From NCBI GenBank assembly GCA_946893605.1, contig OX335598.1, positions 558,001 through 622,000 of the forward strand: DNA of 64,000 nucleotides, given 5' to 3'. Source of the DNA: Candidatus Saccharimonadota bacterium. GTDB lineage: Bacteria > Patescibacteriota > Saccharimonadia > Saccharimonadales > Saccharimonadaceae. Shown piece after piece: positions 1 to 64,000 of this stretch. The translations under genes and the position numbers were made by a program. Below the pieces are notes generated by a model. That model did no database searches. It was not told the origin of the DNA and saw nothing but the letters and a program-made list of their open reading frames with translations. Numbering within the stretch: position 1 is the first letter of the stretch; every line of letters begins with the position of its first letter.

Positions 1-1091
1 TCAAGATCAACAGTTTCATCAGTTGGCTTTTTCTTAAAGTGAACTTTCAGGATTGCCTCACGATCTTTGCGTTCTGGTAATGTAATATTCACACGTCGGT
101 CAAATCGTCCAGGGCGAAGCAAAGCCGGATCCAAAACATCCGCGCGGTTGGTTGCCGCCAAAACAATAACATTGGTCTCGCCATCAAAACCATCCATCTC
201 CACCAAAATCTGATTCAGAGTTTGCTCACGCTCGTCATGACCGCCGCCCATACCAGAGCCACGCTTACGACCCACGGCATCAATCTCATCGATAAATATA
301 ATACACGGGGCATTTTTCTTAGCCTTAGAAAATAGGTCTCGCACTCGGCTAGCACCAACACCAACAAACATTTCCACGAATTCAGAACCAGAAATTGAGA
401 AGAATGGCACACCAGCCTCACCGGCAACGGCTCGAGCTAGCATTGTCTTACCCGTACCCGGATTACCGACTAATAATACGCCCTTTGGAATCTTTGCGCC
501 CAAATCTTTATATTTCTTCGGATGCTTGAGAAAATCAACAACTTCCTGCAAATCTTGCTTGGCGTTATCATTTCCAGCGATATCCGTAAACAGAACCTTT
601 TCTTTATCTTGTCCATACAGGCGAGCCTTACTCTTGCCGAATCCCATAGCTTGATTATTTTGACCCTGAGCTTGGCGCATCATAAACATAAAGAACACCA
701 CGATAATCAGCACAGGCACGACCATAACCGCCAGGTTCCACATAGTTTCGCCGGTTGTGGATGGTGGAATAACTTTCACCTCAACCTTAGCATCCTTGTT
801 CAAGCCCTGCTCATAAATGCTACTAGATTCCTTGACTGAATGCTCGGTAGGTTTTGATTGGTCTTTCGGAGTAATCTTAATATCGTTTCCTTGAATCTCC
901 AATTGAGCAATTTTACCGTCATTTGCTCGACGCACTACATCAGATAATGCAACATCTTTAAGATTTGACGCAGGGAAGAGCGTTGCGTAAAAAATTAACG
1001 CTACAAAAATTATAATTGCCCAAAACAATCCAAATCGTAAAATTTGACTTATTCTATTCTTTCCATTTCTTTGAGGCATCTTAACAGCCAT
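1..1091 (-). CDS. ftsH: ATP-dependent zinc metalloprotease FtsH (N-terminal part, runs off the window)
   Basis: Membrane-anchored AAA+ protease that degrades misfolded membrane proteins and some soluble regulators. About 363 N-terminal residues are visible. There is a membrane segment near residues 18-37, an extracytoplasmic region, and a second membrane segment near 118-138. The AAA domain has Walker A GNPGTGKT (about 209-216), Walker [11 protein letters not shown] (about 263-272) and an arginine-finger region [10 protein letters not shown]. The HEXXH protease domain lies beyond base 1. The start at 1091 (MAVKMPQ) follows AAAGGA with 10 nt spacing; an in-frame ATG at 1079 is the alternative. 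It lies 28 nt downstream of tilS, a tilS-ftsH order familiar from Gram-positive bacteria. Identification is secure. Confidence 0.96.
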
Positions 1092-1119
1092 TCTCAACTA
1101 ATCCTTTCGCCTATACTAA

Positions 1120-1956
1120 TCAAACTCTCTTTATTATAACACTTCTTAGCGTCAATTTCATCACAATACCGCCGCCAACTTGCCAGCAAGAGCCAGCTTT
1201 TCCAGTTTTTATAGCAATTAGCATACGCTCCAATTGAGAACCCAGCAACGATACATCATAATGTCGTAAAACGTAATAATATAGCAATTCTTGTGCGACA
1301 TTATCATCTATCATCGTCAAAAAATACCGACTCAGGACTTCTCCATCAAACTTTTCTATTTCCTGCTCAATTTCCCCTCTTAATTCTCTCTGTTTTCGCC
1401 ACGCCTCATATACTCCAAGCTTCTGATATTCATCAAGCTCACGATTTATCTTGCGCCTAAATTTATTTCTCTGATACAAGTCGCTTTGATTTGTCTCATC
1501 TTCACACCACTCCAATTTCTGACGAATCGCATATTCATAAATTCTCTGCTTCGTCCAACCATTCATCGGTCTAACTATTTGACTATCACTCATCCCCGCC
1601 AAGCCTCGCCACCTGGAACCACGCTTAAGATTCATCGCTATAGTTTCAACAATGTCATCTCGGTGATGTGCCGTCACTATCACGCCACCAAAATCCGTCG
1701 CCACGCCACGCAAAAATTCATACCGTCTTTGGCGTGCCAATTCTTCACTGGCATCAGCCCCCAGCTTTTCGCGCCGATAAACAAATTGTATTTTATATCT
1801 ATCAGCTAAAGCCTCGACAAATCTAGCATCACTCGCCGAATCCTCACGAATTCCGTGATCAAAATGAGCGACCACCAAATCTTTTTCCGTTCGCGACATC
1901 AAATCCAGCAAAACTACCGAATCAATCCCACCACTGACTGCGATAATATATCTCAC
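1120..1956 (-). CDS. tilS: tRNA(Ile)-lysidine synthase TilS
   Basis: Converts C34 of tRNA-Ile2 (CAU) to lysidine so that it reads AUA. The PP-loop ATP-pyrophosphatase motif SGGIDS is at residues 8-13, followed by AHFDHGIRED. At 278 residues it is short for the family and appears to lack most of the C-terminal domains. The start is GTG at 1956, because GATAAT (1963-1968) with an upstream TG ends six bases before it, implying a leaderless mRNA; the overlapping ATG at 1957-1959 runs straight into TGA. The likely substrate tRNA lies 3 kb away at 4889-4964. First gene of a tilS-ftsH unit. Confidence 0.93.
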   Translation of the reverse strand: MRYIIAVSGGIDSVVLLDLMSRTEKDLVVAHFDHGIREDSASDARFVEALADRYKIQFVYRREKLGADASEELARQRRYEFLRGVATDFGGVIVTAHHRDDIVETIAMNLKRGSRWRGLAGMSDSQIVRPMNGWTKQRIYEYAIRQKLEWCEDETNQSDLYQRNKFRRKINRELDEYQKLGVYEAWRKQRELRGEIEQEIEKFDGEVLSRYFLTMIDDNVAQELLYYYVLRHYDVSLLGSQLERMLIAIKTGKAGSCWQVGGGIVMKLTLRSVIIKRV

Positions 1957-1962
1957 ATATCC

Positions 1963-1971
1963 ATTATCTCA
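1963..1971 (-). promoter_or_regulatory. Extended -10 promoter of tilS (TGn-GATAAT)
   Basis: On the minus strand TGAGATAAT ends 6 nt before the GTG start of tilS. Transcription would start at or next to the start codon. The same arrangement recurs in front of about twenty genes in this window. Confidence 0.7.
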
Positions 1972-2030
1972 CAATTTACCTAAAACGTATTTGGCAAATT
2001 TCATACTATCTGTTACAATCAATGCAGTGT

Positions 2031-2107
2031 GGCACCGTAGCTCAGCTGGTTAGAGCGCAGGACTCATAAGCCTGAGGTCGGTGGTTCGGGTCCACCCGGT
2101 GCTACCA
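2031..2107 (+). tRNA. tRNA with CAU anticodon, probably elongator tRNA-Met
   Basis: Complete cloverleaf with encoded CCA. The acceptor stem GGCACCG pairs with CGGTGCT, the anticodon loop is CTCATAA (anticodon 2065-2067) and the T arm is GGTGG/CCACC. Of the three CAU tRNAs here it looks most like elongator Met (GGC..CG acceptor start, D-arm AGCTGGTTAGAGC). Position 31-39 of the anticodon stem is an A.G mismatch, which is unusual. The Met versus Ile2 assignment is by resemblance only. Confidence 0.9.
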
Positions 2108-2117
2108 GAAATTATCT

Positions 2118-2146
2118 TTCCTCGTCAATACGACGGGGAATTTTTT
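2118..2146 (+). terminator. Rho-independent terminator after the tRNA
   Basis: Nine-base-pair stem TTCCTCGTC/GACGGGGAA (one G-T pair) with a 5-nt loop, followed by six T. It ends the tRNA transcript 11 nt after CCA. Confidence 0.8.
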
Positions 2147-2158
2147 ATAGATACTAAA

Positions 2159-2321
2159 TTAAATTAGCTCAAGCTCTTCAGATTGAACGCCATCCAAAGC
2201 CGCCAATCGTCGCGACACAAAACTATCCAATTCCCATGAATTACGCTGACGCTCCCACGTTGCTAAATCCTTTTTTCGGGTTACTTCTAAAAATTCAGCT
2301 ATCCACTGCGTTGATTTACAT
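2159..2321 (-). pseudogene. Small uncharacterised protein gene with a one-base frameshift just after the start
   Basis: An open frame on the minus strand ends at TAA 2159-2161 and encodes a charged, protein-like sequence that includes WIAEFLEVTRKKDLATWERQ and ends SEELELI. It has no start of its own. The ATG at 2321, preceded by an AAGGG Shine-Dalgarno-like stretch, is one base out of frame and meets TAA at once. Removing one T after that ATG gives a continuous 53-residue protein starting MKSTQWIAEF. Given the other one-base indels in this sequence, an assembly error is plausible. Function unknown. The rest of 2108-2459 holds only the tRNA terminator and the next gene's promoter. Confidence 0.4.
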
Positions 2322-2459
2322 TTTTTTCCCTTTTTTGTGTTAATTATTTAACTGTCTTTATACTATCATAAATTTGACAAAAGCAATACCTTTTTCGGTC
2401 ATTATTTACCTTTTCATTCCGCTTGTGGTACACTGGTAGAGAAGGATTTATACACAAAA

Positions 2460-3197
2460 ATGACCCCTGTAACAATCTCATCACTGGCCACCATAATTTT
2501 TGCAGCGATTATTCACGCTAGTTTTCAGCTTAGCGTCAGTGTTTTAACGTTACTTAGCGGACATTCAATTGGCAAAAAAACCGCCCAGAGAAAAATTTTT
2601 CGTATGAGCAATAGTTTTGTATTTGGTGTTTCAACAATCACTCTGCTACTCATTAGTTCCATTTCCTATTTCTTATCACTATTCATCCACCACGTCACCA
2701 GCGCAGAGCAACTCGTTGCCGCCGTCTCTTCAGGGATGATGTTTGGCTTAGGAATCGCAATTTGGGCATTCTACTTTCGACAACAACCAGGAACTTCATT
2801 ATGGCTTCCACGCAATTTTGCAGAATATTTAAACAAGCGCACCAAAAAAACCAAAAATTCCATAGAAAGCTTTGCCCTGGGAATAATTAGCGTTATTGCA
2901 GAAATCATATTTATTATCGCGCCAATTATCGCCGCCAGTCTGGCTATTATCACCCTACCAAACCCCTTATTGCAAATCGTCAGCATAGCGATCTACGTCG
3001 TCGTGTCCACACTGCCGTTATTTATCGTTATCGTCTTGATCGGCGGCGGACGCAGCATCTCTAATTTACAACGTTGGCGGGAAGACCATAAGAGATTTTT
3101 GCAATTCGCCAGCGGCGGTAGCTTATTAATTTTGGCGGCGTTCCTATTCGTCGACCGCGTTATTGGCGTTATCAGCTACGGGGGCAATTTATGGTAA
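2460..3197 (+). CDS. Polytopic membrane protein of unknown function
   Basis: 245 residues with about six hydrophobic segments (near residues 5-30, 50-72, 82-105, 138-165, 168-195 and 215-235) and a basic loop near 117-133 (YLNKRTKKTKN). The early ASFQLSVSVLTLLSGH followed by regularly spaced segments recalls small LysE/CcdA-type transporters, but no diagnostic motif is seen, so function is not assigned. It overlaps the next gene by 7 nt, indicating co-transcription. Upstream, TGGTACACT and TATACA are possible -10 elements. Confidence 0.75.
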   Translation: MTPVTISSLATIIFAAIIHASFQLSVSVLTLLSGHSIGKKTAQRKIFRMSNSFVFGVSTITLLLISSISYFLSLFIHHVTSAEQLVAAVSSGMMFGLGIAIWAFYFRQQPGTSLWLPRNFAEYLNKRTKKTKNSIESFALGIISVIAEIIFIIAPIIAASLAIITLPNPLLQIVSIAIYVVVSTLPLFIVIVLIGGGRSISNLQRWREDHKRFLQFASGGSLLILAAFLFVDRVIGVISYGGNLW

Positions 3198-3478
3198 AGC
3201 CAGGTCAAATTGACGTCATCAAACAAGGAAAACGACCACCAGAGGAGTTTAGCCCAGACAAGCTCCACAATTCCATAATTGCCACCTGCCTAAGCGTTCG
3301 TACGCCAGAAGGTCAAGCTCAAGACATCGCAAAAACCGTCACTCTGGGCGTCATGAATTGGTGTGAAACTCACCCAGAAATAACCTCCGCCGATATTCGC
3401 CGCCAAGCACAACGCATTATGAAGACTCTACATCCTGACGCAGCCTATTTATATAAAAATTATAAAACCATAATTTAG
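3191..3478 (+). CDS. Stand-alone ATP-cone domain protein
   Basis: 95 residues, almost entirely one ATP-cone: the N-terminal VIKQGKRPPEEFSPDKLHNS matches the nucleotide-binding start of the ATP-cones in NrdR and ribonucleotide reductases. It ends RIMKTLHPDAAYLYKNYKTI, also NrdR/ATP-cone-like. The zinc ribbon that gives NrdR its DNA binding is absent and there is no reductase domain. It may sense ATP/dATP or modulate a partner; this is inference. It is translationally coupled to the upstream membrane protein gene and followed within 10 nt by an FAD oxidoreductase gene. Confidence 0.8.
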   Translation: MVKPGQIDVIKQGKRPPEEFSPDKLHNSIIATCLSVRTPEGQAQDIAKTVTLGVMNWCETHPEITSADIRRQAQRIMKTLHPDAAYLYKNYKTII

Positions 3479-3486
3479 GAGATTTG

Positions 3487-4858
3487 ATGTCGCAAAAACC
3501 AACTTTTGACTATGATTATATCGTAATTGGTAGCGGCGCTGGCGGTTCGCCTGCAGCCAGCATATTAGCAAGTGCCGGAAAAAAAGTTGTATTTGTAGAA
3601 AAAATCAACATTCGGCGGGGAATCACCAAACTGGGGAGATGTACCAACTGGATTCTTAACTCACGCTCTTAACGTTTATCAAACAGCCAAAGATGCCGCT
3701 AGGTTTGGGCTGCGCACTAACTCGGTTGGGTATAATTACCCTTCTCTGCTCTCCTGGAAAGACAAAGTTGTAAAGAGAACTGGAGCTGGCGGCAATCGCT
3801 ATTATTACGAAAAGCAAGGCATTAGCGTTTTTGCTGGCAATGCACATTTCTTGAGTCCGAACGAAATAGCTATCAATCGAAGACACTTGTCCGCTCGCAA
3901 ATTTCTCATTGCAACTGGATCTGATTGGCAAATTCCAGAAATACCTGGGTTAAGCGCCGTTTCTTACCACACTCCAAAAACTATTTTTAGCTTAAAGCGC
4001 CCACCAAAAACCATGTTCATTGTTGGCGCGGGAGCTACGGCGCTAGAATTGGCGCACATCTTCTCCACCCTGGGAACAAAAGTTTACGTAGCAGAGAAAT
4101 CGTCCAGAATATTATCAACATTTGACCCAGAAACCAGCACTTTGATTACGAATGACGCAAAAAATCGCAATATTTCAATCTTAGCTCGCACTAAAATTAT
4201 CGCTATACAAAAATCGTCCATACAAAAGCGCGTCACTTTTCTGCAAGGGCGAATAGAGAAATCTGTACGCGTTGATGAGATTCTGATTGCCGACCAACAA
4301 TTGCCTGCGACAGATTTAGGCTTAGAAAACGCTGGCGTAAAATATACCGAAAATGGCATTTTGGTTAATTCTTACCTGCAAACTTCCGCTCGGCATATTT
4401 TTGCCGCAGGAAATGTAACTGACGCCAATATCCAAACCCACACAGCTTTAGCACAGAGTCGTATTGCGGCTCATAATTTGTTACATAATAATAAGATTAA
4501 ATTCAATGATTCCCCACGCCTACAAGTTGCATTTACTCAGCCAGAAATAGCTCAAATTGGAATGAATGAATACGATTGTAAGGTGAAAGGAATAAGCGCA
4601 AAAATAGCAATTGTTCCGCTCACGACTACCGTACGCAGCAATATTACCGACCAGCGAATAGGTTTTGTGAAATTGATCGTTGATAAGAAGCGAGTTGTCG
4701 TAGGCGGAACGATCGTAGGACCGCACGCTAGCGATATGGCAGCCGAGCTAGCCCTGGCCGTTCGACATAAAATTACCAGCGAAAAACTAGCGTCCACTCC
4801 GCATTGTTTTACTTCTTGGTCAGAAGCCGTGCGAATTGCCGCTGGAAAACTTCTATAA
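3487..4858 (+). pseudogene. FAD-dependent pyridine nucleotide oxidoreductase, frameshifted near residue 40
   Basis: Related to dihydrolipoamide dehydrogenase and mercuric reductase. The first frame (from ATG 3487, after AGGAGA) has the FAD motif GSGAGG, then shifts at an A6 run (3599-3604). Removing one A restores VEKSTF-GGESPNWGDVPTG and an open frame to 4858, about 456 residues in all. The second half has an NAD(P)-binding GAGATALE motif, a second FAD contact near IFAAGNVTD and a dimerisation domain ending CFTSWSEAVRIAAG. Both redox cysteines of the usual GG-x-C-x4-C motif are replaced (Ser and Asp), so even the intact enzyme could not do disulfide chemistry. Whether the shift is real or an assembly error cannot be decided here. 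Confidence 0.85.
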
Positions 4859-4888
4859 TTACCTCTGATGCGCTATAATAAGTCTCAC

Positions 4889-4964
4889 GGGGGCGTAGCT
4901 CAGGGGTTAGAGCAGTCGGCTCATAACCGATTGGTCGCTGGTTCGATCCCAGCCGCCCCCACCA
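4889..4964 (+). tRNA. tRNA-Ile2 (CAU, lysidine-dependent), probable
   Basis: Cloverleaf with acceptor GGGGGCG/CGCCCCC, anticodon loop CTCATAA (CAU at 4922-4924) and encoded CCA. The D-arm/variable/T-arm series (GGTTAGAGCAG, TTGGTCGCTGGTTC) matches bacterial tRNA-Ile2 closely, more so than elongator Met. TilS, the enzyme that would convert its C34 to lysidine, is encoded at 1120-1956. Confidence 0.85.
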
Positions 4965-5046
4965 CAGTCTGAATTTGATAATCATAAGATGAATATTTTT
5001 ACCATTCCTGCTACAATATTATGTAGTAGATATTAAATTTGCAAAA

Positions 5047-5472
5047 ATGAACAAATTAAAACTCAAACGATTAATTTACAGAATACAGCACGACTATTTA
5101 ACCCTAAATAATGTCGTTATTGCTGCTGCGATTTTAATTGCTATGAGTTGGGCTTGGGGCTCCATTGAATCAATGCAGAAAAACTACGAATTACAACGCT
5201 CTATTGACAACAAACGCCAGCAAGTGGAAATAGAAAAATTGCAAGTCGCCTTGCTAGAATACGAATCAAAATATTATCAAAGCGAAGAATATCAAGAATT
5301 GACTATTAGACAGCGCACAGGAAAAGGTTTACCCGGAGAAAAACAACTCATCACCCAATCTTTCGAAAGCGCCACGCCTGCCCAAAAACTTGCGTCGGGC
5401 GCGAAGCGAACGGATAGCAATTTCCAGCAATGGATGAACTTTCTATTTGGTGGCAATAGTCATAAACACTAA
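5047..5472 (+). CDS. FtsB/DivIC/FtsL-like septum protein (putative)
   Basis: 141 residues: a short basic cytoplasmic tail, one membrane segment near 23-40 (NVVIAAAILIAMSWAWG), then a heptad-like coiled coil about residues 45-80 (RSIDNKRQQVEIEKLQVALL) and a polar C-terminus. This topology and size fit the divisome subunits FtsB/DivIC/FtsL, but the family is defined more by shape than by motif. A different small bitopic coiled-coil protein is possible. It sits alone between two tRNA genes. Confidence 0.6.
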   Translation: MNKLKLKRLIYRIQHDYLTLNNVVIAAAILIAMSWAWGSIESMQKNYELQRSIDNKRQQVEIEKLQVALLEYESKYYQSEEYQELTIRQRTGKGLPGEKQLITQSFESATPAQKLASGAKRTDSNFQQWMNFLFGGNSHKH

Positions 5473-5515
5473 GGTGTTGCAATTATCACGTTAAGCTGAT
5501 ATCATAATTATGTAT

Positions 5516-5592
5516 CGCGGGGTAGAGCAGCCTGGTAGCTCGTTTGGCTCATAACCAAAAGGTCGTAGGTTCAAATCCTACCCCCGCCACCA
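5516..5592 (+). tRNA. Initiator tRNA-fMet (CAU)
   Basis: The sequence follows bacterial initiator tRNA: CGCGGGG acceptor, AGAGCAGCCTGGTAGCTCG D-arm, CTCATAA loop, encoded CCA. Positions 1 and 72 do not pair (C1.C72 rather than the usual C1.A72), the hallmark that blocks use in elongation. The anticodon stem is TTTGG/CCAAA, so only two of the three conserved G-C pairs are present; the first is U29-A41. Confidence 0.95.
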
Positions 5593-5600
5593 AGAAAAAT

Positions 5601-5630
5601 CCCTCTTCATTCAGAAGGGGGCTTTTTCTT
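5601..5630 (+). terminator. Rho-independent terminator after tRNA-fMet
   Basis: Eight-base-pair stem CCCTCTTC/GAAGGGGG with loop ATTCA and a following T-rich run (CTTTTTCTTT). It reaches the end of the convergent gene. Confidence 0.8.
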
Positions 5631-6121
5631 TACGCATTATTATCTATACAGCCCTTATTCCAACCTGAACGTCTCTTGCCTGCTTTAGTCAGAGATGTGG
5701 CTGTGCGAACTTTTTTATAATCCAAAACATCACTTAGGACAGCCCCTCCTAATTTACCATACAGTTCACAATCAAGCTTAAGTGGACATGCTTCACAAGC
5801 ACTTATAGCAAGTCTGCCAACTTCAGAAATATCACTACCCCTGTTTCTTTCTATGCGACGAGCTCGATCATAGTCGCCACGACCTCTATGACGTTCGGCA
5901 AAGCCAGCACGACGACGAATCCTGCCGAAAAGATCACACATCTCAACTATAATTCTATTTCTCTTCGTAAAATCTTCATCACTATAACTATTCGCATCAG
6001 GAACAAAATCTTCGCCTAAATAATCCAACGGCACAACATTACCGTCCGAATCAACAACATCAATAACGCCCGCTCTGTTTGGCCTAGCAAGCTCCAATAC
6101 TTCAACCGTCTTCGACTTCAT
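5630..6121 (-). CDS. Uncharacterised protein with a WhiB-like cysteine motif
   Basis: 163 residues from the ATG at 6121. An acidic N-terminal third is followed by a very arginine-rich middle (residues 68-95) and then Cys109-x2-Cys112-Pro-x4-Cys118, exactly the C-x2-C-P-x4-C spacing of WhiB iron-sulfur regulators. Cys62 could supply a fourth ligand, though the gap is longer than in WhiB. The C-terminus is basic (AGKRRSGWNKG). The usual GVWGG turn is not present; GKLGGAV is the nearest. A divergent iron-sulfur or zinc-binding regulator is plausible but unproven. An extended -10 (TGG-TATAAC, 6131-6139) ends 9 nt before the ATG; an in-frame TTG at 6151 is less likely. Confidence 0.7.
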   Translation of the reverse strand: MKSKTVEVLELARPNRAGVIDVVDSDGNVVPLDYLGEDFVPDANSYSDEDFTKRNRIIVEMCDLFGRIRRRAGFAERHRGRGDYDRARRIERNRGSDISEVGRLAISACEACPLKLDCELYGKLGGAVLSDVLDYKKVRTATSLTKAGKRRSGWNKGCIDNNA

Positions 6122-6163
6122 ATAGTAACTGTTATACCACAATATCCACAAATAATCAACCCC

Positions 6164-6196
6164 ACAAAAAACTCCCCTGCTTTTTACAGAGGAGTT
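6164..6196 (-). terminator. Terminator of the 6258-6464 gene
   Basis: On the minus strand a 10-bp stem AACTCCTCTG/CAGGGGAGTT (one mismatch) with a 7-nt loop, followed by a T run. Confidence 0.75.
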
Positions 6197-6257
6197 GTGG
6201 CACCTGTTTGTTTGGTTATACTATATCACCAAACGCGCTTATGGTGCAAGCAAAGGA

Positions 6258-6464
6258 CTATTTTTTCTTAGAAATTGTCAAAAAGCCGTTGCGTGGGTTT
6301 TCTTTCACAATACGATCTTCTGGTAGATCACATGGTGTACCCTTTTCATTCTTCTCAACCTTAGCGAAGAAGTAAATAGTTTGAGTCTTGCCGCCGCGCA
6401 AAGTTACGTCAGTCTTGTGCAAGTAATATGTGATGCCCTTTGAGTTGGTATGTTTATAAGCCAT
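6258..6464 (-). CDS. Small conserved protein (68 aa) of unknown function
   Basis: 68 residues, MAYKHTNSKGITYYLHKTDV to ENPRNGFLTISKKK. I associate this compact beta-rich pattern with a short conserved protein of CPR and related genomes, with no known function. It has one cysteine (GTPCDLPEDR), no signal peptide and no membrane segment. An AGGAGG Shine-Dalgarno lies 11 nt before the ATG, and its own terminator lies downstream, so it is a monocistronic and probably well expressed gene. Confidence 0.8.
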   Translation of the reverse strand: MAYKHTNSKGITYYLHKTDVTLRGGKTQTIYFFAKVEKNEKGTPCDLPEDRIVKENPRNGFLTISKKK

Positions 6465-6531
6465 TTGGTTATATACCTCCTATTAATGATATACCTATAT
6501 AGATTACTATCTCTATATCACCCCTGTCAAG

Positions 6532-7197
6532 CTAAAAAAGCTTATTTCGTCGTCTAAGCATCAACTTTAGCATCCCCAGAACAACCAACCTCATTACGAT
6601 AATCATGGCAATAAATATCGTAACTAGCAAAGACCACCCCGCATAATCAGCTGACCATATCGGCGAGACGAAAGTGTGATAATACGGCTCAGTTGAAGGC
6701 GCTTCAAACTGCAAGTTAGTGGCTTTCGCAGCAGGATATTTCGCCCATTCCTCATTAATACAATTGATGTACCTCGGATCCGCCTGTGTCGTAAATCGAC
6801 CGTAACCACCTTGCCGTGCCCTAGCGTCACAAACAGCCCTAACCTTCGACACAGTGTCATTGTTAGACTGATTTTTTATTTCTTCTTCAAACTCTTTCAG
6901 TTTTCGGTCATACATTTGTTTATACGTATGATCCAGCGCAATCTTCCCCGGATCCGCGTTCATATGCGTAGATACATAACGTTGCAGATCGTATAGCCGC
7001 TGCTGAAGATTGACTATGTCTCCAGCCTTATCTGCATTCTCTACAGATTCTCGTCGCTCAACCATGCCAACATTATTCAGCCTCAAAAAAGTTGCCGAAA
7101 TAAAACTAGACATAATCAATAAAATCACCAACTGCCAAGTCTTAATCTGACTGAGCCGCTTAATCCTGAACTTGGTTTTCTTCTTATCTATAGCCAT
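6532..7197 (-). CDS. Bitopic membrane protein with an extracytoplasmic coiled-coil domain, unknown function
   Basis: 221 residues. A basic start (DKKKTKFRIKR) and a membrane segment near 20-38 precede an exported region of about 140 residues. That region has helical coiled-coil character (YDLQRY, YDRKLKEFEEEIKN), a cysteine pair (Cys123, Cys145) that could form a disulfide, and an aromatic stretch before a second membrane segment near 186-212. It ends in a basic tail (MLRRRNKLF). No family recognised. The start at 7197 has GAAGG upstream and an extended -10 (TGC-TATACT) further up. Confidence 0.75.
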   Translation of the reverse strand: MAIDKKKTKFRIKRLSQIKTWQLVILLIMSSFISATFLRLNNVGMVERRESVENADKAGDIVNLQQRLYDLQRYVSTHMNADPGKIALDHTYKQMYDRKLKEFEEEIKNQSNNDTVSKVRAVCDARARQGGYGRFTTQADPRYINCINEEWAKYPAAKATNLQFEAPSTEPYYHTFVSPIWSADYAGWSLLVTIFIAMIIVMRLVVLGMLKLMLRRRNKLF

Positions 7198-7281
7198 CCC
7201 ACCGCCTTCTCTATGGTTTTAGTATAGCAAATTATCCCAATGACGTGAATATTACTACCACTACGGTGGTATAATATTTGT

Positions 7282-8532
7282 ATGCGAATTTATTTTTCAG
7301 GAATTGGCGGCGTTGCCATCGGACCGCTGAGCAGAATTGCCTTAGGGGTCGGGTATGGTGTTTGCGGCTCCGACAAATCACCAAGTCTTATCACAAACGA
7401 ATTAGAGTCAGCCGGAATTCCTATTTCTTTTGATCAATCTGGCGCGTTCTTGCAGTCAGAGCACGATAAATCACCATTTGACTGGTTTATTTACACCGCT
7501 GCTTTACCGGAAAATCACCCAGAGCTAGTCTTGGCGCGAAAATTAGGTATAAAAACCAGCAAGCGCGACGAATTATTAGCGGAAATAATCGCCGATAAAG
7601 ACCTGAAGCTCATCGCGGTCGCTGGCACCCACGGAAAAACCACAACAACGAGCATGCTAGTCTGGGCAATGGAGCAATTGCAAATTCCTGTTAGTTATTC
7701 TGTAGGTTCGACTTTAAGTTTTGGACCGAGCGGAACGTTTGATAAAAATAGCCAATTTTTCGTATACGAGTGTGATGAATTTGATCGCAACTTTTTGCAT
7801 TTTTCTCCAGAAATTAGCCTTATCACATCTGTTGATTACGACCATCCAGACACATATCCGACAAAAGAATCTTACTTAGACGCCTTCCGTGAATTCGGTG
7901 AAAAATCTAAAAAAGTTATCGCGTGGCAAGAAAATTCCGCCATATTTGATGAGAAAAATCTAACAATCTTGCACAATTCCAATAAAAATATCACTCTACC
8001 CGGCGAGCATAACCGAAAGAATGCTACTTTGGTGATCGAAGCTTTGAAGAATATTGGAATGGACGCTGAGGAGTTAGAAATATACCAAGCAATAAACTCC
8101 TTCCCCGGATCAGGACGACGTTTTGAAAAGCTCGCCGAAAATCTATATTCTGACTATGGACATCACCCAGTTGAAATTCAAGCGACACTACAGATGGCTA
8201 AGGAGTTGTCAAACGATGTAGTTCTGGTTTATCAGCCACACCAAAATGTTCGCCAGCACGAAATAATCGACCAATACACTGATGATATTTTCCATGATGC
8301 CAATGAAATTTACTGGCTACCAACTTACTTAACTAGGGAAAATCCAGATTTGCCAACTTTAACACCACAACAACTTGCCAAAAATATCGACAAAGAAAAA
8401 GTTCATTTTGCCGAATTAGACGATAATTTATGGCAAGAAATAACCGCAGCAAGGAACTCTGGCAAGCTCGTCCTGTGTATGGGCGCTGGCACAATCGACG
8501 GATGGATTCGCGAGCAATTAGCTAAAAATTAG
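7282..8532 (+). CDS. murC: UDP-N-acetylmuramate-L-alanine ligase MurC
   Basis: Adds L-Ala to UDP-MurNAc in the cytoplasmic phase of peptidoglycan synthesis. The N-terminal Rossmann-like domain has the MurC signature FSGIGGVAIGPLS at residues 4-16. The ATP loop is GTHGKTTTTSM, followed by ECDEFDRNFL and DYDHPDTY, and a C-terminal ligase domain (YGHHPVEIQATL). At 416 residues it is shorter than most MurC enzymes, and the related recycling ligase Mpl cannot be fully excluded. TGG-TATAAT at 7267-7275 ends 6 nt before the ATG, so the mRNA is probably leaderless. It converges on and overlaps mazG by 4 nt. Confidence 0.9.
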   Translation: MRIYFSGIGGVAIGPLSRIALGVGYGVCGSDKSPSLITNELESAGIPISFDQSGAFLQSEHDKSPFDWFIYTAALPENHPELVLARKLGIKTSKRDELLAEIIADKDLKLIAVAGTHGKTTTTSMLVWAMEQLQIPVSYSVGSTLSFGPSGTFDKNSQFFVYECDEFDRNFLHFSPEISLITSVDYDHPDTYPTKESYLDAFREFGEKSKKVIAWQENSAIFDEKNLTILHNSNKNITLPGEHNRKNATLVIEALKNIGMDAEELEIYQAINSFPGSGRRFEKLAENLYSDYGHHPVEIQATLQMAKELSNDVVLVYQPHQNVRQHEIIDQYTDDIFHDANEIYWLPTYLTRENPDLPTLTPQQLAKNIDKEKVHFAELDDNLWQEITAARNSGKLVLCMGAGTIDGWIREQLAKN

Positions 8533-8876
8533 CGATCATCGCCGCTGCCGTGAATCTTCCCCCGACTCTGGCGGCTGAGCAGTTTATCATTATTTCTGCG
8601 AGCCACTTCCTCTAAACTACAGTCAAGCAAATATGCTATAGAATTGACATACCAAAGCACATCACCAAGCTCTTTTATTATTGCGTCGCGGTCATTCTCC
8701 GAGATCTCGCCATTTTTATCACGTAAAATTTTCTTAAACTTCTCCATGACTTCGCCAGATTCGCCGCTTAATCCCAATATCTGCGCCATCAATCTCGCGT
8801 CAACATCACCATATTTATGGGAATCTTTATCTGTTAAGGTAGAAATTGCTTTAGTCGAATAATCGTTAAATTGCAT
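8529..8876 (-). CDS. MazG-like nucleotide pyrophosphohydrolase
   Basis: 115 residues. An EESGEVxxxxKK-type start (LSGESGEVMEKFKKILRD) and the downstream IIKELGDVLWYVNSIA form the metal-binding ExxE...ExxD core of all-alpha NTP pyrophosphatases (MazG/dUTPase fold). Such enzymes clear non-canonical or excess NTPs; the substrate is not evident. It lies downstream of trmB with an 17-nt gap and its own AAAGGA Shine-Dalgarno, so is the second gene of a trmB-mazG unit. Confidence 0.88.
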   Translation of the reverse strand: MQFNDYSTKAISTLTDKDSHKYGDVDARLMAQILGLSGESGEVMEKFKKILRDKNGEISENDRDAIIKELGDVLWYVNSIAYLLDCSLEEVARRNNDKLLSRQSRGKIHGSGDDR

Positions 8877-8893
8877 AATATTCCTTTCATTTA

Positions 8894-9535
8894 TTAGCGC
8901 GTAACTCTTACGAAATTAATAGTTTTTCCTTCGCCAATCCACCTTTGTTCGTAAGTCGTCATTATTTTATATTCGTCACTTAGCGTGGATTCGTGAAGGT
9001 CAAAACTCAGCTCCTTAATTTGCCATTTTTCTGACACTAATTGCTCCAAGCTCCAACAGAAAAAACTGTGATCGTCGTGTTTGATTAATAAAGATCCGTC
9101 CGGTGCCAACAATGAAGAATACTTCTTCAAAAAATTAGGATGAGTCAAACGGCGTCCAGCGCTATGCTTCCTTGGGAACGGGTCAGGAAATGTTACCCAA
9201 ATTTGCTCCAAAGAATTCTGCTCCACTAATTGGTCTATTTGGTCAGCCCGCGCTCGAACGAAAAACACATTCTCCAGCCCTTTTTCTTCAGCAATTTTCG
9301 CGCCCTTCTGCAATCGATCGCCTTTCACGTCAATTGCTAAAAACGTCTTTTCGGGATGGTGCAGTGCAAGCTCCACGCTGAATAGTCCAGTTCCAGCACC
9401 GATTTCCAAGCAATCGACTTCCCGCTTTATCCACTCGTCAAACTCAAAACATAGAGGTGAATTGTGAAATAAAGCGAATTTATACTTCTTACGTTTTCTG
9501 GTGATAATAAATTGATTCGGATCGACAAAACTCAT
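8894..9535 (-). CDS. trmB: tRNA (guanine-N7-)-methyltransferase TrmB
   Basis: Makes m7G46 in the tRNA variable loop using S-adenosylmethionine. 213 residues. SAM motif DCLEIGAGTGLFSVELA near residues 41-57, acidic DVKGDRLQKG, and the family signature IWVTFPDPFPRKHSAGRRL. It ends in the usual EQRWIGEGKTINFV stretch. The TATAAT on the minus strand (9543-9548) ends 7 nt before the ATG, so it is likely leaderless, and it shares this element with divergent mscS. Confidence 0.94.
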   Translation of the reverse strand: MSFVDPNQFIITRKRKKYKFALFHNSPLCFEFDEWIKREVDCLEIGAGTGLFSVELALHHPEKTFLAIDVKGDRLQKGAKIAEEKGLENVFFVRARADQIDQLVEQNSLEQIWVTFPDPFPRKHSAGRRLTHPNFLKKYSSLLAPDGSLLIKHDDHSFFCWSLEQLVSEKWQIKELSFDLHESTLSDEYKIMTTYEQRWIGEGKTINFVRVTR

Positions 9536-9542
9536 ATTTTCT

Positions 9543-9550
9543 ATTATACT
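9543..9550. promoter_or_regulatory. Symmetric bidirectional -10 element between trmB and mscS
   Basis: ATTATACT reads TATAAT on the minus strand (9548-9543) and TATACT on the plus strand (9545-9550), overlapping by four bases. Transcripts would leave in both directions 7 nt before the trmB ATG and 9 nt before the mscS ATG. Confidence 0.7.
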
Positions 9551-9559
9551 AAATCAATA

Positions 9560-10462
9560 ATGGATAAGCTTATAAAACAGTTCTTAGATTCTTCGACGTT
9601 AGGTCAATGGCTGCATGGCAATAACCTTGGCTGGTTGATTAGTGAGCGCATTATCGACACGATCAGTATTATTATCGGCTCTGTTTTTGTTTATTTTCTG
9701 GGGAAATATTTATTATCTTGGACTATCCATTATTCTATACGCTCCACCGCTAAACATCGTTCCTGGCACCGTAAAGACATAGAAAAGCGCGAAAAAACTC
9801 TCATCCAATTAACTCGCAGTTTCTGGCAAATCATAATAATTTTCTATGTCGCCGCAATTGTCGCCAATAAACTATTTCTATTTGATTTATCGCCACTATT
9901 CGCTAGTGCTGGTATAATCGGTGTGGCGTTAGGATTTGGCGCCCAATCACTCGTTAAGGACTTCTTGTCTGGTATTTTCATCATCGCCGAAAATCAATAT
10001 CGTGTTGGCGATGTCGTTGACGTAATGGGAGCTGCTGGAACCGTCGAGAGAGTCGGCACTCGCACTACTGTTATACGAGATTCTGAGGGTAATGTTCATT
10101 ATGTTCCAAATGGCACGATTCAGCACGTTATCAATAAAACTATGGGCTATAGTATGTCACGCTTTAGCATTTATATCGACCCAAGTTCTGACATTTCTGC
10201 AGTTACAGACATCATTAACGCTACTGGTCAAGAATTGGCTAAAGAAAAGGCTTGGCAAAAGAAAATTATCGATCCGCCTAAATTCGTTTCCGTTGGTGAT
10301 ATTACTGGACGAGGAACAGAATTGATCATTGCCGGAAAAACTCAGCCATCAGATCAGTGGTCTGTTACCTCTGAAATGCGACATCGATTGTTACAAAACT
10401 TTGATCGCGAAGGAGTTCTTCTGGCGACTCTGCCGACCCCAACCTCAATAACCAGAAGATAA
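9560..10462 (+). CDS. mscS: MscS-family mechanosensitive channel
   Basis: Releases solutes on hypo-osmotic shock. About 300 residues from the ATG at 9560. Three membrane segments, the last being the pore helix ASAGIIGVALGFGAQSLVKDFLSG, whose Gly/Ala pattern is diagnostic, then the beta domain (QYRVGDVVDVMGAAGTVERV, VPNGTI) and a C-terminal alpha/beta domain. An open frame extends upstream to 9512, but it crosses the -10 element, so the ATG at 9560 is preferred. Confidence 0.93.
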   Translation: MDKLIKQFLDSSTLGQWLHGNNLGWLISERIIDTISIIIGSVFVYFLGKYLLSWTIHYSIRSTAKHRSWHRKDIEKREKTLIQLTRSFWQIIIIFYVAAIVANKLFLFDLSPLFASAGIIGVALGFGAQSLVKDFLSGIFIIAENQYRVGDVVDVMGAAGTVERVGTRTTVIRDSEGNVHYVPNGTIQHVINKTMGYSMSRFSIYIDPSSDISAVTDIINATGQELAKEKAWQKKIIDPPKFVSVGDITGRGTELIIAGKTQPSDQWSVTSEMRHRLLQNFDREGVLLATLPTPTSITRR

Positions 10463-10465
10463 AGA

Positions 10466-10810
10466 TTAATTGTTAGATAAACCCAATTCTTTATCGCTCA
10501 ACACATCATTAGAAAACGCTTTAATCTTATTAACGTTCTCTACTTCTTTATCATAAATTCCCAAAAATTCCTTCAATGTATCCTTATTTACTGTGCCTTG
10601 CGCGTCAAATTCGTGACTTTTTTCATTCGCATCCTTGCTAATTTGCTTGCGGCGAGAAGCGTATTCTGGACGACTCAAATCCAATCGATAAGCGTCAGTC
10701 TTGTAATACATAAACATTGCAATCGATACTAGTAAAACCGAGGCCGCAATAGTCAGCCCAATAAACGTAGCGAATTTATAGCTACGAAATAATTCCTTAG
10801 CCCTATTCAT
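10466..10810 (-). CDS. Small single-pass membrane protein, unknown function
   Basis: 114 residues: cytoplasmic MNRAKELFRSYK, a membrane segment near residues 15-36, then a charged extracytoplasmic tail. No family recognised. Its start overlaps the end of the secreted protein upstream by 8 nt, so the two are co-translated and probably work together at the cell surface. It converges on mscS with a 3-nt gap. Confidence 0.75.
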   Translation of the reverse strand: MNRAKELFRSYKFATFIGLTIAASVLLVSIAMFMYYKTDAYRLDLSRPEYASRRKQISKDANEKSHEFDAQGTVNKDTLKEFLGIYDKEVENVNKIKAFSNDVLSDKELGLSNN

Positions 10811-11345
10811 TAGAACCTCCAGACAGCGAATTTTTAATAGCTTGCACTTCTTCTTTATACCTCACTAACAATTCATCCAATATCTTCACATCCTCAGAAA
10901 GTTTATTACGAGCCTCGCGAGCGACGGTCAATTTTTGATAATAGTCCGCCACATTATTAGAGCAATTTGCACGCTGAAGATCAGTCATAGCAGTATCGTA
11001 ATCGTTGTAATTGCTATTAAACTTAAGTCTCGTCGACTCGAACTCATTAGTAATGTTCACTAACTTTGAGCTATCCAGCTTATTGATTGCCAATCGACCG
11101 TTCAGCCTGGCCATAAGTTTGGTAGAAATAGAATTATATCTCTGTCCAACGTTTACCCTAGTTAGGGCGTCATTGGTATGGATGTTTTTAATAGTAACTC
11201 TTACGGAACTACAATTTCGCTCAAGCGTTTTTATAATCTCAGAATCAGCCGTAGCATCGACAGACTGAGCCTCAACTGCCCGTGGCGTCACTGACAAACT
11301 AGAAGCAATCAAAAAAGACGCGAGATAGAAAGTAACTTTTTTCAT
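10803..11345 (-). CDS. Secreted helical protein, unknown function
   Basis: About 180 residues with a clear signal peptide (MKKVTFYLASFLIASSLSV, cleavage probably near AVEA-QS). The rest is helical and polar with two cysteines (in ERNCSSVRV and RANCSNNVA) that may form a disulfide. No known domain. ATG 11345 is preferred: GATAAT with a TG (11353-11361) lies 7 nt upstream; GTG at 11348 is the alternative. First gene of a two-gene unit. Confidence 0.75.
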   Translation of the reverse strand: MKKVTFYLASFLIASSLSVTPRAVEAQSVDATADSEIIKTLERNCSSVRVTIKNIHTNDALTRVNVGQRYNSISTKLMARLNGRLAINKLDSSKLVNITNEFESTRLKFNSNYNDYDTAMTDLQRANCSNNVADYYQKLTVAREARNKLSEDVKILDELLVRYKEEVQAIKNSLSGGSNE

Positions 11346-11385
11346 CACTTATATTATCTCACGTCTTCTTGAATAGAGTCAAATA

Positions 11386-11655
11386 TTACTTGAAACGTTT
11401 TTCGACGTTACCCTTAACGTCTTTTGCGGTTTCTGCTACAGCATCTCCAACCTTCTGAGAACCAGCTTTTAACGAACTTAAGCTGTCTTTTGCTGCGGCA
11501 GTCGCTTTGCAAGCCACCTTTTCGGTGTCGGCTTTCATTTTTACAGCTTTATCTTTCAAGTCTTTCCTTGTTTCCTTGCCGCTCTTTGGTGCAGTTAAAA
11601 TTCCAGCTGTAAAACCTGCTGCTACCGCTCCGATAATTGCTAAAACTTTTTTCAT
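11386..11655 (-). CDS. YtxH-like stress/envelope protein
   Basis: 89 residues. The Gly/Ala-rich N-terminal hydrophobic segment (VLAIIGAVAAGFTAGILTAP) followed by KSGKETRKDLKDKA is the YtxH pattern. The remainder is an Ala/Lys-rich amphipathic helix. YtxH-type proteins are small membrane-attached proteins, often stress-induced in Firmicutes; function here is unknown. GGAG lies 8 nt before the ATG. Second gene after the 73-aa membrane protein. Confidence 0.8.
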   Translation of the reverse strand: MKKVLAIIGAVAAGFTAGILTAPKSGKETRKDLKDKAVKMKADTEKVACKATAAAKDSLSSLKAGSQKVGDAVAETAKDVKGNVEKRFK

Positions 11656-11674
11656 ATATTTACTCCTTTTTTAA

Positions 11675-11896
11675 TTATTTTTTACGAAATAAACCTGATA
11701 TTTCACTAAAAACTTTTGTTGGCGACAACCATTCGGTTGCACTAGCTACGTTAGTTGTAATTTTACTAACGCTTTTCATGACTGTATTAAGTCTTACCAA
11801 CAAGGCGATGACCACCGCCAGTAGCGTTACGATAATAACCGACAACAATCCTACGATGATTGATAATAAAACGATGGCTGTTTGGATATCTTCCAC
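11675..11896 (-). CDS. Small membrane protein (DUF948-like), partner of the YtxH protein
   Basis: 73 residues beginning with GTG (11896) after AAAGG. One long hydrophobic helix (residues 6-34) is followed by an amphipathic stretch with Thr/Ser and a basic end (GLFRKK). The order of a DUF948-like membrane protein then a YtxH protein is common in Firmicutes, which supports the call. An extended -10 (TGC-TAAAAT) lies upstream near 11940. Confidence 0.65.
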   Translation of the reverse strand: MEDIQTAIVLLSIIVGLLSVIIVTLLAVVIALLVRLNTVMKSVSKITTNVASATEWLSPTKVFSEISGLFRKK

Positions 11897-12052
11897 GCTT
11901 TACCTTTCTGCAAAAGTTTATATTTGTTATGTTTATTTTAGCATGCTTGTTAAATTGTTTGTATTAGATAATCTAACTATTTCACTATAGCATAAGCTTA
12001 TTAAATTGTCAATAGAGATGTCCGCTAATCGTTAATAATATGATAAACTGGT

Positions 12053-12592
12053 ATGGTTATGCGAGATTTTTTCAAACGATATATACCGGAATTTGTTTAT
12101 GGCGCGGTCGACGGCACAGTAACAACATTTGCAGTCGTGGCAGCTTCAGCTGGAGCTGGAATATCCAGTTCGGTCATTCTTATATTAGGAATTGCTAATT
12201 TAATAGCCGACGGATTCTCAATGGGCTCTAGCGCATATTTAGCAGCCAGCGCTGAACACGAAGAATCTGTACGCGACAGCCAAAAACGCTCATCCCCAAA
12301 GATCATAGGCACAGTAACATTCTTAGCTTTCGTAGTGGTCGGTAGCGTACCAGTATTGCCGTATTTGATTGACGTAATTGCAAACTTAAAAGCACCAAGT
12401 GCGGCATTATTCTATGTTAGCTCGGCACTAACTGCGGCAACGTTCTTAGCGATCGGTTTCATCAAAGGTAAAGTCAGTAAACAATCACCTTGGCTATCTG
12501 CAGGTATCACACTTCTCCTTGGAGCAATTGCGGCTGGACTAGCATACTTTGCAGGCGATATTTTGGCAGCGTGGCTGGGTATTAGGATTTAG
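12053..12592 (+). CDS. VIT1/CCC1-family transporter
   Basis: 179 residues. Family signature FVYGAVDGTVTTFAVVAA in the first membrane helix and NLIADGFSMGSSAYLA in the second, three further helices at 81-105, 110-132 and 145-175. The family moves Fe2+/Mn2+ into stores or out of the cytoplasm. The cytoplasmic metal-binding insert of plant VIT1 is reduced to a short charged loop (EHEESVRDSQKR). TATGAT (12039-12044) ends 8 nt before ATG 12053; ATG 12059 is an alternative. Confidence 0.88.
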   Translation: MVMRDFFKRYIPEFVYGAVDGTVTTFAVVAASAGAGISSSVILILGIANLIADGFSMGSSAYLAASAEHEESVRDSQKRSSPKIIGTVTFLAFVVVGSVPVLPYLIDVIANLKAPSAALFYVSSALTAATFLAIGFIKGKVSKQSPWLSAGITLLLGAIAAGLAYFAGDILAAWLGIRI

Positions 12593-12677
12593 TATATTGT
12601 TCTTGTGTTTTGGTCTGGGTGGTTATTTGCATGATACTGCAAGTACTGACGGTATGATGCGTTGTCATTCATAAGAA

Positions 12678-12706
12678 AAATCTCCTTTCGAGACAAAAGG
12701 AGATTT
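12678..12706 (-). terminator. Terminator downstream of the CAP-domain gene
   Basis: Perfect 11-bp stem AAATCTCCTTT/AAAGGAGATTT. On the minus strand it is followed by TTTTTCTT; it may also stop plus-strand transcripts from the VIT gene. Confidence 0.85.
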
Positions 12707-12730
12707 GGGGTTTGTGCTATATACTAACTG

Positions 12731-13318
12731 TTATCTTGAAATACAAAAATGCTGAACTGCGTATGTTTTGCTATTGTCACTACTGCGGCTGACGCCAAGT
12801 CCAATTTTCGTATAATCTGGGTTTTGTATCGCTTTGCGGTGTGGTTCTGAGTTCATCCACCAGTTAAAAGCATCTCTGCTTGTTGACTCGAAATCAGCCC
12901 AGTAAAAATTTTCACTAACCGTATGACAACCAGCTTTACTCATTAGGTTTGCCATTTCTGATGAATACCAATTATCTGTACCTGGTATATTATGCTGTTT
13001 ATATCCCTTGGCTAACATATCGTCAGATTTTAGCTGCGCACTCATGTGTATATTTTCGTCGTTCGTTAATGGCGCCACCCCGATCCGTGCGCGTTCAATA
13101 TTGACCAATTCCAAGATTTCGCCAGCATCTACAGGACCAACATCATATTTAGAAGGTGTTTTAGAAGGTGTAAATCCTTTATTATATGCTTGCCCTTCAG
13201 TTGCTTTAGCTTCTAGGTAAGCTGCTTTAGCAGCTAAGCGGTTTTCTCTAATTTTCCATAGCACGCCACCACCCACTACAAGCGCCAGAATAACAGTGAT
13301 GATTACGGCTTTTTTCAT
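12731..13318 (-). CDS. Surface CAP-domain (SCP/PR-1-like) protein
   Basis: 195 residues. An N-terminal membrane anchor or signal (residues 3-22) and a linker lead into a CAP domain: EILELVNIERARIGVAPL, MSAQLKSDDM, SENFYWADF, and WWMNSEPHRKAIQNPDYTKI with the expected helix and H/E positions. Two cysteines (Cys146 region and near the C-terminus, HFCISR) may be linked. Such proteins are extracellular; roles range from lipid binding to proteolysis. A weak extended -10 (TGC-TAGTGT, 13325-13333) ends 6 nt before the ATG. Confidence 0.88.
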   Translation of the reverse strand: MKKAVIITVILALVVGGGVLWKIRENRLAAKAAYLEAKATEGQAYNKGFTPSKTPSKYDVGPVDAGEILELVNIERARIGVAPLTNDENIHMSAQLKSDDMLAKGYKQHNIPGTDNWYSSEMANLMSKAGCHTVSENFYWADFESTSRDAFNWWMNSEPHRKAIQNPDYTKIGLGVSRSSDNSKTYAVQHFCISR

Positions 13319-13366
13319 ACCCCCACACTAGCACAACCAAAACGGTAGATCAATATCGCAAATATC

Positions 13367-15148
13367 CTACAAACCCAATTCGCGAAGCTGAGCAGGATCG
13401 ACAACCGATGGCGAGTTCATCATCACATCCACGCCAGAGCCGTTCTTTGGAAATGCCAGAGTCTCGCGAACGTTTTGCTCATCGGTCAATTCCATCAAAA
13501 TACGATCAACTCCAAAAGCACATCCTGCGTGAGGCGGAGCGCCGTATTTGAAAGCGCCCAACATAGCACCGAACTTCTCTTCAACATAAGATTCACTAAA
13601 GCCCAACAAACCGAACACTTTGTATAATACCGCTGGATTATGGTTGCGAACGCCGCCAGAGCAAATCTCATAGCCATTCATCACCATATCAAACTGATCA
13701 GCAACAATGGATAATTTTTCGGCGTCAGTTTCAGCAGACTCCAGAGCTTGCAATCCACCTTTTGGCATACTGAACGGATTATGTCCAAAGTCAAGCTTTT
13801 TACTACGCTCATCCCATTCGTAAAACGGAAAATCAATAATCCAAGCAAACGCCACGACCGATGGATCCTTAAGATTAAAGTGCGAGGCAAATTCATTACG
13901 CAAGCGCCCCAATACCGCATTAACAACCGAGCGAGAATCAGCACCAAAGAACACTGCATCGCCATCAACCGCACCAGTTTTCTGCTGGATATCAGCTAAT
14001 TCCTTCTCACTCAAGAATTTCGCAATTGGAGATTTTGCTTCACCATCTTGATATGTAATGTACGCCAAACCGCCAGCGCCTTCGCTTTTAGCGATATTAG
14101 TGAAATTGTCAATTTGCTTGCGGCTCAAGCTTGCGCCATTTTTTACGCAAATAGCCTTAACGCATTCAGCATTTTTAAATACACCAAATTCGGTTTCCTC
14201 CGCAAACGCATCCGTCAGCTCTATCAATTCCATACCAAATCGCAAATCCGGCTTATCAGAACCGTAAGTTTCCATGGCGTCGCGATACGAAATTCGCGGA
14301 ATTGAACTGCCATCACCAACCGCCAAATCGCTCAAATCCAACAATTTTTTACCAGCAAAATCAGTTGCCAGTTGCTTCATCAAAGGCTCAACTTCAGTGC
14401 GAACTTCTTCACCATTTTCTGCAAAACTCATCTCTAAATCAAGCTGATAAAACTCACCATACAAGCGATCAGCCCTTGGGTCTTCGTCGCGGAAACAAGC
14501 AGCCAACTGATAATAACGCGGCACACCGCCAACCATCAGCAGCTGCTTAAACTGCTGTGGAGCTTGTGGCAAGGCATAAAACTTCCCTTCCTGCAAACGA
14601 CTCGGAATCAGAAAATCACGTGCACCCTCAGGACTTGAATTAGCCAAAATTGGCGTTTGAATTTCAATAAAATCTCGATTGTCCATATATTCATGGATTC
14701 GACGATACATTTCGGCGCGCTTTTTAAGCATATTTTGCATTTTTGGACGACGCAAATCAAGATAACGATACTTGAATCTTAGTTCTTCGCCGGCTTGATT
14801 ATCCTCGGCAAATGGCTGAATTGGCAAAGTTTCAGCTCGGTTCAAAATCTCCAAATTATCCACAACAATTTCCACATCGCCACTGGCAATATTCGGATTT
14901 TTCAGACCTTCACCACGCTCCGCAACCACACCACAAGCACGAACCACAAACTCATCTCGTAAGCTTTCTGCCAAAGAAAAAGCATCTTTTTTATCAGGGT
15001 TAATAACCAACTGAACCAAACCTGTGTGGTCGCGCAAATCAATAAAAATCAACCCGCCATGATCACGCCTGGAATGAACCCAGCCCGCAACCGTAATATT
15101 CTCACCAACTTTTTTAGAAGTTTCTACCGCCAAAATTCTATTTTTCAT
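13367..15148 (-). CDS. aspS: Aspartyl-tRNA synthetase
   Basis: 593 residues, the bacterial-type length. OB-fold anticodon domain (GWVHSRRDHGGLIFIDLRD), class II motif 1-2 region (FIEIQTPILANSSPEGARDF, CFRDEDPRADR), GAD insertion domain around 300-400, and motif 3 GCAFGVDRILMELT near residues 536-549. TGC-TATAAT (15156-15164) ends 7 nt before the ATG, so it is probably leaderless. It could be a discriminating or non-discriminating (Asp/Asn) form; this cannot be settled by eye. Confidence 0.96.
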   Translation of the reverse strand: MKNRILAVETSKKVGENITVAGWVHSRRDHGGLIFIDLRDHTGLVQLVINPDKKDAFSLAESLRDEFVVRACGVVAERGEGLKNPNIASGDVEIVVDNLEILNRAETLPIQPFAEDNQAGEELRFKYRYLDLRRPKMQNMLKKRAEMYRRIHEYMDNRDFIEIQTPILANSSPEGARDFLIPSRLQEGKFYALPQAPQQFKQLLMVGGVPRYYQLAACFRDEDPRADRLYGEFYQLDLEMSFAENGEEVRTEVEPLMKQLATDFAGKKLLDLSDLAVGDGSSIPRISYRDAMETYGSDKPDLRFGMELIELTDAFAEETEFGVFKNAECVKAICVKNGASLSRKQIDNFTNIAKSEGAGGLAYITYQDGEAKSPIAKFLSEKELADIQQKTGAVDGDAVFFGADSRSVVNAVLGRLRNEFASHFNLKDPSVVAFAWIIDFPFYEWDERSKKLDFGHNPFSMPKGGLQALESAETDAEKLSIVADQFDMVMNGYEICSGGVRNHNPAVLYKVFGLLGFSESYVEEKFGAMLGAFKYGAPPHAGCAFGVDRILMELTDEQNVRETLAFPKNGSGVDVMMNSPSVVDPAQLRELGL

Positions 15149-15186
15149 ATCTGTTATTATAGCATAATCTAGGCAAATTCCCAGAA

Positions 15187-16209
15187 TTAAACATCTCGGC
15201 GAGTTTTTGTGGGCAAATTATTTTTCTGCGGATTAGCCGTGGCAGCCTTACGAATATCTCCATAAACATCATATTCGTCAATAATTTTCTGACCTAATAG
15301 CGCTTCGATTACGTCTTCTAAACTCAGTAGACCAACTGTTTCTCGAAACTCATTTACAACAATAAACAAGTGATGCTGCGTTTTCAAAAATGCAGCCAAG
15401 GCGTGCTGTAAAGTTTGATTTTCGCGAATATAATAGACGTCTTTGCTCATGACTGTTTCCGCGCGATGAGATTTTGCTTTACGATCAATCGTCAGCAAAT
15501 CTTGAATCCTCAGCATGCCAATAACGTGGTCAATGTCACCGTCAATGACAGGAAATCTGCTATACCCTTTTTTATGAAGATCATCAAGCACTAGCGGCCC
15601 AAGGAGTTCGTTCATAGGTACCGATTCAATCATGCTTCGCGGCGTCATAACTTCCTCGACCTTCATATCGTTGAACTTCAGTCCGTTAGTAATAAGCTTT
15701 TTCTCAGAAGGTGAAATCGCCCCGCTAGATTGAGCCACCATTTCCAGCAATTCTTCTTTCGATTCAATCACCCGACTATCACCAACAACTGGCGACACCG
15801 AACGGATTAACGACAAAATTACTTGATGTCGCTCAATTGTCGTTAAAATTAGCGGTTCGTATTTTTCATAAAGTTGCTGTGAATATTTCTGCCACAAGCC
15901 AATTCGCGCGACGGCTCCGATTTCTAGGGCTATTATAATTGACAAAAAGAGTCCAGCCGCCCAATTGAATAAATAAACACTAATAACGCTTAAGATTACC
16001 AAACATAAAGAAGCCACGGCGCGCTGCAGTGAAATAATATCTCGTAAAAATTCTCTTTGTCGCAAAAGAATTTTAGCCTTTTCATCGCCTAGTCCACTTC
16101 TCCGCCGCAGCTCAAATTGACTATGCGAAGACGTTTTCGGCTGAACTCCCAGCACTATCAGTAAAACCGCCAAAGTAGCCAAATATCCAAAAATTAGCAC
16201 AATCGTCAT
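15187..16209 (-). CDS. CBS-pair membrane protein (CNNM/CorC/HlyC-like)
   Basis: 340 residues from ATG 16209. Hydrophobic segments near residues 3-22, 64-85 and 86-105, then the pre-CBS signature MVAQSSGAISPSEKKLITNG and VEEVMTPRSMIESVP, followed by two CBS domains (YSRFPVIDGD...VIGML; QTLQHALAAFLKTQHHLFIV...GLLSLEDVIEALLG). The family includes Mg2+/Co2+ efflux-associated proteins. The membrane domain is shorter than a full DUF21. An upstream in-frame ATG (16227) is inside the promoter: TACAAT at 16216-16221 ends 6 nt before ATG 16209. Confidence 0.87.
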   Translation of the reverse strand: MTIVLIFGYLATLAVLLIVLGVQPKTSSHSQFELRRRSGLGDEKAKILLRQREFLRDIISLQRAVASLCLVILSVISVYLFNWAAGLFLSIIIALEIGAVARIGLWQKYSQQLYEKYEPLILTTIERHQVILSLIRSVSPVVGDSRVIESKEELLEMVAQSSGAISPSEKKLITNGLKFNDMKVEEVMTPRSMIESVPMNELLGPLVLDDLHKKGYSRFPVIDGDIDHVIGMLRIQDLLTIDRKAKSHRAETVMSKDVYYIRENQTLQHALAAFLKTQHHLFIVVNEFRETVGLLSLEDVIEALLGQKIIDEYDVYGDIRKAATANPQKNNLPTKTRRDV

Positions 16210-16262
16210 AGTTTTATTGTACCGCATTCCGTGCTATACTTACTAGAGTAAATGGAGGTAAA

Positions 16263-16955
16263 ATGAATAAGAAAAGCTGGATAATTTTCGCAATTATTGT
16301 AGTGGCGATTGTTGGTGGAATGGTTTATATTTCGACACAAAATCGATTAAATATTAGCGATATCAATAACGATCAGCTGAACACGGCTATCAGCGCAGAA
16401 TCAAGAAATGGTAATATCGCGGATCATGAAATTGGCAGCAAAGACGCCAAAGTAACAATTATCGAATACGCCGACTATCAATGCCCTGGCTGCGGCACCG
16501 CTGCACCAAAAGCCGAAGCGCTAGCTAAAAAATATAAAGATCACGTTCGATTAATTTTCCGTAATTTCCCAATTGCTAGCTCACACCCTAACGCACGAGC
16601 TGCCGCTGCCGTGGCTGAAGCTGCCGGCTTGCAAGGTAAATTCTGGGAAATGAATGAGCTTCTATATGCAAATCAGGACGCTTGGAAAAACGCCAACACT
16701 ACAGAACGCGACAACATTTTCAAATCTTATGCTGAACAATTGAAGCTTAATATCGATCAATATAAAACCGATATTGCCAGCAACAAGGTTAAAAATAAAA
16801 TCGACTTCGATATGGCTCTCGGTCGCAAGCACGGCGTTGCCGCAACACCAACTTTCTACATAAATGGAAAAAATACTGAGATGGACAGCTCTGGCTCAAT
16901 TGAATCATCAGTCAAGGAAGCCTTGAAAAAAGCTGGCGTTGAAGTAAAAGATTAA
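16263..16955 (+). CDS. DsbA-family membrane-anchored thiol oxidoreductase
   Basis: 230 residues. N-terminal membrane anchor (residues 6-24), then a thioredoxin-like DsbA domain with active site Cys74-Pro-Gly-Cys77 and a cis-proline loop GVAATPTFYING. It probably oxidises or isomerises cysteines of exported proteins. The start at 16263 follows GGAGG with 5 nt spacing; an extended -10 (TGC-TATACT, 16228-16236 region) lies upstream and is divergent to the CBS gene promoter. A strong terminator follows. A second DsbA-like protein is at 38678-39394. Confidence 0.9.
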   Translation: MNKKSWIIFAIIVVAIVGGMVYISTQNRLNISDINNDQLNTAISAESRNGNIADHEIGSKDAKVTIIEYADYQCPGCGTAAPKAEALAKKYKDHVRLIFRNFPIASSHPNARAAAAVAEAAGLQGKFWEMNELLYANQDAWKNANTTERDNIFKSYAEQLKLNIDQYKTDIASNKVKNKIDFDMALGRKHGVAATPTFYINGKNTEMDSSGSIESSVKEALKKAGVEVKD

Positions 16956-16974
16956 CGTATTTTCGCACAAACCA

Positions 16975-17006
16975 AAATCCCGCTCCGGTGCCTTGGAGCG
17001 GGATTT
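16975..17006. terminator. Bidirectional terminator after the DsbA-like gene
   Basis: Perfect 12-bp GC-rich stem AAATCCCGCTCC/GGAGCGGGATTT with an 8-nt loop. T-rich bases follow on the plus strand, and ATTTTGG follows on the minus strand. It can serve both the DsbA gene and the small minus-strand transcript at 17052-17235. Confidence 0.88.
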
Positions 17007-17051
17007 GTTTATAGTCGTCCCCATTCTATCATTGGATCGACTGCACTCTTT

Positions 17052-17144
17052 TTATTGTGCTATGTATGTTTGCCATTCGGCAGGCACCACATCCACCGCG
17101 ATCTTTTTGCGCCTTGATGGCACAAATTTGATTGCTATTGGCAT
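17052..17144 (-). CDS. Possible 30-residue basic microprotein
   Basis: On the minus strand AAGGAG precedes an ATG at 17144 by 10 nt. The frame encodes 30 residues with a basic centre (KFVPSRRKKIAVDVV) and ends in WQTYIAQ. A consensus promoter lies about 100 bases upstream (17243-17271) and a terminator follows (16975-17006), so a short dedicated transcript is likely. Too short for recognition; it could also be a non-coding RNA. Confidence 0.4.
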   Translation of the reverse strand: MPIAIKFVPSRRKKIAVDVVPAEWQTYIAQ

Positions 17145-17205
17145 GTGTTTTGCACTCCTTATTATTATGTGCAGCCCCACGCGCTTCGACCTTTATCACT
17201 TAATA

Positions 17206-17235
17206 TCAGCAATTTAATGCTTCGGCGCGAGACAT
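17206..17235 (-). other. Possible 9-codon leader peptide (MSRAEALNC)
   Basis: ATG at 17235 stands 7 nt after the -10 box of the promoter at 17243-17271, the spacing seen for leaderless genes here, and opens a 9-codon frame ending TGA. It may be a leader peptide in front of the 30-codon frame, or a chance ATG at the 5' end of an RNA. Confidence 0.3.
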
Positions 17236-17242
17236 GCTAACA

Positions 17243-17271
17243 ATGTTACCAAACGTTTATTGGCACGTCAA
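17243..17271 (-). promoter_or_regulatory. Consensus sigma70-type promoter for the small 17.1-kb transcript
   Basis: Minus strand: TTGACG (17271-17266), 17-bp spacer, TAACAT (17248-17243) preceded by TGG. It is one of the best -35/-10 pairs in the window, yet it does not face an annotated long gene. Confidence 0.65.
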
Positions 17272-17306
17272 GCAAAAACATTTTGAAAATGCTTATTATA
17301 TCTATA

Positions 17307-18227
17307 TTAGAATAAGCGGAGTCGCTTAGCAACAAACATAACAAGTAAAATCAACAACACCGTAAAACTGGTGATAACAGGGTACGCCCAAGGCTCGCCC
17401 TGAAATGGCAACGCAATATTCATTCCATACATTCCGTAAAAAACGTTTGGAATAGCCAGAAGAATTGTTATGGCAGTCAACGCCTTCATGCGTTGGTTCA
17501 GTGTATTATTAGCAACCGTCGAATAAGCGTTTTGAATACTGGAAATTGTGTGTGTGCTGGAACTGATTGCCACTAAAACTTGCCTGATATGTAGATCGAC
17601 GTCTTCCAAGGCTTCCAGATCTCTAGTCTTAAATAGATGACGGCGATTTTCCATTAGTTGTGTAATAACGCGGGACATCCCCTCCAAACTGCTTCGATAT
17701 TCATTGAGCGTGTCTTCAATTGCCACAAATTTAATAAAATCCGAATTCTCAACTTCATGACGACTTAGTCGCCGACGAGCATCGCTAATTTGCTCCGTTA
17801 ACAAATGCACGCGCTGTTCGTATTGAGAAATAATATACGCCAAATTCGCAGCAAAAACTCCCGCTGGACGCTCGGTTGTGCTAAATAAATAATCGCCAAC
17901 CTCCAGAGGTGAAAATTTAACATGAGGCGATATTGTAATATAATGCCCGCCGCTAATTGCAATCAAAAACGGCGCCGTTTTTCCAGAATCAGTTTGACCA
18001 AACGGTATGCGTGTAAAAATATATTCAACGCCATCAGAAAACTCCGCTCGAGGTAATTCGTGGATATCCAGTACGTCACGGACAATATTGGTAGACAGCG
18101 ACAAAGCCTTTGAAACTCGAGTAGCGTCAAGATTGCCGGTCAAATTAATCCAACCGTTTTTATGCATTCGTTGAGCTTGCGTCAACTTTTCAGTCAACGA
18201 TCTGCGTTCAAAGTAGCCCACCATCAT
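17307..18227 (-). CDS. corA: CorA-family divalent cation transporter (copy 1)
   Basis: 306 residues. Long cytoplasmic alpha/beta and helical domain, then two C-terminal membrane helices with the pore signature YGMN (in VFYGMYGMNIALPF) and a basic end (AKRLRLF). Mediates Mg2+ (or Co2+/Ni2+) influx. TATAAT (18234-18239) ends 6 nt before the first ATG, so that start is chosen. It lies 57 nt after the second corA copy; each copy has its own promoter. Confidence 0.92.
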   Translation of the reverse strand: MMVGYFERRSLTEKLTQAQRMHKNGWINLTGNLDATRVSKALSLSTNIVRDVLDIHELPRAEFSDGVEYIFTRIPFGQTDSGKTAPFLIAISGGHYITISPHVKFSPLEVGDYLFSTTERPAGVFAANLAYIISQYEQRVHLLTEQISDARRRLSRHEVENSDFIKFVAIEDTLNEYRSSLEGMSRVITQLMENRRHLFKTRDLEALEDVDLHIRQVLVAISSSTHTISSIQNAYSTVANNTLNQRMKALTAITILLAIPNVFYGMYGMNIALPFQGEPWAYPVITSFTVLLILLVMFVAKRLRLF

Positions 18228-18284
18228 GAGAAAATTATAATATACATAAGCAATATTAGCAATCTGTCGAATTGCAATTAAGCT

Positions 18285-19199
18285 TTAGCGGCGGCGCAGG
18301 AAATAATAGCCCACAACGAATGCCAGCACTACACTGATCGCGGTAATCGCCCAAAACATCAATGGATTATCGGCACCTGGAACTGGCACGTTCATACCAT
18401 ACAAACCAGCGATCATCGTCGGAATAGTCAAAGCTACGGTAATTACGGTTAGCAGACGGATCGTCTCATTAAGGCGCGTATCCATCACCGCCCTATAGCT
18501 ATCGCGCACATTAGTAATCGTCCTCAACAAACTTTTACAACGCGCAATCACCTGCTCCAAATCAATCGAAATATCCTCAACGTCTTCCTTATCATCAGCT
18601 TTCAGCCGCAACTTCTGAGTCGCCAAAAGTTTCTCAATTGCCCAGTTCATCGGAATTAGCGCGTCAAGATAATCATTCAATTTGCGCTCATACTCCGCCA
18701 GTGTGGCAATGTCATTAACTCTCAGTGTATGAATACTGTCCGTAGCCGCTCGCATTTGGCGATTAATCGTTGCCACACGCCGCTGATATTGCGTTGAAAT
18801 TGCCTCAACCATCGCCACCAAAAGCTCAACTTGTCGATCCGTCCTGATTCGCACTTTATCGATAAACGGCTGCCACAATCGCCCCAAACTATCTCTGGAC
18901 AATGTTACGATATGATCTTTATTGATGCAGAATAAAATCGGCGTGGTAAAATCGTTAAAATCGTCGTCGGTGTCTGGCAGTCGTGCAATCAAATAAGTCC
19001 ACTCATCATCAAACTCAATACGCGGCACCTCGTGCGGGTCAAGCGCGTCACTTATCAAATCCTCATCCAAGCCCAGCGTCAACAATTGCGAAACCTCTTC
19101 GTCGCTCGGCCTTTCGCAGCGCACCCACGAACCAGACCGCAAATTTTCTTGCGGACTAATTATCGAATCACTATTTGTCGAACGAAGATATTGCAACAT
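18285..19199 (-). CDS. corA: CorA-family divalent cation transporter (copy 2)
   Basis: 304 residues with the same domain order as the neighbour: cytoplasmic domain, stalk helix, two membrane helices with IAGLYGMNVPVPG, basic end FLRRR. The two copies are clearly diverged, so this is an old duplication or two acquisitions. They may form separate channels of different cation preference. TATAAT (19208-19213) ends 8 nt before the ATG. Confidence 0.92.
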   Translation of the reverse strand: MLQYLRSTNSDSIISPQENLRSGSWVRCERPSDEEVSQLLTLGLDEDLISDALDPHEVPRIEFDDEWTYLIARLPDTDDDFNDFTTPILFCINKDHIVTLSRDSLGRLWQPFIDKVRIRTDRQVELLVAMVEAISTQYQRRVATINRQMRAATDSIHTLRVNDIATLAEYERKLNDYLDALIPMNWAIEKLLATQKLRLKADDKEDVEDISIDLEQVIARCKSLLRTITNVRDSYRAVMDTRLNETIRLLTVITVALTIPTMIAGLYGMNVPVPGADNPLMFWAITAISVVLAFVVGYYFLRRR

Positions 19200-19234
19200 A
19201 ATTTCATATTATAAAATAAAACATACATAAACAC

Positions 19235-19267
19235 AAGAAGCTCCTGCGCCGTTTACAGGAACTTCTT
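19235..19267 (-). terminator. Terminator of the arc operon
   Basis: 12-bp stem AAGAAGTTCCTG/CAGGAGCTTCTT on the minus strand (one mismatch), 9-nt loop, followed by a T-rich stretch. It lies 9 nt after the arcC stop codon. Confidence 0.7.
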
Positions 19268-19275
19268 GATTTTTA

Positions 19276-20226
19276 TTACGATTTGACTATCGTGCCTGCC
19301 GAGCCGCTAATGGCTTCAGCAGTTTTATCCAGCGAAGTAATAATCGCCGTACGCCCCGACTTTCCATCCAGGAACGACAAGGCGGCCTGAGTTTTTGGCA
19401 ACATTGAACCTGCCGCAAATTGTCCATCATCAATGTGCTTTTGGAGTTCTTCTATTGAAACTTCTCCTAGAGATTGCTCATCTGGTTTGCCAAAATTAAT
19501 TTTAGCAGCATCAACCGAAGTCAAAATCAGCAAAGTGTCAGCGTCCAAAAGATCTGCCAATTTTGCCGCGCCGAAATCCTTATCAATAACCGCAGCGACG
19601 CCTTTTAATTGACCAGTTTCGTCTTGTAAAACAGGGATGCCGCCGCCGCCAGTTGAAACGACCGTTACACCAGCATGAACCAGCGCCTTAATCACATCCG
19701 CCTCGACAATTGTCTGAGGTTTTGGCGAAGGAACGACACGCCGCCAGCCACGACCAGCGTCTTCTTTTACAGTGTAGCCGCGCTCACTAGCGACGGTTTT
19801 TGCCTCGTCTTCCGAATAGAACGGACCAATTGGCTTGGTTGGATTTTGGAATGCTGGATCGCTTAAGCTAACAATCGTTTGGGTTATAACACTAACAGCG
19901 CGATTGTTCATTTGATTAACCATAAAGGCGTCATGAAAAGCCTGTTGCAACCAAAAGCCAATCAACCCCTGGCTCATAGCGCCAGAATCTTCCAGTGGCA
20001 AACTTGGCACATCTGGCGTGTTAATCGCCTCTTCGTGCAACACAATGTTGCCAACCTGAGGACCATTACCATGAACGATTGCTACGTTATGACCAGCCTG
20101 GATTAACGGTAAAAGTTGACGAACCGTTTCATCGGCTACTCGTTGCTGTTGCTCAGACGCGGCTTCGCCCTGCCGTTGCAGGGCGTTACCACCGAGCGCT
20201 ACTACAATAGTACGCTTCTTATCCAT
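19276..20226 (-). CDS. arcC: Carbamate kinase ArcC
   Basis: Makes ATP from carbamoyl phosphate and ADP, the energy-yielding last step of the arginine deiminase pathway. 316 residues. Family signatures VVALGGNALQRQGE (residues 8-21), HGNGPQVGNI and VSTGGGGIPV are all present, as is AVIDKDFGAAKLA. Last gene of arcA-arcB-arcD-arcC, 3 nt after arcD. Confidence 0.96.
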   Translation of the reverse strand: MDKKRTIVVALGGNALQRQGEAASEQQQRVADETVRQLLPLIQAGHNVAIVHGNGPQVGNIVLHEEAINTPDVPSLPLEDSGAMSQGLIGFWLQQAFHDAFMVNQMNNRAVSVITQTIVSLSDPAFQNPTKPIGPFYSEDEAKTVASERGYTVKEDAGRGWRRVVPSPKPQTIVEADVIKALVHAGVTVVSTGGGGIPVLQDETGQLKGVAAVIDKDFGAAKLADLLDADTLLILTSVDAAKINFGKPDEQSLGEVSIEELQKHIDDGQFAAGSMLPKTQAALSFLDGKSGRTAIITSLDKTAEAISGSAGTIVKS

Positions 20227-20229
20227 AGG

Positions 20230-21774
20230 CTACAGTGCTCCGAAAATTGCAATAACTGTAATGCTGATAATAGCAAATACTGCCATAATTGGAGCTGAGC
20301 GTTTTAGCCAGTCGCGATATGAAACACCAGCCAAAGCCAATCCACCCATCAACGACGCGATAGTTGGAGCCATCATATTGATCAAGCCAGACGCTGTCGC
20401 AAAGGCTGCAACCATAACTTCTTTGCTTGAGCCAACCAGGTCGGCAATTGGCGCAATAACTGGCATAGTTGCTGCCGCCAAACCTGATGATGACGGAACG
20501 ATAAATGACATTGGCAAGTAGAATAGATATGCCAACACACCGACAACACCGCCACCAGCATCTTTCAGGAGAGATTCACCCCAGCTGATGATTGTGTCCT
20601 GAATTTCGCCATTAGACATCACCACGGAAACGCCCGTTGCCACCGCGATAATCAGAGCAACCGGCAAGATGTCTTTCACACCGTCAATAAATGTATCAAC
20701 TGGGAAAACACCCTCTTTCTTAAATTCTTTGTAGTAAATTGCAGTTATGACAATTGTTGAAATTAGGAATAGCGCAGTGATTTCATTGAAATACCAATCA
20801 CCAAATGCTGCACTGTGGACTACGCCAAGTACCGCGCCAATAACTGGCAAACCTGCAGCCCATTCAAACATATCAGCGAAGAATGTGATATTCCAACTTC
20901 CCCATGGAATCAAGGAAAGAATCATTAACACAAATGTAATAGCAAACACAGACATAACGACTTTTCGTGGACCAGTGAATTTTGGTACGTTTGTCATGTC
21001 GAGAGCAGCCGTAGCTGGCTTGTAGCGAACGTCTTCTTTGTACTTGCCGGCCTTCACTTTTGCGGCGTAACGCATAGTAAAGATAATCGCGGCAATCAAA
21101 CAAAGTACTAAGATGATAGACATTATTGGAATAACGCTACCCAATTTCACATCTGCGGTTTTTGCTGCAACACCAGTAGAGAATGGGTTGATTGTCGAAC
21201 CGAGCACACCAGTACCAGCACCCAACACAATCACCATCACACCAGTCATGGCGTTATAGCCAGCGGCAATCATCATTGGTATAACTAGTGCGTAAAACGC
21301 CACAGTTTCTTCTTGCATACCGTAAGTAGTACCACCGATAGCGAATAAAATCATCAGAATCGGGATGAGCCACTTTTCCTTGCCCTTCATCTTTCGGAGC
21401 AGCGCGCCAAGAGAAGCGTCAAGCGCACCAGTTTTCATAGTGACACCTAAGAATCCACCAAGCACCATCACGAAGACGATGACATCAAGCTTGTCTGACA
21501 TACCTTTAATAGGTGCAGTAAAGACGTCCCACAAACCTTGCTGATCGTGTTTTTTGACCTCTTCCTTTTTGCCGTCTTTCTCTTCCGTGACGGTTCGCTC
21601 TTTGTCGACTACGTGATACGAATTAGCTATACGATCGCCATCTTCGTTCGTCTTATATAGTCCAGAAGGAACAACCCACGTCAATGCCGCCATAACGATG
21701 ATCACGACAAACAAAATAGTAAACGCCGACGGTGATCGAAGCTTCTGCTTTGCTTTTTTAATTTTTTCTACCAT
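20230..21774 (-). CDS. arcD: YfcC-family transporter, probable arginine/ornithine exchanger (ArcD role)
   Basis: 514 residues with about 12 membrane helices. The start PSAFTILFVVIIVMAALTWV and the motifs GGTTYGMQEETVAFY and YLPMSFIVPSSSGLAAATMP place it in the YfcC/ArcD-type carrier family rather than the APC-type ArcD of Pseudomonas. Position between arcB and arcC argues for arginine import coupled to ornithine export. There is an extracytoplasmic, lysine-rich loop of about 45 residues after helix 1. Substrate is inferred from context. Confidence 0.88.
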   Translation of the reverse strand: MVEKIKKAKQKLRSPSAFTILFVVIIVMAALTWVVPSGLYKTNEDGDRIANSYHVVDKERTVTEEKDGKKEEVKKHDQQGLWDVFTAPIKGMSDKLDVIVFVMVLGGFLGVTMKTGALDASLGALLRKMKGKEKWLIPILMILFAIGGTTYGMQEETVAFYALVIPMMIAAGYNAMTGVMVIVLGAGTGVLGSTINPFSTGVAAKTADVKLGSVIPIMSIILVLCLIAAIIFTMRYAAKVKAGKYKEDVRYKPATAALDMTNVPKFTGPRKVVMSVFAITFVLMILSLIPWGSWNITFFADMFEWAAGLPVIGAVLGVVHSAAFGDWYFNEITALFLISTIVITAIYYKEFKKEGVFPVDTFIDGVKDILPVALIIAVATGVSVVMSNGEIQDTIISWGESLLKDAGGGVVGVLAYLFYLPMSFIVPSSSGLAAATMPVIAPIADLVGSSKEVMVAAFATASGLINMMAPTIASLMGGLALAGVSYRDWLKRSAPIMAVFAIISITVIAIFGAL

Positions 21775-21813
21775 TGCCTCGGAGCCTCCTTAACCTCCTT
21801 ATTACGACAACAA

Positions 21814-22803
21814 CTACAATGTCAAAGCCATCACAGCCTTGATTGTATGCATACGATTTTCCGCTTGATCAAAAACTATCGAATGTGGCGAGCGGAACAC
21901 CTCATCCGTCACTTCCATTGAATCTAAACCGAAATCTTCCTGAATCTTCTTTCCAGTAATCGTCAATGCATCATGGAATGCTGGCAAACAGTGCATAAAC
22001 TTAACTTCAGGATTTCCTGTCAAGTTAATCATCTGGCGATTAACTTGGAAATGTCGCAATTGGTTAATGCGTTCAGCAAACTTGTCTTCCTCGCCCATTG
22101 AAACCCAAACGTCCGTGTAAATTACATCGACACCGCGCAAAGCTTCTTCGAAGTTGTCAGTGATAGTGATACGTGCGTGGCTTGACCTGGCAAAATGATT
22201 TGCCTTATCGACCAAAGCCTGATCTGGATGCAATTCACGAGGCGCCAAAATGCGGAAATCAAGTCCCATAATAGCTGAGCCGATCATCAACGAGTTCGCC
22301 ATATTGTTGCGACCATCGCCAACAAATACCAGCTTGGTTCCCTTCAGTTTTTCAACATGCTCTTCAATTGTCATGAAGTCAGCCAAAATCTGTGTTGGAT
22401 GAAACTTATCGGTCAATCCATTCCATACTGGAACGCCAGCATGACGCGCCAACTCCTCAACGGTCGCGTGATCAAAGCCGCGGAACTCAATTCCGTCAAA
22501 CATTCGACCCAAAACCTTAGCGGTATCTTCAACCGTTTCTTTCTTACCTAATTGAATATCGTCTTTACCAAGATATTCCGGCGCAATTCCAAGGTCATTA
22601 GCAGCCACTGTAAATGCGCAGCGTGTTCGCGTCGAAGTCTTTTCGAACAACAAAGCCACGTTTTTACCTTCATGAATTCGGTGCGGAATACCGGCATATT
22701 TCAATCGACGATATTCACGAGCCGTATCCAATAACAAGCGAATCTCTTCAGCGGTATAATCGCTCAAAGTCAGTAGCGATCGTCCTTTCAAACTCTGAGC
22801 CAT
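21814..22803 (-). CDS. arcB: Ornithine carbamoyltransferase, catabolic (ArcB)
   Basis: Phosphorolyses citrulline to ornithine and carbamoyl phosphate. 329 residues. Carbamoyl-phosphate motif [11 protein letters not shown] (residues 54-64), [20 protein letters not shown] and the ornithine-site [10 protein letters not shown] are intact. Its ATG overlaps the arcA stop (TAATG), so translation is coupled. Confidence 0.96.
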
Positions 22804-24044
22804 TAGAATACATCCTCTCGTACTAGCGGCATACTCATACAGCGTGGACCGCCACGACCGCGTCCAAGCTCAGCACCACTAATTTCAATAACTTCAATGC
22901 CGTTTTCGCGCAATTTCTGGTTAGTTACATAGTTGCGATCATAAGTCACCACAACACCCGGCGCAATTGCCAAAGTGTTTGAACCATCATTCCACTGCTC
23001 ACGAGCAGCAGCAATCGGATCGCCACCGCCACACTCAATCAGCGTAACACTTGGCAAGCCCAGCGCAACCCTCAGAACGTGTTCCAAATCTGTTTCGTGT
23101 GTAATTCGTGGGAATGGCTGACCTTCAACCTTCTCCAAAATAAAACAATTCATCCTGCCGCCATGGTCGCGAATTTCTGGGTGAATCGTAAACTTATCAC
23201 GATCAATCATCGTAAACACGGTGTCTAGGTGCATAAAGGCGTGAGATTTTGGAATTTCCATAGCGATGACTTTCTCGAATTTCGAGCCAGCAAACAACTT
23301 GGTTGTCATCTTTTCAATTGCCTCAGCAGTTGTTCGCTCTGAAACACCAATTGCCATAACCTTATCGCTTAATATTAATTCGTCACCGCCTTCCATTGAG
23401 AATTTCTCTGTGCGGTTGTACCAAACTGGCGCACGATTAGCAAAGCGTGGATGATGGTCGATGATATAACGCATAAATAGCGATTCACGACGACGAGCCG
23501 TCCAGTGCATCTTGTTGATTGTCAAACCGTTACCAATTGCGGCAGCTGGGTCGCGTGTAAAGTATAGGTTTGGCATTGGATCGAGATAGAATGGATAATG
23601 ATTCTTCTCTATCATATTATGCAACTGCTGATGTTGATCTGGAGGCAAAGTAATTTCATCCTTGCGAACACCAGCCATAATCTTGCGGATCATAGCGTGA
23701 GTTGGCAAATCCAACAAGAATTGGCGCAATGTTTGAGTAACACGGCGTGAATCCTGCTTAGAAGCAGCCAACATTTCATCGACAAATTGTTCGCGCAATT
23801 GATCTGTGCTAATTGCCTCGGCGACCAATTGATCCAGATACAAAACTTCGATTCCACGACTTCTCAATGCTTCCGCAAAAGCATCGTGTTCAGCCTGCGC
23901 TACTTTCAGATATGGAATATCGTCAAATAAAAGATCGGTCAGATAGTCTGGCGTCAAATTCTCCAGCTCTTCACCTGGCCGATGCAATAGAACGGTCTTA
24001 AGTTTTCCTATTTCAGACGTGATGTGAATTGGTTCGTCCATCAC
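22803..24044 (-). CDS. arcA: Arginine deiminase ArcA
   Basis: Hydrolyses arginine to citrulline and ammonia. About 413 residues. Substrate and catalytic motifs visible: ARDP-type segment [31 protein letters not shown] and the nucleophile in [12 protein letters not shown] near the C-terminus. The frame opens with GTG-ATG; the ATG at 24041 after GGGGAGG is preferred. TGT-TACAAT near 24080 is a plausible operon promoter with a normal leader, unlike the leaderless genes around it. Confidence 0.96.
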
Positions 24045-24088
24045 AACCCTCCCCTGTTTATATTAGTGATGTTTTAATTGTAACACGT

Positions 24089-24721
24089 TTATGTTTTTGG
24101 GCAAGAGGAGATAATTGCCAGACTAGCTTCAGTCCTGACCGTGAATTGTCGATTAACTTTCAGCCATTCATCAGTAGCTTTTGCGGCGCCCGGTAGAGCT
24201 TCATTTGCGTAATCATCAACAATAATTATCGCGTCTTTATTAAACTTACTTTCACAAACCCGAAAAGAATCGACAATTGATTCATAAAAATCGCCATCAA
24301 AAAACGCAAACATAATATTTTCCGGCACGTCATCAGAAGTAAAATCAGAAAACCAGCCTTTGTGAATAATCGGCGACTTCAGCCCCGCTTTCTTAAAATT
24401 CTGGACAAACGTCTTACGAGGCGCTAATAACTCGCCAGCCTTAAATTGATCACCCGCGGCGCTATTATCCTTCTGGGTTTTTTCTGGCAATCCCGCAAAC
24501 GAATCATAAACGTGAAACTCGCCCGTAAAATTATAAGCGTCCAGCAGTCGGCGAATAAACAAACTAGTTGTGCCAACATAACAGCCAAACTCCACAATGT
24601 TTCCAGTAGCGCCACGACGTAAAGTTTTTTCCAATTCTCTTAAAAGCGCGCCAAGCTCTTTTATATCGACTTGGTCAGAAATAATTGGATATTTAGTGAG
24701 CAGTTGGTCTGCGATATTCAT
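24089..24721 (-). CDS. TylF/MycF-like O-methyltransferase
   Basis: 210 residues. SAM motif GNIVEFGCYVGTTSLFIRR near residues 40-58, then VYDSFAGLPEK, the metal-site pattern FFDGDFYESI and IIIVDDYANEALPGA, as in Mg2+-dependent sugar O-methyltransferases (TylF family). The acceptor is unknown; a surface glycan would be reasonable. TATAAT (24728-24733) ends 6 nt before the ATG. Confidence 0.85.
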   Translation of the reverse strand: MNIADQLLTKYPIISDQVDIKELGALLRELEKTLRRGATGNIVEFGCYVGTTSLFIRRLLDAYNFTGEFHVYDSFAGLPEKTQKDNSAAGDQFKAGELLAPRKTFVQNFKKAGLKSPIIHKGWFSDFTSDDVPENIMFAFFDGDFYESIVDSFRVCESKFNKDAIIIVDDYANEALPGAAKATDEWLKVNRQFTVRTEASLAIISSCPKT

Positions 24722-24819
24722 GACTTAATTATAAATAGTTCGCCAAATATCGACAAATTTATTAACAACGCAACCCTATATATTTACGGTCTTATGAAGT
24801 AAACTATCAATTAGCACCT

Positions 24820-25560
24820 ATGAATAATCACGATATTATCAAAACATTTTTACCGAAACAACTGGACATAAGACGGTTAAATTCGCTTCAATCAACATTG
24901 CGAAAATCAAACATAATTGTATATGGCGAAATCCACGGCATTAAAGAAAATTCCGACGTCATCTATACTCTAGTTAGGAAGCTTGGCGTAAAGAGATTAG
25001 CTATTGAAGCCAGTCCCACCGTGTCCAATTTCATCAATTCAGTAAAGATCAATTCTTATGATTTTTCCTTAGTTGATGAAGACCTTTTTGATTCAAGCAT
25101 TTTATCTCTTGAAATGATAAAGACAATAGCAATTCTTTTACAGCAAAACCAACTTAAAGAACTTATTTTTATTGATACATTTTTTGACAATTTAGATGAG
25201 GACGCCGTCATATCACCAAGCCCGCAGGAACGAGAAAAACAACTAGCTAAAAATATCCTCGGAATTGACGACTCTCTACCAACATTATGTATTATGGGAC
25301 AATGGCATACACAGCCCAAAGTTGTTACAAATGACAAAACACAGCATGAATCAGCGTTATATCGCTTGAGAAAAACAAAACCAAATGTACCGTTTATTCA
25401 CAATGTCTACAGACAAGGACAATTATTTAACGACGGAAAAATAATTGAGCTTCCGAAAAACTCATCAATTCCGCCTTATTATGAAATTGTCCAGAAAACT
25501 GATATTGATTTCGATTTGCACACGCCAAAAGCTACAAAAATATCACTATATAAAAATTAG
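24820..25560 (+). CDS. ChaN/Tiki/TraB-like superfamily protein, function unknown
   Basis: 246 residues without signal peptide. Contains VYGEIHGIKENSD near residue 34 and later CIMGQWHTQPK: the paired G-E-x-H-G and G-x-x-H motifs seen in the EreA/ChaN/Tiki/TraB group of metal-dependent hydrolases or haem-binding proteins. Not enough to assign a reaction. It stands alone on the plus strand, converging on the ABC exporter genes. Confidence 0.6.
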   Translation: MNNHDIIKTFLPKQLDIRRLNSLQSTLRKSNIIVYGEIHGIKENSDVIYTLVRKLGVKRLAIEASPTVSNFINSVKINSYDFSLVDEDLFDSSILSLEMIKTIAILLQQNQLKELIFIDTFFDNLDEDAVISPSPQEREKQLAKNILGIDDSLPTLCIMGQWHTQPKVVTNDKTQHESALYRLRKTKPNVPFIHNVYRQGQLFNDGKIIELPKNSSIPPYYEIVQKTDIDFDLHTPKATKISLYKN

Positions 25561-25567
25561 CAGTCAA

Positions 25568-27561
25568 TCACTCAGCAAACTGACTATTATAAAGCTCGGC
25601 GTAAAAACCGTTTTGTTTCAGCAGAGTTTTGTGATTGCCCTGCTCGATAATATTCCCGTCCTTAACCACCAAAATCAAATCAGCGTCGCGAATGGTACTC
25701 AAACGGTGCGCGATAACAAAACTAGTTTTCCCCTGCATTAACTTCTCCATGGCTTTTTGAATAAGGACTTCGGTGCGTGTATCAACCGAGCTTGTTGCTT
25801 CGTCCAAAATCAACATCGGCGCCTTCTCTAACATTGCTCTGGCAATTGTCAGCAACTGCTTTTCTCCTGGGAAATGTTAGCAGCCTCTTCGCCCAAGGCC
25901 ATATCATAGCCGCCCGGTAGCGACCGCACAAAATGATCAACATGCGCTTCTTTGGCGGTTTTTATCATCTCTTCCTCGGTGGCTTTTGGATTGCCATACA
26001 TCAAATTCTGACGAATCGTGCCATTAAACAGCCACGTATCTTGCAGCACCATACCAAACATTTGACGCACATCGCTACGTTTCATCTTACGAATATCCAC
26101 GCCGTCAATTTTAATCGAACCGCTATTGATCTCATAAAATCGCATTAGCAAGTTAACCAGCGTCGTTTTTCCAGCGCCAGTCGGACCAACAATCGCTACG
26201 CGCTGACCTGGCTTAATGTGCGCCGACAAACCTTTGATGATTGTTTGGTCTGGCTTATATCCAAAGACGACGTTATCGAATTCAACTTCGCCTTTTACGT
26301 TGGACAATTTTACCAAGTTATTCGATTCAATCGCTTCTTCTGGCTCGTCCAAAAACTCAAACACTCGCTCGGCGGCAGCAGCTGTCGATTGCAAAATATT
26401 AGCAATATTAGCAACCTGAACTAGCGGCTGATTGAACTGATCGACATATTGAATAAACGCCTGAATGTCGCCGATTTTTAGCCGACCATTAATCGCCAGC
26501 CAACCACCCAAAATTGCCATAGCAACGTAGCCAATGTTGCCAATGAAATTCATAATCGGGTGAATCAATCCAGAAAAGAATTGAGCCTTCCAGGCGCTGT
26601 CCTGAAGCCGATTATTGATCTTAGAAAACTTAGCAATCGATTTTTTCTGGCCATTAAAGACGCGCATCACTTGATGTCCGCCATACATTTCTTCAATATG
26701 TCCGTTGAGTTCGCCAAGCTGAGTTTGCTGGCGTAAAAATTGTTTTTGTGAGCTCTTTGCAATTAGCGTAATCACACCACCCGCCAGCGGAAGCACCAAT
26801 AGCGCAACTAGCGACATTTGCCAGCTAATCGAAAACATCATCACCAAAATTCCCAGCACCGTAACCGTTGAAGTTAAAATTTGCGACAAACTCTGATTTA
26901 GCGTTTGGCTAATCGTATCGACGTCATTAGTTATGCGACTAAGAACTTCGCCGTAAGTTTGCTTATCGAAATAACTCAGCGGCAAGCGATTTATTTTTTC
27001 GGACAATTGTTGTCGCATCCTGAAAGTTACGGTTTGCGTCACCTGGGTCATTATCCACGTTTGAATATAGCGAAAAATTGCACTCAACACATACATTCCG
27101 ACTAGCAAAATAATTATTCGCCAAATAGCGTCAAAATGAAATTCTGGACGCCGACTAAGATCTAGCTTTTTAATCGAATCAAGCTGACTGGACGGAATCT
27201 GTTTTTCAATCTCCGACTTATTCGGCAATCGGTTCAAAACGTCCGCGCCAGTAGTTCCCGCTGGCAAAGAAACACCTCTTGGCAATTTGCTAGTGATCGC
27301 CTCGTAGGCTTTCATATTGGCATAATCATCAACAATTTGATTTGTCGCACCGCCTAAAATCTTCGGGCTGGCAATCGCAAAAATCGTGCTCCCAATCGCA
27401 AAAACCAGCACCATCAACATTTGCCATCGAAAATCCGACAAATATTTAATTAGCTTCTTAACCGTCCCCTTGAAATCTTTAGCCTTTTCGCCAGTGCCCA
27501 TTCCGCCCATCGGGCTGCCCATTCGCACTTGCTGACGTTTTTTCGTGGTTTGCCTAGACAT
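25568..27561 (-). pseudogene. ABC exporter, half-transporter B (catalytically canonical), frameshifted in the signature motif
   Basis: MsbA/BmrD-type fusion of a six-helix membrane domain and an ATPase, about 664 residues when repaired. The N-terminus has a Gly/Met-rich tail (MGSPMGGMGTG). Walker A is GPTGAGKTT, the Walker B/catalytic Glu is [11 protein letters not shown], and the H-loop is IAHRLST. The frame breaks in the signature (ANISQ-GEKQLLT): one G is missing at 25866-25867 (CAGGAG for CAGGGAG). Its start overlaps the stop of the upstream half-transporter, so the two form a heterodimer. The one-base lesion may be an assembly error. Confidence 0.88.
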
Positions 27562-29322
27562 TACAACACTCCTTTCGCAGCAATAGACATTTTCTGCAAA
27601 TCATCTTCCGAGAGTTGCGAAGCGGCAATTTCTTGATAAACTTCACAATCTTTCATCAATTCCTGATGCGTTCCCTGACCAACAATTTTTCCCTCATTAA
27701 GCACGATAATTTTATCAGCATTCATAATCGTATTAATTCGCTGACCGACAATTAGCACAGTTTTATTCTTAGTTTCCTTCGCAAGCACAGCCCGTAACTT
27801 CGCGTCCGTCTTAAAATCAAGCGCCGAAAACGAATCGTCAAAAATATAAACATTCGGCTCAACCGCAATAGCCCTCGCAATCGACAAACGCTGGCGCTGA
27901 CCACCAGAAACATTGCTACCGCCCTGAGCGATTTCACTTTTATAACCATTTTTTAACTCGCTAATAAATTCTTCCGCTTGGGCAATTTTGGCCGCTTTTT
28001 TCGACCAACTCATCATTAACCTCAGCGTTACCGTATTTGATATTACTAGCAACCGTTCCGCTAAACAGCACACCTTTTTGCGGCACGTAACCAATTTGAC
28101 CAGACAAATCTTCCAGTTTCAGATTTCTAATATCAACGCCATCAAGCAAAATCTGCCCCGCCGAAACATCATAAAAACGAGGAATCAAATTTATCAACGT
28201 AGACTTTCCCGAACCAGTACTGCCAATAAACGCCGTTGTCTGACCAGGTTCGGCTACAAAATTAATATCCGAAAGCACCGGCAAATCCGCGTCAGGATAA
28301 GTAAACGTAACGTCCTTAAACTCAATTTTTCCCTTGGCATCTTTTGGCAATTTTTTCGGCGACTTCGGGTCAGTAATTGACGGCAAAGTGTCTAAAACTT
28401 CTCCGACTCGACGCACTGATACGGCGGCTCGTGGCACCATAATAAACACCATCGATAGCAACAAGAACGAGATTATCACCTGCATCGCGTATTCCAAAAA
28501 CGCCATCATATTACCAATTTGCAAATTGCCGCTACTTATCAAATGCGCGCCAAACCACACAATTGCCACGCTCGAAAAGTTCATCACTAAAGTCATTATC
28601 GGATCAAGCAACATCATCAAACGGTTCACAAATAAATTCATCCTGTTCAATTCCACGTTAGCTTCTTGGAATTTTTTCTGCTCAATCTTCTCGTTATGGA
28701 ACGCACGAATAACTTTTAGTCCAACCAAATTTTCCCGCGCCACCAAATTAAGTTTATCCACCAGAGTCTGCAATTTCTTAAACCTAGGTACGGCAATCGT
28801 AAATAGCGTAGCGATCACCACGAGCAAAATAAACACCGCCAAAGCGATAATCCAGCTTAAATCGGGCGCATTATTCATGGCTTTTTGCAGACCGCCAATT
28901 GCCATGATCGGTGCCATTAATGCCAGTCTCAGCAGCATTATTGACGTTGTTTGAATCTGCTGAATATCATTCGTTGAGCGCGTAATCAGCGACGCCGTAG
29001 AAAACTTGTTAAAATCCGCCAAAGAAAAACTTTCTATTCGTTCAAACAATTTCAATCGCAATTTCTGCGCCATTCCCGTAGCAATTCGCGCCGCCAAAAA
29101 ACCCACGACAATTGAACAAAACCCACCAGCCGCCGTCACTAAAATCATCATCAAGCCATTATTCCAAATCGCCGACATATCTTGTTTAATAATGCCGTTA
29201 TTAACAATTTCCGACATTTTATCCGGCAGCCACAAATTCGCCATCACAACGCCATACGTGAATCCAATCAAGATGATAAACAGCAGCCAATAGCCTCTAA
29301 AAATTCGTAAAATATGTTTCAT
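27561..29322 (-). pseudogene. ABC exporter, half-transporter A (degenerate ATP site), frameshifted at an A6 run
   Basis: About 586 residues when repaired. Six-helix domain, then Walker A GSTGSGKST, signature NVSGGQRQRL, and Walker B VYIFDDSFSALD, in which the catalytic Glu is replaced by Ser. That is the mark of the degenerate member of heterodimeric exporters, and the partner's altered ISQGE signature fits the same dead site. One extra A in the A6 run at 27996-28001 breaks the frame after VEK; removing it joins the halves cleanly. Start ATG 29322 after AAAGGA; TGA-TATAAT lies further upstream. Confidence 0.88.
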
Positions 29323-29440
29323 TTATAGTCCTTTACGCTCTAAGTCCACCTTATATTATATCATTTTAGGACTAGTTGATTTCATTTTAATAATTACAAT
29401 TGGACAAAAATATCTGTTAGTTTTATACTGTTTTTAGCGT

Positions 29441-29517
29441 CGGGGTGTGGCGCAGCTCGGTAGCGCGCACCGTTCGGGACGGTGAGGTCGCTGGTTCAAA
29501 TCCAGTCACCCCGACCA
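29441..29517 (+). tRNA. tRNA-Pro (CGG)
   Basis: Cloverleaf with acceptor CGGGGTG/CACCCCG, anticodon loop TTCGGGA (CGG at 29475-29477), T arm GCTGG/CCAGT and encoded CCA. TATACT lies about 11 nt upstream. Confidence 0.95.
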
Positions 29518-29582
29518 TGAAATTATTGGGCGTACGTTCAGCTTAATTGAACCTCTGGCTATTAGCAATCAAAGGAGGTTTT

Positions 29583-30050
29583 ATGCGACGAAGAGTAAAC
29601 GTACGCGGAATTATTATCAACAATAAGGGCGAAATTTTCTGCCAAAAATTAACCGCAAACACCGGTAAAGGTCGTGATTTTTGGTGTACACCGGGCGGTG
29701 GTTTAGAAATGGGCGAAGGCTTGCTGGACGGCTTGCGTCGAGAAATGATTGAAGAAACTGGCGTCAAACCAGAAATTGGCAAGTTGTTATTTATACAACA
29801 ATTTGCCGAATCAGGCGAACAATCAGCACACGGCCCGAATGAACAATTGGAATTTTTCTTCCTCATCACCAACTGGCAAGATTACCAGCACATCAACCTG
29901 GAGCAAACTTCTCACGGCGTCGAGGAAGTAGCAGAATGCGGCTTTGTTGATCCGAAAACGACGCGAATTTTACCGAGCTATTTGACAGAGGTTGACCTGG
30001 ACCAGCTGGTTAATAAATTGACAGAAGTTCCAGTTCTAAGCGAATTATAG
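29583..30050 (+). CDS. Nudix hydrolase
   Basis: 155 residues from the ATG at 29583, which follows AAAGGAGG by 5 nt; the frame stays open to 29547 without a better start. The full Nudix box GGGLEMGEGLLDGLRREMIEETGV (G-x5-E-x7-RE-x-x-EE-x-G) is at about residues 38-61. Hydrolyses a nucleoside diphosphate linked to some moiety; substrate unknown. It may be co-transcribed with tRNA-Pro. Confidence 0.92.
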   Translation: MRRRVNVRGIIINNKGEIFCQKLTANTGKGRDFWCTPGGGLEMGEGLLDGLRREMIEETGVKPEIGKLLFIQQFAESGEQSAHGPNEQLEFFFLITNWQDYQHINLEQTSHGVEEVAECGFVDPKTTRILPSYLTEVDLDQLVNKLTEVPVLSEL

Positions 30051-30064
30051 CGAGGTCACTCGGG

Positions 30065-30787
30065 CTATTTGGCGAAGAATTTCTTGGCACGTTCAGTTTT
30101 CGGGTGATCCATAACTTGCTCAGGCGTTCCATTTTCGATAATTTCGCCCTTGTCTAAGAAAATCATCCTAGTCCCAACTTCACGGGCAAATTTCATCTCG
30201 TGCGTAACGATTACCATCGTCATTCCCTTTTTGGCAACTTTTCTAATCACGTCCAGAACTTCGCCAATCATCTCTGGATCTAGCGCTGAAGTTGGCTCAT
30301 CAAAAAGCATGATTTTCGGCTCCATCGCTAGCGCCCGCGCAATTGCCACTCGCTGTTTTTGACCGCCAGACAAACTATTCGGCGAAGCGTCCGCTTTGTC
30401 TAATAGCCCAACATCGTCCAATAAACTTCGCGCCAATTTTGTCGCTTTTTGATCTGAAAATTTACGCAGTTTTTTCGGAGCTAATTTAATATTTTCAATC
30501 ACGCTCAAATTCGGGAACAGATTAAATTGCTGAAAAACCATGCCAATATTCTGACGCAACGCGTTCAAGTTCACGTGTGGATCAGTAATTTTTACTCCAT
30601 CGACGATAATCTCACCCGAAGTCGGCTCTTCTAATAAGTTCAGACAGCGCAAGAATGTCGACTTGCCAGAACCAGACGAGCCAACCACCACGACAATCTC
30701 ACCTTCTTCAATTTCCACGTCAATATCGCGAAGAACTCGATTCGTGCCGAACGTTTTTTTCAAGTTTTTAACGCTGATCATCGTCAT
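30065..30787 (-). CDS. Amino-acid ABC importer, ATP-binding protein (GlnQ type)
   Basis: 240 residues. Walker [11 protein letters not shown]-loop [10 protein letters not shown], signature LSGGQKQR, Walker [15 protein letters not shown] and H-loop VTHEM: the polar amino-acid transport subclass. It overlaps the permease gene by 20 nt. Last of a three-gene import operon that may feed the arginine pathway; substrate not determinable. Confidence 0.94.
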
Positions 30788-31478
30788 GTTTCAATTTCCT
30801 TTCTACTCGCGCCATTACTCGCGTAAAAATCGCCGTCAAAATTAAGTACATCGCAGCAGCAGCAAATAGCGACTGAAAAGCTGTCGCCGTTTGAAAACGA
30901 ATATTGTCCGCGCCCCGCATAATATCATTCAGACCAATCCAACCAACAACCGAAGTTTCCTTTAATAGCGCGATAAATTCACTAATCAACGCCGGCAATG
31001 AATTTCTCATTGCTTGTGGTAAAATAACCAGCCGCATTGCCTGCCAATTACTCAATCCCAAAGACCTGGCTGCTTCCATTTGACCCTTGTCAATACTCTG
31101 AATTCCGCCACGAATAATCTCGGCGATATACGCGCCGCTATTTATCCCGAACGCCACCGCTGCCACAAAAATCTTTGGCATAAATTGATACGACCCAAAA
31201 ACGACGTAATACATAATCAATAGTTGAACCAAAAGTGGCGTGCCGCGAATGATATCGACATAAATTTTTCCCAGACTAGCCAGCGGATTAAAGTTCGCGA
31301 GTCTGCTTGTTTTCATCCTGCCAAATGGTCGTAAATTCGACGTGCGCATCAGGGCGACAAGCACACCAATTGCCGATCCTAAAATCAGCGACAACACAGT
31401 CAAAACCAGTGTCACCTCTAATCCATGCCATAAAAATAGCCATCGACCGCCACCAAAAATCACTTCCCAAAAATTCAC
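30768..31478 (-). CDS. Amino-acid ABC importer, permease
   Basis: 236 residues, HisM/GlnP type. Five membrane segments, the EAA loop [21 protein letters not shown] that docks on the ATPase, and the [10 protein letters not shown] motif early on. An insert of about 20 basic residues ([20 protein letters not shown]) lies after the first helices. Its start overlaps the binding-protein gene by 4 nt (ATGA). Confidence 0.93.
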
Positions 31479-32266
31479 GACTTAGCCTCCTCGCCAAAAT
31501 ATTTGCGGATCAGCTTTTCATAACGGCCATCTTTTTTCATCTTGGCAATTTCTTTATTGACCTTTTCCAAGAGATCTTTATTGTCCTTTTTAATAGCAAT
31601 CGCATAACTTTCATCGCTGAGCGCGCCCGGTAAGATTTCTAAGTCAGAAAATCCAGCCGAATACTGCTTTGCGGGAGCGTCGTCCAGAATGACCGCTTCA
31701 ATTTTTCCCGAACTTAATTCCTGCAAAACACTCGGCGCGGTTTGGAATTGTGTGACTGATGCGCCAGCAATCTTAGACGCCAAGGTATCGCCAGTCGTAC
31801 CCAGCTGTACGCCAATTTTTCGCCCTGGCAATTGATATTTATTACGAATCGGACTGCCCTTTTTAACAATTATTCTCTGTGACGCCGAATAATACGGATC
31901 TGAAAACAACGCATTTTTCTCTCGCTCAGGCGTCACTGTCATTCCAGCCGCCACCATATCAATCTGTCCACTATCCAGCGCCGGAAGTAGCCCGTCAAAC
32001 GACATATCTTCGACCTTCAAATCCTTACCCAAGCTTTTAGCAATTTCCCTCGCCAGATCAATGTCAAAGCCAACCACTTGATTGTTATCAATATATTCAA
32101 ACGGCTTAAATCCAGCATTCGTACCCATCACTAAAACATCAGTTTTTGAGCCAATTACGCCATCTCGATGTAGAATATCGCCCAACATCAAACAAATCAT
32201 CCCCGCAAATAAAACCAGCCCAATCCACCAACTAATTCCGAATGTGCGCGTCTTATTCTTGCTCAT
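31475..32266 (-). CDS. Amino-acid ABC importer, membrane-anchored substrate-binding protein
   Basis: 263 residues from ATG 32266. N-terminal anchor (residues 8-28) with no lipobox cysteine, then a family 3 binding domain: TNAGFKPFEYIDNNQVVGFD, DMSFDGLLPALDSGQIDM, TPEREKNALFSDPYY and VQLGTTGD. The Arg and Asp ligands of the amino-acid alpha groups are in the expected places. The frame is open further up, but TATAAT (32273-32278) ends 6 nt before this ATG and decides the start. Confidence 0.92.
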   Translation of the reverse strand: MSKNKTRTFGISWWIGLVLFAGMICLMLGDILHRDGVIGSKTDVLVMGTNAGFKPFEYIDNNQVVGFDIDLAREIAKSLGKDLKVEDMSFDGLLPALDSGQIDMVAAGMTVTPEREKNALFSDPYYSASQRIIVKKGSPIRNKYQLPGRKIGVQLGTTGDTLASKIAGASVTQFQTAPSVLQELSSGKIEAVILDDAPAKQYSAGFSDLEILPGALSDESYAIAIKKDNKDLLEKVNKEIAKMKKDGRYEKLIRKYFGEEAKS

Positions 32267-32272
32267 GCTTTT

Positions 32273-32312
32273 ATTATACCCCTTCATCCTCAAAAAACGT
32301 AAGTGATATAAT
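32273..32312. promoter_or_regulatory. Divergent leaderless promoters between the binding-protein and LtaS-like genes
   Basis: Minus strand: TATAAT (32278-32273) ends 6 nt before the ATG of the importer operon. Plus strand: TGA-TATAAT (32304-32312) ends 6 nt before GTG 32319. Only about 28 bases separate the two -10 boxes, so both polymerases compete for the same stretch. Confidence 0.7.
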
Positions 32313-32318
32313 AGGATA

Positions 32319-33883
32319 GTGAGAAAAATTAAATTTACCAAACGTTTCTGGATTAAATCAATATCAATCATTTTGCTTTTTTGGCGGCATTTTGCTTAAT
32401 TGCGGCGCGATATAAATATATAGTCTTTAAAGATTCACAAATCGACGAGATAATTTTTTATTTCGTCAACGGATTAGCTGGTGGCAAATCTGACAATTTA
32501 TGGTCGGCTGTCCTGCAAAATCTTCCGCTAGTTCTCCTATTATTCGGCACTTTATTAATCCCAATATTCGACAAATCGATCTCTTTTATCAATCGCATAA
32601 TCGCCTTTTGCTTGAAAAAAATCAAATCATCACGAAAATTTACCCTGCCGTTTTTGAGATTACGAAATCAAGCAATTTACTCGCTAAGTATGTTTTTAAT
32701 TGCGTTTATTTTACTCATCCAAAGCTTTAACATTCCTAGCTATATCTATGCTCTCACTCAATCAACCAAACTTTACGAGGAAAATTACGTCAATCCAAAA
32801 ACCGACAAATTAACTTTTCCAGAGAAAAAGCGCAACTTAATATACATCTATTTAGAGTCAATGGAAAACACTTTAGCATCAAAGGCTAATGGCGGCAGTT
32901 CCGAAACCTCCATCATTCCAGAGCTGGAAGAATTGGTATTAAAAAACACCTCATTCTCAAACAAAGCATCTGGCGTCGGCGGCGCTTTACCTGCAACAAA
33001 CACGGGCTGGACCGTGGCAGGAATGGCTGCACAATCCGCTGGTGTTCCGCTGAAGGAAAACTTGGTTGGTGGACGCGACCATAATGCGCTTGGCGAATTT
33101 AAGAGGTTTTTGCCAGGAGCATATAGTCTTGGTGAGATTTTAGAAAAACAAGGCTATAATCAAACATTTGTTATGGGCTCTGAAGCAAGTTTTGGCGGGC
33201 GCGATAAACTACTAACTCAACACGGCAACTTTGATATTAAGGATTACAATTATGCCAAACAGCACGGAAAAATTGCCGAAAACTACAACGTTTGGTGGGG
33301 ATATGAAGACAAAAAATTATTCCAATTTGCCCGCGAAGAAGCCTCACGTTTAGCAGTGTCAGACAAGCCATTTAACTTGCAACTATTGACCGCCGATACA
33401 CATTTTACTGATGGCTATTTGGATGAAACCTGCGCCAAAACCTTCAGTAATCAATACGACAATGTCCACGCTTGCTCCTCAAAACAAGTCGCCGCATTCG
33501 TCAATTGGGTTAAATCTCAGCCATTTTATAAAAACACCACAATTATCATTTCTGGCGATCACTTAGGAATGCAGACTTCATACTATGACGAAAAAATTGG
33601 TGGAACTAATTATCAGCGAACTATCTACAACACGTTTATCAATCCAGCTATTTCAACTAGCTATTCAAAGAACCGTCAATTCACGACATTCGATATGTAT
33701 CCATCAACCTTGGCGGCATTAGGAATTAAAATTGACGGCGACCGATTAGGTCTGGGCACAAATTTATTCTCTGGGAAGAAAACCTTGGTCGAACAGTACG
33801 GCGGAATTGAAAACTTAAATTCAGAACTCTCCAAACGTTCTGCTTATTACGAAAAAAAGATCTTCGCTAAATCCGGTGATTAG
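32319..33883 (+). pseudogene. LtaS/MdoB-like sulfatase-fold phosphoglycerol transferase, frameshifted near residue 20
   Basis: Envelope polymer synthesis enzyme candidate, about 522 residues when repaired. A GTG start at 32319 stands 6 nt after TGA-TATAAT and opens a frame (KFTKRFWIKSISIILL) that joins the long frame if one T is added to the T6 run at 32377-32382. Otherwise the long frame starts inside the first membrane helix with TTG 32381. Three membrane helices, then the extracytoplasmic alkaline-phosphatase-like domain: YIYLESMENT (metal-binding Glu), the candidate nucleophile Thr in LPATNTGWT, TADTHFTDGY and ISGDHLGM. Overlaps convergent galE by 4 nt. Confidence 0.85.
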
Positions 33884-34893
33884 CCGTTGTAACCGTTTGG
33901 ATTATTGTTTTGCCAGTTCCAAGCGTCGCGGCAAGCATCTTCAATTGTCAATTCTGCTCGCCAACCTAGTTCTTTTTCCGCCAAGCCTGGGTCTGCATAG
34001 CACGTCGCAATGTCACCTGCCCGACGTGGCGTAACTTGATATGGAACATCACGACCAGACGCCTTCTCAAACGCCTTCACTAATTCCAAAACTGAAGTGC
34101 CACGACCGGTGCCGATATTATAGACTTTATATTCGTTCGGTCGACCCAAATTCTCCAGAGCTGCCACGTGAGCCTTCGCCAAATCAACCACGTGAATATA
34201 ATCACGCACGCCAGTTCCATCTGGAGTGTCATAATCGTCGCCAAAAACGCTCAAATATTCTCGCTTACCAACAGCAACTTGCGACACAAACGGCAGGAGA
34301 TTATTTGGGATTCCTGAGGGATTTTCCCCGATGCGACCGCTCGGATGCGCGCCAACTGGATTAAAATAGCGGAGAGATGTAAATTGCCAATTTTGATTTG
34401 TCGCAGAAATATCGCGGAGCATTTGCTCAATCATCAACTTTGTTTGGCCATATGGATTCGTGGCAGACAACGGCATATCTTCGGTAACTGGTAATTTAGC
34501 AGGATCGCCATAAACTGTTGCCGAACTAGAAAACACCAATTTCTTCACGTCAAATTCTTGCATCACATCAAGCAAAACCAACGTGCTTTCAAGGTTATTT
34601 TTATAGTAAAGAAGCGCCTTTTCAACCGACTCGCCAACCGCCTTCAACCCAGCAAAATGAATTACAGCATCAATTTTCTCAGATTTAAACAATTCTGATA
34701 GTCGCTGATGATCACATAAATCGAATTTGTGAAACGGTATTGATTGACCAGTAATTTCTTCAACTCGCCTCAGACTTTCAACGGACGAATTTGATAAGTT
34801 ATCGACCACCACTACGTTATGATTTGATGGTAATAGTTCGATGATTGTGTGACCGCCGATATATCCAGCGCCACCAGTGACAAGAATATTCAT
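33880..34893 (-). CDS. galE: UDP-glucose 4-epimerase GalE
   Basis: 337 residues, extended SDR. NAD motif GGAGYIGGHT (residues 7-16), FSSSATVYGDP and the catalytic YxxxK in NPYGQTKLMIEQ, plus the substrate loop GAHPSGRIGENP. Interconverts UDP-Glc and UDP-Gal (or the HexNAc forms) for surface glycans. TGA-TATACT (34900-34908) ends 6 nt before the ATG. Confidence 0.95.
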   Translation of the reverse strand: MNILVTGGAGYIGGHTIIELLPSNHNVVVVDNLSNSSVESLRRVEEITGQSIPFHKFDLCDHQRLSELFKSEKIDAVIHFAGLKAVGESVEKALLYYKNNLESTLVLLDVMQEFDVKKLVFSSSATVYGDPAKLPVTEDMPLSATNPYGQTKLMIEQMLRDISATNQNWQFTSLRYFNPVGAHPSGRIGENPSGIPNNLLPFVSQVAVGKREYLSVFGDDYDTPDGTGVRDYIHVVDLAKAHVAALENLGRPNEYKVYNIGTGRGTSVLELVKAFEKASGRDVPYQVTPRRAGDIATCYADPGLAEKELGWRAELTIEDACRDAWNWQNNNPNGYNG

Positions 34894-34928
34894 ACATTTA
34901 GTATATCACAAAATGACTATTTATTTTA

Positions 34929-34955
34929 TTAGCACTCTTGCACTGAGAGTGCTAA
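34929..34955. promoter_or_regulatory. CIRCE operator (HrcA binding site)
   Basis: Perfect inverted repeat TTAGCACTC-N9-GAGTGCTAA, identical to the CIRCE consensus. It overlaps the -35 and spacer of the clpB promoter, so HrcA would block RNA polymerase directly and heat or misfolded protein would relieve it. Confidence 0.95.
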
Positions 34956-34966
34956 TTTGTTATGAT
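34938..34966 (+). promoter_or_regulatory. clpB promoter
   Basis: TTGCAC (34938-34943), 17-bp spacer, TATGAT (34961-34966) with a TG one base upstream. The leader is about 70 nt and has AAAGGAGG before the clpB ATG. Confidence 0.8.
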
Positions 34967-35041
34967 AACTACATCAAATTTCACCATTCTGTCTTTTACT
35001 GGGGCGCAACAAATTAGACTAAAAACCAAAAGGAGGATTTT

Positions 35042-37189
35042 ATGCCACCAAACATGAATCAAGAAGAAACGACTAAACCACTCGAAAAATTCGGTACAGA
35101 TATAACAGCGTTGGCGCGAGAAGGTAAACTCGATCCAGTGATCGGTCGAGATGAAGAAATTCGACGCACTATGCAGATTTTAAGTCGCCGCACCAAAAAC
35201 AATCCCGTCCTCATCGGTGAGCCGGGAGTTGGTAAAACCGCAATTGTTGAGGCGTTGGCGCAACGAATTGTCAAAGGTAACGTTCCCGCCTCACTAAAAG
35301 ATAAACGACTAATTTCCCTGGAGATTTCCAGTCTTCTGGCGGGCGCTAGTTTTCGCGGACAATTTGAAGATCGATTGAAAGCTGTTCTGAAAGAAGTAGA
35401 AGACGCAGCCGGCGAGATTATTCTTTTTGTCGATGAAATTCACACCATGGTTGGCGCTGGAAAAAGTGAAGGCAGTGTGGACGCGGGCAATATGTTAAAG
35501 CCAGCGCTGGCTCGCGGAAAATTACACATGATTGGCGCGACGACGCTCGCTGAATATCGCCAATATGTCGAAAAAGATGCCGCCCTAGAACGAAGATTTC
35601 AACCAGTTTACGTTGGCGAACCAAGCTTTGACGACACCGTCGCCATTTTGCGCGGATTGAAGGAAAAATACGAAATTCATCACGGAGTAAAAATCGCTGA
35701 TGACGCAATCGTGGCAGCCGCCAGATTATCCACCAGATATTTGCCTGACCGATTTTTGCCAGACAAAGCAGTCGACTTGCTTGACGAAGCGACCAGCTCG
35801 CTCAAAATGCAATTGGAAAGCGTGCCAATTGCGCTGGATCGATTGAATAATAGACGCTTGCAATTGGAAATCGAGGAAGCGGCACTGAAAAAGGACAAAT
35901 CCGATCACGCCAATATTCGCAAAGATGAAATCAAGGAGCAAATTGCCGAGATTCGCACAAAAGCCGAAGTGATTGATAAAAAATGGCAACACGAAAAAGA
36001 CATTTTGCAAACCGTCAACACGACTACCGAAAAAATGGACAATCTGCGCTCACAATTAGAAATTGCTGAACGCGACGCAGACTTAGCCACCGCCAGCCGC
36101 ATTAAGTATGGCGATTTGCCGGAGCTGGAGAAAAAATTAGCAAGCGCCCGCGAAGAACTAGCGGCAATTCCAACTCACGATCGATTACTCCGCGAAGAAG
36201 TTACGCCTGACGATATCGCCGGCGTGGTAGCGCGCTGGACCGGAATTCCGGTGGAGCGATTGATGGAAAGCGAATCCAGCAAATTGACCAAATTAGAGGA
36301 ATCAATCAGCCGCCAAGTCATCGGACAAGATCGCGCCGTGGCGGCCGTGGCGAGCGCCATTCGTAGGTCACGCGCTGGACTCGGCGACGTCAATCGACCG
36401 ATTGGCTCATTCCTATTCCTCGGCCCTACTGGCGTGGGAAAAACAGAAGTCGCCCGCAGTTTATGTCGTGAATTATTCGACGACGAGCACGCCATGATTC
36501 GAATTGACATGAGTGAATATATGGAACGACACGCCGTAGCCAGATTGATCGGTTCGCCTCCAGGATATGTCGGCTACGATCAAGGCGGTCAATTGACGGA
36601 AGCCGTTAGGCGACGCCCTTATAGCGTGGTTTTGTTTGACGAAATCGAAAAAGCACATTCCGACGTGTTTAACGTTCTATTGCAAGTTTTGGACGACGGT
36701 CGATTGACGGATGGACAAGGTCGAACAATTGATTTTAGTAACACTATTATAATCATGACCAGTAATGTCGGATCACAAATGATTATGGATTATAGTGGTG
36801 ATGATATTAGCTCGCTCGACAATCAAATTTTAGAGACGCTTCGTGGTCATTTCCGTCCAGAATTCTTAAACCGAATTGACGACATTGTGATTTTTGACCG
36901 AATCCATCCTGAATCAATGCGTGCAATTGTTGACGTGCAATTAGAAAAAGTTGTTCGCCAAGTTAAAGATAGTCGCGACATAACGCTGGATTTTGACAAT
37001 AGCGTTTGCGATATGTTGGCGCGAGATGGCTACGACCCGAGTTTCGGCGCTCGGCCACTTAAGCGCTTGATTCAAAAACGCGTGCTTGATCCCTTGGCGC
37101 TCGAACTGATCGACGGGCGAATTCACGACGGAGATACAGTAAAAGTTGCTGCCGTGGATGATCGAATTGCCTTTACGAATATCGTATAA
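35042..37189 (+). CDS. clpB: ClpB disaggregase lacking the N-terminal domain
   Basis: Hexameric AAA+ chaperone that extracts proteins from aggregates. 715 residues. It begins almost directly at the first AAA domain ([20 protein letters not shown]), matching the family minus its N domain of about 145 residues. Walker A1 GEPGVGKT, Walker B1 [10 protein letters not shown], a full coiled-coil M domain (about 260-385), Walker A2 GPTGVGKTE and Walker B2 [11 protein letters not shown]. The M domain separates it from ClpA/ClpC, and no ClpP-docking loop is obvious. Start set by AAAGGAGG. Controlled by CIRCE. Confidence 0.94.
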
Positions 37190-37190
37190 T
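37185..37190 (+). promoter_or_regulatory. -10 box embedded in the clpB stop codon
   Basis: TATAAT contains the clpB TAA stop and ends 6 nt before the ATG of the downstream methyltransferase gene, giving it a separate leaderless transcript. Confidence 0.6.
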
Positions 37191-37196
37191 AGATGC

Positions 37197-38042
37197 ATGG
37201 ATCAAATTCGCAGCGAGTACTTGGAAAATCATACCAGCAAAACCTATCAAGAGCGGATGAACCAGACAGCGTCATCTAAATTCGGAGCCATCGAAAAACA
37301 TCTTGGTGAAAACGTTAAATTGCTTGATTTCGGTTCTGGTTTCTCGCCAGAATTCATCAAACAAGTGATGCAAACAGGAACTCACTACGTAGCCTATGAT
37401 GTTTCACAAATTGTTCAATCTAGGCTTCAAGAAAATAACATTGATTTTATCACTAAAGAACAGCTTGAAAACGCCGAAGATGAATTCGACATTATCTACA
37501 TGTCGAGTGTATTTCACGAATTGATGAGCTATCTATCCCGACCCGAACGCACTAAAACGTTCGCAATGCTGGATAGAGCACTCAAGCCCGACGGCACTAT
37601 TATCATCCGCGATTGGGGTCCCGGCGAGGCGTCAAGCCTAGTTACGTCTATCGAAGCAGCGTCTGAAGATGTCAACGATGAAGTTTGCACATGGATCGAA
37701 GCGCTTGTTAAAAATTCAGTGATCAGCATGCCTACTATCGTTTGCGACGACAATGATAATCCTATCGCTCCGTACATCTACAAGGCAAATAGTCAAACTA
37801 TTTACGAAATCATGTTTCACGCGGTTTGGGGGCTAGATTCACTTGAACGCGAATCAAAAGAATCGTACGTTATCATGAACAACCTTATTCACAAATGGAT
37901 TTGCGCGCCACATGGCTACAAAATAACACAGTCGCAGAATGAATTCGATGAAACCTATTTGCCACATTTACAAAAATATTTCAAAATCGATAGTATTCCA
38001 TGGCCAACAAAAGTTATTTACGAACTAAAAAAGAGATCGTAA
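37197..38042 (+). CDS. Class I SAM-dependent methyltransferase, unknown substrate
   Basis: About 281 residues from the ATG at 37197; the frame is open upstream into clpB, but the -10 box at 37185-37190 fixes the start. SAM motif VKLLDFGSGFSPEFI near residues 42-56, EDEFDIIYMSSVFHEL, and KPDGTIIIRDWGPGEA (motif III region). The last 100 residues are not recognised. Small-molecule or lipid acceptor possible. Confidence 0.82.
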   Translation: MDQIRSEYLENHTSKTYQERMNQTASSKFGAIEKHLGENVKLLDFGSGFSPEFIKQVMQTGTHYVAYDVSQIVQSRLQENNIDFITKEQLENAEDEFDIIYMSSVFHELMSYLSRPERTKTFAMLDRALKPDGTIIIRDWGPGEASSLVTSIEAASEDVNDEVCTWIEALVKNSVISMPTIVCDDNDNPIAPYIYKANSQTIYEIMFHAVWGLDSLERESKESYVIMNNLIHKWICAPHGYKITQSQNEFDETYLPHLQKYFKIDSIPWPTKVIYELKKRS

Positions 38043-38078
38043 TAACGCACCAGCAAACTTTATAGCACAACTACCACA

Positions 38079-38681
38079 ATGAATTACAACGATAAGCACT
38101 ACAAACTAACCATCAAATCAGCGCTTTTAGGAGTCGGCAGAATGCTTAGTTTACCGAAATATTTCCTAATAACAATTGCCGCGACCGTCGCCTTCGCCGT
38201 GATAATTTATTTCGCAATCAACGCCAATTTTTACGGACCACTAATGATGTCGCGTTTACCAATCCTCGATAAAATCGCGCTGCTCGGTTCGATGATTATA
38301 GACATCTTCAAACAAAGTTTCACTTCACCAAATGACGCGCTGCTTATAGTAGTGTCAATTCTTCAAGGCGTATCGATCGTCGCTGTAATTTTTACAGCAA
38401 AGAATAATCGCGACAATGAAAAAACTGTATCTCGACAAGTCGGATTAAGCGGAATCGCATCAATTGCCGCAACGATCGGACTTGGCTGCGTTCCCTGCGG
38501 AACATCACTAATCTTGCCAATTGTAACCCTATTTTTCTCGGGAGCTGCCGCCGCCACCGCCGCAAATATCGCCAGCATAATAGTTCTTTTATTAGCTTTA
38601 CTGCTCAGTTTGTTCTCGCTATATAAATCAGGTCAAATTATTTTTATGTACACAGAATTATCTAAACAGGAGAAAATATGA
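38079..38681 (+). CDS. Membrane protein with a CVPC motif, candidate redox partner of the DsbA-like protein
   Basis: 200 residues, four to five membrane helices (about 28-48, 88-107, 122-145, 148-168 and 170-190). A CxxC (Cys137-Val-Pro-Cys140) lies in the glycine-rich start of a late helix (GLGCVPCGTSLILP). These are its only cysteines. Topologically it resembles CcdA/DsbB/VKOR-type thiol carriers but belongs to none by sequence that I can recognise. Its stop overlaps the start of a DsbA-like gene (ATGA), suggesting it re-oxidises or reduces that protein. Inference from context. Confidence 0.65.
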   Translation: MNYNDKHYKLTIKSALLGVGRMLSLPKYFLITIAATVAFAVIIYFAINANFYGPLMMSRLPILDKIALLGSMIIDIFKQSFTSPNDALLIVVSILQGVSIVAVIFTAKNNRDNEKTVSRQVGLSGIASIAATIGLGCVPCGTSLILPIVTLFFSGAAAATAANIASIIVLLLALLLSLFSLYKSGQIIFMYTELSKQEKI

Positions 38682-39394
38682 ATCGACAAAAATCATCAGG
38701 CATAGCGCTTATTTGGGTTCTTTCGGGAATTGTAATCGTGGGAATCGTAGCTTTGTTTATCTATGGAATTGTCAATCGCCCGCCGAATCGTCACATTGGT
38801 GATAATAAACCGTGGAACGAAAAAATGTCGCAAGGATCCGCTGACGCAAAAAACGTGTTCATTGATTATACTGACTATTTTTGTTCATTTTGCGCCGAGG
38901 TCGAAGCCGCAACCAGCACAGAGTTCTTCAAAAATGACTATATTAAATCCGGAAAAGTTCGTTACGAGCACCGCGTAGTGACACTATTAAAAGAGATGAC
39001 CAACAATACCGAAACCGGTGCTCACGCTGCGTTTTGTGCTGCTGATCAAGATAAATATTGGCAGTACACCCACGATATCGTCCCGCGCATTAAAAGCGAT
39101 TATTTCGATAAAGGAATCGGCGTAAAAAACGTTGCTGTGCCGAAAAAAATCCCTGCTCTTCCACTGGAATATTTCCTGAGTTCCGCTAAAAATGTCGGCA
39201 TGAATGAATCGCAATTTTCCGATTGTATGACCAAAAAACCGCACCAAAAAGAAATTGATAGCAACACACAAAAAGCTCTGTCGCTTGGCGTGAACGGCTT
39301 GCCATATATGGTTATTAATGACTATCAAACCAGTGGATTCGTCGGTGGAGAAAACGGGTTAAGAAGCGTTCTTAAGGCTGGCGGCGTAGAATAA
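38678..39394 (+). CDS. DsbA-family membrane-anchored thiol oxidoreductase
   Basis: 238 residues. Membrane anchor at 10-31, then a DsbA-like domain with Cys69-Ser-Phe-Cys72 and a cis-Pro loop GVNGLPYMVIND. Two extra cysteines (HAAFCAAD, FSDCMTK) could form a structural disulfide. Translated together with the CVPC membrane protein. The CSFC active site differs from the CPGC copy at 16263, suggesting a different redox potential or partner. Confidence 0.88.
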   Translation: MNRQKSSGIALIWVLSGIVIVGIVALFIYGIVNRPPNRHIGDNKPWNEKMSQGSADAKNVFIDYTDYFCSFCAEVEAATSTEFFKNDYIKSGKVRYEHRVVTLLKEMTNNTETGAHAAFCAADQDKYWQYTHDIVPRIKSDYFDKGIGVKNVAVPKKIPALPLEYFLSSAKNVGMNESQFSDCMTKKPHQKEIDSNTQKALSLGVNGLPYMVINDYQTSGFVGGENGLRSVLKAGGVE

Positions 39395-39501
39395 TTATTT
39401 GATTTATCGCGCGGAATTAAACAACTCCCGTGATAAAAATATCAAGCATCCACTTACGATAAGCATAACGTTTTTCTATTTGTTTTGCTATCCTTGAATA
39501 G

Positions 39502-40620
39502 CTATTCCCACCTGAATAGCTTAATGGCTAAGAAATAGACAGCAAAAGTCCAAGCCGCGATAACGCCAAATTGCGGCAAGACTTCCATAAAACTTGCATG
39601 TTCGGTCATAATTAACCGGAATCCATCCGTAACTGGAGTCAGAGGAATAAACTGAGCGACACTTCGCAGCCATTCTGGAAATAGGTGAAGTGGAAAAAAC
39701 GTACCAGATAAAAACATCATCGGGAAAGAGATTAAGTTACTTAATGACGATGACTGATCTTCGTTCTCTGATAACCCAGCAATTAATAACCCCACACCCA
39801 CAGTCATAAATGCAGACAATACAGACATCATTACAAATAGCGCCCAATCGCCTCGCATATTAAAGTGGAATATCAACGTCCCAGCGATAACCATCATCAC
39901 CAAACTAAGCAAGGAAATCGTCGTATAATGAATTGCCGTGGAGATGATTAGCTGGCCCGAAGTAAATGGCGCCGCGCGTAACCGACGATATAAACCACGT
40001 TTCTTTTCAGCCGGTATTTGGTTAGATAGACCAAAAATACCCATACTCATCAAACTGAAAGTTAACAGTCCTGTAAACATGTAATCAAACGATTTCAGCT
40101 GCTCATCACCAATCGCTTTACCAACAGCTTTAAGCGGAGCTTCAGGTTGACCCATCTGACTATTGATACTATTGGTAATTTGATTCATCACTGCTACCAA
40201 CGCGCCACCTGTTTGCTCAGAACCCTTGGAATAAATAACATTCATAGTGCCTGTTGGAATAGGATGATTGCCATTGTTTTTTATCGCGCCAAAATCACTT
40301 GGAAGCTCAATAATACCGTTAAGCTCCGACCGCTTCATCTTTTCACGTGCGTCATTCATATCTTTAACGTCTTTAATTTTTAGAATCGAATCCTTCGAAT
40401 TTTCTTTGGCATTTTTAACGAAACTTTTGGCAAATTCCGTCTGCGAATTGTTGACAATTGCAATATTAAAACTGGTCGAATCATTACTAAAAACCGACCC
40501 GAATACTAATAGAAAAATCAGCGGAAAAAGAAAGGTGAAAAATAGCGCCATTTTATCCCGAACGAAACGCTTTTGCTGAGCGCGAACTTGCCCGAATATT
40601 CCAATCCAATATTTTTTCAT
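39502..40620 (-). CDS. ABC-2 type exporter permease
   Basis: 372 residues. Helix 1 at about 26-42, a large exported domain (45-175) and five C-terminal helices: the type V (DrrB/YhgE-like) permease layout. It follows the ATPase gene by 1 nt. Substrate unknown; the family exports lipids, drugs or small polymers. Downstream 39395-39501 has only a weak hairpin (TTTATCGCG/CGTGATAAA) and no gene. Confidence 0.88.
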   Translation of the reverse strand: MKKYWIGIFGQVRAQQKRFVRDKMALFFTFLFPLIFLLVFGSVFSNDSTSFNIAIVNNSQTEFAKSFVKNAKENSKDSILKIKDVKDMNDAREKMKRSELNGIIELPSDFGAIKNNGNHPIPTGTMNVIYSKGSEQTGGALVAVMNQITNSINSQMGQPEAPLKAVGKAIGDEQLKSFDYMFTGLLTFSLMSMGIFGLSNQIPAEKKRGLYRRLRAAPFTSGQLIISTAIHYTTISLLSLVMMVIAGTLIFHFNMRGDWALFVMMSVLSAFMTVGVGLLIAGLSENEDQSSSLSNLISFPMMFLSGTFFPLHLFPEWLRSVAQFIPLTPVTDGFRLIMTEHASFMEVLPQFGVIAAWTFAVYFLAIKLFRWE

Positions 40621-40621
40621 A

Positions 40622-41383
40622 TTAATCCCGAATTGCCTTTCCTGTTAAATCAATAAACACGTCCTCCAAATTGGCTTGCTCAACAACTTGTTCCTTCTTA
40701 AAACCGCGCGCCAATAATTGCTGAATGAGATTGTGCGGCGTATCAATTGTGATAATCTTACCACTATCCATAATCGCCAGACGATCACACAATAATTCCG
40801 CCTCGTCCATATAATGCGTTGTCAAAAGAATCGTAATTCCCTCGTCGCGGATTTCCTTAATCAAGTCCCACAAATTTCGGCGCGCCTGAGGATCAAGCCC
40901 TGTCGTCGGCTCATCCAGAAACAACACTTTCGGATTATTCACCAACGTTGAAGCAATCGCAAAACGCTGTTTTTGACCACCAGAAAGCTGCTCGACGTAA
41001 TTCTTAGCCTTTTCTGTCAGCTGGACCTTAGCAAGCAGCGCCTCGGTATCAACCGTCCGACCATATAAACTACCAAACATTTTCAATTGTTCACGCAAAG
41101 TCAGTTTGTCATAAAAAGCCGTCGACTGAAGCTGAATGCCGATTATATTCTTAATGTCCTTAGGTTTCTTAGCGACATCTATGCCGTCAATTGTAGCCGT
41201 ACCGCCGTCAATTGGTCTGAGCGCTTCCAACATTTCCAACGTTGTTGTTTTGCCCGCGCCGTTAGGACCAAGAATTCCAAATATCTCGCCCTTTTTAACT
41301 TCAAACGACACGCCGTCGACCACGTTATTTCCATCATAAGTTTTAACGAGTTTATCGACTTTTATAATTGGCTCAAGTTTCAC
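40622..41383 (-). CDS. ABC-2 type exporter ATP-binding protein
   Basis: 253 residues. Walker A GPNGAGKTTT, signature [10 protein letters not shown], Walker B VLFLDEPTTGLDPQ, H-loop TTHYMDEA. DrrA/CcmA-like. Starts with GTG 41383 after GGAG; TATAAT lies about 25 nt further up. First gene of the two-gene unit. Confidence 0.92.
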   Translation of the reverse strand: MKLEPIIKVDKLVKTYDGNNVVDGVSFEVKKGEIFGILGPNGAGKTTTLEMLEALRPIDGGTATIDGIDVAKKPKDIKNIIGIQLQSTAFYDKLTLREQLKMFGSLYGRTVDTEALLAKVQLTEKAKNYVEQLSGGQKQRFAIASTLVNNPKVLFLDEPTTGLDPQARRNLWDLIKEIRDEGITILLTTHYMDEAELLCDRLAIMDSGKIITIDTPHNLIQQLLARGFKKEQVVEQANLEDVFIDLTGKAIRD

Positions 41384-41478
41384 TCCGTAAACTCCTCTCT
41401 GTTGTAATTATAGTAAAACTGGTCTTCACTTATCATCAATAATAACAAAACCAAAAATACTAGTGCTATACTTATAAT

Positions 41479-42914
41479 ATGCGCATCCAGAGAAAAAGCA
41501 AAGCTAAAATCGAAAAAAACTATTTATTATCATACCGTTTTTGATTTTGCTATTTTCGGCAGGACTATTTGGGATATATTTCCTCAATCAATCACACTCG
41601 CGACAAACGACTGCACCATCTGACGAAAAGTATTATTTTGCCGATTCGAAATATTCTGGCATTCGCTCAAAATTTGTCACCAGAGATAACAAACGGGAAA
41701 AAGTTTCAATTGAATATCCGATCACGGAAAATGAAAAGATTAATCGCTTAATTAGCGAGTCGATTGATAAAATTGATCGCGATTTTCAAAATACGGTTTT
41801 ACTGGCGACAGTTTTTGATAAACCAATGACCGAAACAATTAGCTATCAAGTCACGCACAACACTTCAGAAGCGCTGTCAATTGTCGTCAATATTAAGCAG
41901 GATATGAATGGCGCACATCCAGCATCAATGACGCAATTTTGGACTTTCGACAAAAAATCTGGCGAAGTTGTCGGCTTAGCTGATTTTACAGAACAGTCCG
42001 ATGAAGCCGCCGAAGCAATCATATCCGCTGCCAAAAATAGCGTTTCTCAGACCATCAAACAGCGCCAGCAACCAGAAATTGACCTAAACGAAATCATAAA
42101 TAAAGAAGCTTTGTCTAATTTCATCATCACCAATAATGGCAATGCGTTGGCTTGGCCACTCGGTCAGGCATCGCTACTGCCATCATCTTACGGCGAATTG
42201 ACAATTACCGTGCCAATTTCCTCCGTCTCTAAATATCTACAAAACCCAACAGCTCGGAAACTAGCCAATATCCCCAAACCCGCAGAAAAACCAAAACCAA
42301 CACCTGCGACTCCAACACCTATCGTCGCAAATAAAACAATTGCTCTAACTTTTGACGACGGACCTGGACCATACACCGAAAAACTGTTGGACATATTAGA
42401 TAAGTACGACGCCAAGGCGACATTTTTCCTAATCGGCAGCAAAGTTTCAGCACGCGCCAACACGTTACGCCGCATGCAGTCGCGTGGACATCAATTAGGC
42501 AATCACTCTTGGTCGCATCCAGAGTTGAATAAGGTTTCAGCGGAGCAACTCGCTAGTGAAATTGACCAGACAAATAACGCCATAAAACAAGCCGTCGGCA
42601 CCAAACCTAACATCATACGTCCACCATACGGCGCGTTTAATCGGGCGGTTTTGGAACAATTCCGTCAGCGCGGAATGTCGGCGGTTGTTTGGTCTGTCGA
42701 TACGCGCGACTGGGCTGATCGTAATAGCGAAATCGTCTGTTCAAGGGCTGTCGCTGGCGCTCGCAACGGAGCTGTGATTTTAATGCATGACATTCATCCG
42801 ACATCCGTGAATGCCGTTCCTTGTATCCTTAACTCACTCAAACAACAGGGATATTCATTCGTAACGGTACAAAATTTAATCGGCGATATGACACCGGGCG
42901 CTGTTTATCCGTAA
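41479..42914 (+). pseudogene. PdaC-like peptidoglycan/polysaccharide deacetylase, frameshifted near residue 13
   Basis: Surface enzyme, about 478 residues when repaired. ATG 41479 stands 6 nt after TGC-TATACT (41464-41472) and opens MRIQRKSKAKIEKK; adding one A to the A7 run at 41513-41519 joins it to the long frame and completes the membrane anchor. A DUF3298-like domain (about 60-220), a proline-rich linker (KPAEKPKPTPATPTP) and a NodB deacetylase domain follow: TFDDGPGPYTEKLL, HQLGNHSWSHPELN, RPPYGAFN, WSVDTRDW and LMHDIHP. Catalytic Asp pair and His ligands are all present. The PdaC domain order suggests MurNAc deacetylation. Confidence 0.88.
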
Positions 42915-42916
42915 AC

Positions 42917-43138
42917 TTAATCAATCTCAAATATCTTATACTTTGAAGTTGCACCGCGTAGTAATTTTACCCGTGAAGGTGCCACACCAAAATATTTTGC
43001 CAACAACTTTCCTGCCGCTAGATTCGCTCGCCCCTCAATGGCTGACGCCTTGGTGTAGATTGTCAGAGAACCATCATCGTTCGGGACGACTTCTTCGCGG
43101 TGGCGAGAGTTGGGTTTGAGATGGACGGAGATTTTCAC
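42917..43138 (-). CDS. YggU-family (DUF167) protein
   Basis: 73 residues from GTG 43138. VHLKPNSRHREEV, EGRANLAAGKLLAKYFGV and RVKLLRGATSKYKIFEI cover the whole small alpha/beta domain. Function of the family is unknown. It lies downstream of the defence island on the same strand and is probably a chromosomal flank, not part of the island. Confidence 0.9.
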   Translation of the reverse strand: MKISVHLKPNSRHREEVVPNDDGSLTIYTKASAIEGRANLAAGKLLAKYFGVAPSRVKLLRGATSKYKIFEID

Positions 43139-43157
43139 GATTCAATAATCATTACCC

Positions 43158-43761
43158 TTAAAACGACATCGCCTCCAACTCCCGCGGCAAAATCTCCTGC
43201 ACTTCTACCGAACCTGCTACCAAATGATAGCCGTGCAACTTTGACGGCAAATCACGCTCGACAGAACGCCAATTAACTGGGCGATTTTCATCAAAAATAA
43301 TCGAGCAGTTCTGCGTTCAAAAAATGGTTGCGTGGCAGATCCACCGGAACCATCCCGATTGACGACCAGCGCTATCGACAAACCCGATGTCACGCCACTT
43401 TCATTTTTAGCATACGCCGCCGTTACCAGATGAACCAGCGGCTCAAATTTCAGAACTGACTGATCGCTCGCTTCACCTGCGCCTGGCTGCGACGTGCTAG
43501 CTGCTGATTGATTTTTGTTGTCAATTTGTCAACACTTGGCTTACCATCGCCCGCTCGGCAGTAGTCGCAACCATCTGCCGCCTCGACATATTCCAGCAGT
43601 AAATCCATGTCGACATCAGTGTCGTTAACACCATGCTGTGTCAATTGCTCCGCCATTTCGTGTAGCGCGCCCAGCAAACTATAATCATTAGCGTTCCTGG
43701 CGGCATCACCGATGCGGATGATAGCGCGAGCTATGGTGATGGTTTTGTTTGGCTTGTTCAT
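43158..43761 (-). pseudogene. Uncharacterised gene at the end of the type III restriction cluster, frameshifted
   Basis: From ATG 43761 (after AGGAG) a frame runs IARAIIRIGDAARNANDYSL to a possible zinc pair DGCDYCRAG and ends early near 43450. The reading continues in other frames: SVLKFEPLVHLVTAAYAKNE, then SGLSIALVVNRDGS, then after two T-run corrections ENRPVNWRSVERDL to RELEAMSF at 43158. Three single-base corrections give one protein of about 200 residues. No family recognised. Directly downstream of res. Confidence 0.55.
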
Positions 43762-43802
43762 GCATTCTCCTGAAGCTATTTCACAGCTCTTTATCAACAT
43801 AT

Positions 43803-46715
43803 TTACACCCGCCAATCATCAGGCGTTGATTTAGCGTAATCACGCATACCAATTGTCTCAAAATGTTTCTTGGCACAAGCAATTTTATGCAACTCGTCTT
43901 CGCGTTCACCACCATTCTTCGTCTCACGCACCATATATATTTTTTCTACACCATTGACTTCTTTGACAATTGCCCAGTCTGGATTGTAGTCACCAACTGG
44001 CGTTGGTATCGTAAATTTCGACGGCAGCTTGAGGAATAATTTGATATCTTCACGACTATCCAAATATTCAGCAAACTTTTGTTCGGTCGCCGAATCCAGC
44101 GCTAATCTATCTGTCACTGTTTTTTGTTGATTCTTAACTTGATACAGTCGATCAATAAATCGTTCGGCTTCTTCATCGCTATCTTTTTGAAAATTGCGAA
44201 GTTCATAACTACGCTCACCCATCTTTTCATACTCAACGCCATCTACCACAACCTGCGCCAGTACCGACTTAATTGCACCCTTCACCATTTGCACATAGTC
44301 GTAAGGGTTTTTCAAGAATTCATGTAGCCGACCACTACCAATCAAAATGTCAACAATTGTTCGTCGAGTGAGACCAGTGCTATCCTGTAATTCAGAGATG
44401 ATATCCGGCAGCTCAAACGTTCCCACCAAGTCATGCGTTGCTTCGCCAACCATACCATCGTTATGAACGCCGCCACGCTTCAAAAGCACTCTATGCCTTT
44501 TCACCTCAATTCTTAACGGCTTAAGCTCAGGCTTGGCTTTAATAGCATTGATAGTCGCCATAATAATCTGGCCGTTATCAAATGCCACACGGTAGGTCGT
44601 CTTGTGCGAGATTCGCTTCCATAATTCCTCAAGTAGCGGACTATACAAGACTTCCTTGTTTGGACGAATCTTCTCTTTTTTACGAGCATCCTTAACAAAT
44701 TTATCAATTTTACAGCCCTCAATAATATCAACCACCTCGGCATGATATTTTTGCAGATCGCCAGGTAGATCAAGCGTAAAGCCAATATTATTCGGCGCGA
44801 AATTCGCCAGCACCCGACCTTCATCATCAATCATGCTGCGACGCCGCAAACATTCCCAAATCTCATTTGATTTCTGATGTCCCAATGTACTGTTTGGATC
44901 GTCATGTAGTGGTATCCGCGCAAATTCACTACGCCGCACAAAACCAATCTTAACACCAGCTTTCTTATATTCCTTTTGTAAATTATTAGCAAAATCACGA
45001 TACGATTCATTAGCAACCACCATCAACTGATTGATCTGTTCGTCAAACACTCGCGTACCGTCCTGACGCACTGGCAAGCGCAAACCCCGCCCAATCGTCT
45101 GTCGGCGATCATTTTCACTGCCGCTCTCGCGCATCATACAAATTTGAAATACGTTCGGATTGTCCCAGCCCTCTTTCAGCGCTGAGTGGCTAAAAATAAA
45201 TCGCACCGGATTTGCCTGGTCAAGCAGTTTTTCTTTACCTTTCATAATTAGGTCATAAGCCGACTCATCTTGTGCATTGCCTTTGCCCTCTTTGCTGTCG
45301 ACAAAGCTCGTTTTACCGCCCTTACGCATCTCAGCAAAGTATGCTTTTCGAACCTCACTTGGATCTTCAGGCATGATATCTTCGTAAAAACGGCTCTTTC
45401 TTCGCTCTTCCTGGTATAATTCATCAAACCAACGCGCAAATTTTCCATCAACCATATTGCCGTCAGCGTCATACTCCAAATAGCTCGCCACCTTATCAAC
45501 AAAAAATAGACTCAGCACTTTAATCCCTTTATCGCGCAGTAAATATTCTCGCTTAATATGCTCGGCAATAGTCACGCGAATCATTTCGCGTATAACTTGA
45601 TCTTCGTTACCGCCCCAATTTTCACCAAGCATTAGGACCCCTTGCGACCCAACCTCCACACTCGCTGGAACCGTCGAAATTTCATTGATGATATAACCTT
45701 CGTAAATACTGTTACCAGTGCGAATATCCAGCTTGTCATGATGATTCACCCACAGCGGTTTTCGTCCGACATTACCGTTTTTGTCGCGGACCAACACTTC
45801 AACATAAGCTTGGAGCTTCGGTGTATTACGCACATCGATGAGTTTGATATACGGCTTAGCATCGCTACCCTCTTGCTGTGCATTCGCCACCACAATGCTT
45901 TTCACCAACTTCTCTCGGTGAGCATCAACTGGATCAAGCCGATACATCATATTGTACTCGTGAGTATGCGTGGCACTATAACGCAATGTACACATCGGGT
46001 TCAAATCATTAATTGCACTCGTCGACAGTTCACTCTCCATATTTTGCGGCTCGTCCATGATGACAATAGGATTGACGGCGGCCAGATATTCAATTGGGGC
46101 AATACCATTTAGCTTATCGCGCTCTTGATGAATCACTCGCGTGTTCTTATTACCGCGAATTGCATCAATTGTCATGACCATAAACTGCGTCATAGTGCTA
46201 GTGGCATAACTCTGCACCACCTCTGGATTTTTACCATCATATACCGACGCTTCGTACGGACTATACCCCATCTCACGCGTGAAATGCTCACGCATGCCAT
46301 CAAGGCTACTTTTCACACCCTCTTTAATAGCAATGCTCGGCACGATGATAATAAACTTCAAAAAACCATACAATTTCGCCATTTCCAGCGCTGTACGCAA
46401 GTATACATACGTCTTGCCAGTGCCAGTTTCCATCTCCACGGAAAAGTTCATGCCGTCCAATTCTTTAACCGGAGCGATGCCGTTGTCATTTTGAATTGAC
46501 CGAACATTCTCCAAAATAGCATCGTCATCAAGCAGCAAATTATTGCCAATTGCACCAATTTCGTCGAACAGCCCGACCTGGGCACCGCACACCGATCGCG
46601 ACCGCAAAACTGCATCAAACGCATCGGCGTCGTCAGGCTGACCATCGAAAACACTCGTAATGGCGCTGATAGCTTGCAGCTGGAACGGCTGGCTGGAATC
46701 GTATTTAATTTTCAT
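43803..46715 (-). CDS. res: Type III restriction enzyme, Res subunit
   Basis: Intact, about 970 residues. Superfamily 2 helicase with Walker A in METGTGKTYVYLR (about 100), DEAD-box variant IVIMDEPQNME, SHSALKEGWDNPNVF and motif VI RRQTIGRGLRLP; the C-terminal PD-(D/E)XK nuclease is visible as GDYNPDWAIV...YMVRETK. Type III Res cuts only as a complex with Mod, which reads the target. ATG 46715 (MKIKYDSSQPF) fits the family start better than 46727. It overlaps the end of dinD by 11 nt. Its integrity contrasts with its frameshifted neighbours. Confidence 0.95.
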   Translation of the reverse strand: MKIKYDSSQPFQLQAISAITSVFDGQPDDADAFDAVLRSRSVCGAQVGLFDEIGAIGNNLLLDDDAILENVRSIQNDNGIAPVKELDGMNFSVEMETGTGKTYVYLRTALEMAKLYGFLKFIIIVPSIAIKEGVKSSLDGMREHFTREMGYSPYEASVYDGKNPEVVQSYATSTMTQFMVMTIDAIRGNKNTRVIHQERDKLNGIAPIEYLAAVNPIVIMDEPQNMESELSTSAINDLNPMCTLRYSATHTHEYNMMYRLDPVDAHREKLVKSIVVANAQQEGSDAKPYIKLIDVRNTPKLQAYVEVLVRDKNGNVGRKPLWVNHHDKLDIRTGNSIYEGYIINEISTVPASVEVGSQGVLMLGENWGGNEDQVIREMIRVTIAEHIKREYLLRDKGIKVLSLFFVDKVASYLEYDADGNMVDGKFARWFDELYQEERRKSRFYEDIMPEDPSEVRKAYFAEMRKGGKTSFVDSKEGKGNAQDESAYDLIMKGKEKLLDQANPVRFIFSHSALKEGWDNPNVFQICMMRESGSENDRRQTIGRGLRLPVRQDGTRVFDEQINQLMVVANESYRDFANNLQKEYKKAGVKIGFVRRSEFARIPLHDDPNSTLGHQKSNEIWECLRRRSMIDDEGRVLANFAPNNIGFTLDLPGDLQKYHAEVVDIIEGCKIDKFVKDARKKEKIRPNKEVLYSPLLEELWKRISHKTTYRVAFDNGQIIMATINAIKAKPELKPLRIEVKRHRVLLKRGGVHNDGMVGEATHDLVGTFELPDIISELQDSTGLTRRTIVDILIGSGRLHEFLKNPYDYVQMVKGAIKSVLAQVVVDGVEYEKMGERSYELRNFQKDSDEEAERFIDRLYQVKNQQKTVTDRLALDSATEQKFAEYLDSREDIKLFLKLPSKFTIPTPVGDYNPDWAIVKEVNGVEKIYMVRETKNGGEREDELHKIACAKKHFETIGMRDYAKSTPDDWRV

Positions 46716-47527
46716 CCGCACTACCATCCCGTAATTTCTTCTTGTCTGCAGATTTAATACGTGTTTTGGCTCGGCCGATACCGTCCGTAACAGGAAGATT
46801 CTCTGGCATAGTACCGCCTAGGTCTTTTATCGTATTTCGAACTTTTTGTCCCACCTCATAATGTGCAAGACTGGCACTATATTCTCCTCGTATACCCTCG
46901 CGTCTTAGCTTTGCATCAGCTTGAGTTGCACGGAATAGATTCGCTGCCAACTCTTCACTCCCCATATGATCAAGTATCTGTTGTGACTTTTTTAGATTTT
47001 TACGCTGATGAATTTGCTTAGCCGTAAGTCCACCATACAATCCTTTATAGCCTGCGTTTTGAAATCGTGCGAAATCTGCAACACCAGCTTCTTTTGCAGA
47101 GCTGGCCAAACTTGCGTTATGTTTACTGATTTCCATCTCGAAGCATTACCCTTTACGGATCTTCTATCAGACTATCTGTCTGCTCCTGTCTATGGGTTTG
47201 TATAGCAAAATAAGTTTGGCCAAGAGCAACAACTTCTTTTGAAGGATCTGAGTTTTGTACAACTAGATAACAAGCATAACGATCAAGCATGATATCATCA
47301 AGCTCACGCTGTGCACCAGAACCAATGGCGACCATTTCGTTGGATATCCACGAAATGAGTTGTGGACAACTTCGCACCACTATTCTCTGCTGCAGTCTTC
47401 GCTTTTTCTATTACTGGCAAGATATTTCTATACTCTGAATATTCCAGTATCCTGGTACATCATGTGCAGTCCAATACTCGACGCCATGTTCGTTAATTTT
47501 TTTTGATTGTTCAAAAATATTATTCAT
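46705..47527 (-). pseudogene. dinD: DinD-like DNA-damage-inducible protein, frameshifted
   Basis: The pieces in order are MNNIFEQSKKINEHGVEYWT (from 47527), an IEKAKTAAENSGAK piece in a second frame, IGSGAQRELDDIMLDRYACY to ALGQTYFAIQTHRQE, and HNASLASSAKEAGVADFARF to HYEVGQKVRNTIKDLGGTMP. Together they match DinD (BRO-like N-terminus plus DinD C-domain) end to end, about 273 codons, with at least three one-base shifts. DinD-type proteins are often encoded inside type I/III restriction loci. Position between mod and res is preserved. Confidence 0.8.
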
Positions 47528-47545
47528 CTTACACCGTCCACAATT

Positions 47546-49418
47546 CTACATCATAGCTTTACAAGTTTGATTCAGATTGGTTTTAAGCTGGTTGTCACCC
47601 TGGAACGCGTCGTCGAGAATGACAAACTTACTCGGAGTCAGGTCGGTGATAATGGCGCGTAATTGTTCTAATGTCGGCTTGGCGTGTTCGTTGAGATACA
47701 GCACTGGCTGACCTTCCGTCGAATCGCCCTCGGCGACGACTTGATATACATGCAGTCCATCGACATCGACGGTTTTAGTCCGCGTAGTCAGCGGCAAACC
47801 CATTTTCAAAAGCACTTCCACCAGCAGATCTTCCTCGCTAGCATTATCGTTACTGCTTTCGCGCATCAGATCAAGTCGTGCCTGCAATTCGGTCAAATCG
47901 CCCGTCGGCGCGCTTTGCCACTTGGTGAAATTGGTGGGCCAGTTTGTAAGTACGATATCCAACATCCAGCGGAGTCTCACGCTCAGCCAGCTTGTCAGCA
48001 AAATCAGCCTTAATCTTTTCGCCCGCCCGACTGATCCGCCCACGAGCAATATCACTAATCTTTTTGCAGCCAGCCTGAACGCTCCGCTTTTTCGTCAGTC
48101 GGCTCAGGTAGCTGCACCCAGCGATACGCTTGCGCTTACCGCCATCTTCGGCGTTGAGTTGCATAACGGCATGAGCAGTGGTGGCGGAGCCAGAAAGAAA
48201 TCATGATAATATCGCTGCTTAGTTTTGTCGCCGAACCTAGCCCAATCATATTTTTGAGAAGTTTAGACGGCTTGTGGTAATCAAAACTCGTTTCCCCGTC
48301 AAACAGGTTTTTTATTTCTTCCGTTGCATTTTTATTATTGCCAAACTCACTGCTCCCAAAAATCGTTAGCGATCTGACCCGCTTTCATTGCGTCTTGTAG
48401 ATAAATCTTTCTCATCGGATTACCACAATTGCTCCCAGTGGCCAATGTATCAACCCTCGACGGTCTTCATCTTCAAAAACTTCCTTTGTTATCATCCAAT
48501 TCTCGCTCAGTACTCTCCCATTTGGCAACTTAATATCATATACATAGCGTCCTCGCACGCTATCTATGCACGGACGCCGCGCATAGATACCGTGCTCGTC
48601 CTTATATTGATATTCCTTCTTTGCTGTTTCAGTAAGAGGTATCCTACCAAAATCGACTAACTCCATATTTCTTGCATATATCAAAATATAATCCTTAACC
48701 TTAGCAAACATTCCGATGTTTGCCTGAGAATTGTGTTAGTTCCATGCTATACTGCCCAAGAAGTTCTCTTCCCCCAAAAATCTCATCACAAATCTTTTTC
48801 AAATTCGCTTGTTCGGCATCATCAATTGAAATAAATATCACCCCGTCATCAGTCAACAAATTACGCGCCAGCTTCAAACGCGGATACATCATATTCAGCC
48901 AGTTGCTGTGATAACGACCGGCGGTTTCGGTATTGGTACTGATCTTTTTGTTGCCTTCGTCCACCTGCTGACTAAACTCCAGGTAGTTTTGCAGACCTTC
49001 CTTGAAATTATCCGGATACACAAAATCTTTACCAGTGTTATACGGCGGATCGATGTAAATCATTTTGATACTGTTGTGGTACTGCTTTTGCAAGATTTCA
49101 GCACCAAGGTTATCGCCCTCGATGAAAATATTGTTGGTCGTGTCCCACCTTTTTTGCTCGTTCCGGCGGGTCGGAGCGTTGCAGTCGTCGGCTCTTGTGC
49201 TGCCCGAAGTGCCTGCTTGCCCGGCCAAAACAACTCCGAACTGCTCATTCGGCCTTTCGCCAGCATCTTCCGCCAGCAGCCTTTAACTTAATGACATCCA
49301 CCTTACCATCCGCAATCGCTCTGGAACCAGCGCCTCTAGCTTTTTTTGGCTAGATCGGTGTGAAGCCGGGAGAGGTGTTGATTAGTTGGTGGTTGTCTGT
49401 ATTATCGTATTTATCCAT
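47546..49418 (-). pseudogene. mod: Type III DNA-methyltransferase Mod subunit, multiply frameshifted
   Basis: Start ATG 49418. A frame shift follows within 25 codons (LAKKKLEALVPERL appears in another frame), then FIEGDNLGAEILQKQYHNSI and IYIDPPYNTGKDFVYPDNFK with the catalytic DPPY, ISIDDAEQANLKKICDEIFG, a break near 48705, VKDYILIYARN, further breaks, QLPEPTDEK, and a final intact frame of 130 residues ending at 47546. The complete protein would be about 620 residues, a beta-class N6-adenine methyltransferase that also gives target specificity to Res. At least six indels, not all in homopolymers. Confidence 0.85.
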
Positions 49419-49452
49419 AGTGTCTATAGTCCCTTATCTAATCAATATTATA

Positions 49453-50886
49453 CTATATTAGATCTTGAAAACGTTCGCGAAGCAGTGACAGTCGTTCGGA
49501 TTTGTCCGAAGCTTTAGCTGCTAATATCAGCGAGTGCACATCATCATCGTCAAGAGCTATTATATATCCTCTTCCATCAGACGGCACATCCTTGCATCTT
49601 TGAATAAATAGTTTTTTATTGTCAAACTTTCTACACACAATCAAGCCAAAATGTCCACGCCGAACACCAAATCTTCCAGATATTTGATCGAGCTCTGGAT
49701 TTGCAAGATCTTGATTATAGTTTTTGCACTCAATCATTATAAGAGGAGCTGAATAATTTTCACGCAGCCAATAAAAGAAACCCTCGTTGGCAACATTGTC
49801 AAAAGTAATGTCGATTCTCTTTCTTCCGTCATGTAACTGGTTTTGAGCAATTGGATTACTAAGCCATGGATAAAATAAGGCTGTTAATATATCTTTCATC
49901 AAAACTTCATACTGATGAGCCATACTACTACCCGCTTCTAGGACATCTAGTCTAGAAATCAGCTCATCCCAATTAGGGGATGACGCTTGCCTTTGCTCAG
50001 CTATATCCGTTTGAGTGAGTGGTTTTCTCGGATGAGATCTCTTTTCCTCACGATACTCACTAAGTGCCTCTGAAATATAGGCGTATGTGTACGGTTTTGC
50101 TCTTTTCTCGCTTTTCCAAATTTATCTCTTAGTTCGTACTTTGTTAATGGTCTCGTTCTGTTATTTTTCAAAGATCATACAAGACCCCTAGTGGCTTCTC
50201 GTTCTCCTGGGTACTTCAAAATATATACATTATAATAACTGGCCGCATCATATGTAATATTGTCTTACAATTGTTTTCGGTACAAGTAACAGTGGTTTAT
50301 CGTTCACTATCGGAAGAGCTTCCAAACGACTGCGACCACTCTTGCAATCGCGAATTCCGACTCGACCAGAAGCAATTCCCGACTCCATAGGAATGTTATA
50401 ATACCCGCACATTTGCTGAGTATATTTAATTAGTTGCCCTCTAATGTTTGTTACTATATCTGATATAACGTCCGAACCAATACCATCTATTAGTAGAGCT
50501 GTATCCTCTAACTCTTGAATTATGCCTGTCTTGGCAGCACTGCTATTTTCAAAGCAAGCCACATTTTTTCGGCTAGATCTCGACCCATACCATGACCTTG
50601 TGGTTTATTGCGGGAAAAACCAAGTCTAGTTTCGTTAGGCTCCCCCAAGACAGACAAAGCTTTCGCCCTAAGGTCATCGGTGCATATCAATTGAAGGAAT
50701 AAACGAAAAATAACTCTGTATCAAGCTAACACATTCCCTACCCCATTCGCGCTATCAAATAAATGAAGAGATGTCGGATCGATAAATAAAAGTACATCAG
50801 TATCAATTCTTACATCAACAAAATCAAGAGAGGCTTGATTTCTATCTAGTTTATAATACTCAGAAACCCGCCTCCTTAATCTCCAT
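49453..50886 (-). pseudogene. Large uncharacterised protein with a C-terminal PD-(D/E)XK nuclease-like domain, frameshifted
   Basis: Pieces in several frames join to about 478 codons from ATG 50886. The N-terminal half reads EYYKLDRNQASLDFVDVRID, VLLFIDPTSLHLFDS, LGEPNETRLGFSRNKPQG and SDVISDIVTNIRGQLIKY; the middle reads NRTRPLTKYELRDKFGK and AYISEALSEYREEKRSHP; the intact C-terminal part has KRIDITFDN...LIMIECKNYNQD, the D-(x)n-ExK core of a restriction-type nuclease, then QISGRFGVRRGHFGLIVCRK. At least five single-base shifts. I do not know the family name; it sits in a restriction island and is translationally linked to the antitoxin gene. Confidence 0.65.
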
Positions 50887-51939
50887 CGCTTTGAACAATG
50901 ATTTTACTATGCATATCTTGCATTGCTGAAAATGGTAGCAACCTATCATTCTTTAATCGCCCGACAACTATGCCTGCATGGATTCCCTGTTGTTTTGCAA
51001 ATTTTCGAATAGACGCCTTTGATAAATCTTGCCTGAAAGAAATAGATCATATTCCTTATCAGGTATAAGCGTTTTGCAGCAAAATCATCAGCCTCTTTCT
51101 CTTCTGTAGACTTAACGCCAGATTCGAAACTAATAAACTGTTCTCGTTTACCATGTCTCGCGTGTCCAATCTCGCGAAATAATGTAAACCACATTTTGTC
51201 AGCATGTCTACCATATGAGCTAAGTTGTATAATTGGCCTTTCGTTAATCCACCGCGTGGCACCACTCGCTTTCGTACCTCTAATGTGAGCTGCTGCCACC
51301 AAACCAACTCGCGGTAGACAAAAGATTTTTGTGTTTGCTTAAAAAATCGACCCGGCATATCAGCAGTGAGGCTCCTGATTTGAGGCAACACTTTTTTAGC
51401 TGAGCTTATATTATACTCAGGTAATTCTGGGATTATTTTATTAGCTTCTATTTCACCGCATCGCAACCATGCAGCTAAAAACCCTCTTTAATATTGCTAA
51501 CGTAACCGCGTCATATAAGCAATCGCTTCAGTGACTTGTACGATAGCGAGTTGACTCCAAAGAATTTCCATAGATTAAAGACTCTTTCAGTCCTATCTTT
51601 TGTAGCTTTCACTTTGCCAAGCTTTGCAAGTTCACCCCATAAAGGAAAATTCGGCAACAGCTCCTCGTTTTTAAGCGCTTTTCTTGATCTAATTCAATTA
51701 GCGTTGCTTTATAGTTCTTATCAGGTTATTCCAAAAAGGCCGTGCCGCCAATGGCGTTAGCAAAAGTCGCGCCGTTTCAGCCTGTAATTGGAAACTCTCC
51801 ATTGATAATCTGACTAATATGCTTTCTGACAAACCAGTTCTTGTAGCAAGCTGCTTCACCAGTGATAAAACACCAGCGCTTCAATAGTTCGCTCTACCGT
51901 ACGCCCTGGATGAATAGCTTTACGTGGTTGATAAACCAT
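50876..51939 (-). pseudogene. higA: HigA-like antitoxin: XRE helix-turn-helix plus ImmA/IrrE metallopeptidase domain, frameshifted
   Basis: From ATG 51939 (after AAAGGAG) the N-terminus reads MVYQPRKAIHPGRTVERTIE, an HTH piece follows in other frames, then GEIEANKIIPELPEYNISSA, HIRGTKASGATRWINERPII, LSSYGRHADKMWFTLF, EEKEADDFAA and finally IRKFAKQQGIHAGIVVGRLK ending in SDGD at 50876. About 354 codons with five or more one-base shifts. The zinc motif reads REIGH instead of HEIGH (CGC for CAC), which would disable metal binding. Its stop overlaps the start of the nuclease-like gene. Confidence 0.78.
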
Positions 51940-51949
51940 AGTGTCTCCT

Positions 51950-52317
51950 TTAATGTCCGTGGTAGTTGATACATAGTTCTTCTACTACGATACGTTTAAT
52001 AGTTTTAGGGTTATCTATCCTGAATGCCGAGTCCTCGGCATGATCAGGTCTGAAAATAATGCGAGTTTTCTTGTTCTTGTTTATCCAAACAGAAAACATT
52101 CCTTTCTTGTCACCAGAGAGTGGATGAGGATGAAATGGAATGGTTGGTAGATCATACAGCGTCTCAGCGGCAGCAAGAGCATCTAGTGTTTCTATAATTT
52201 CTTCTGATGTGCAAGGTACTTTTTGCGACGAATAATTCTAATAATTTCAAACATAGCTGTCAGAGGATGCATTATTGACTGCTTTTTCGATCTTTGGAGT
52301 CGCAAATCTATTATCAT
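51950..52317 (-). pseudogene. higB: HigB/RelE-type toxin, frameshifted
   Basis: The intact C-terminal frame reads TSEEIIETLDALAAAETLYD, PFHPHPLSGDKKGMFSVWIN and EELCINYHGH, ending 10 nt before the higA ATG. The N-terminal pieces ATPKIEKAVNNASSDSYV and FEIIRIIRRKK lie in other frames, joined by two or three one-base changes. About 120 codons. Toxin-before-antitoxin order is that of HigBA. The exact start is uncertain: ATG 52317 overlaps a possible -10 box (TACTAT). Confidence 0.65.
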
Positions 52318-52344
52318 AGTACTCTTACCTCATCATTATGTCAA
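52316..52344 (-). promoter_or_regulatory. Possible promoter of the higBA unit
   Basis: Minus strand TTGACA (52344-52339), 17-bp spacer, TACTAT (52321-52316). It overlaps the most upstream toxin ATG, so either the toxin starts further in or another promoter is used. Confidence 0.45.
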
Positions 52345-52353
52345 TAGTTTTGT

Positions 52354-52368
52354 TTACCATAATGGTAA
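52354..52368. promoter_or_regulatory. Palindromic operator-like site upstream of higBA
   Basis: Perfect 15-base palindrome TTACCAT-A-ATGGTAA, 10 bases upstream of the TTGACA of the toxin promoter. Likely autoregulatory site for the XRE domain of the antitoxin. Confidence 0.6.
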
Positions 52369-52446
52369 TTATTATATTATAAAACATATTGAAATTCAAC
52401 TCGCGTTTTTGTTGTTTTATAGTAGGACAACCCTATGGTTATTCGT

Positions 52447-53353
52447 CTATGGAGAGATGCCCCGCCTAACTATTTTCCTGTCCAAAATTATGCCTATCAT
52501 CCACACTCCACTGACCCGAACGCCGGTATGGTTTGTCGAGCAGCTTTATTGGTAAATACATTTCCAGCGACGCCGTTTTGCTTCATTCATTCGGACAGCT
52601 TGATAATTTTTGATGAAGATAGTAGTGTTATTCGTTTGTGAAGCGATTCTATAAGCAGTAGCGCAAATAGCTCAGTAAAACCATCGTAGCGATTAGTTTT
52701 TATATACTCATCAAATAGCGGATAGTAATCGGTGTTTTTACTCTTACTTTGGATAATAATTGGCGGATAGCCAGCCAACGCAAGCTGTTGATTGATCAAT
52801 ACTCGCCCCATCCTACCATTCCGTCCGTGAACGGATGGATAGATTCAAACTCTGCGTGAAAATACGCAATTTTATCAAGAAAATAGTCAGTTTCATTTTG
52901 ATAATAGCTATCAACCAGCTCAGATATCAGTCTCGTTACAAATGCCGGATTGGCGCCCAAATTACTACCGACGCGCACCCATTCTTTACCTGATCGAAAC
53001 CTACCGGCTATATCATCTCTGATGCCAGACATTAGTAGCGAATGAATGGACAATATTAGACCGGTTGATAGACGTTCGGTGGGGTTTTTAAGTAGTTCGG
53101 CAGTTATTTTAGCAAGATTTTTCACCTCATATATTTCTCTAATTTCGTGATCTTTGACGATTTTATTGTGAATAATAATAGCTTCAGTATCTTGCAAGGT
53201 TAGCGTAGAATTTTCGATAGCATTAGAGTTGTAAACCATTTCCGACAGCTCGCTCATAGATATCTCATAAAGCGCGCTTTCTTTGCCTTTTGACAACTTA
53301 TCGTATTGCTTATGCAATGATGCAATTTTGTCTTTTGTCGTTTGGTTAATCAT
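52447..53353 (-). pseudogene. fic: Fic-domain AMP-transferase with N-terminal inhibitory helix, frameshifted in the active site
   Basis: About 300 codons. The N-terminal part has SNAIENSTLTL, matching the (S/T)xxxE(G/N) self-inhibition motif of class II Fic proteins. The Fic core reads HPFTDG, then loses a base near 52820, and continues as RMGRVLINQQLALAGYPP: one added base restores HPFxDGNGRxGR. After KLSE an in-frame TGA is followed by KQNGVAGNVFTNKAARQTIP and, after one more shift, a winged-helix tail to 52447. TGC-TACAAT (53361-53369) ends 7 nt before ATG 53353. Confidence 0.85.
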
Positions 53354-53419
53354 ATGGTTTATTGTAGCATATTTATCGTGAAAATCACCAACTTTCTGCC
53401 ATTTTTCACGGTAAGTTGC

Positions 53420-56273
53420 TTATTGTATGGCAAATTCTATGGTAAATAACCTATCGGTAATTACCCCGCCCTCAGACGCTTGTTGCGCTAGAGCTATTTT
53501 ATCGGATATTTGCTCGTCCATACTGTCTTCGAGGTCGTATTTCTCGCGGTTGAGGGCACGAACTTTTTTGCGCAAAATTTGGACTTCGCTAGCAATTTTT
53601 AGACGAGAAGCGGCATCGCCTGCCTGACGCTCTTGTTTTTGCAGATCTTGAATCTTAGCATTAAGCTTATCAGCCTTCATTTCGTATTCGACAATTTTGT
53701 CTTTATATTGACGCTCTAGCAGATCTTTTTTATCAAGGTAAGCGTCAGTGTTGCGACCCTTGACTTCCTCTTGGCGTTCAGCAATTTGCTGAGCCAGGTG
53801 ATTTTGCAACACTTCTGTAGGGGCAACTGCTTTTTGGTTGCTATCAGCAGCGTATAGCTCGAGGATCTTGCGGCAAGTCTCCGTATCAAGCAACATACCG
53901 TCTTCTGTCTGCGCTGACGCCAAAATGTAACTTTCGCTCATATCCGAAGAGCCTATTTTCATCGGAAAGGTTACCTGCTCGACAACCATTGTGCCGCGGG
54001 CGCCGATCAGCTTTTTAACCTCAGAAGCGACTCGATCAGACTGGCTCATGTCAAAGATAAGTTCTGCTGGCGGCGTTGGCGCAGTCTTTGCTGTACGGCG
54101 CACATATTCTGCCAAATCGTCGGCATATTTGTATTGCCGAGCGTGCAGCAAGCGTTCAGTTTTATAGAAATATGTTCCGCATTCGATGTTTTTTTCCGGT
54201 GCAGTTTTTAGATCAAAAACGTGTTCGTTTGCAAACGACGCGTTGCCGCGCAGTATATAGCGCGTCAGGTTCATAAACAATCGCTCAAAGCGCGTAAAGG
54301 CTTCTTCAGCTTGCTCGTCGTAGCGGCGGAAACGATCTTGCACGTGAGGATCAAGCCCCTCAAAAATCCGGGTACGCGCCGCTTGTTGCTCAGTATCAAT
54401 TTCTATCTTAAATTCTTCTTGTAACTTTTCAAACCGTTGGCTAATCTCATCATCGGTGCGGCACGTGTTCAAAATATCGCTAATTTTCTTTTCAAAATCC
54501 AGTCCGCTTTCAATCGCGCCTAGTACATCATTGCTGGCGCCAAATGTACTTTTGAACAAACTAAATTTGTCAGTCAATAGTTCAAGAATTCGCTGCTCGG
54601 CGACATTGCCTTGATTGCTAAAATTCACCACAACAACATCGTATTTCTGCCCCATGCGATGGACTCGCCCAATTCGCTGTTCAACGCGCTGCGGATTCCA
54701 TGGTAAGTCATAATTAATTAGCATGGAGCAAAATTGCAAGTTGATACCTTCGCTGGCCGCTTCGGTGGCGATCATGATCTGCATTTTGTCATCTTTGAAT
54801 TTATCAATTAACGCCTTGCGGCGGTCCGCTGATTCTATACCAGTAACGACATCGGAATTTTCATTATCCGCCAACCATTGGCGATAAATCTCGGTACTTT
54901 CCGGCGAGTTATTTTGTCCGTTGAATAACACTATTTTTCCATCATAGCCCTGCTTTTTAAGCGTTTTGGCGATATAGTTCTGCGTAAGGGTTGATTCGGT
55001 AAAAATAATTGCTTTGCGAGCAGCTTTTGATTCCAGTGCATTAAAGCCGACATTGATCGCCTCGACCAATTTTTCGGCTTTGACATTTTCTTTGATTGAA
55101 TCAGCAAAGTCGGCGTATGATTTTAGTTCATCGATTTCAGCCTGAAACTCGGCGCGCTCTTTGGCCGATTTAATTATATAGTCATCGTAAGCGCCAGTCT
55201 CCTCAAATGCCTCAATTTCTTCATCGTTCAGATCACCCAGCTCATCAATCAAGCCACCGCGGTTATCGCGAACCCACCGTAGCATACTCTTCCTCCATGC
55301 GCCGTACAATATTCCGGAGTGTACTGGCAACTGCGAACGTGGATGAACCGAGACGTTTGCGAAGAATCAGCGCTGACAAGTGGCGCTGCGAAGATGCAAA
55401 TGCATACAGTTTATCGCGATGCAAATATTCGTCCACCAGCTCATATAATTTTTGCTCATCGCCAGATGGTTCAAATTGCACCGTCTTGGCAATACGGTCA
55501 GTGTATTTAATATATTTCTTGACCTCCGATCGCAAAGTACGCTTGGCAATTTTGCTCATGCGCGAGCGAAGATCATCGAGTGCAAACGGATGATTTGACT
55601 TAATATAGCGTTGGCGAAAAACATCAAGCTTATAAAAATATTTAGGATCAACAACCGACACTAAGCCGTATAATTCTTCAAGTCTATTCTGCAGAGGCGT
55701 GGCTGTGAGGAGCAGCGATTTTTCAGAACCTTTAGCGATATCAGAGACCGCACTAGCGATACCCTTTTGGTTATTATAAAAATTCCTTAACTTATGCGCC
55801 TCATCAAGAACCGCTAGCAAATTCCAGCCGTTTGATAACCTTGTCGAATGGCGATTGGCAAATTCGTAAGAACAAATATAGATGCCGTCTTTTTCGATGA
55901 TTCTTTTTGCCTTCATCCATTTGGAGTCGACAACGGTTGCTGGTAAATTGAACTTTTCTTGTACAATTCCTGCGCCCATTGCACAGCGCAAACTCGACAA
56001 CGCAATAATCAGGATCTTTCGTTTGCGTTCCGAGTAGTATTGCATGATAACGATACCTGCCTCAATAGTTTTACCGAGGCCGACTTCATCCGCCAAGATA
56101 ATACCGCGAGCCATTGGTGAGTTTAATGCAAACAGCGCCGCGTCAATTTGGTGCGGTGTCGGAATAATCTGAGCATCGAACATCAAGCCCGACAACTTAG
56201 CAACGTCATCGTTAGCATAGACGCGCTCAAGCTCATGGGCAATATACTTTGCCTGATAATCAGAGTTAATCAT
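53420..56273 (-). pseudogene. SNF2/RapA-like helicase of the defence island, one frameshift
   Basis: About 950 residues when repaired. N-terminal half: Walker A LADEVGLGKTIEAGIV, DEAH-type AVLDEAHKLRN, LLLTATPLQN. C-terminal half: GFNALESKAARKAIIFTEST (motif IV region) and WNPQRVEQRIGRVHRMGQ (motif VI), then a long coiled coil. The break is a GGG run (55273-55275): removing one G gives EEYATVVRDNRGGLIDEL. SNF2 helicases of this type accompany restriction and BREX/DISARM-like loci; the exact system is not determinable. TGT-TATAAT (56281-56289) ends 7 nt before ATG 56273. Confidence 0.88.
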
Positions 56274-56294
56274 CAGAGTTATTATAACATTTTT

Positions 56295-56939
56295 CTAATC
56301 GATGGTTCGGAAGGATTGCTTGGTGATTAATAAATGAGACGTAAGAGGTATGCCAAGTAGTTCGCCGGCACGTTTGAGCCGATTGGTCGTTTCTATGTCG
56401 GCCTGGCTTGGTCTCATACTCCCGCTCGGATGATTATGTGCCACGATGATGCTGGCGGCACGATCGGCGATGGCGTCGGCGAAAACCTCGCGCGGGTGTA
56501 CCAGGCTGGCCGTCAACGTACCGATAGTCACCACCCGCTTGACAATCAAACGATTCGCACCGTCCAGTGTCAGGCAAACAAAATATTCCTGCTTTTTGTC
56601 GCGAATGTCGGCCAGTAGCTCGACGGCTTTTTCTGGGCTGTCGATGATTGGCTGGTCGCTGTCCAGCAAGTATCGCCGCGCCAGTTCCAAACTCGCCAAA
56701 ATCACCGAGATTTTCGCTTCACCCAAACCAACCACGCTACGCAGATCATCATACGAAACATCACCGTCCTTTTGACGCAAAATTTTCAGCACCTCGCGCG
56801 CAATCTTGCCGACATCGGCCCGAGCATTACCGCTGCCAATAGTCGCCATCAACAGCTCCAAGTCGCTCAGCCGCGCCGTACCGTAACGTGCCAACTTCTC
56901 GCGGGGACGATCAATTTTCGGCTTGTCGAGCACTTTCAT
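56295..56939 (-). CDS. radC: RadC-family JAB/MPN-domain protein
   Basis: 214 residues, full RadC length. Helix-hairpin-helix region (LRSVVGLGEAKISVILASLE) followed by the MPN+ metal site: HPREVFADAI, VAHNHPSGSMRPSQADIETT. Despite the name its repair role is disputed; it is frequent in defence and mobile islands. Starts the minus-strand island. TGA-TATAAT (56946-56954) ends 6 nt before the ATG, the cleanest leaderless promoter here. Confidence 0.94.
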   Translation of the reverse strand: MKVLDKPKIDRPREKLARYGTARLSDLELLMATIGSGNARADVGKIAREVLKILRQKDGDVSYDDLRSVVGLGEAKISVILASLELARRYLLDSDQPIIDSPEKAVELLADIRDKKQEYFVCLTLDGANRLIVKRVVTIGTLTASLVHPREVFADAIADRAASIIVAHNHPSGSMRPSQADIETTNRLKRAGELLGIPLTSHLLITKQSFRTID

Positions 56940-57036
56940 AGTTTCATTATATCAGGCTTTAACCATTCATCAGCTGCCAATCTTCGCGCTATCATTTCGC
57001 GCAGCCCTATTTATCGCTTACACCACGCAAAGATCA

Positions 57037-58980
57037 TCAGCTATTCAGAATCGCTCTAGCTTGTCGACCGCGCGCCACACACATCGCCACCACCAACACA
57101 CCAACCAGCCGCGATACCAATGATGAGTCATCCGCAGCCGATTGAGTCATTGTCACCAACCCCTCTTCTGGATTTAGCGGACTATCGTCTGACCATAAAC
57201 CAGATGATGAATGGGTATTCATCAGCAAATCATCACCATTCGCGACACTTTCTTCGCCATTATAGACACAATCATCCAGAATATCGTTAAGTTCTGCTTG
57301 CTTTCCGGACAAGTTGATGCCTGATTTTATGTCACTAACATCCATAATTACACTTTCAATTTCATCATCACTGCGCAGCAAATCGCTTTTTTCCGATATT
57401 TTCACAAACTCCTCACGAAGCACGAGACATTCCTCTGGAATTTTCGTTGCCACCTCGTCCGACTCAACATCAAGTGTTGGCTCAATAATCGGTGAGGTGG
57501 AAATAATTACTTGTTCCACTGGCTCAGAGTCATCAGTTTCTTCACGCACTGTAATCGTTTCTACCGGCAGCGCAATCGTCACTGCTTCAGCAGAAGACAC
57601 TTCCGACTCTACTACTGGGGGCTCCTGCCGTTCGATAAAGAAAACCGCATCTTCTTCAGCCCAAAAATCATTATCCTTACCATGACTACGCTCTATCGCC
57701 GTACCACTATAGTCAAGTTGCTCAATTGACAAGACCTGTGTATCAGTGAAAATTTGATCCGCCGCCAATATGTCAATCTCCTCGTTTGGAGGATCAACCT
57801 TAGCTTCATCAACTATTGCGATATCAACCAGCCGCTCATTATCAACAATGTCAGTCGATTCGACAGAATTATTATAATCCGGCGTCGCATCTATATTAAT
57901 CTCGTTAGATTGAATGTATACTGGTGCTTTCGTACCAGAATTGTCAATTGGTACCGTAATCGCAGATTTATCCGCCCCTACTGCATCAAATTGTGCTGCC
58001 AAGTGCTGCTGCTCGGAAATTGACGTAAAAGCACTTTCATCATTTTCTGCTTCTCGGCTCGGCTCAGACTCTACAGCCTTAGCAGCAATCTTATTATCGC
58101 TAGCCGCAGGGTAAACAGTTTCATGTTCCAGCGAATTGCTATTATCATCAACTGTTTGGATGTTCTTATCTATCACTACCGATACCGGCGCATTTTCCGT
58201 CTTTGTCGGCGCATCTAAGGACTCTGGTGCCGGCTTCTTGCTGTCATTATGCACTGCGTCAGAAATAGAATCAATAATGTGCGGCTTTATCTCCACCGAA
58301 GGGCTGACCACCCCTATCTTCTCAATGCCCACATCCTCGCCCGAAGCTTCAACCGCCTGGTTAGTCGAAGTTTTATCTTCTCGTTCCTGCGGTATGAGTT
58401 TCTCAGTTGACTTATTTGTTTTAGTTGTCAAATCTATGGGCTTCGCCTCTGATACCACTGGCTCAGGTGCTTTTTTAATAATAGGCTCTTGATAATCGGT
58501 AGACTCTGAATATCCCGCCAACACCAATTCTCCGCGTCCATTTTCATCCAGACTATCGAAATCATCTGGAGCCAATAGTCTATCCAAATAGCTTTGTTTT
58601 GGTGTCATTTCCAACAAATTAGGAATCGCCTCTTCATCCGCAGAATTCATATCATCAGATACATTCTCCTGTCTTTCCGACTCCTGTTTCATGACTAACG
58701 CCTGAGGTTTTACGCACTGACTAAGAAATGGGCAGCCAACACATGTCGCACATGCCGTTTGACCAATTGACGCTGATACTTTCTCGGTAGAAGGTAACTC
58801 TGCTTCGCCGCTAGCTACCGCCACCAAATCAAACCGACCTACACCATCAGTCACTTCTTCACCAACACTAGACGAAAAATCCTCGCTAATATTGCCATCT
58901 CTCAGCGACAAAAACACATCAAAATCATCACCATCAATTACTGTCGATGATAATTCTACTGTAGTCGTCACCCCAATCAT
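57037..58980 (-). CDS. Large acidic, probably disordered, tail-anchored protein with a four-cysteine cluster
   Basis: 647 residues, unrecognised. Near the N-terminus lies Cys77-x2-Cys80-x2-Cys83-Pro-x4-Cys89 (ACATCVGCPFLSQC), spacing suited to an iron-sulfur cluster or zinc. Then come about 500 residues extremely rich in Glu, Asp, Ser, Thr and Val with no predicted fold and few hydrophobic clusters. Near the end LVSRLVGVLVVAMCVARGRQ looks like a single C-terminal membrane anchor. Its ATG overlaps the flavin reductase stop (ATGA), the last step in an nrdD-nrdG-reductase operon. An electron-carrier or tethering role is speculation. Confidence 0.8.
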   Translation of the reverse strand: MIGVTTTVELSSTVIDGDDFDVFLSLRDGNISEDFSSSVGEEVTDGVGRFDLVAVASGEAELPSTEKVSASIGQTACATCVGCPFLSQCVKPQALVMKQESERQENVSDDMNSADEEAIPNLLEMTPKQSYLDRLLAPDDFDSLDENGRGELVLAGYSESTDYQEPIIKKAPEPVVSEAKPIDLTTKTNKSTEKLIPQEREDKTSTNQAVEASGEDVGIEKIGVVSPSVEIKPHIIDSISDAVHNDSKKPAPESLDAPTKTENAPVSVVIDKNIQTVDDNSNSLEHETVYPAASDNKIAAKAVESEPSREAENDESAFTSISEQQHLAAQFDAVGADKSAITVPIDNSGTKAPVYIQSNEINIDATPDYNNSVESTDIVDNERLVDIAIVDEAKVDPPNEEIDILAADQIFTDTQVLSIEQLDYSGTAIERSHGKDNDFWAEEDAVFFIERQEPPVVESEVSSAEAVTIALPVETITVREETDDSEPVEQVIISTSPIIEPTLDVESDEVATKIPEECLVLREEFVKISEKSDLLRSDDEIESVIMDVSDIKSGINLSGKQAELNDILDDCVYNGEESVANGDDLLMNTHSSSGLWSDDSPLNPEEGLVTMTQSAADDSSLVSRLVGVLVVAMCVARGRQARAILNS

Positions 58981-59639
58981 TGCTCAAAAAAAGTCTCCGT
59001 TGAAATTTTCAATTCACTTACACCGACGGCGGATAATTTTTGCCAAACATCTCTAACAAACGGCAAACTTCCACAGACCAAAAAATGCGCATCTTCTGGC
59101 GTTTCATGAACAATTTTTTCCACATTAAATCGACCGTTAAACCAACCATCTTTTTCCTCAATCTGCTGGCGAGTACTGAACTTCTTCACTTTAATATTTG
59201 ACGCCGCTAGCTCATTTTCAAAAACCATATATTCTGGCGATTTTTGGCTAAAATATAAAAACGTTGGCTGGCTAGAACTTGCCATAACGCTCCAAATTGG
59301 ACTAAGTCCGCAGCCTGCAGCAATTCCGACCAAAGGACTTTCTGTCTGCGGATTAAAATCGCCGTAAGCGTGACTAATTTGTAATTTATCGCCAACATTC
59401 CGTGAACATAAATAGCTAGAAAATTCACCGCCAACATTCTTCACGGTAATTGACATTAGCTCATCGTCAGGAATAGAAGAAATGCTATAAGCCTTCCCTT
59501 CACGCACGCTACTGCCATCAATAAAAACCGTAATATATTGTCCGGCGGTAAAGTCGAACGGTCGCGCAAAATATAACGTCTTCACTTCAGGATTTTCCTG
59601 ACGGACGCGCACAATTTCAACCTCTAATGAATCACGCAT
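58977..59639 (-). CDS. Ferredoxin-NADP reductase-like flavoprotein
   Basis: 220 residues. N-terminal FAD barrel (FDFTAGQYITVFIDG, GKAYSISSIPDD; RxYS-type flavin contact as KAYS) and NAD(P)-binding domain (LVGIAAGCGLSPIWSVMAS, DAHFLVCGSLPFV). No fused iron-sulfur domain. It overlaps nrdG by 16 nt. In this operon it may pass electrons from NAD(P)H to the NrdG cluster, directly or via a carrier; in other bacteria flavodoxin does this. Confidence 0.88.
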   Translation of the reverse strand: MRDSLEVEIVRVRQENPEVKTLYFARPFDFTAGQYITVFIDGSSVREGKAYSISSIPDDELMSITVKNVGGEFSSYLCSRNVGDKLQISHAYGDFNPQTESPLVGIAAGCGLSPIWSVMASSSQPTFLYFSQKSPEYMVFENELAASNIKVKKFSTRQQIEEKDGWFNGRFNVEKIVHETPEDAHFLVCGSLPFVRDVWQKLSAVGVSELKISTETFFEQ

Positions 59640-60364
59640 TCTCCAACGTACCTTTCCATTATTTTCTGAGCTTCTCTAAATTCTTCGTCAGTAAAAGTGT
59701 GGTAATTCGCAAACTTTGGACTAATTGTCGTGCCAGTGCGAAAATGTTGCAAGGCAAATCTCTTCGCGCCCTTAACCAGCTCGCCAATCTTCTCAAAATC
59801 ACTAACTTCCAATTGCTCGCGGACAATCGTCGTGCGGAATTCGTGATCAATTCCCGAATCAATCATCAACCGAACATTCTCCTTAATCGCTTCCAAATCA
59901 ATCGGTCGCGCCGCAATTTCAACATATTTTTCCAGTGGACCTTTCACGTCCATCGCAATAAAGTCAATCAGCCCTTCTTTAACCATTCCGCGAACTATAT
60001 CTGGATGCGTGCCGTTGGTATCCAATTTAATATCAAAACCAAGTTTCTTAATCATCCGACATAACTCCGGCAAATCTTCGTTTACCGTTGGCTCACCGCC
60101 AGAAATCACCACGCCGTCCAACCGACCAACTCGCGATTTTAGAAATATCATCACTTCATCAACTGGAAGGCTCGGCACTAACCGTTCAGGCAATACCAAT
60201 TCAGGATTATGGCAATAACCACAGCGCATATTGCAACCAGAGAGAAACAGAGCTGCCGCCACGTGCCCTGGATAATCCACGAGCGACAGCTTCTGAATTC
60301 CACCGATTGACACCTTAAGCTGCCGCGACGGCGCTAAGTCGCTGGTGTTCGGCGGCATCGTCAT
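59624..60364 (-). CDS. nrdG: Anaerobic ribonucleotide reductase activating protein NrdG (radical SAM)
   Basis: About 246 residues. Radical SAM cluster motif Cys-x3-Cys-x2-Cys in LFLSGCNMRCGYCHNPELVL, SAM-binding GVVISGGEPTVNEDLPEL, and DTNGTHPDIV. Generates the glycyl radical on NrdD. ATG 60364 overlaps nrdD by 50 nt; a GTG just after the nrdD stop is an alternative start that would give a protein beginning near VSIGGIQKLSLVDY. Confidence 0.92.
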   Translation of the reverse strand: MTMPPNTSDLAPSRQLKVSIGGIQKLSLVDYPGHVAAALFLSGCNMRCGYCHNPELVLPERLVPSLPVDEVMIFLKSRVGRLDGVVISGGEPTVNEDLPELCRMIKKLGFDIKLDTNGTHPDIVRGMVKEGLIDFIAMDVKGPLEKYVEIAARPIDLEAIKENVRLMIDSGIDHEFRTTIVREQLEVSDFEKIGELVKGAKRFALQHFRTGTTISPKFANYHTFTDEEFREAQKIMERYVGECVIH

Positions 60365-62441
60365 AATGCTCCCTCATTTCAAATTCCGCTTGCTTGCCCT
60401 TATTCCATTGAGAAACTGGACGCAAGAAACCAACCACACGTGAGTAAACTTCAGTCGCTTCACCACACTTTGGACATTCTGGATGCTCACCAACAATATA
60501 GCCGTGATTCTTACAAATTGAGAAGCTTGGACTGAACGTAAAGTATGGCAATTTATAATTTTCACAAATCGTTTTCACCAATTTTTTCAAAGTTTGCGGA
60601 TCGTCCATGCGCTCGCCCAAGAAGAAGTGAATCACCGTGCCGCCCGTGTACTTGGTTTGCAAATTATCCTGAAGATCCATCAGCTCGAACAAATCGTCCG
60701 TGTAATTAACTGGCAAGTGGCTAGAGTTGGTATAGAACGGACATTTAACGTCCGCGCCAATTCCGTTGGCAAAATGCGCTCGATCCGGAAAACTAGCTTT
60801 ATCAAGCTGCGCCAATCGATACGTCGTGCCTTCAGCTGGCGTTGCTTCAAGATTGTAATTATTGCCAGTTTCCTTCTGATATTCCACCAAACGATCGCGC
60901 ATAAAATCAAGCGTTTTCTCAGCAAAAGCCTTACCTTTTTCCGTGCCAATATCAACGCCTAGTAAATTAAGCGCCGCCTCGTTCGTGCCGATCAAACCGA
61001 TAGTTGAAAAATGGTTCTTCCAATATTGATTGAAACGCTGTTTAATGTTTCGCAAATAAAACTTGGTGTACGGATACAAATTAGCGTCGGTCAATCGCTC
61101 CAAAACTTTACGTTTGGTTTCCAGGCTGTCCTTCGCCATATCCATAAGTTCAGCCAACCCCTTAAAGAACTCTTTTTCGTTCTTGGATTTTAGCGCCAGT
61201 CGTGGCAAGTTTATCGTTACCACACCAACCGAACCAGTCATTGGATTTGAGCCGAACAGGCCGCCGCCACGATATTCCAATTGACGATTATCAATACGCA
61301 ATCGACAGCACATCGAGCGCGCATCTTCTGGATCCATGTCAGAATTGATGAAGTTTGAGAAGTACGGAATGCCGTATTTAGCGCTGGCTTCCCACAAACT
61401 TTCAATCACTGGATTGTCCCAATTGAAATCCTTGGTAATATTAACCGTTGGGATTGGGAACGTAAAGACTCGACCATTAGCGTCACCCTCAGAAAGAACC
61501 TCCAACAGCGCCTTGTTTAACATATTCATTTCTTCTTGATATTCGCCATAAGTCGTGTCCTGCATCTCGCCGCCAATAATCACTGGATTATCTGCCATAT
61601 GCTTTGGACATTCAAGATCAAGCGTAATGTTGGTAAACGGCGTCTGGAAACCAACACGAGTCGGCACATTAACGTTAAAGACGAATTCTTGAATAGCCTG
61701 TTTTACTTCTTCATAGCTCAATTTGTCGGCACGAATAAACGGCGCTAATAGTGTGTCAAAATCAGAGAAAGCCTGCGCACCAGCCGCTTCGCCCTGTAAT
61801 GTATAAAAGAAGTTTACGACTTGACCAAGCGCTGATCGGAAATGCTTAGCTGGCTTAGAAGCAACCTTACCGGCAACGCCAGTAAATCCTTCTTGTAACA
61901 AGTCAGTCAAATCCCAGCCGACACAATAAACGCTTAACAAGTTAAGGTCGTGAATGTGCAAGTCGCCTTCTTTGTGAGCCTGCCCAATCTTCGATGTATA
62001 AATCTTATCCAGCCAGTAAGTCTTCGTAATTTCCGCTGAAACATAGTTATTCAAACCCTGAAGACTGTAGCCCATATTAGAGTTTTCATTAACTTTCCAG
62101 TCCAAATTTTCCAGATATTTATCAATCAAATCAACGTGTGCATTAGAGGTAATTTCGCGCAATTTTTTATGCTGATCACGGTAAATAATATACGCCTTTG
62201 CAGTCTTCTTAAACTTAGAGTCAATCAACGCATCCTCAACAATATCCTGAATGTCTTCAACGCTTGGTAGACGCTTTTGGTTACGAGTTTCTAAAACTCC
62301 CAAAACCTTGTCGGTCAATTCAACTGCTTGAGCGGCGTCAAATTCACCAGTTTCCAACCCCGCCTTTTCAATTGCTTTTTCAATTTTTTTCCGATCAAAT
62401 TTAGCAGTTCGACCATCGCGTTTTTTAATTGATTTATACAT
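60315..62441 (-). CDS. nrdD: Anaerobic ribonucleoside-triphosphate reductase NrdD
   Basis: About 708 residues from ATG 62441, which follows AAGGAGG; the longer open frame to 62504 is unlikely. N-terminal ATP-cone (KRDGRTAKFDRKKIEKAIEK), catalytic barrel with VGVVTINLPRLAL and IGLIGTNEAALNLLG, a C-terminal zinc site CKNHGYIVGEHPECPKCG and the glycyl radical loop in SRVVGFLRPVSQW. Makes dNTPs without oxygen. Promoter carries two NrdR-type boxes. Confidence 0.96.
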   Translation of the reverse strand: MYKSIKKRDGRTAKFDRKKIEKAIEKAGLETGEFDAAQAVELTDKVLGVLETRNQKRLPSVEDIQDIVEDALIDSKFKKTAKAYIIYRDQHKKLREITSNAHVDLIDKYLENLDWKVNENSNMGYSLQGLNNYVSAEITKTYWLDKIYTSKIGQAHKEGDLHIHDLNLLSVYCVGWDLTDLLQEGFTGVAGKVASKPAKHFRSALGQVVNFFYTLQGEAAGAQAFSDFDTLLAPFIRADKLSYEEVKQAIQEFVFNVNVPTRVGFQTPFTNITLDLECPKHMADNPVIIGGEMQDTTYGEYQEEMNMLNKALLEVLSEGDANGRVFTFPIPTVNITKDFNWDNPVIESLWEASAKYGIPYFSNFINSDMDPEDARSMCCRLRIDNRQLEYRGGGLFGSNPMTGSVGVVTINLPRLALKSKNEKEFFKGLAELMDMAKDSLETKRKVLERLTDANLYPYTKFYLRNIKQRFNQYWKNHFSTIGLIGTNEAALNLLGVDIGTEKGKAFAEKTLDFMRDRLVEYQKETGNNYNLEATPAEGTTYRLAQLDKASFPDRAHFANGIGADVKCPFYTNSSHLPVNYTDDLFELMDLQDNLQTKYTGGTVIHFFLGERMDDPQTLKKLVKTICENYKLPYFTFSPSFSICKNHGYIVGEHPECPKCGEATEVYSRVVGFLRPVSQWNKGKQAEFEMREHYDDAAEHQRLSAVAAA

Positions 62442-62526
62442 TCCCCCTCCTTGTTTATAAAAATAGCAAACTAGCCCAACCTCTCCAGTGGGTGCATGTT
62501 GCAAAAAACGTTATTTATTTTCTAAA

Positions 62527-62542
62527 ACACCATATGTAGTGC
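62527..62542. promoter_or_regulatory. NrdR-type box 2
   Basis: ACACCATATGTAGTGC, a 16-base imperfect palindrome matching the NrdR box pattern. It lies just downstream of the -10, over the expected transcription start. Its centre is 32 bp (three helical turns) from box 1, the spacing typical of NrdR tandem sites. Confidence 0.75.
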
Positions 62543-62551
62543 TTAATATTG

Positions 62552-62581
62552 AATATACACGCGATATATAGCGTCTGTCAA
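62552..62581 (-). promoter_or_regulatory. Promoter of the nrdDG operon
   Basis: Minus strand TTGACA (62581-62576), 18-bp spacer, TATATT (62557-62552). The leader is about 100 nt and ends with AAGGAGG before the nrdD ATG, unlike the leaderless promoters elsewhere. Confidence 0.75.
62559..62574. promoter_or_regulatory. NrdR-type box 1, inside the nrdD promoter spacer
   Basis: ACGCGATATATAGCGT, a 16-base near-perfect palindrome filling the space between -35 and -10. Binding by NrdR would exclude RNA polymerase. The pair with box 2 makes dATP-dependent repression likely. Confidence 0.78.
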
Positions 62582-62600
62582 TGAAAGTACATTGTATTAT

Positions 62601-63140
62601 TTACATGCGAAGTGCGGAAGCATTTGCTCCCTCTGATAATGCCAAAACGTCGCGGTGAATCAGATCGACAATTTCTGCCTGAGACAGCTGTTCACCGATT
62701 CGCTGCTCGCCCGGTACATTCAAAACATCTTGATCTTTCCACCACTGGCGCATTTCTGATTCGCCAAATTCATGAGTGTTTGGCTTAGTAGCGTGGCGGC
62801 GCACCGTTTCTTCAAACGATACGTCAAAATAATAAATCAGTTTTTCACCCTGAAAATCATCCAGCAGCCGGCGCAGCATCGCGCCGTATTTTTTATTGCT
62901 CAAAATACCCTCCAAAATCACCGTATAGCCAACATTATTGCCATACATGCATAGATCGTAAATCAGCTGAATCGCCGGATTGCCTTCGCTATCTTTCACG
63001 TGCAGTATTTCCCGGCGCACCACATCCTGTGACACTAACATTGTGCCGCAACCTAGTTGACACTGGAGTAAGCGCGCCGTGCTGGTTTTGCCACAACCAG
63101 AATTACCGCGGAGAATGATTAGCGGATGAGAGGCCGTCAC
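62601..63140 (-). CDS. P-loop kinase, small-molecule or zeta-toxin-like
   Basis: 179 residues. Walker A GNSGCGKTS at residues 12-20, then SQDVVRREIL, VILEGILSNKKYGAMLRRLL and FDVSFEETVRRHATKP, the pattern of the AAA_33/zeta-type kinases. Substrate unknown. Overlaps the upstream phosphotransferase-like gene by 4 nt (ATGA), so the two are translationally coupled. Confidence 0.82.
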   Translation of the reverse strand: MTASHPLIILRGNSGCGKTSTARLLQCQLGCGTMLVSQDVVRREILHVKDSEGNPAIQLIYDLCMYGNNVGYTVILEGILSNKKYGAMLRRLLDDFQGEKLIYYFDVSFEETVRRHATKPNTHEFGESEMRQWWKDQDVLNVPGEQRIGEQLSQAEIVDLIHRDVLALSEGANASALRM

Positions 63141-64000
63141 ATACGCTCCAGTAAATCGTAAGCAACAGCCGCTGATAGCGCCTGCATTTGACGAAGATTA
63201 TCACCCGGCTTGAGTGGTGGCTTGAGGCTACGTATAAGGAAAAATCCGACAAATGACGCCAGCATTTCCACGTTCAACTCACCCAGCCACGGCGTTACGT
63301 CATGACCATGGCGCGCCATATCAACCAGAAATTCTGTCGCACCAGATCCCCGGGGTGCATAAGAAGCCCAGTTCCAGTCAACCAACTTCAACTCGCCAGT
63401 TTGCGGATTAAATGCCAAATTGTCACTACGAACATCCGAATGATTAAAGCAATCTTCCGTCTGCTTGGCAAATTCTTTAGCGCGCACCGAAATATCAATC
63501 AACTCATCGCGCTTTTCTAACAGCTCAATTATATTCCGACAACGCCGCTGATTAATCTCCAACTGATTTGGCAATAGTTTTTGATAATTATCAATCAACC
63601 GACGACGAATATCAGCGTCAGCAATAATCTGATCAATTCCATCATCTAAGCCAAGCTTTTCCGCCGCAAACGGTTGTAGTTGCAATTCTTCAATCAGCTC
63701 CTGTGGCAATTTTATTTTTTCCAACTCTCGAACCGCGGTTATCACTGTCAAAATATAACGTTCCGCGACAGAGTTATCTGTCGGAGGTTGCCACAACCAC
63801 CCATCTGACGAAGCATAACTGCTCGTCATCAACACGTAACCATCATCAGCCAATTCAGTCCAATCAGCAACATATTGCGGATAAGTTTTCTGTAACAAAC
63901 GCGTTACTGCATAATCTTTTTTTAGCCAGCCTAGTTCCCGCTCGCCCTCATCCGACAATAAATCAACATCAACTTCTTTAACGAAAATCGTTCGATCACC
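63137..64000 (-). CDS. Aminoglycoside phosphotransferase (APH)-like kinase, 5' end outside the window
   Basis: 288 residues visible; the start lies beyond base 64000. Brenner-type catalytic loop CFNHSDVRSDNLAF (H-x-D-x4-N) and metal-binding LVDWNWASYAPRG show a small-molecule kinase of the APH/choline kinase fold. The beginning visible here (DRTIFVKEVD) has the ATP-lysine region. Substrate unknown; resistance should not be inferred. Confidence 0.85.
   Translation of the reverse strand, partial: GDRTIFVKEVDVDLLSDEGERELGWLKKDYAVTRLLQKTYPQYVADWTELADDGYVLMTSSYASSDGWLWQPPTDNSVAERYILTVITAVRELEKIKLPQELIEELQLQPFAAEKLGLDDGIDQIIADADIRRRLIDNYQKLLPNQLEINQRRCRNIIELLEKRDELIDISVRAKEFAKQTEDCFNHSDVRSDNLAFNPQTGELKLVDWNWASYAPRGSGATEFLVDMARHGHDVTPWLGELNVEMLASFVGFFLIRSLKPPLKPGDNLRQMQALSAAVAYDLLERM

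Follow-up and report, generated by a model that had tools for sequence, protein, structure and literature searches.

A shared -10 element predicted to serve divergent, putatively leaderless trmB and mscS genes in Saccharibacteria, and the recurrence of this layout in the family

The window analyzed here, a stretch of 64,000 nt, belongs to a genome (G000) that consists of one contig of 701,908 bases, is rated 83% complete and has Candidatus Saccharibacteria as its seven closest named relatives. Two of its genes lie back to back: trmB, encoding a tRNA (guanosine46-N7)-methyltransferase of 213 aa on the minus strand (8894..9535), and mscS, encoding a mechanosensitive channel of the MscS type of 300 aa on the plus strand (9560..10462). 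Both names, given by an earlier sequence-only reading, hold, with TrmB scoring above the cut-off of the NCBIfam profile NF001080 and the channel carrying three Pfam MS_channel domains, although it stays under the cut-offs of the NCBIfam MscS models. Gene starts were taken from ORFs rather than from a trained caller. The trmB frame, which begins at the CAT of 9533-9535, has no ATG, GTG or TTG 5' of the annotated start. The mscS frame, with its ATG at 9560-9562, is open upstream as far as a TTG at 9512, and in the related genome G006, a stop seen by eye just upstream in this frame leaves the ATG as the sole start.

The divergent spacer, ATTTTCTATTATACTAAATCAATA (9536..9559), has 24 nt and holds the symmetric core ATTATACT (9543..9550). 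On the minus strand, this core provides TATAAT (9548-9543), 7 nt from the ATG of trmB, and on the plus strand, TATACT (9545..9550), 9 nt from the ATG of mscS, both hexamers having the 4 bp of TATA (9545-9548) in common. These correspond to overlapping, near-symmetric -10 elements on opposite strands, each with the TANNNT motif about 6-9 nt 5' of a start codon. Direct reading of the DNA bears out the positions, distances, four-base overlap and 24-base spacer described earlier. By eye, no Shine-Dalgarno sequence is found on either strand of the spacer, and no -35 is recognizable on its trmB side, a candidate for mscS being TCGACA (9522..9527, plus strand), 17 bp 5' of TATACT and within trmB codons 3-5. 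The TGn of an extended -10 is absent in the window, where TAT and TAG stand before the two hexamers. The TATA overlap makes such an element impossible on both sides because the base at -2 of each hexamer lies opposite the final T of the other and must therefore be A.

From the 7-nt gap, the trmB start site is predicted at 9535..9536 (minus strand), that is, at the A of the ATG or 1 nt earlier, and from the 9-nt gap, that of mscS at 9557..9560 (plus strand); by this spacing, the divergent start sites would be 21-25 bp apart. The base at -18, a T in bidirectional promoters as Warman and Grainger define them, would be T for a trmB start at 9535 and A for 9536, and for mscS, T for 9557, 9558 or 9560 and C for 9559. 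Then, of the earlier claim that both mRNAs are leaderless, the trmB part stands as a prediction from the gap of 7, and the mscS part has to be relaxed to a leader of possibly 0-3 nt, given the gap of 9.

Such gaps are common in this genome. A G000 sample made of the window and 12 stretches of 20 kb offers 269 ATG starts that could be used. Of these, 29 have a -10-like hexamer (any of 13 TATAAT variants) at a gap of 6 nt, 19 at 7 nt, 7 at 8 nt and 10 at 9 nt, 65 in total. About a quarter of the sampled starts thus carry one, against 0.35-0.63% per gap and ~2% over gaps 6-9 for the control of 1424 internal in-frame ATGs. The 9-nt gap of mscS falls on the margin of this peak, with 10 of the 65 matches. 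A similar excess is observed in all ten other genomes of the order, at 40 kb each, being 13-31% of the starts compared with 0.5-3.4% of the controls. This peak at gaps 6-9 across genome and order suggests that transcripts beginning at the ATG, driven from a -10, are a normal mode in the lineage. In a logo of 64 leaderless promoters, counting those of both trmB and mscS, the hexamer is preceded by TGn (T 77%; G 66%, at -2), and a weak TTG stands 17 bp upstream. Another short divergent spacer in the window, of 35 nt (16227-16263), has TATACT and then GGAGG before its plus-strand gene, which is apparently a leadered Shine-Dalgarno gene in the same genome.

For promoter scoring, a matrix was derived from 62 leaderless promoters, the trmB/mscS pair being excluded, and 260 bp upstream were scanned. 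The shared site ranks first both ways, with 9.1 in the mscS direction and 10.0 in the trmB direction, the next-best scores being 6.1 and 5.6 toward mscS and 3.0 toward trmB. The 6.1 site is a TATTAT with a gap of 12 to mscS that overlaps the shared core, and the 5.6 site is a GATAAT deeper in trmB, with a gap of 51. The finding that would have told against a single element, separate promoters inside the opposite genes, was sought by this scoring within 260 bp, and none better was found in the window; because all the next-best scores fall below the shared site, the sequence does not favor it.

The spacer was also compared with that of relatives, many of them fragmented genomes and the named ones mostly MAGs. 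Among nine same-genus genomes, TrmB is found in eight, one copy being a fragment at the end of a contig, and MscS in seven, the two genes being divergent neighbors in seven of the nine. These seven form a series, with an 8-bp core in four (the window's genome included), a 10-bp core in two and separate elements in one. ATTATACT is identical in G000, G005 and G007, and G006 has AGTATACT, a perfect palindrome matching it at 7 of 8 positions. The 10-bp core ATGATACACT, with a 2-bp overlap, is that of G008 and G001. In G003, a spacer of 59 nt contains two separate -10 elements, each exactly 7 nt from its ATG, that of mscS being TATACT on its own. The 8-bp core is conserved near synonymous saturation: among G000, G005, G006 and G007, identity at the four-fold sites of trmB and mscS is 26-51%, and despite this, the core is 8/8 or 7/8 identical across them, being kept also in G007, whose sampled stretches have 55% GC. 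The check on relatives that the sequence-only reading had proposed thus gives a conserved core in G005, G006 and G007.

In G008 and G001, the trmB-side -10 scores 0.2 and -0.2, respectively, and a TATGAT with a gap of 12 to mscS outscores TACACT; this TATGAT could be the mscS -10 instead. If TATGATA is used in these genomes, the geometry would be the 18-bp one, with a short mscS leader. In a further relative (L077), TATACT stands 7 nt before a GTG start of mscS with TG in front, and the trmB-side hexamer is TATAAC. Its spacer also contains a 19-bp inverted repeat, TTCTGTTA-TAC-TAACAGAA, spanning the mscS -10. The candidate -35 TCGACA is also present in G005, G006 and G007, at 17 bp from TATACT (18 in G006), and the valine at trmB codon 4, inside TCGACA, is GTC in all four genomes including G000, where GTC accounts for 17% of the Val codons of the sample. 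As GTC is commoner in trmB plus mscS of the other three (12/42 in G005, 8/44 in G006 and 16/40 in G007), this support is weak, and the conservation is only suggestive of a -35, coding constraint being an alternative.

A second locus of this kind, found by pattern search and ORF check, is pepN (Peptidase_M1) opposite a GmrSD_C/HNH-type gene. The HNH-type gene is present in 9/9 same-genus genomes and pepN adjoins it in eight, the two not being adjacent in G006; the -10 elements are fused in four of the eight adjacent pairs and separate in the other four. In G000 and G002, the fused core is ATTATAAT, flanked by a gap of 6 nt toward either gene, and in G005 and G007, it is AGTATACT, with gaps of 6 and 6. 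Separate elements are found in G001, G003, G004 and G008, in the last merely 3 bp apart. Considering both loci, the fused state was observed in G000, G002, G005, G006 and G007 alone. Where the elements are separate, a TG is seen by eye for mscS in G003 and for pepN in all four cases, yet trmB of G003, also with a separate -10, has none by eye. The pepN copy of the window's genome (L146, G000:C1 near 381098) is frameshifted, its product continuing in other frames, which reflects either an assembly error or a pseudogene; the G002 copy is open over the 424 codons available. Also, a single in-frame TGA and TAG interrupt conserved matches in the HNH-type gene of G008 (L235) and in mscS of G033 (L027), likely by sequencing error or as pseudogenes.

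How often the layout occurs in the genus was approached from divergent pairs and from sequence patterns. Among 69 divergent pairs sampled from 11 genomes, with longest ORFs no more than 150 bp apart, leaderless -10 elements are found on both sides in 11, on one side in 32 and on neither in 26. Two of the 11 are shared (trmB/mscS twice) and nine separate; trmB/mscS of G005 was left unscored in this survey, probably owing to a trmB frame that stays open a long way upstream. The pattern CAT-N6-9-ANTATANT-N6-9-ATG matches 20 distinct genus sites, and this strict 4-bp type has ORFs of at least 60 aa on both sides at 10 of them, a count that includes the G000 pepN copy, broken after 112 codons. A looser 4-bp-overlap pattern, ATNATANT, gives ORFs on both sides at 5/30 sites. 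For the 18-bp type, one of 36 sites examined out of 40 is flanked on either side by ORFs of 60 aa or more (three of the four excluded are also of the 4-bp type, two of these being pepN/HNH, and the fourth was entered as 23-bp type). The 2-bp-overlap type is both-sided at 6/39 sites, two of them trmB/mscS, and the other four look spurious or look to have other promoters. Raw counts are of little use without the ORF test because the first symmetric pattern gave 34 matches versus 29 for the swapped-codon pattern, its backwards control giving 8.

Two candidate pairs were set aside. In a murT-like/132-aa pair (G000 and G002), matched by the 23-bp pattern, the right gene has, by eye, its own TATAAT 6 nt before a second ATG; this spacer was also scored as separate in the survey of divergent pairs, with a different start for the left gene. 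A trhO-like/141-aa pair of G008 fits two non-overlapping -10 elements too and was excluded from the shared ones. Moreover, two more of the 20 genus sites with the ANTATANT pattern place a MutY-like ORF, so named by eye, across from a conserved ORF of 57 aa. In G005 and G007 (L239 and L243), the 57-aa ORF is back to back with the MutY-like gene across CTAGTATACTAG; it is probably a membrane protein and may be a missed small gene.

Across 61 genomes of the family, the pattern has 97 matches versus 38 for its backwards version. Seventy of the 97 were examined (28 and 42 loci), five others being the G000 and G007 sites. With A[GT]TATA[AC]T cores, ORFs of at least 80 aa are present on both sides at 27/48 sites, on one side at 18 and on none at three, and with other cores, on both sides at 1/22. 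As a baseline, random CAT/ATG pairs spaced in the same way are both-sided in 9/764 cases, these 764 sites being drawn from the G000 sample and ten relatives (704 kb in all) rather than from the 61 family genomes. The comparison of 27/48 with 9/764 gives a Fisher p of ~8e-30, a value that ignores the kinship of the genomes. The 28 both-sided family sites are spread over 18 of the 61 genomes and, together with six genus sites, make 34 sites between 24 distinct gene pairs. By Pfam names, fused pairs include msrB/msrA, a peptide-chain release factor with an Asp/Glu racemase, a D-Ala-D-Ala ligase with an MgsA-type ATPase and a uracil-DNA glycosylase with a pterin-binding enzyme; in another, a dUTPase faces a neighbor that is MazG-like by eye, with no Pfam match at 1e-6. 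Outside the class, 3/30 examined sites have ORFs, or frames open to the edge of the stretch, on both sides. The trmB/mscS spacer is then one case of a layout that recurs in the family.

At the both-sided family sites, a 6-nt gap is favored (40/56, with a pattern allowing 6-8), and in 48/56 directions, no position within 200 bp looks more promoter-like than the shared site, a figure that is partly circular because sites were picked for TATANT cores. Their discriminators (L246-L315) favor AGA, with A in 37, G in 35 and A in 43 of 56, and AGA on both sides makes the 14-bp near-palindrome TCTAGTATACTAGA. A preference for C at position 5 of the fused elements was considered as well; with 38/56 half-sites versus 11/22 single TATANT promoters, drawn from four family genomes, there is no clear difference.

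Bidirectional promoters are described, in the Warman and Grainger papers on Salmonella (PMC10268837) and E. coli (PMC12825309), with start sites 7-25 bp apart, 18 being the commonest distance and 10 and 23 common; there, opposing polymerases exclude each other, with little competition at basal activity, and on the Salmonella chromosome (PMC10268837), such promoters occur preferentially between divergent genes. As predicted for trmB/mscS, one short near-symmetric -10 serves both strands, and the range reported there includes the 21-25 bp predicted here. In contrast, both trmB/mscS mRNAs are predicted to be (near-)leaderless, so the promoter would make up the whole intergenic region, and the overlap is the 4 bp of TATA, which the 7-bp rule converts to 21 bp, compared with their commonest distance of 18 bp. 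Leaderless genes with a -10 adjoining the ORF are described in Zheng 2011 (PMC3160421) and in a Deinococcus-Thermus study (PMC12340547), where, like here, TANNNT stands a few bases before the start with no Shine-Dalgarno sequence; about one third of D. radiodurans genes are given as leaderless in the latter, compared with the quarter or so of sampled starts in G000. Saccharibacteria are reported to be transformable with reporters (PMC10633639). In term searches of the accessible text, "divergent" is absent from both papers, Saccharibacteria and Patescibacteria are absent from PMC12340547 and TM7 is absent from PMC3160421. In the open-access literature on leaderless genes in Saccharibacteria, TM7, Patescibacteria or the candidate phyla radiation, or on leaderless genes with bidirectional promoters, the layout was not found among the matches listed, which is weak evidence of absence; "leaderless" appears in PMC7441243, PMC6851277 and PMC12641178 as reference-list entries, plus a remark on YchF in PMC12641178. 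The layout is one of known parts, in a combination and geometry that recur in the family.

The 24-nt spacer is very probably a bidirectional sigma70-type promoter between two (near-)leaderless genes, one shared -10 being the best-supported reading, and we infer from the sequence that it fires both ways. The self-complementary TATA in ATTATACT would let RNA polymerase bind in either orientation, with TATAAT directing it to trmB and TATACT to mscS. Since each discriminator abuts a start codon and runs straight into it, the trmB mRNA would be leaderless and that of mscS leaderless or with at most 3 nt. Each gene would have its upstream promoter contacts within the first codons of the other, and a single polymerase could occupy the shared site at once, so that competition between trmB and mscS would be expected only if initiation is frequent. 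The layout probably arose by compaction of the spacer, which would have merged two back-to-back leaderless promoters at the price of the TGn extended -10 on both sides.

It could be argued that the site fires trmB alone, mscS being transcribed with a leader from a weaker promoter inside trmB and TATACT being a by-product of symmetry. In fact, 6/64 leaderless -10 elements bear a -10-like hexamer on the opposite strand in the same 4-bp overlap, so symmetry by itself is no proof of firing, and the GATAAT at a gap of 51, with its 5.6, would be available for mscS. Nonetheless, that internal site scores below the shared one and consists of conserved trmB codons, mscS has no preceding Shine-Dalgarno-like sequence by eye, and TATACT is kept in G005, G006 and G007 and also occurs alone, with a 7-nt gap, in G003, all of which makes transcription of trmB alone unlikely.

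The palindrome could instead be an operator for a regulator of both genes and not (only) a -10, a very improbable reading with which the perfect palindrome of G006 and the inverted repeat of L077 would agree; a core that recurs in 24 distinct gene pairs is better explained by a core promoter, and the preferred 6-nt gap (40/56) also speaks against an operator. Least credible of all is a chance TATA in a short AT-rich spacer: symmetric matches are cheap because TATA is self-complementary, but -10-like hexamers at gaps 6-9 both ways have a frequency of just 0.36% in Markov 24-mers and 0.57% in real intergenic ones from the sampled genome, and conservation near synonymous saturation, even in G007 with 55% GC, together with the enrichment across the family, argues against coincidence.

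Beyond the bidirectional promoter itself, it is conceivable, though rather doubtful, that the family uses the palindromic -10 as a standard device for pairing genes, where mutual exclusion would tie their expression and the 4-bp overlap (21-bp) geometry would have prevailed over the 18-bp one of E. coli because it allows each start codon to coincide with a start site. If this is true, the device would in some cases join functionally linked pairs, such as msrA/msrB or the dUTPase with its MazG-like neighbor. The layout also suggests that the position of the -10 could be used in annotating start codons of Saccharibacteria. Finally, if the shared promoter is real, the trmB/mscS spacer would be near the most compact boundary possible for two leaderless genes, 20-25 nt of pure promoter, and one found repeatedly in a bacterial family whose genomes are reduced. 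Moreover, the fused and separate spacers, with half-fused ones at trmB/mscS, would be a natural series on the origin of bidirectional promoters, which could address what the loss of the extended -10 costs and whether sharing couples expression.
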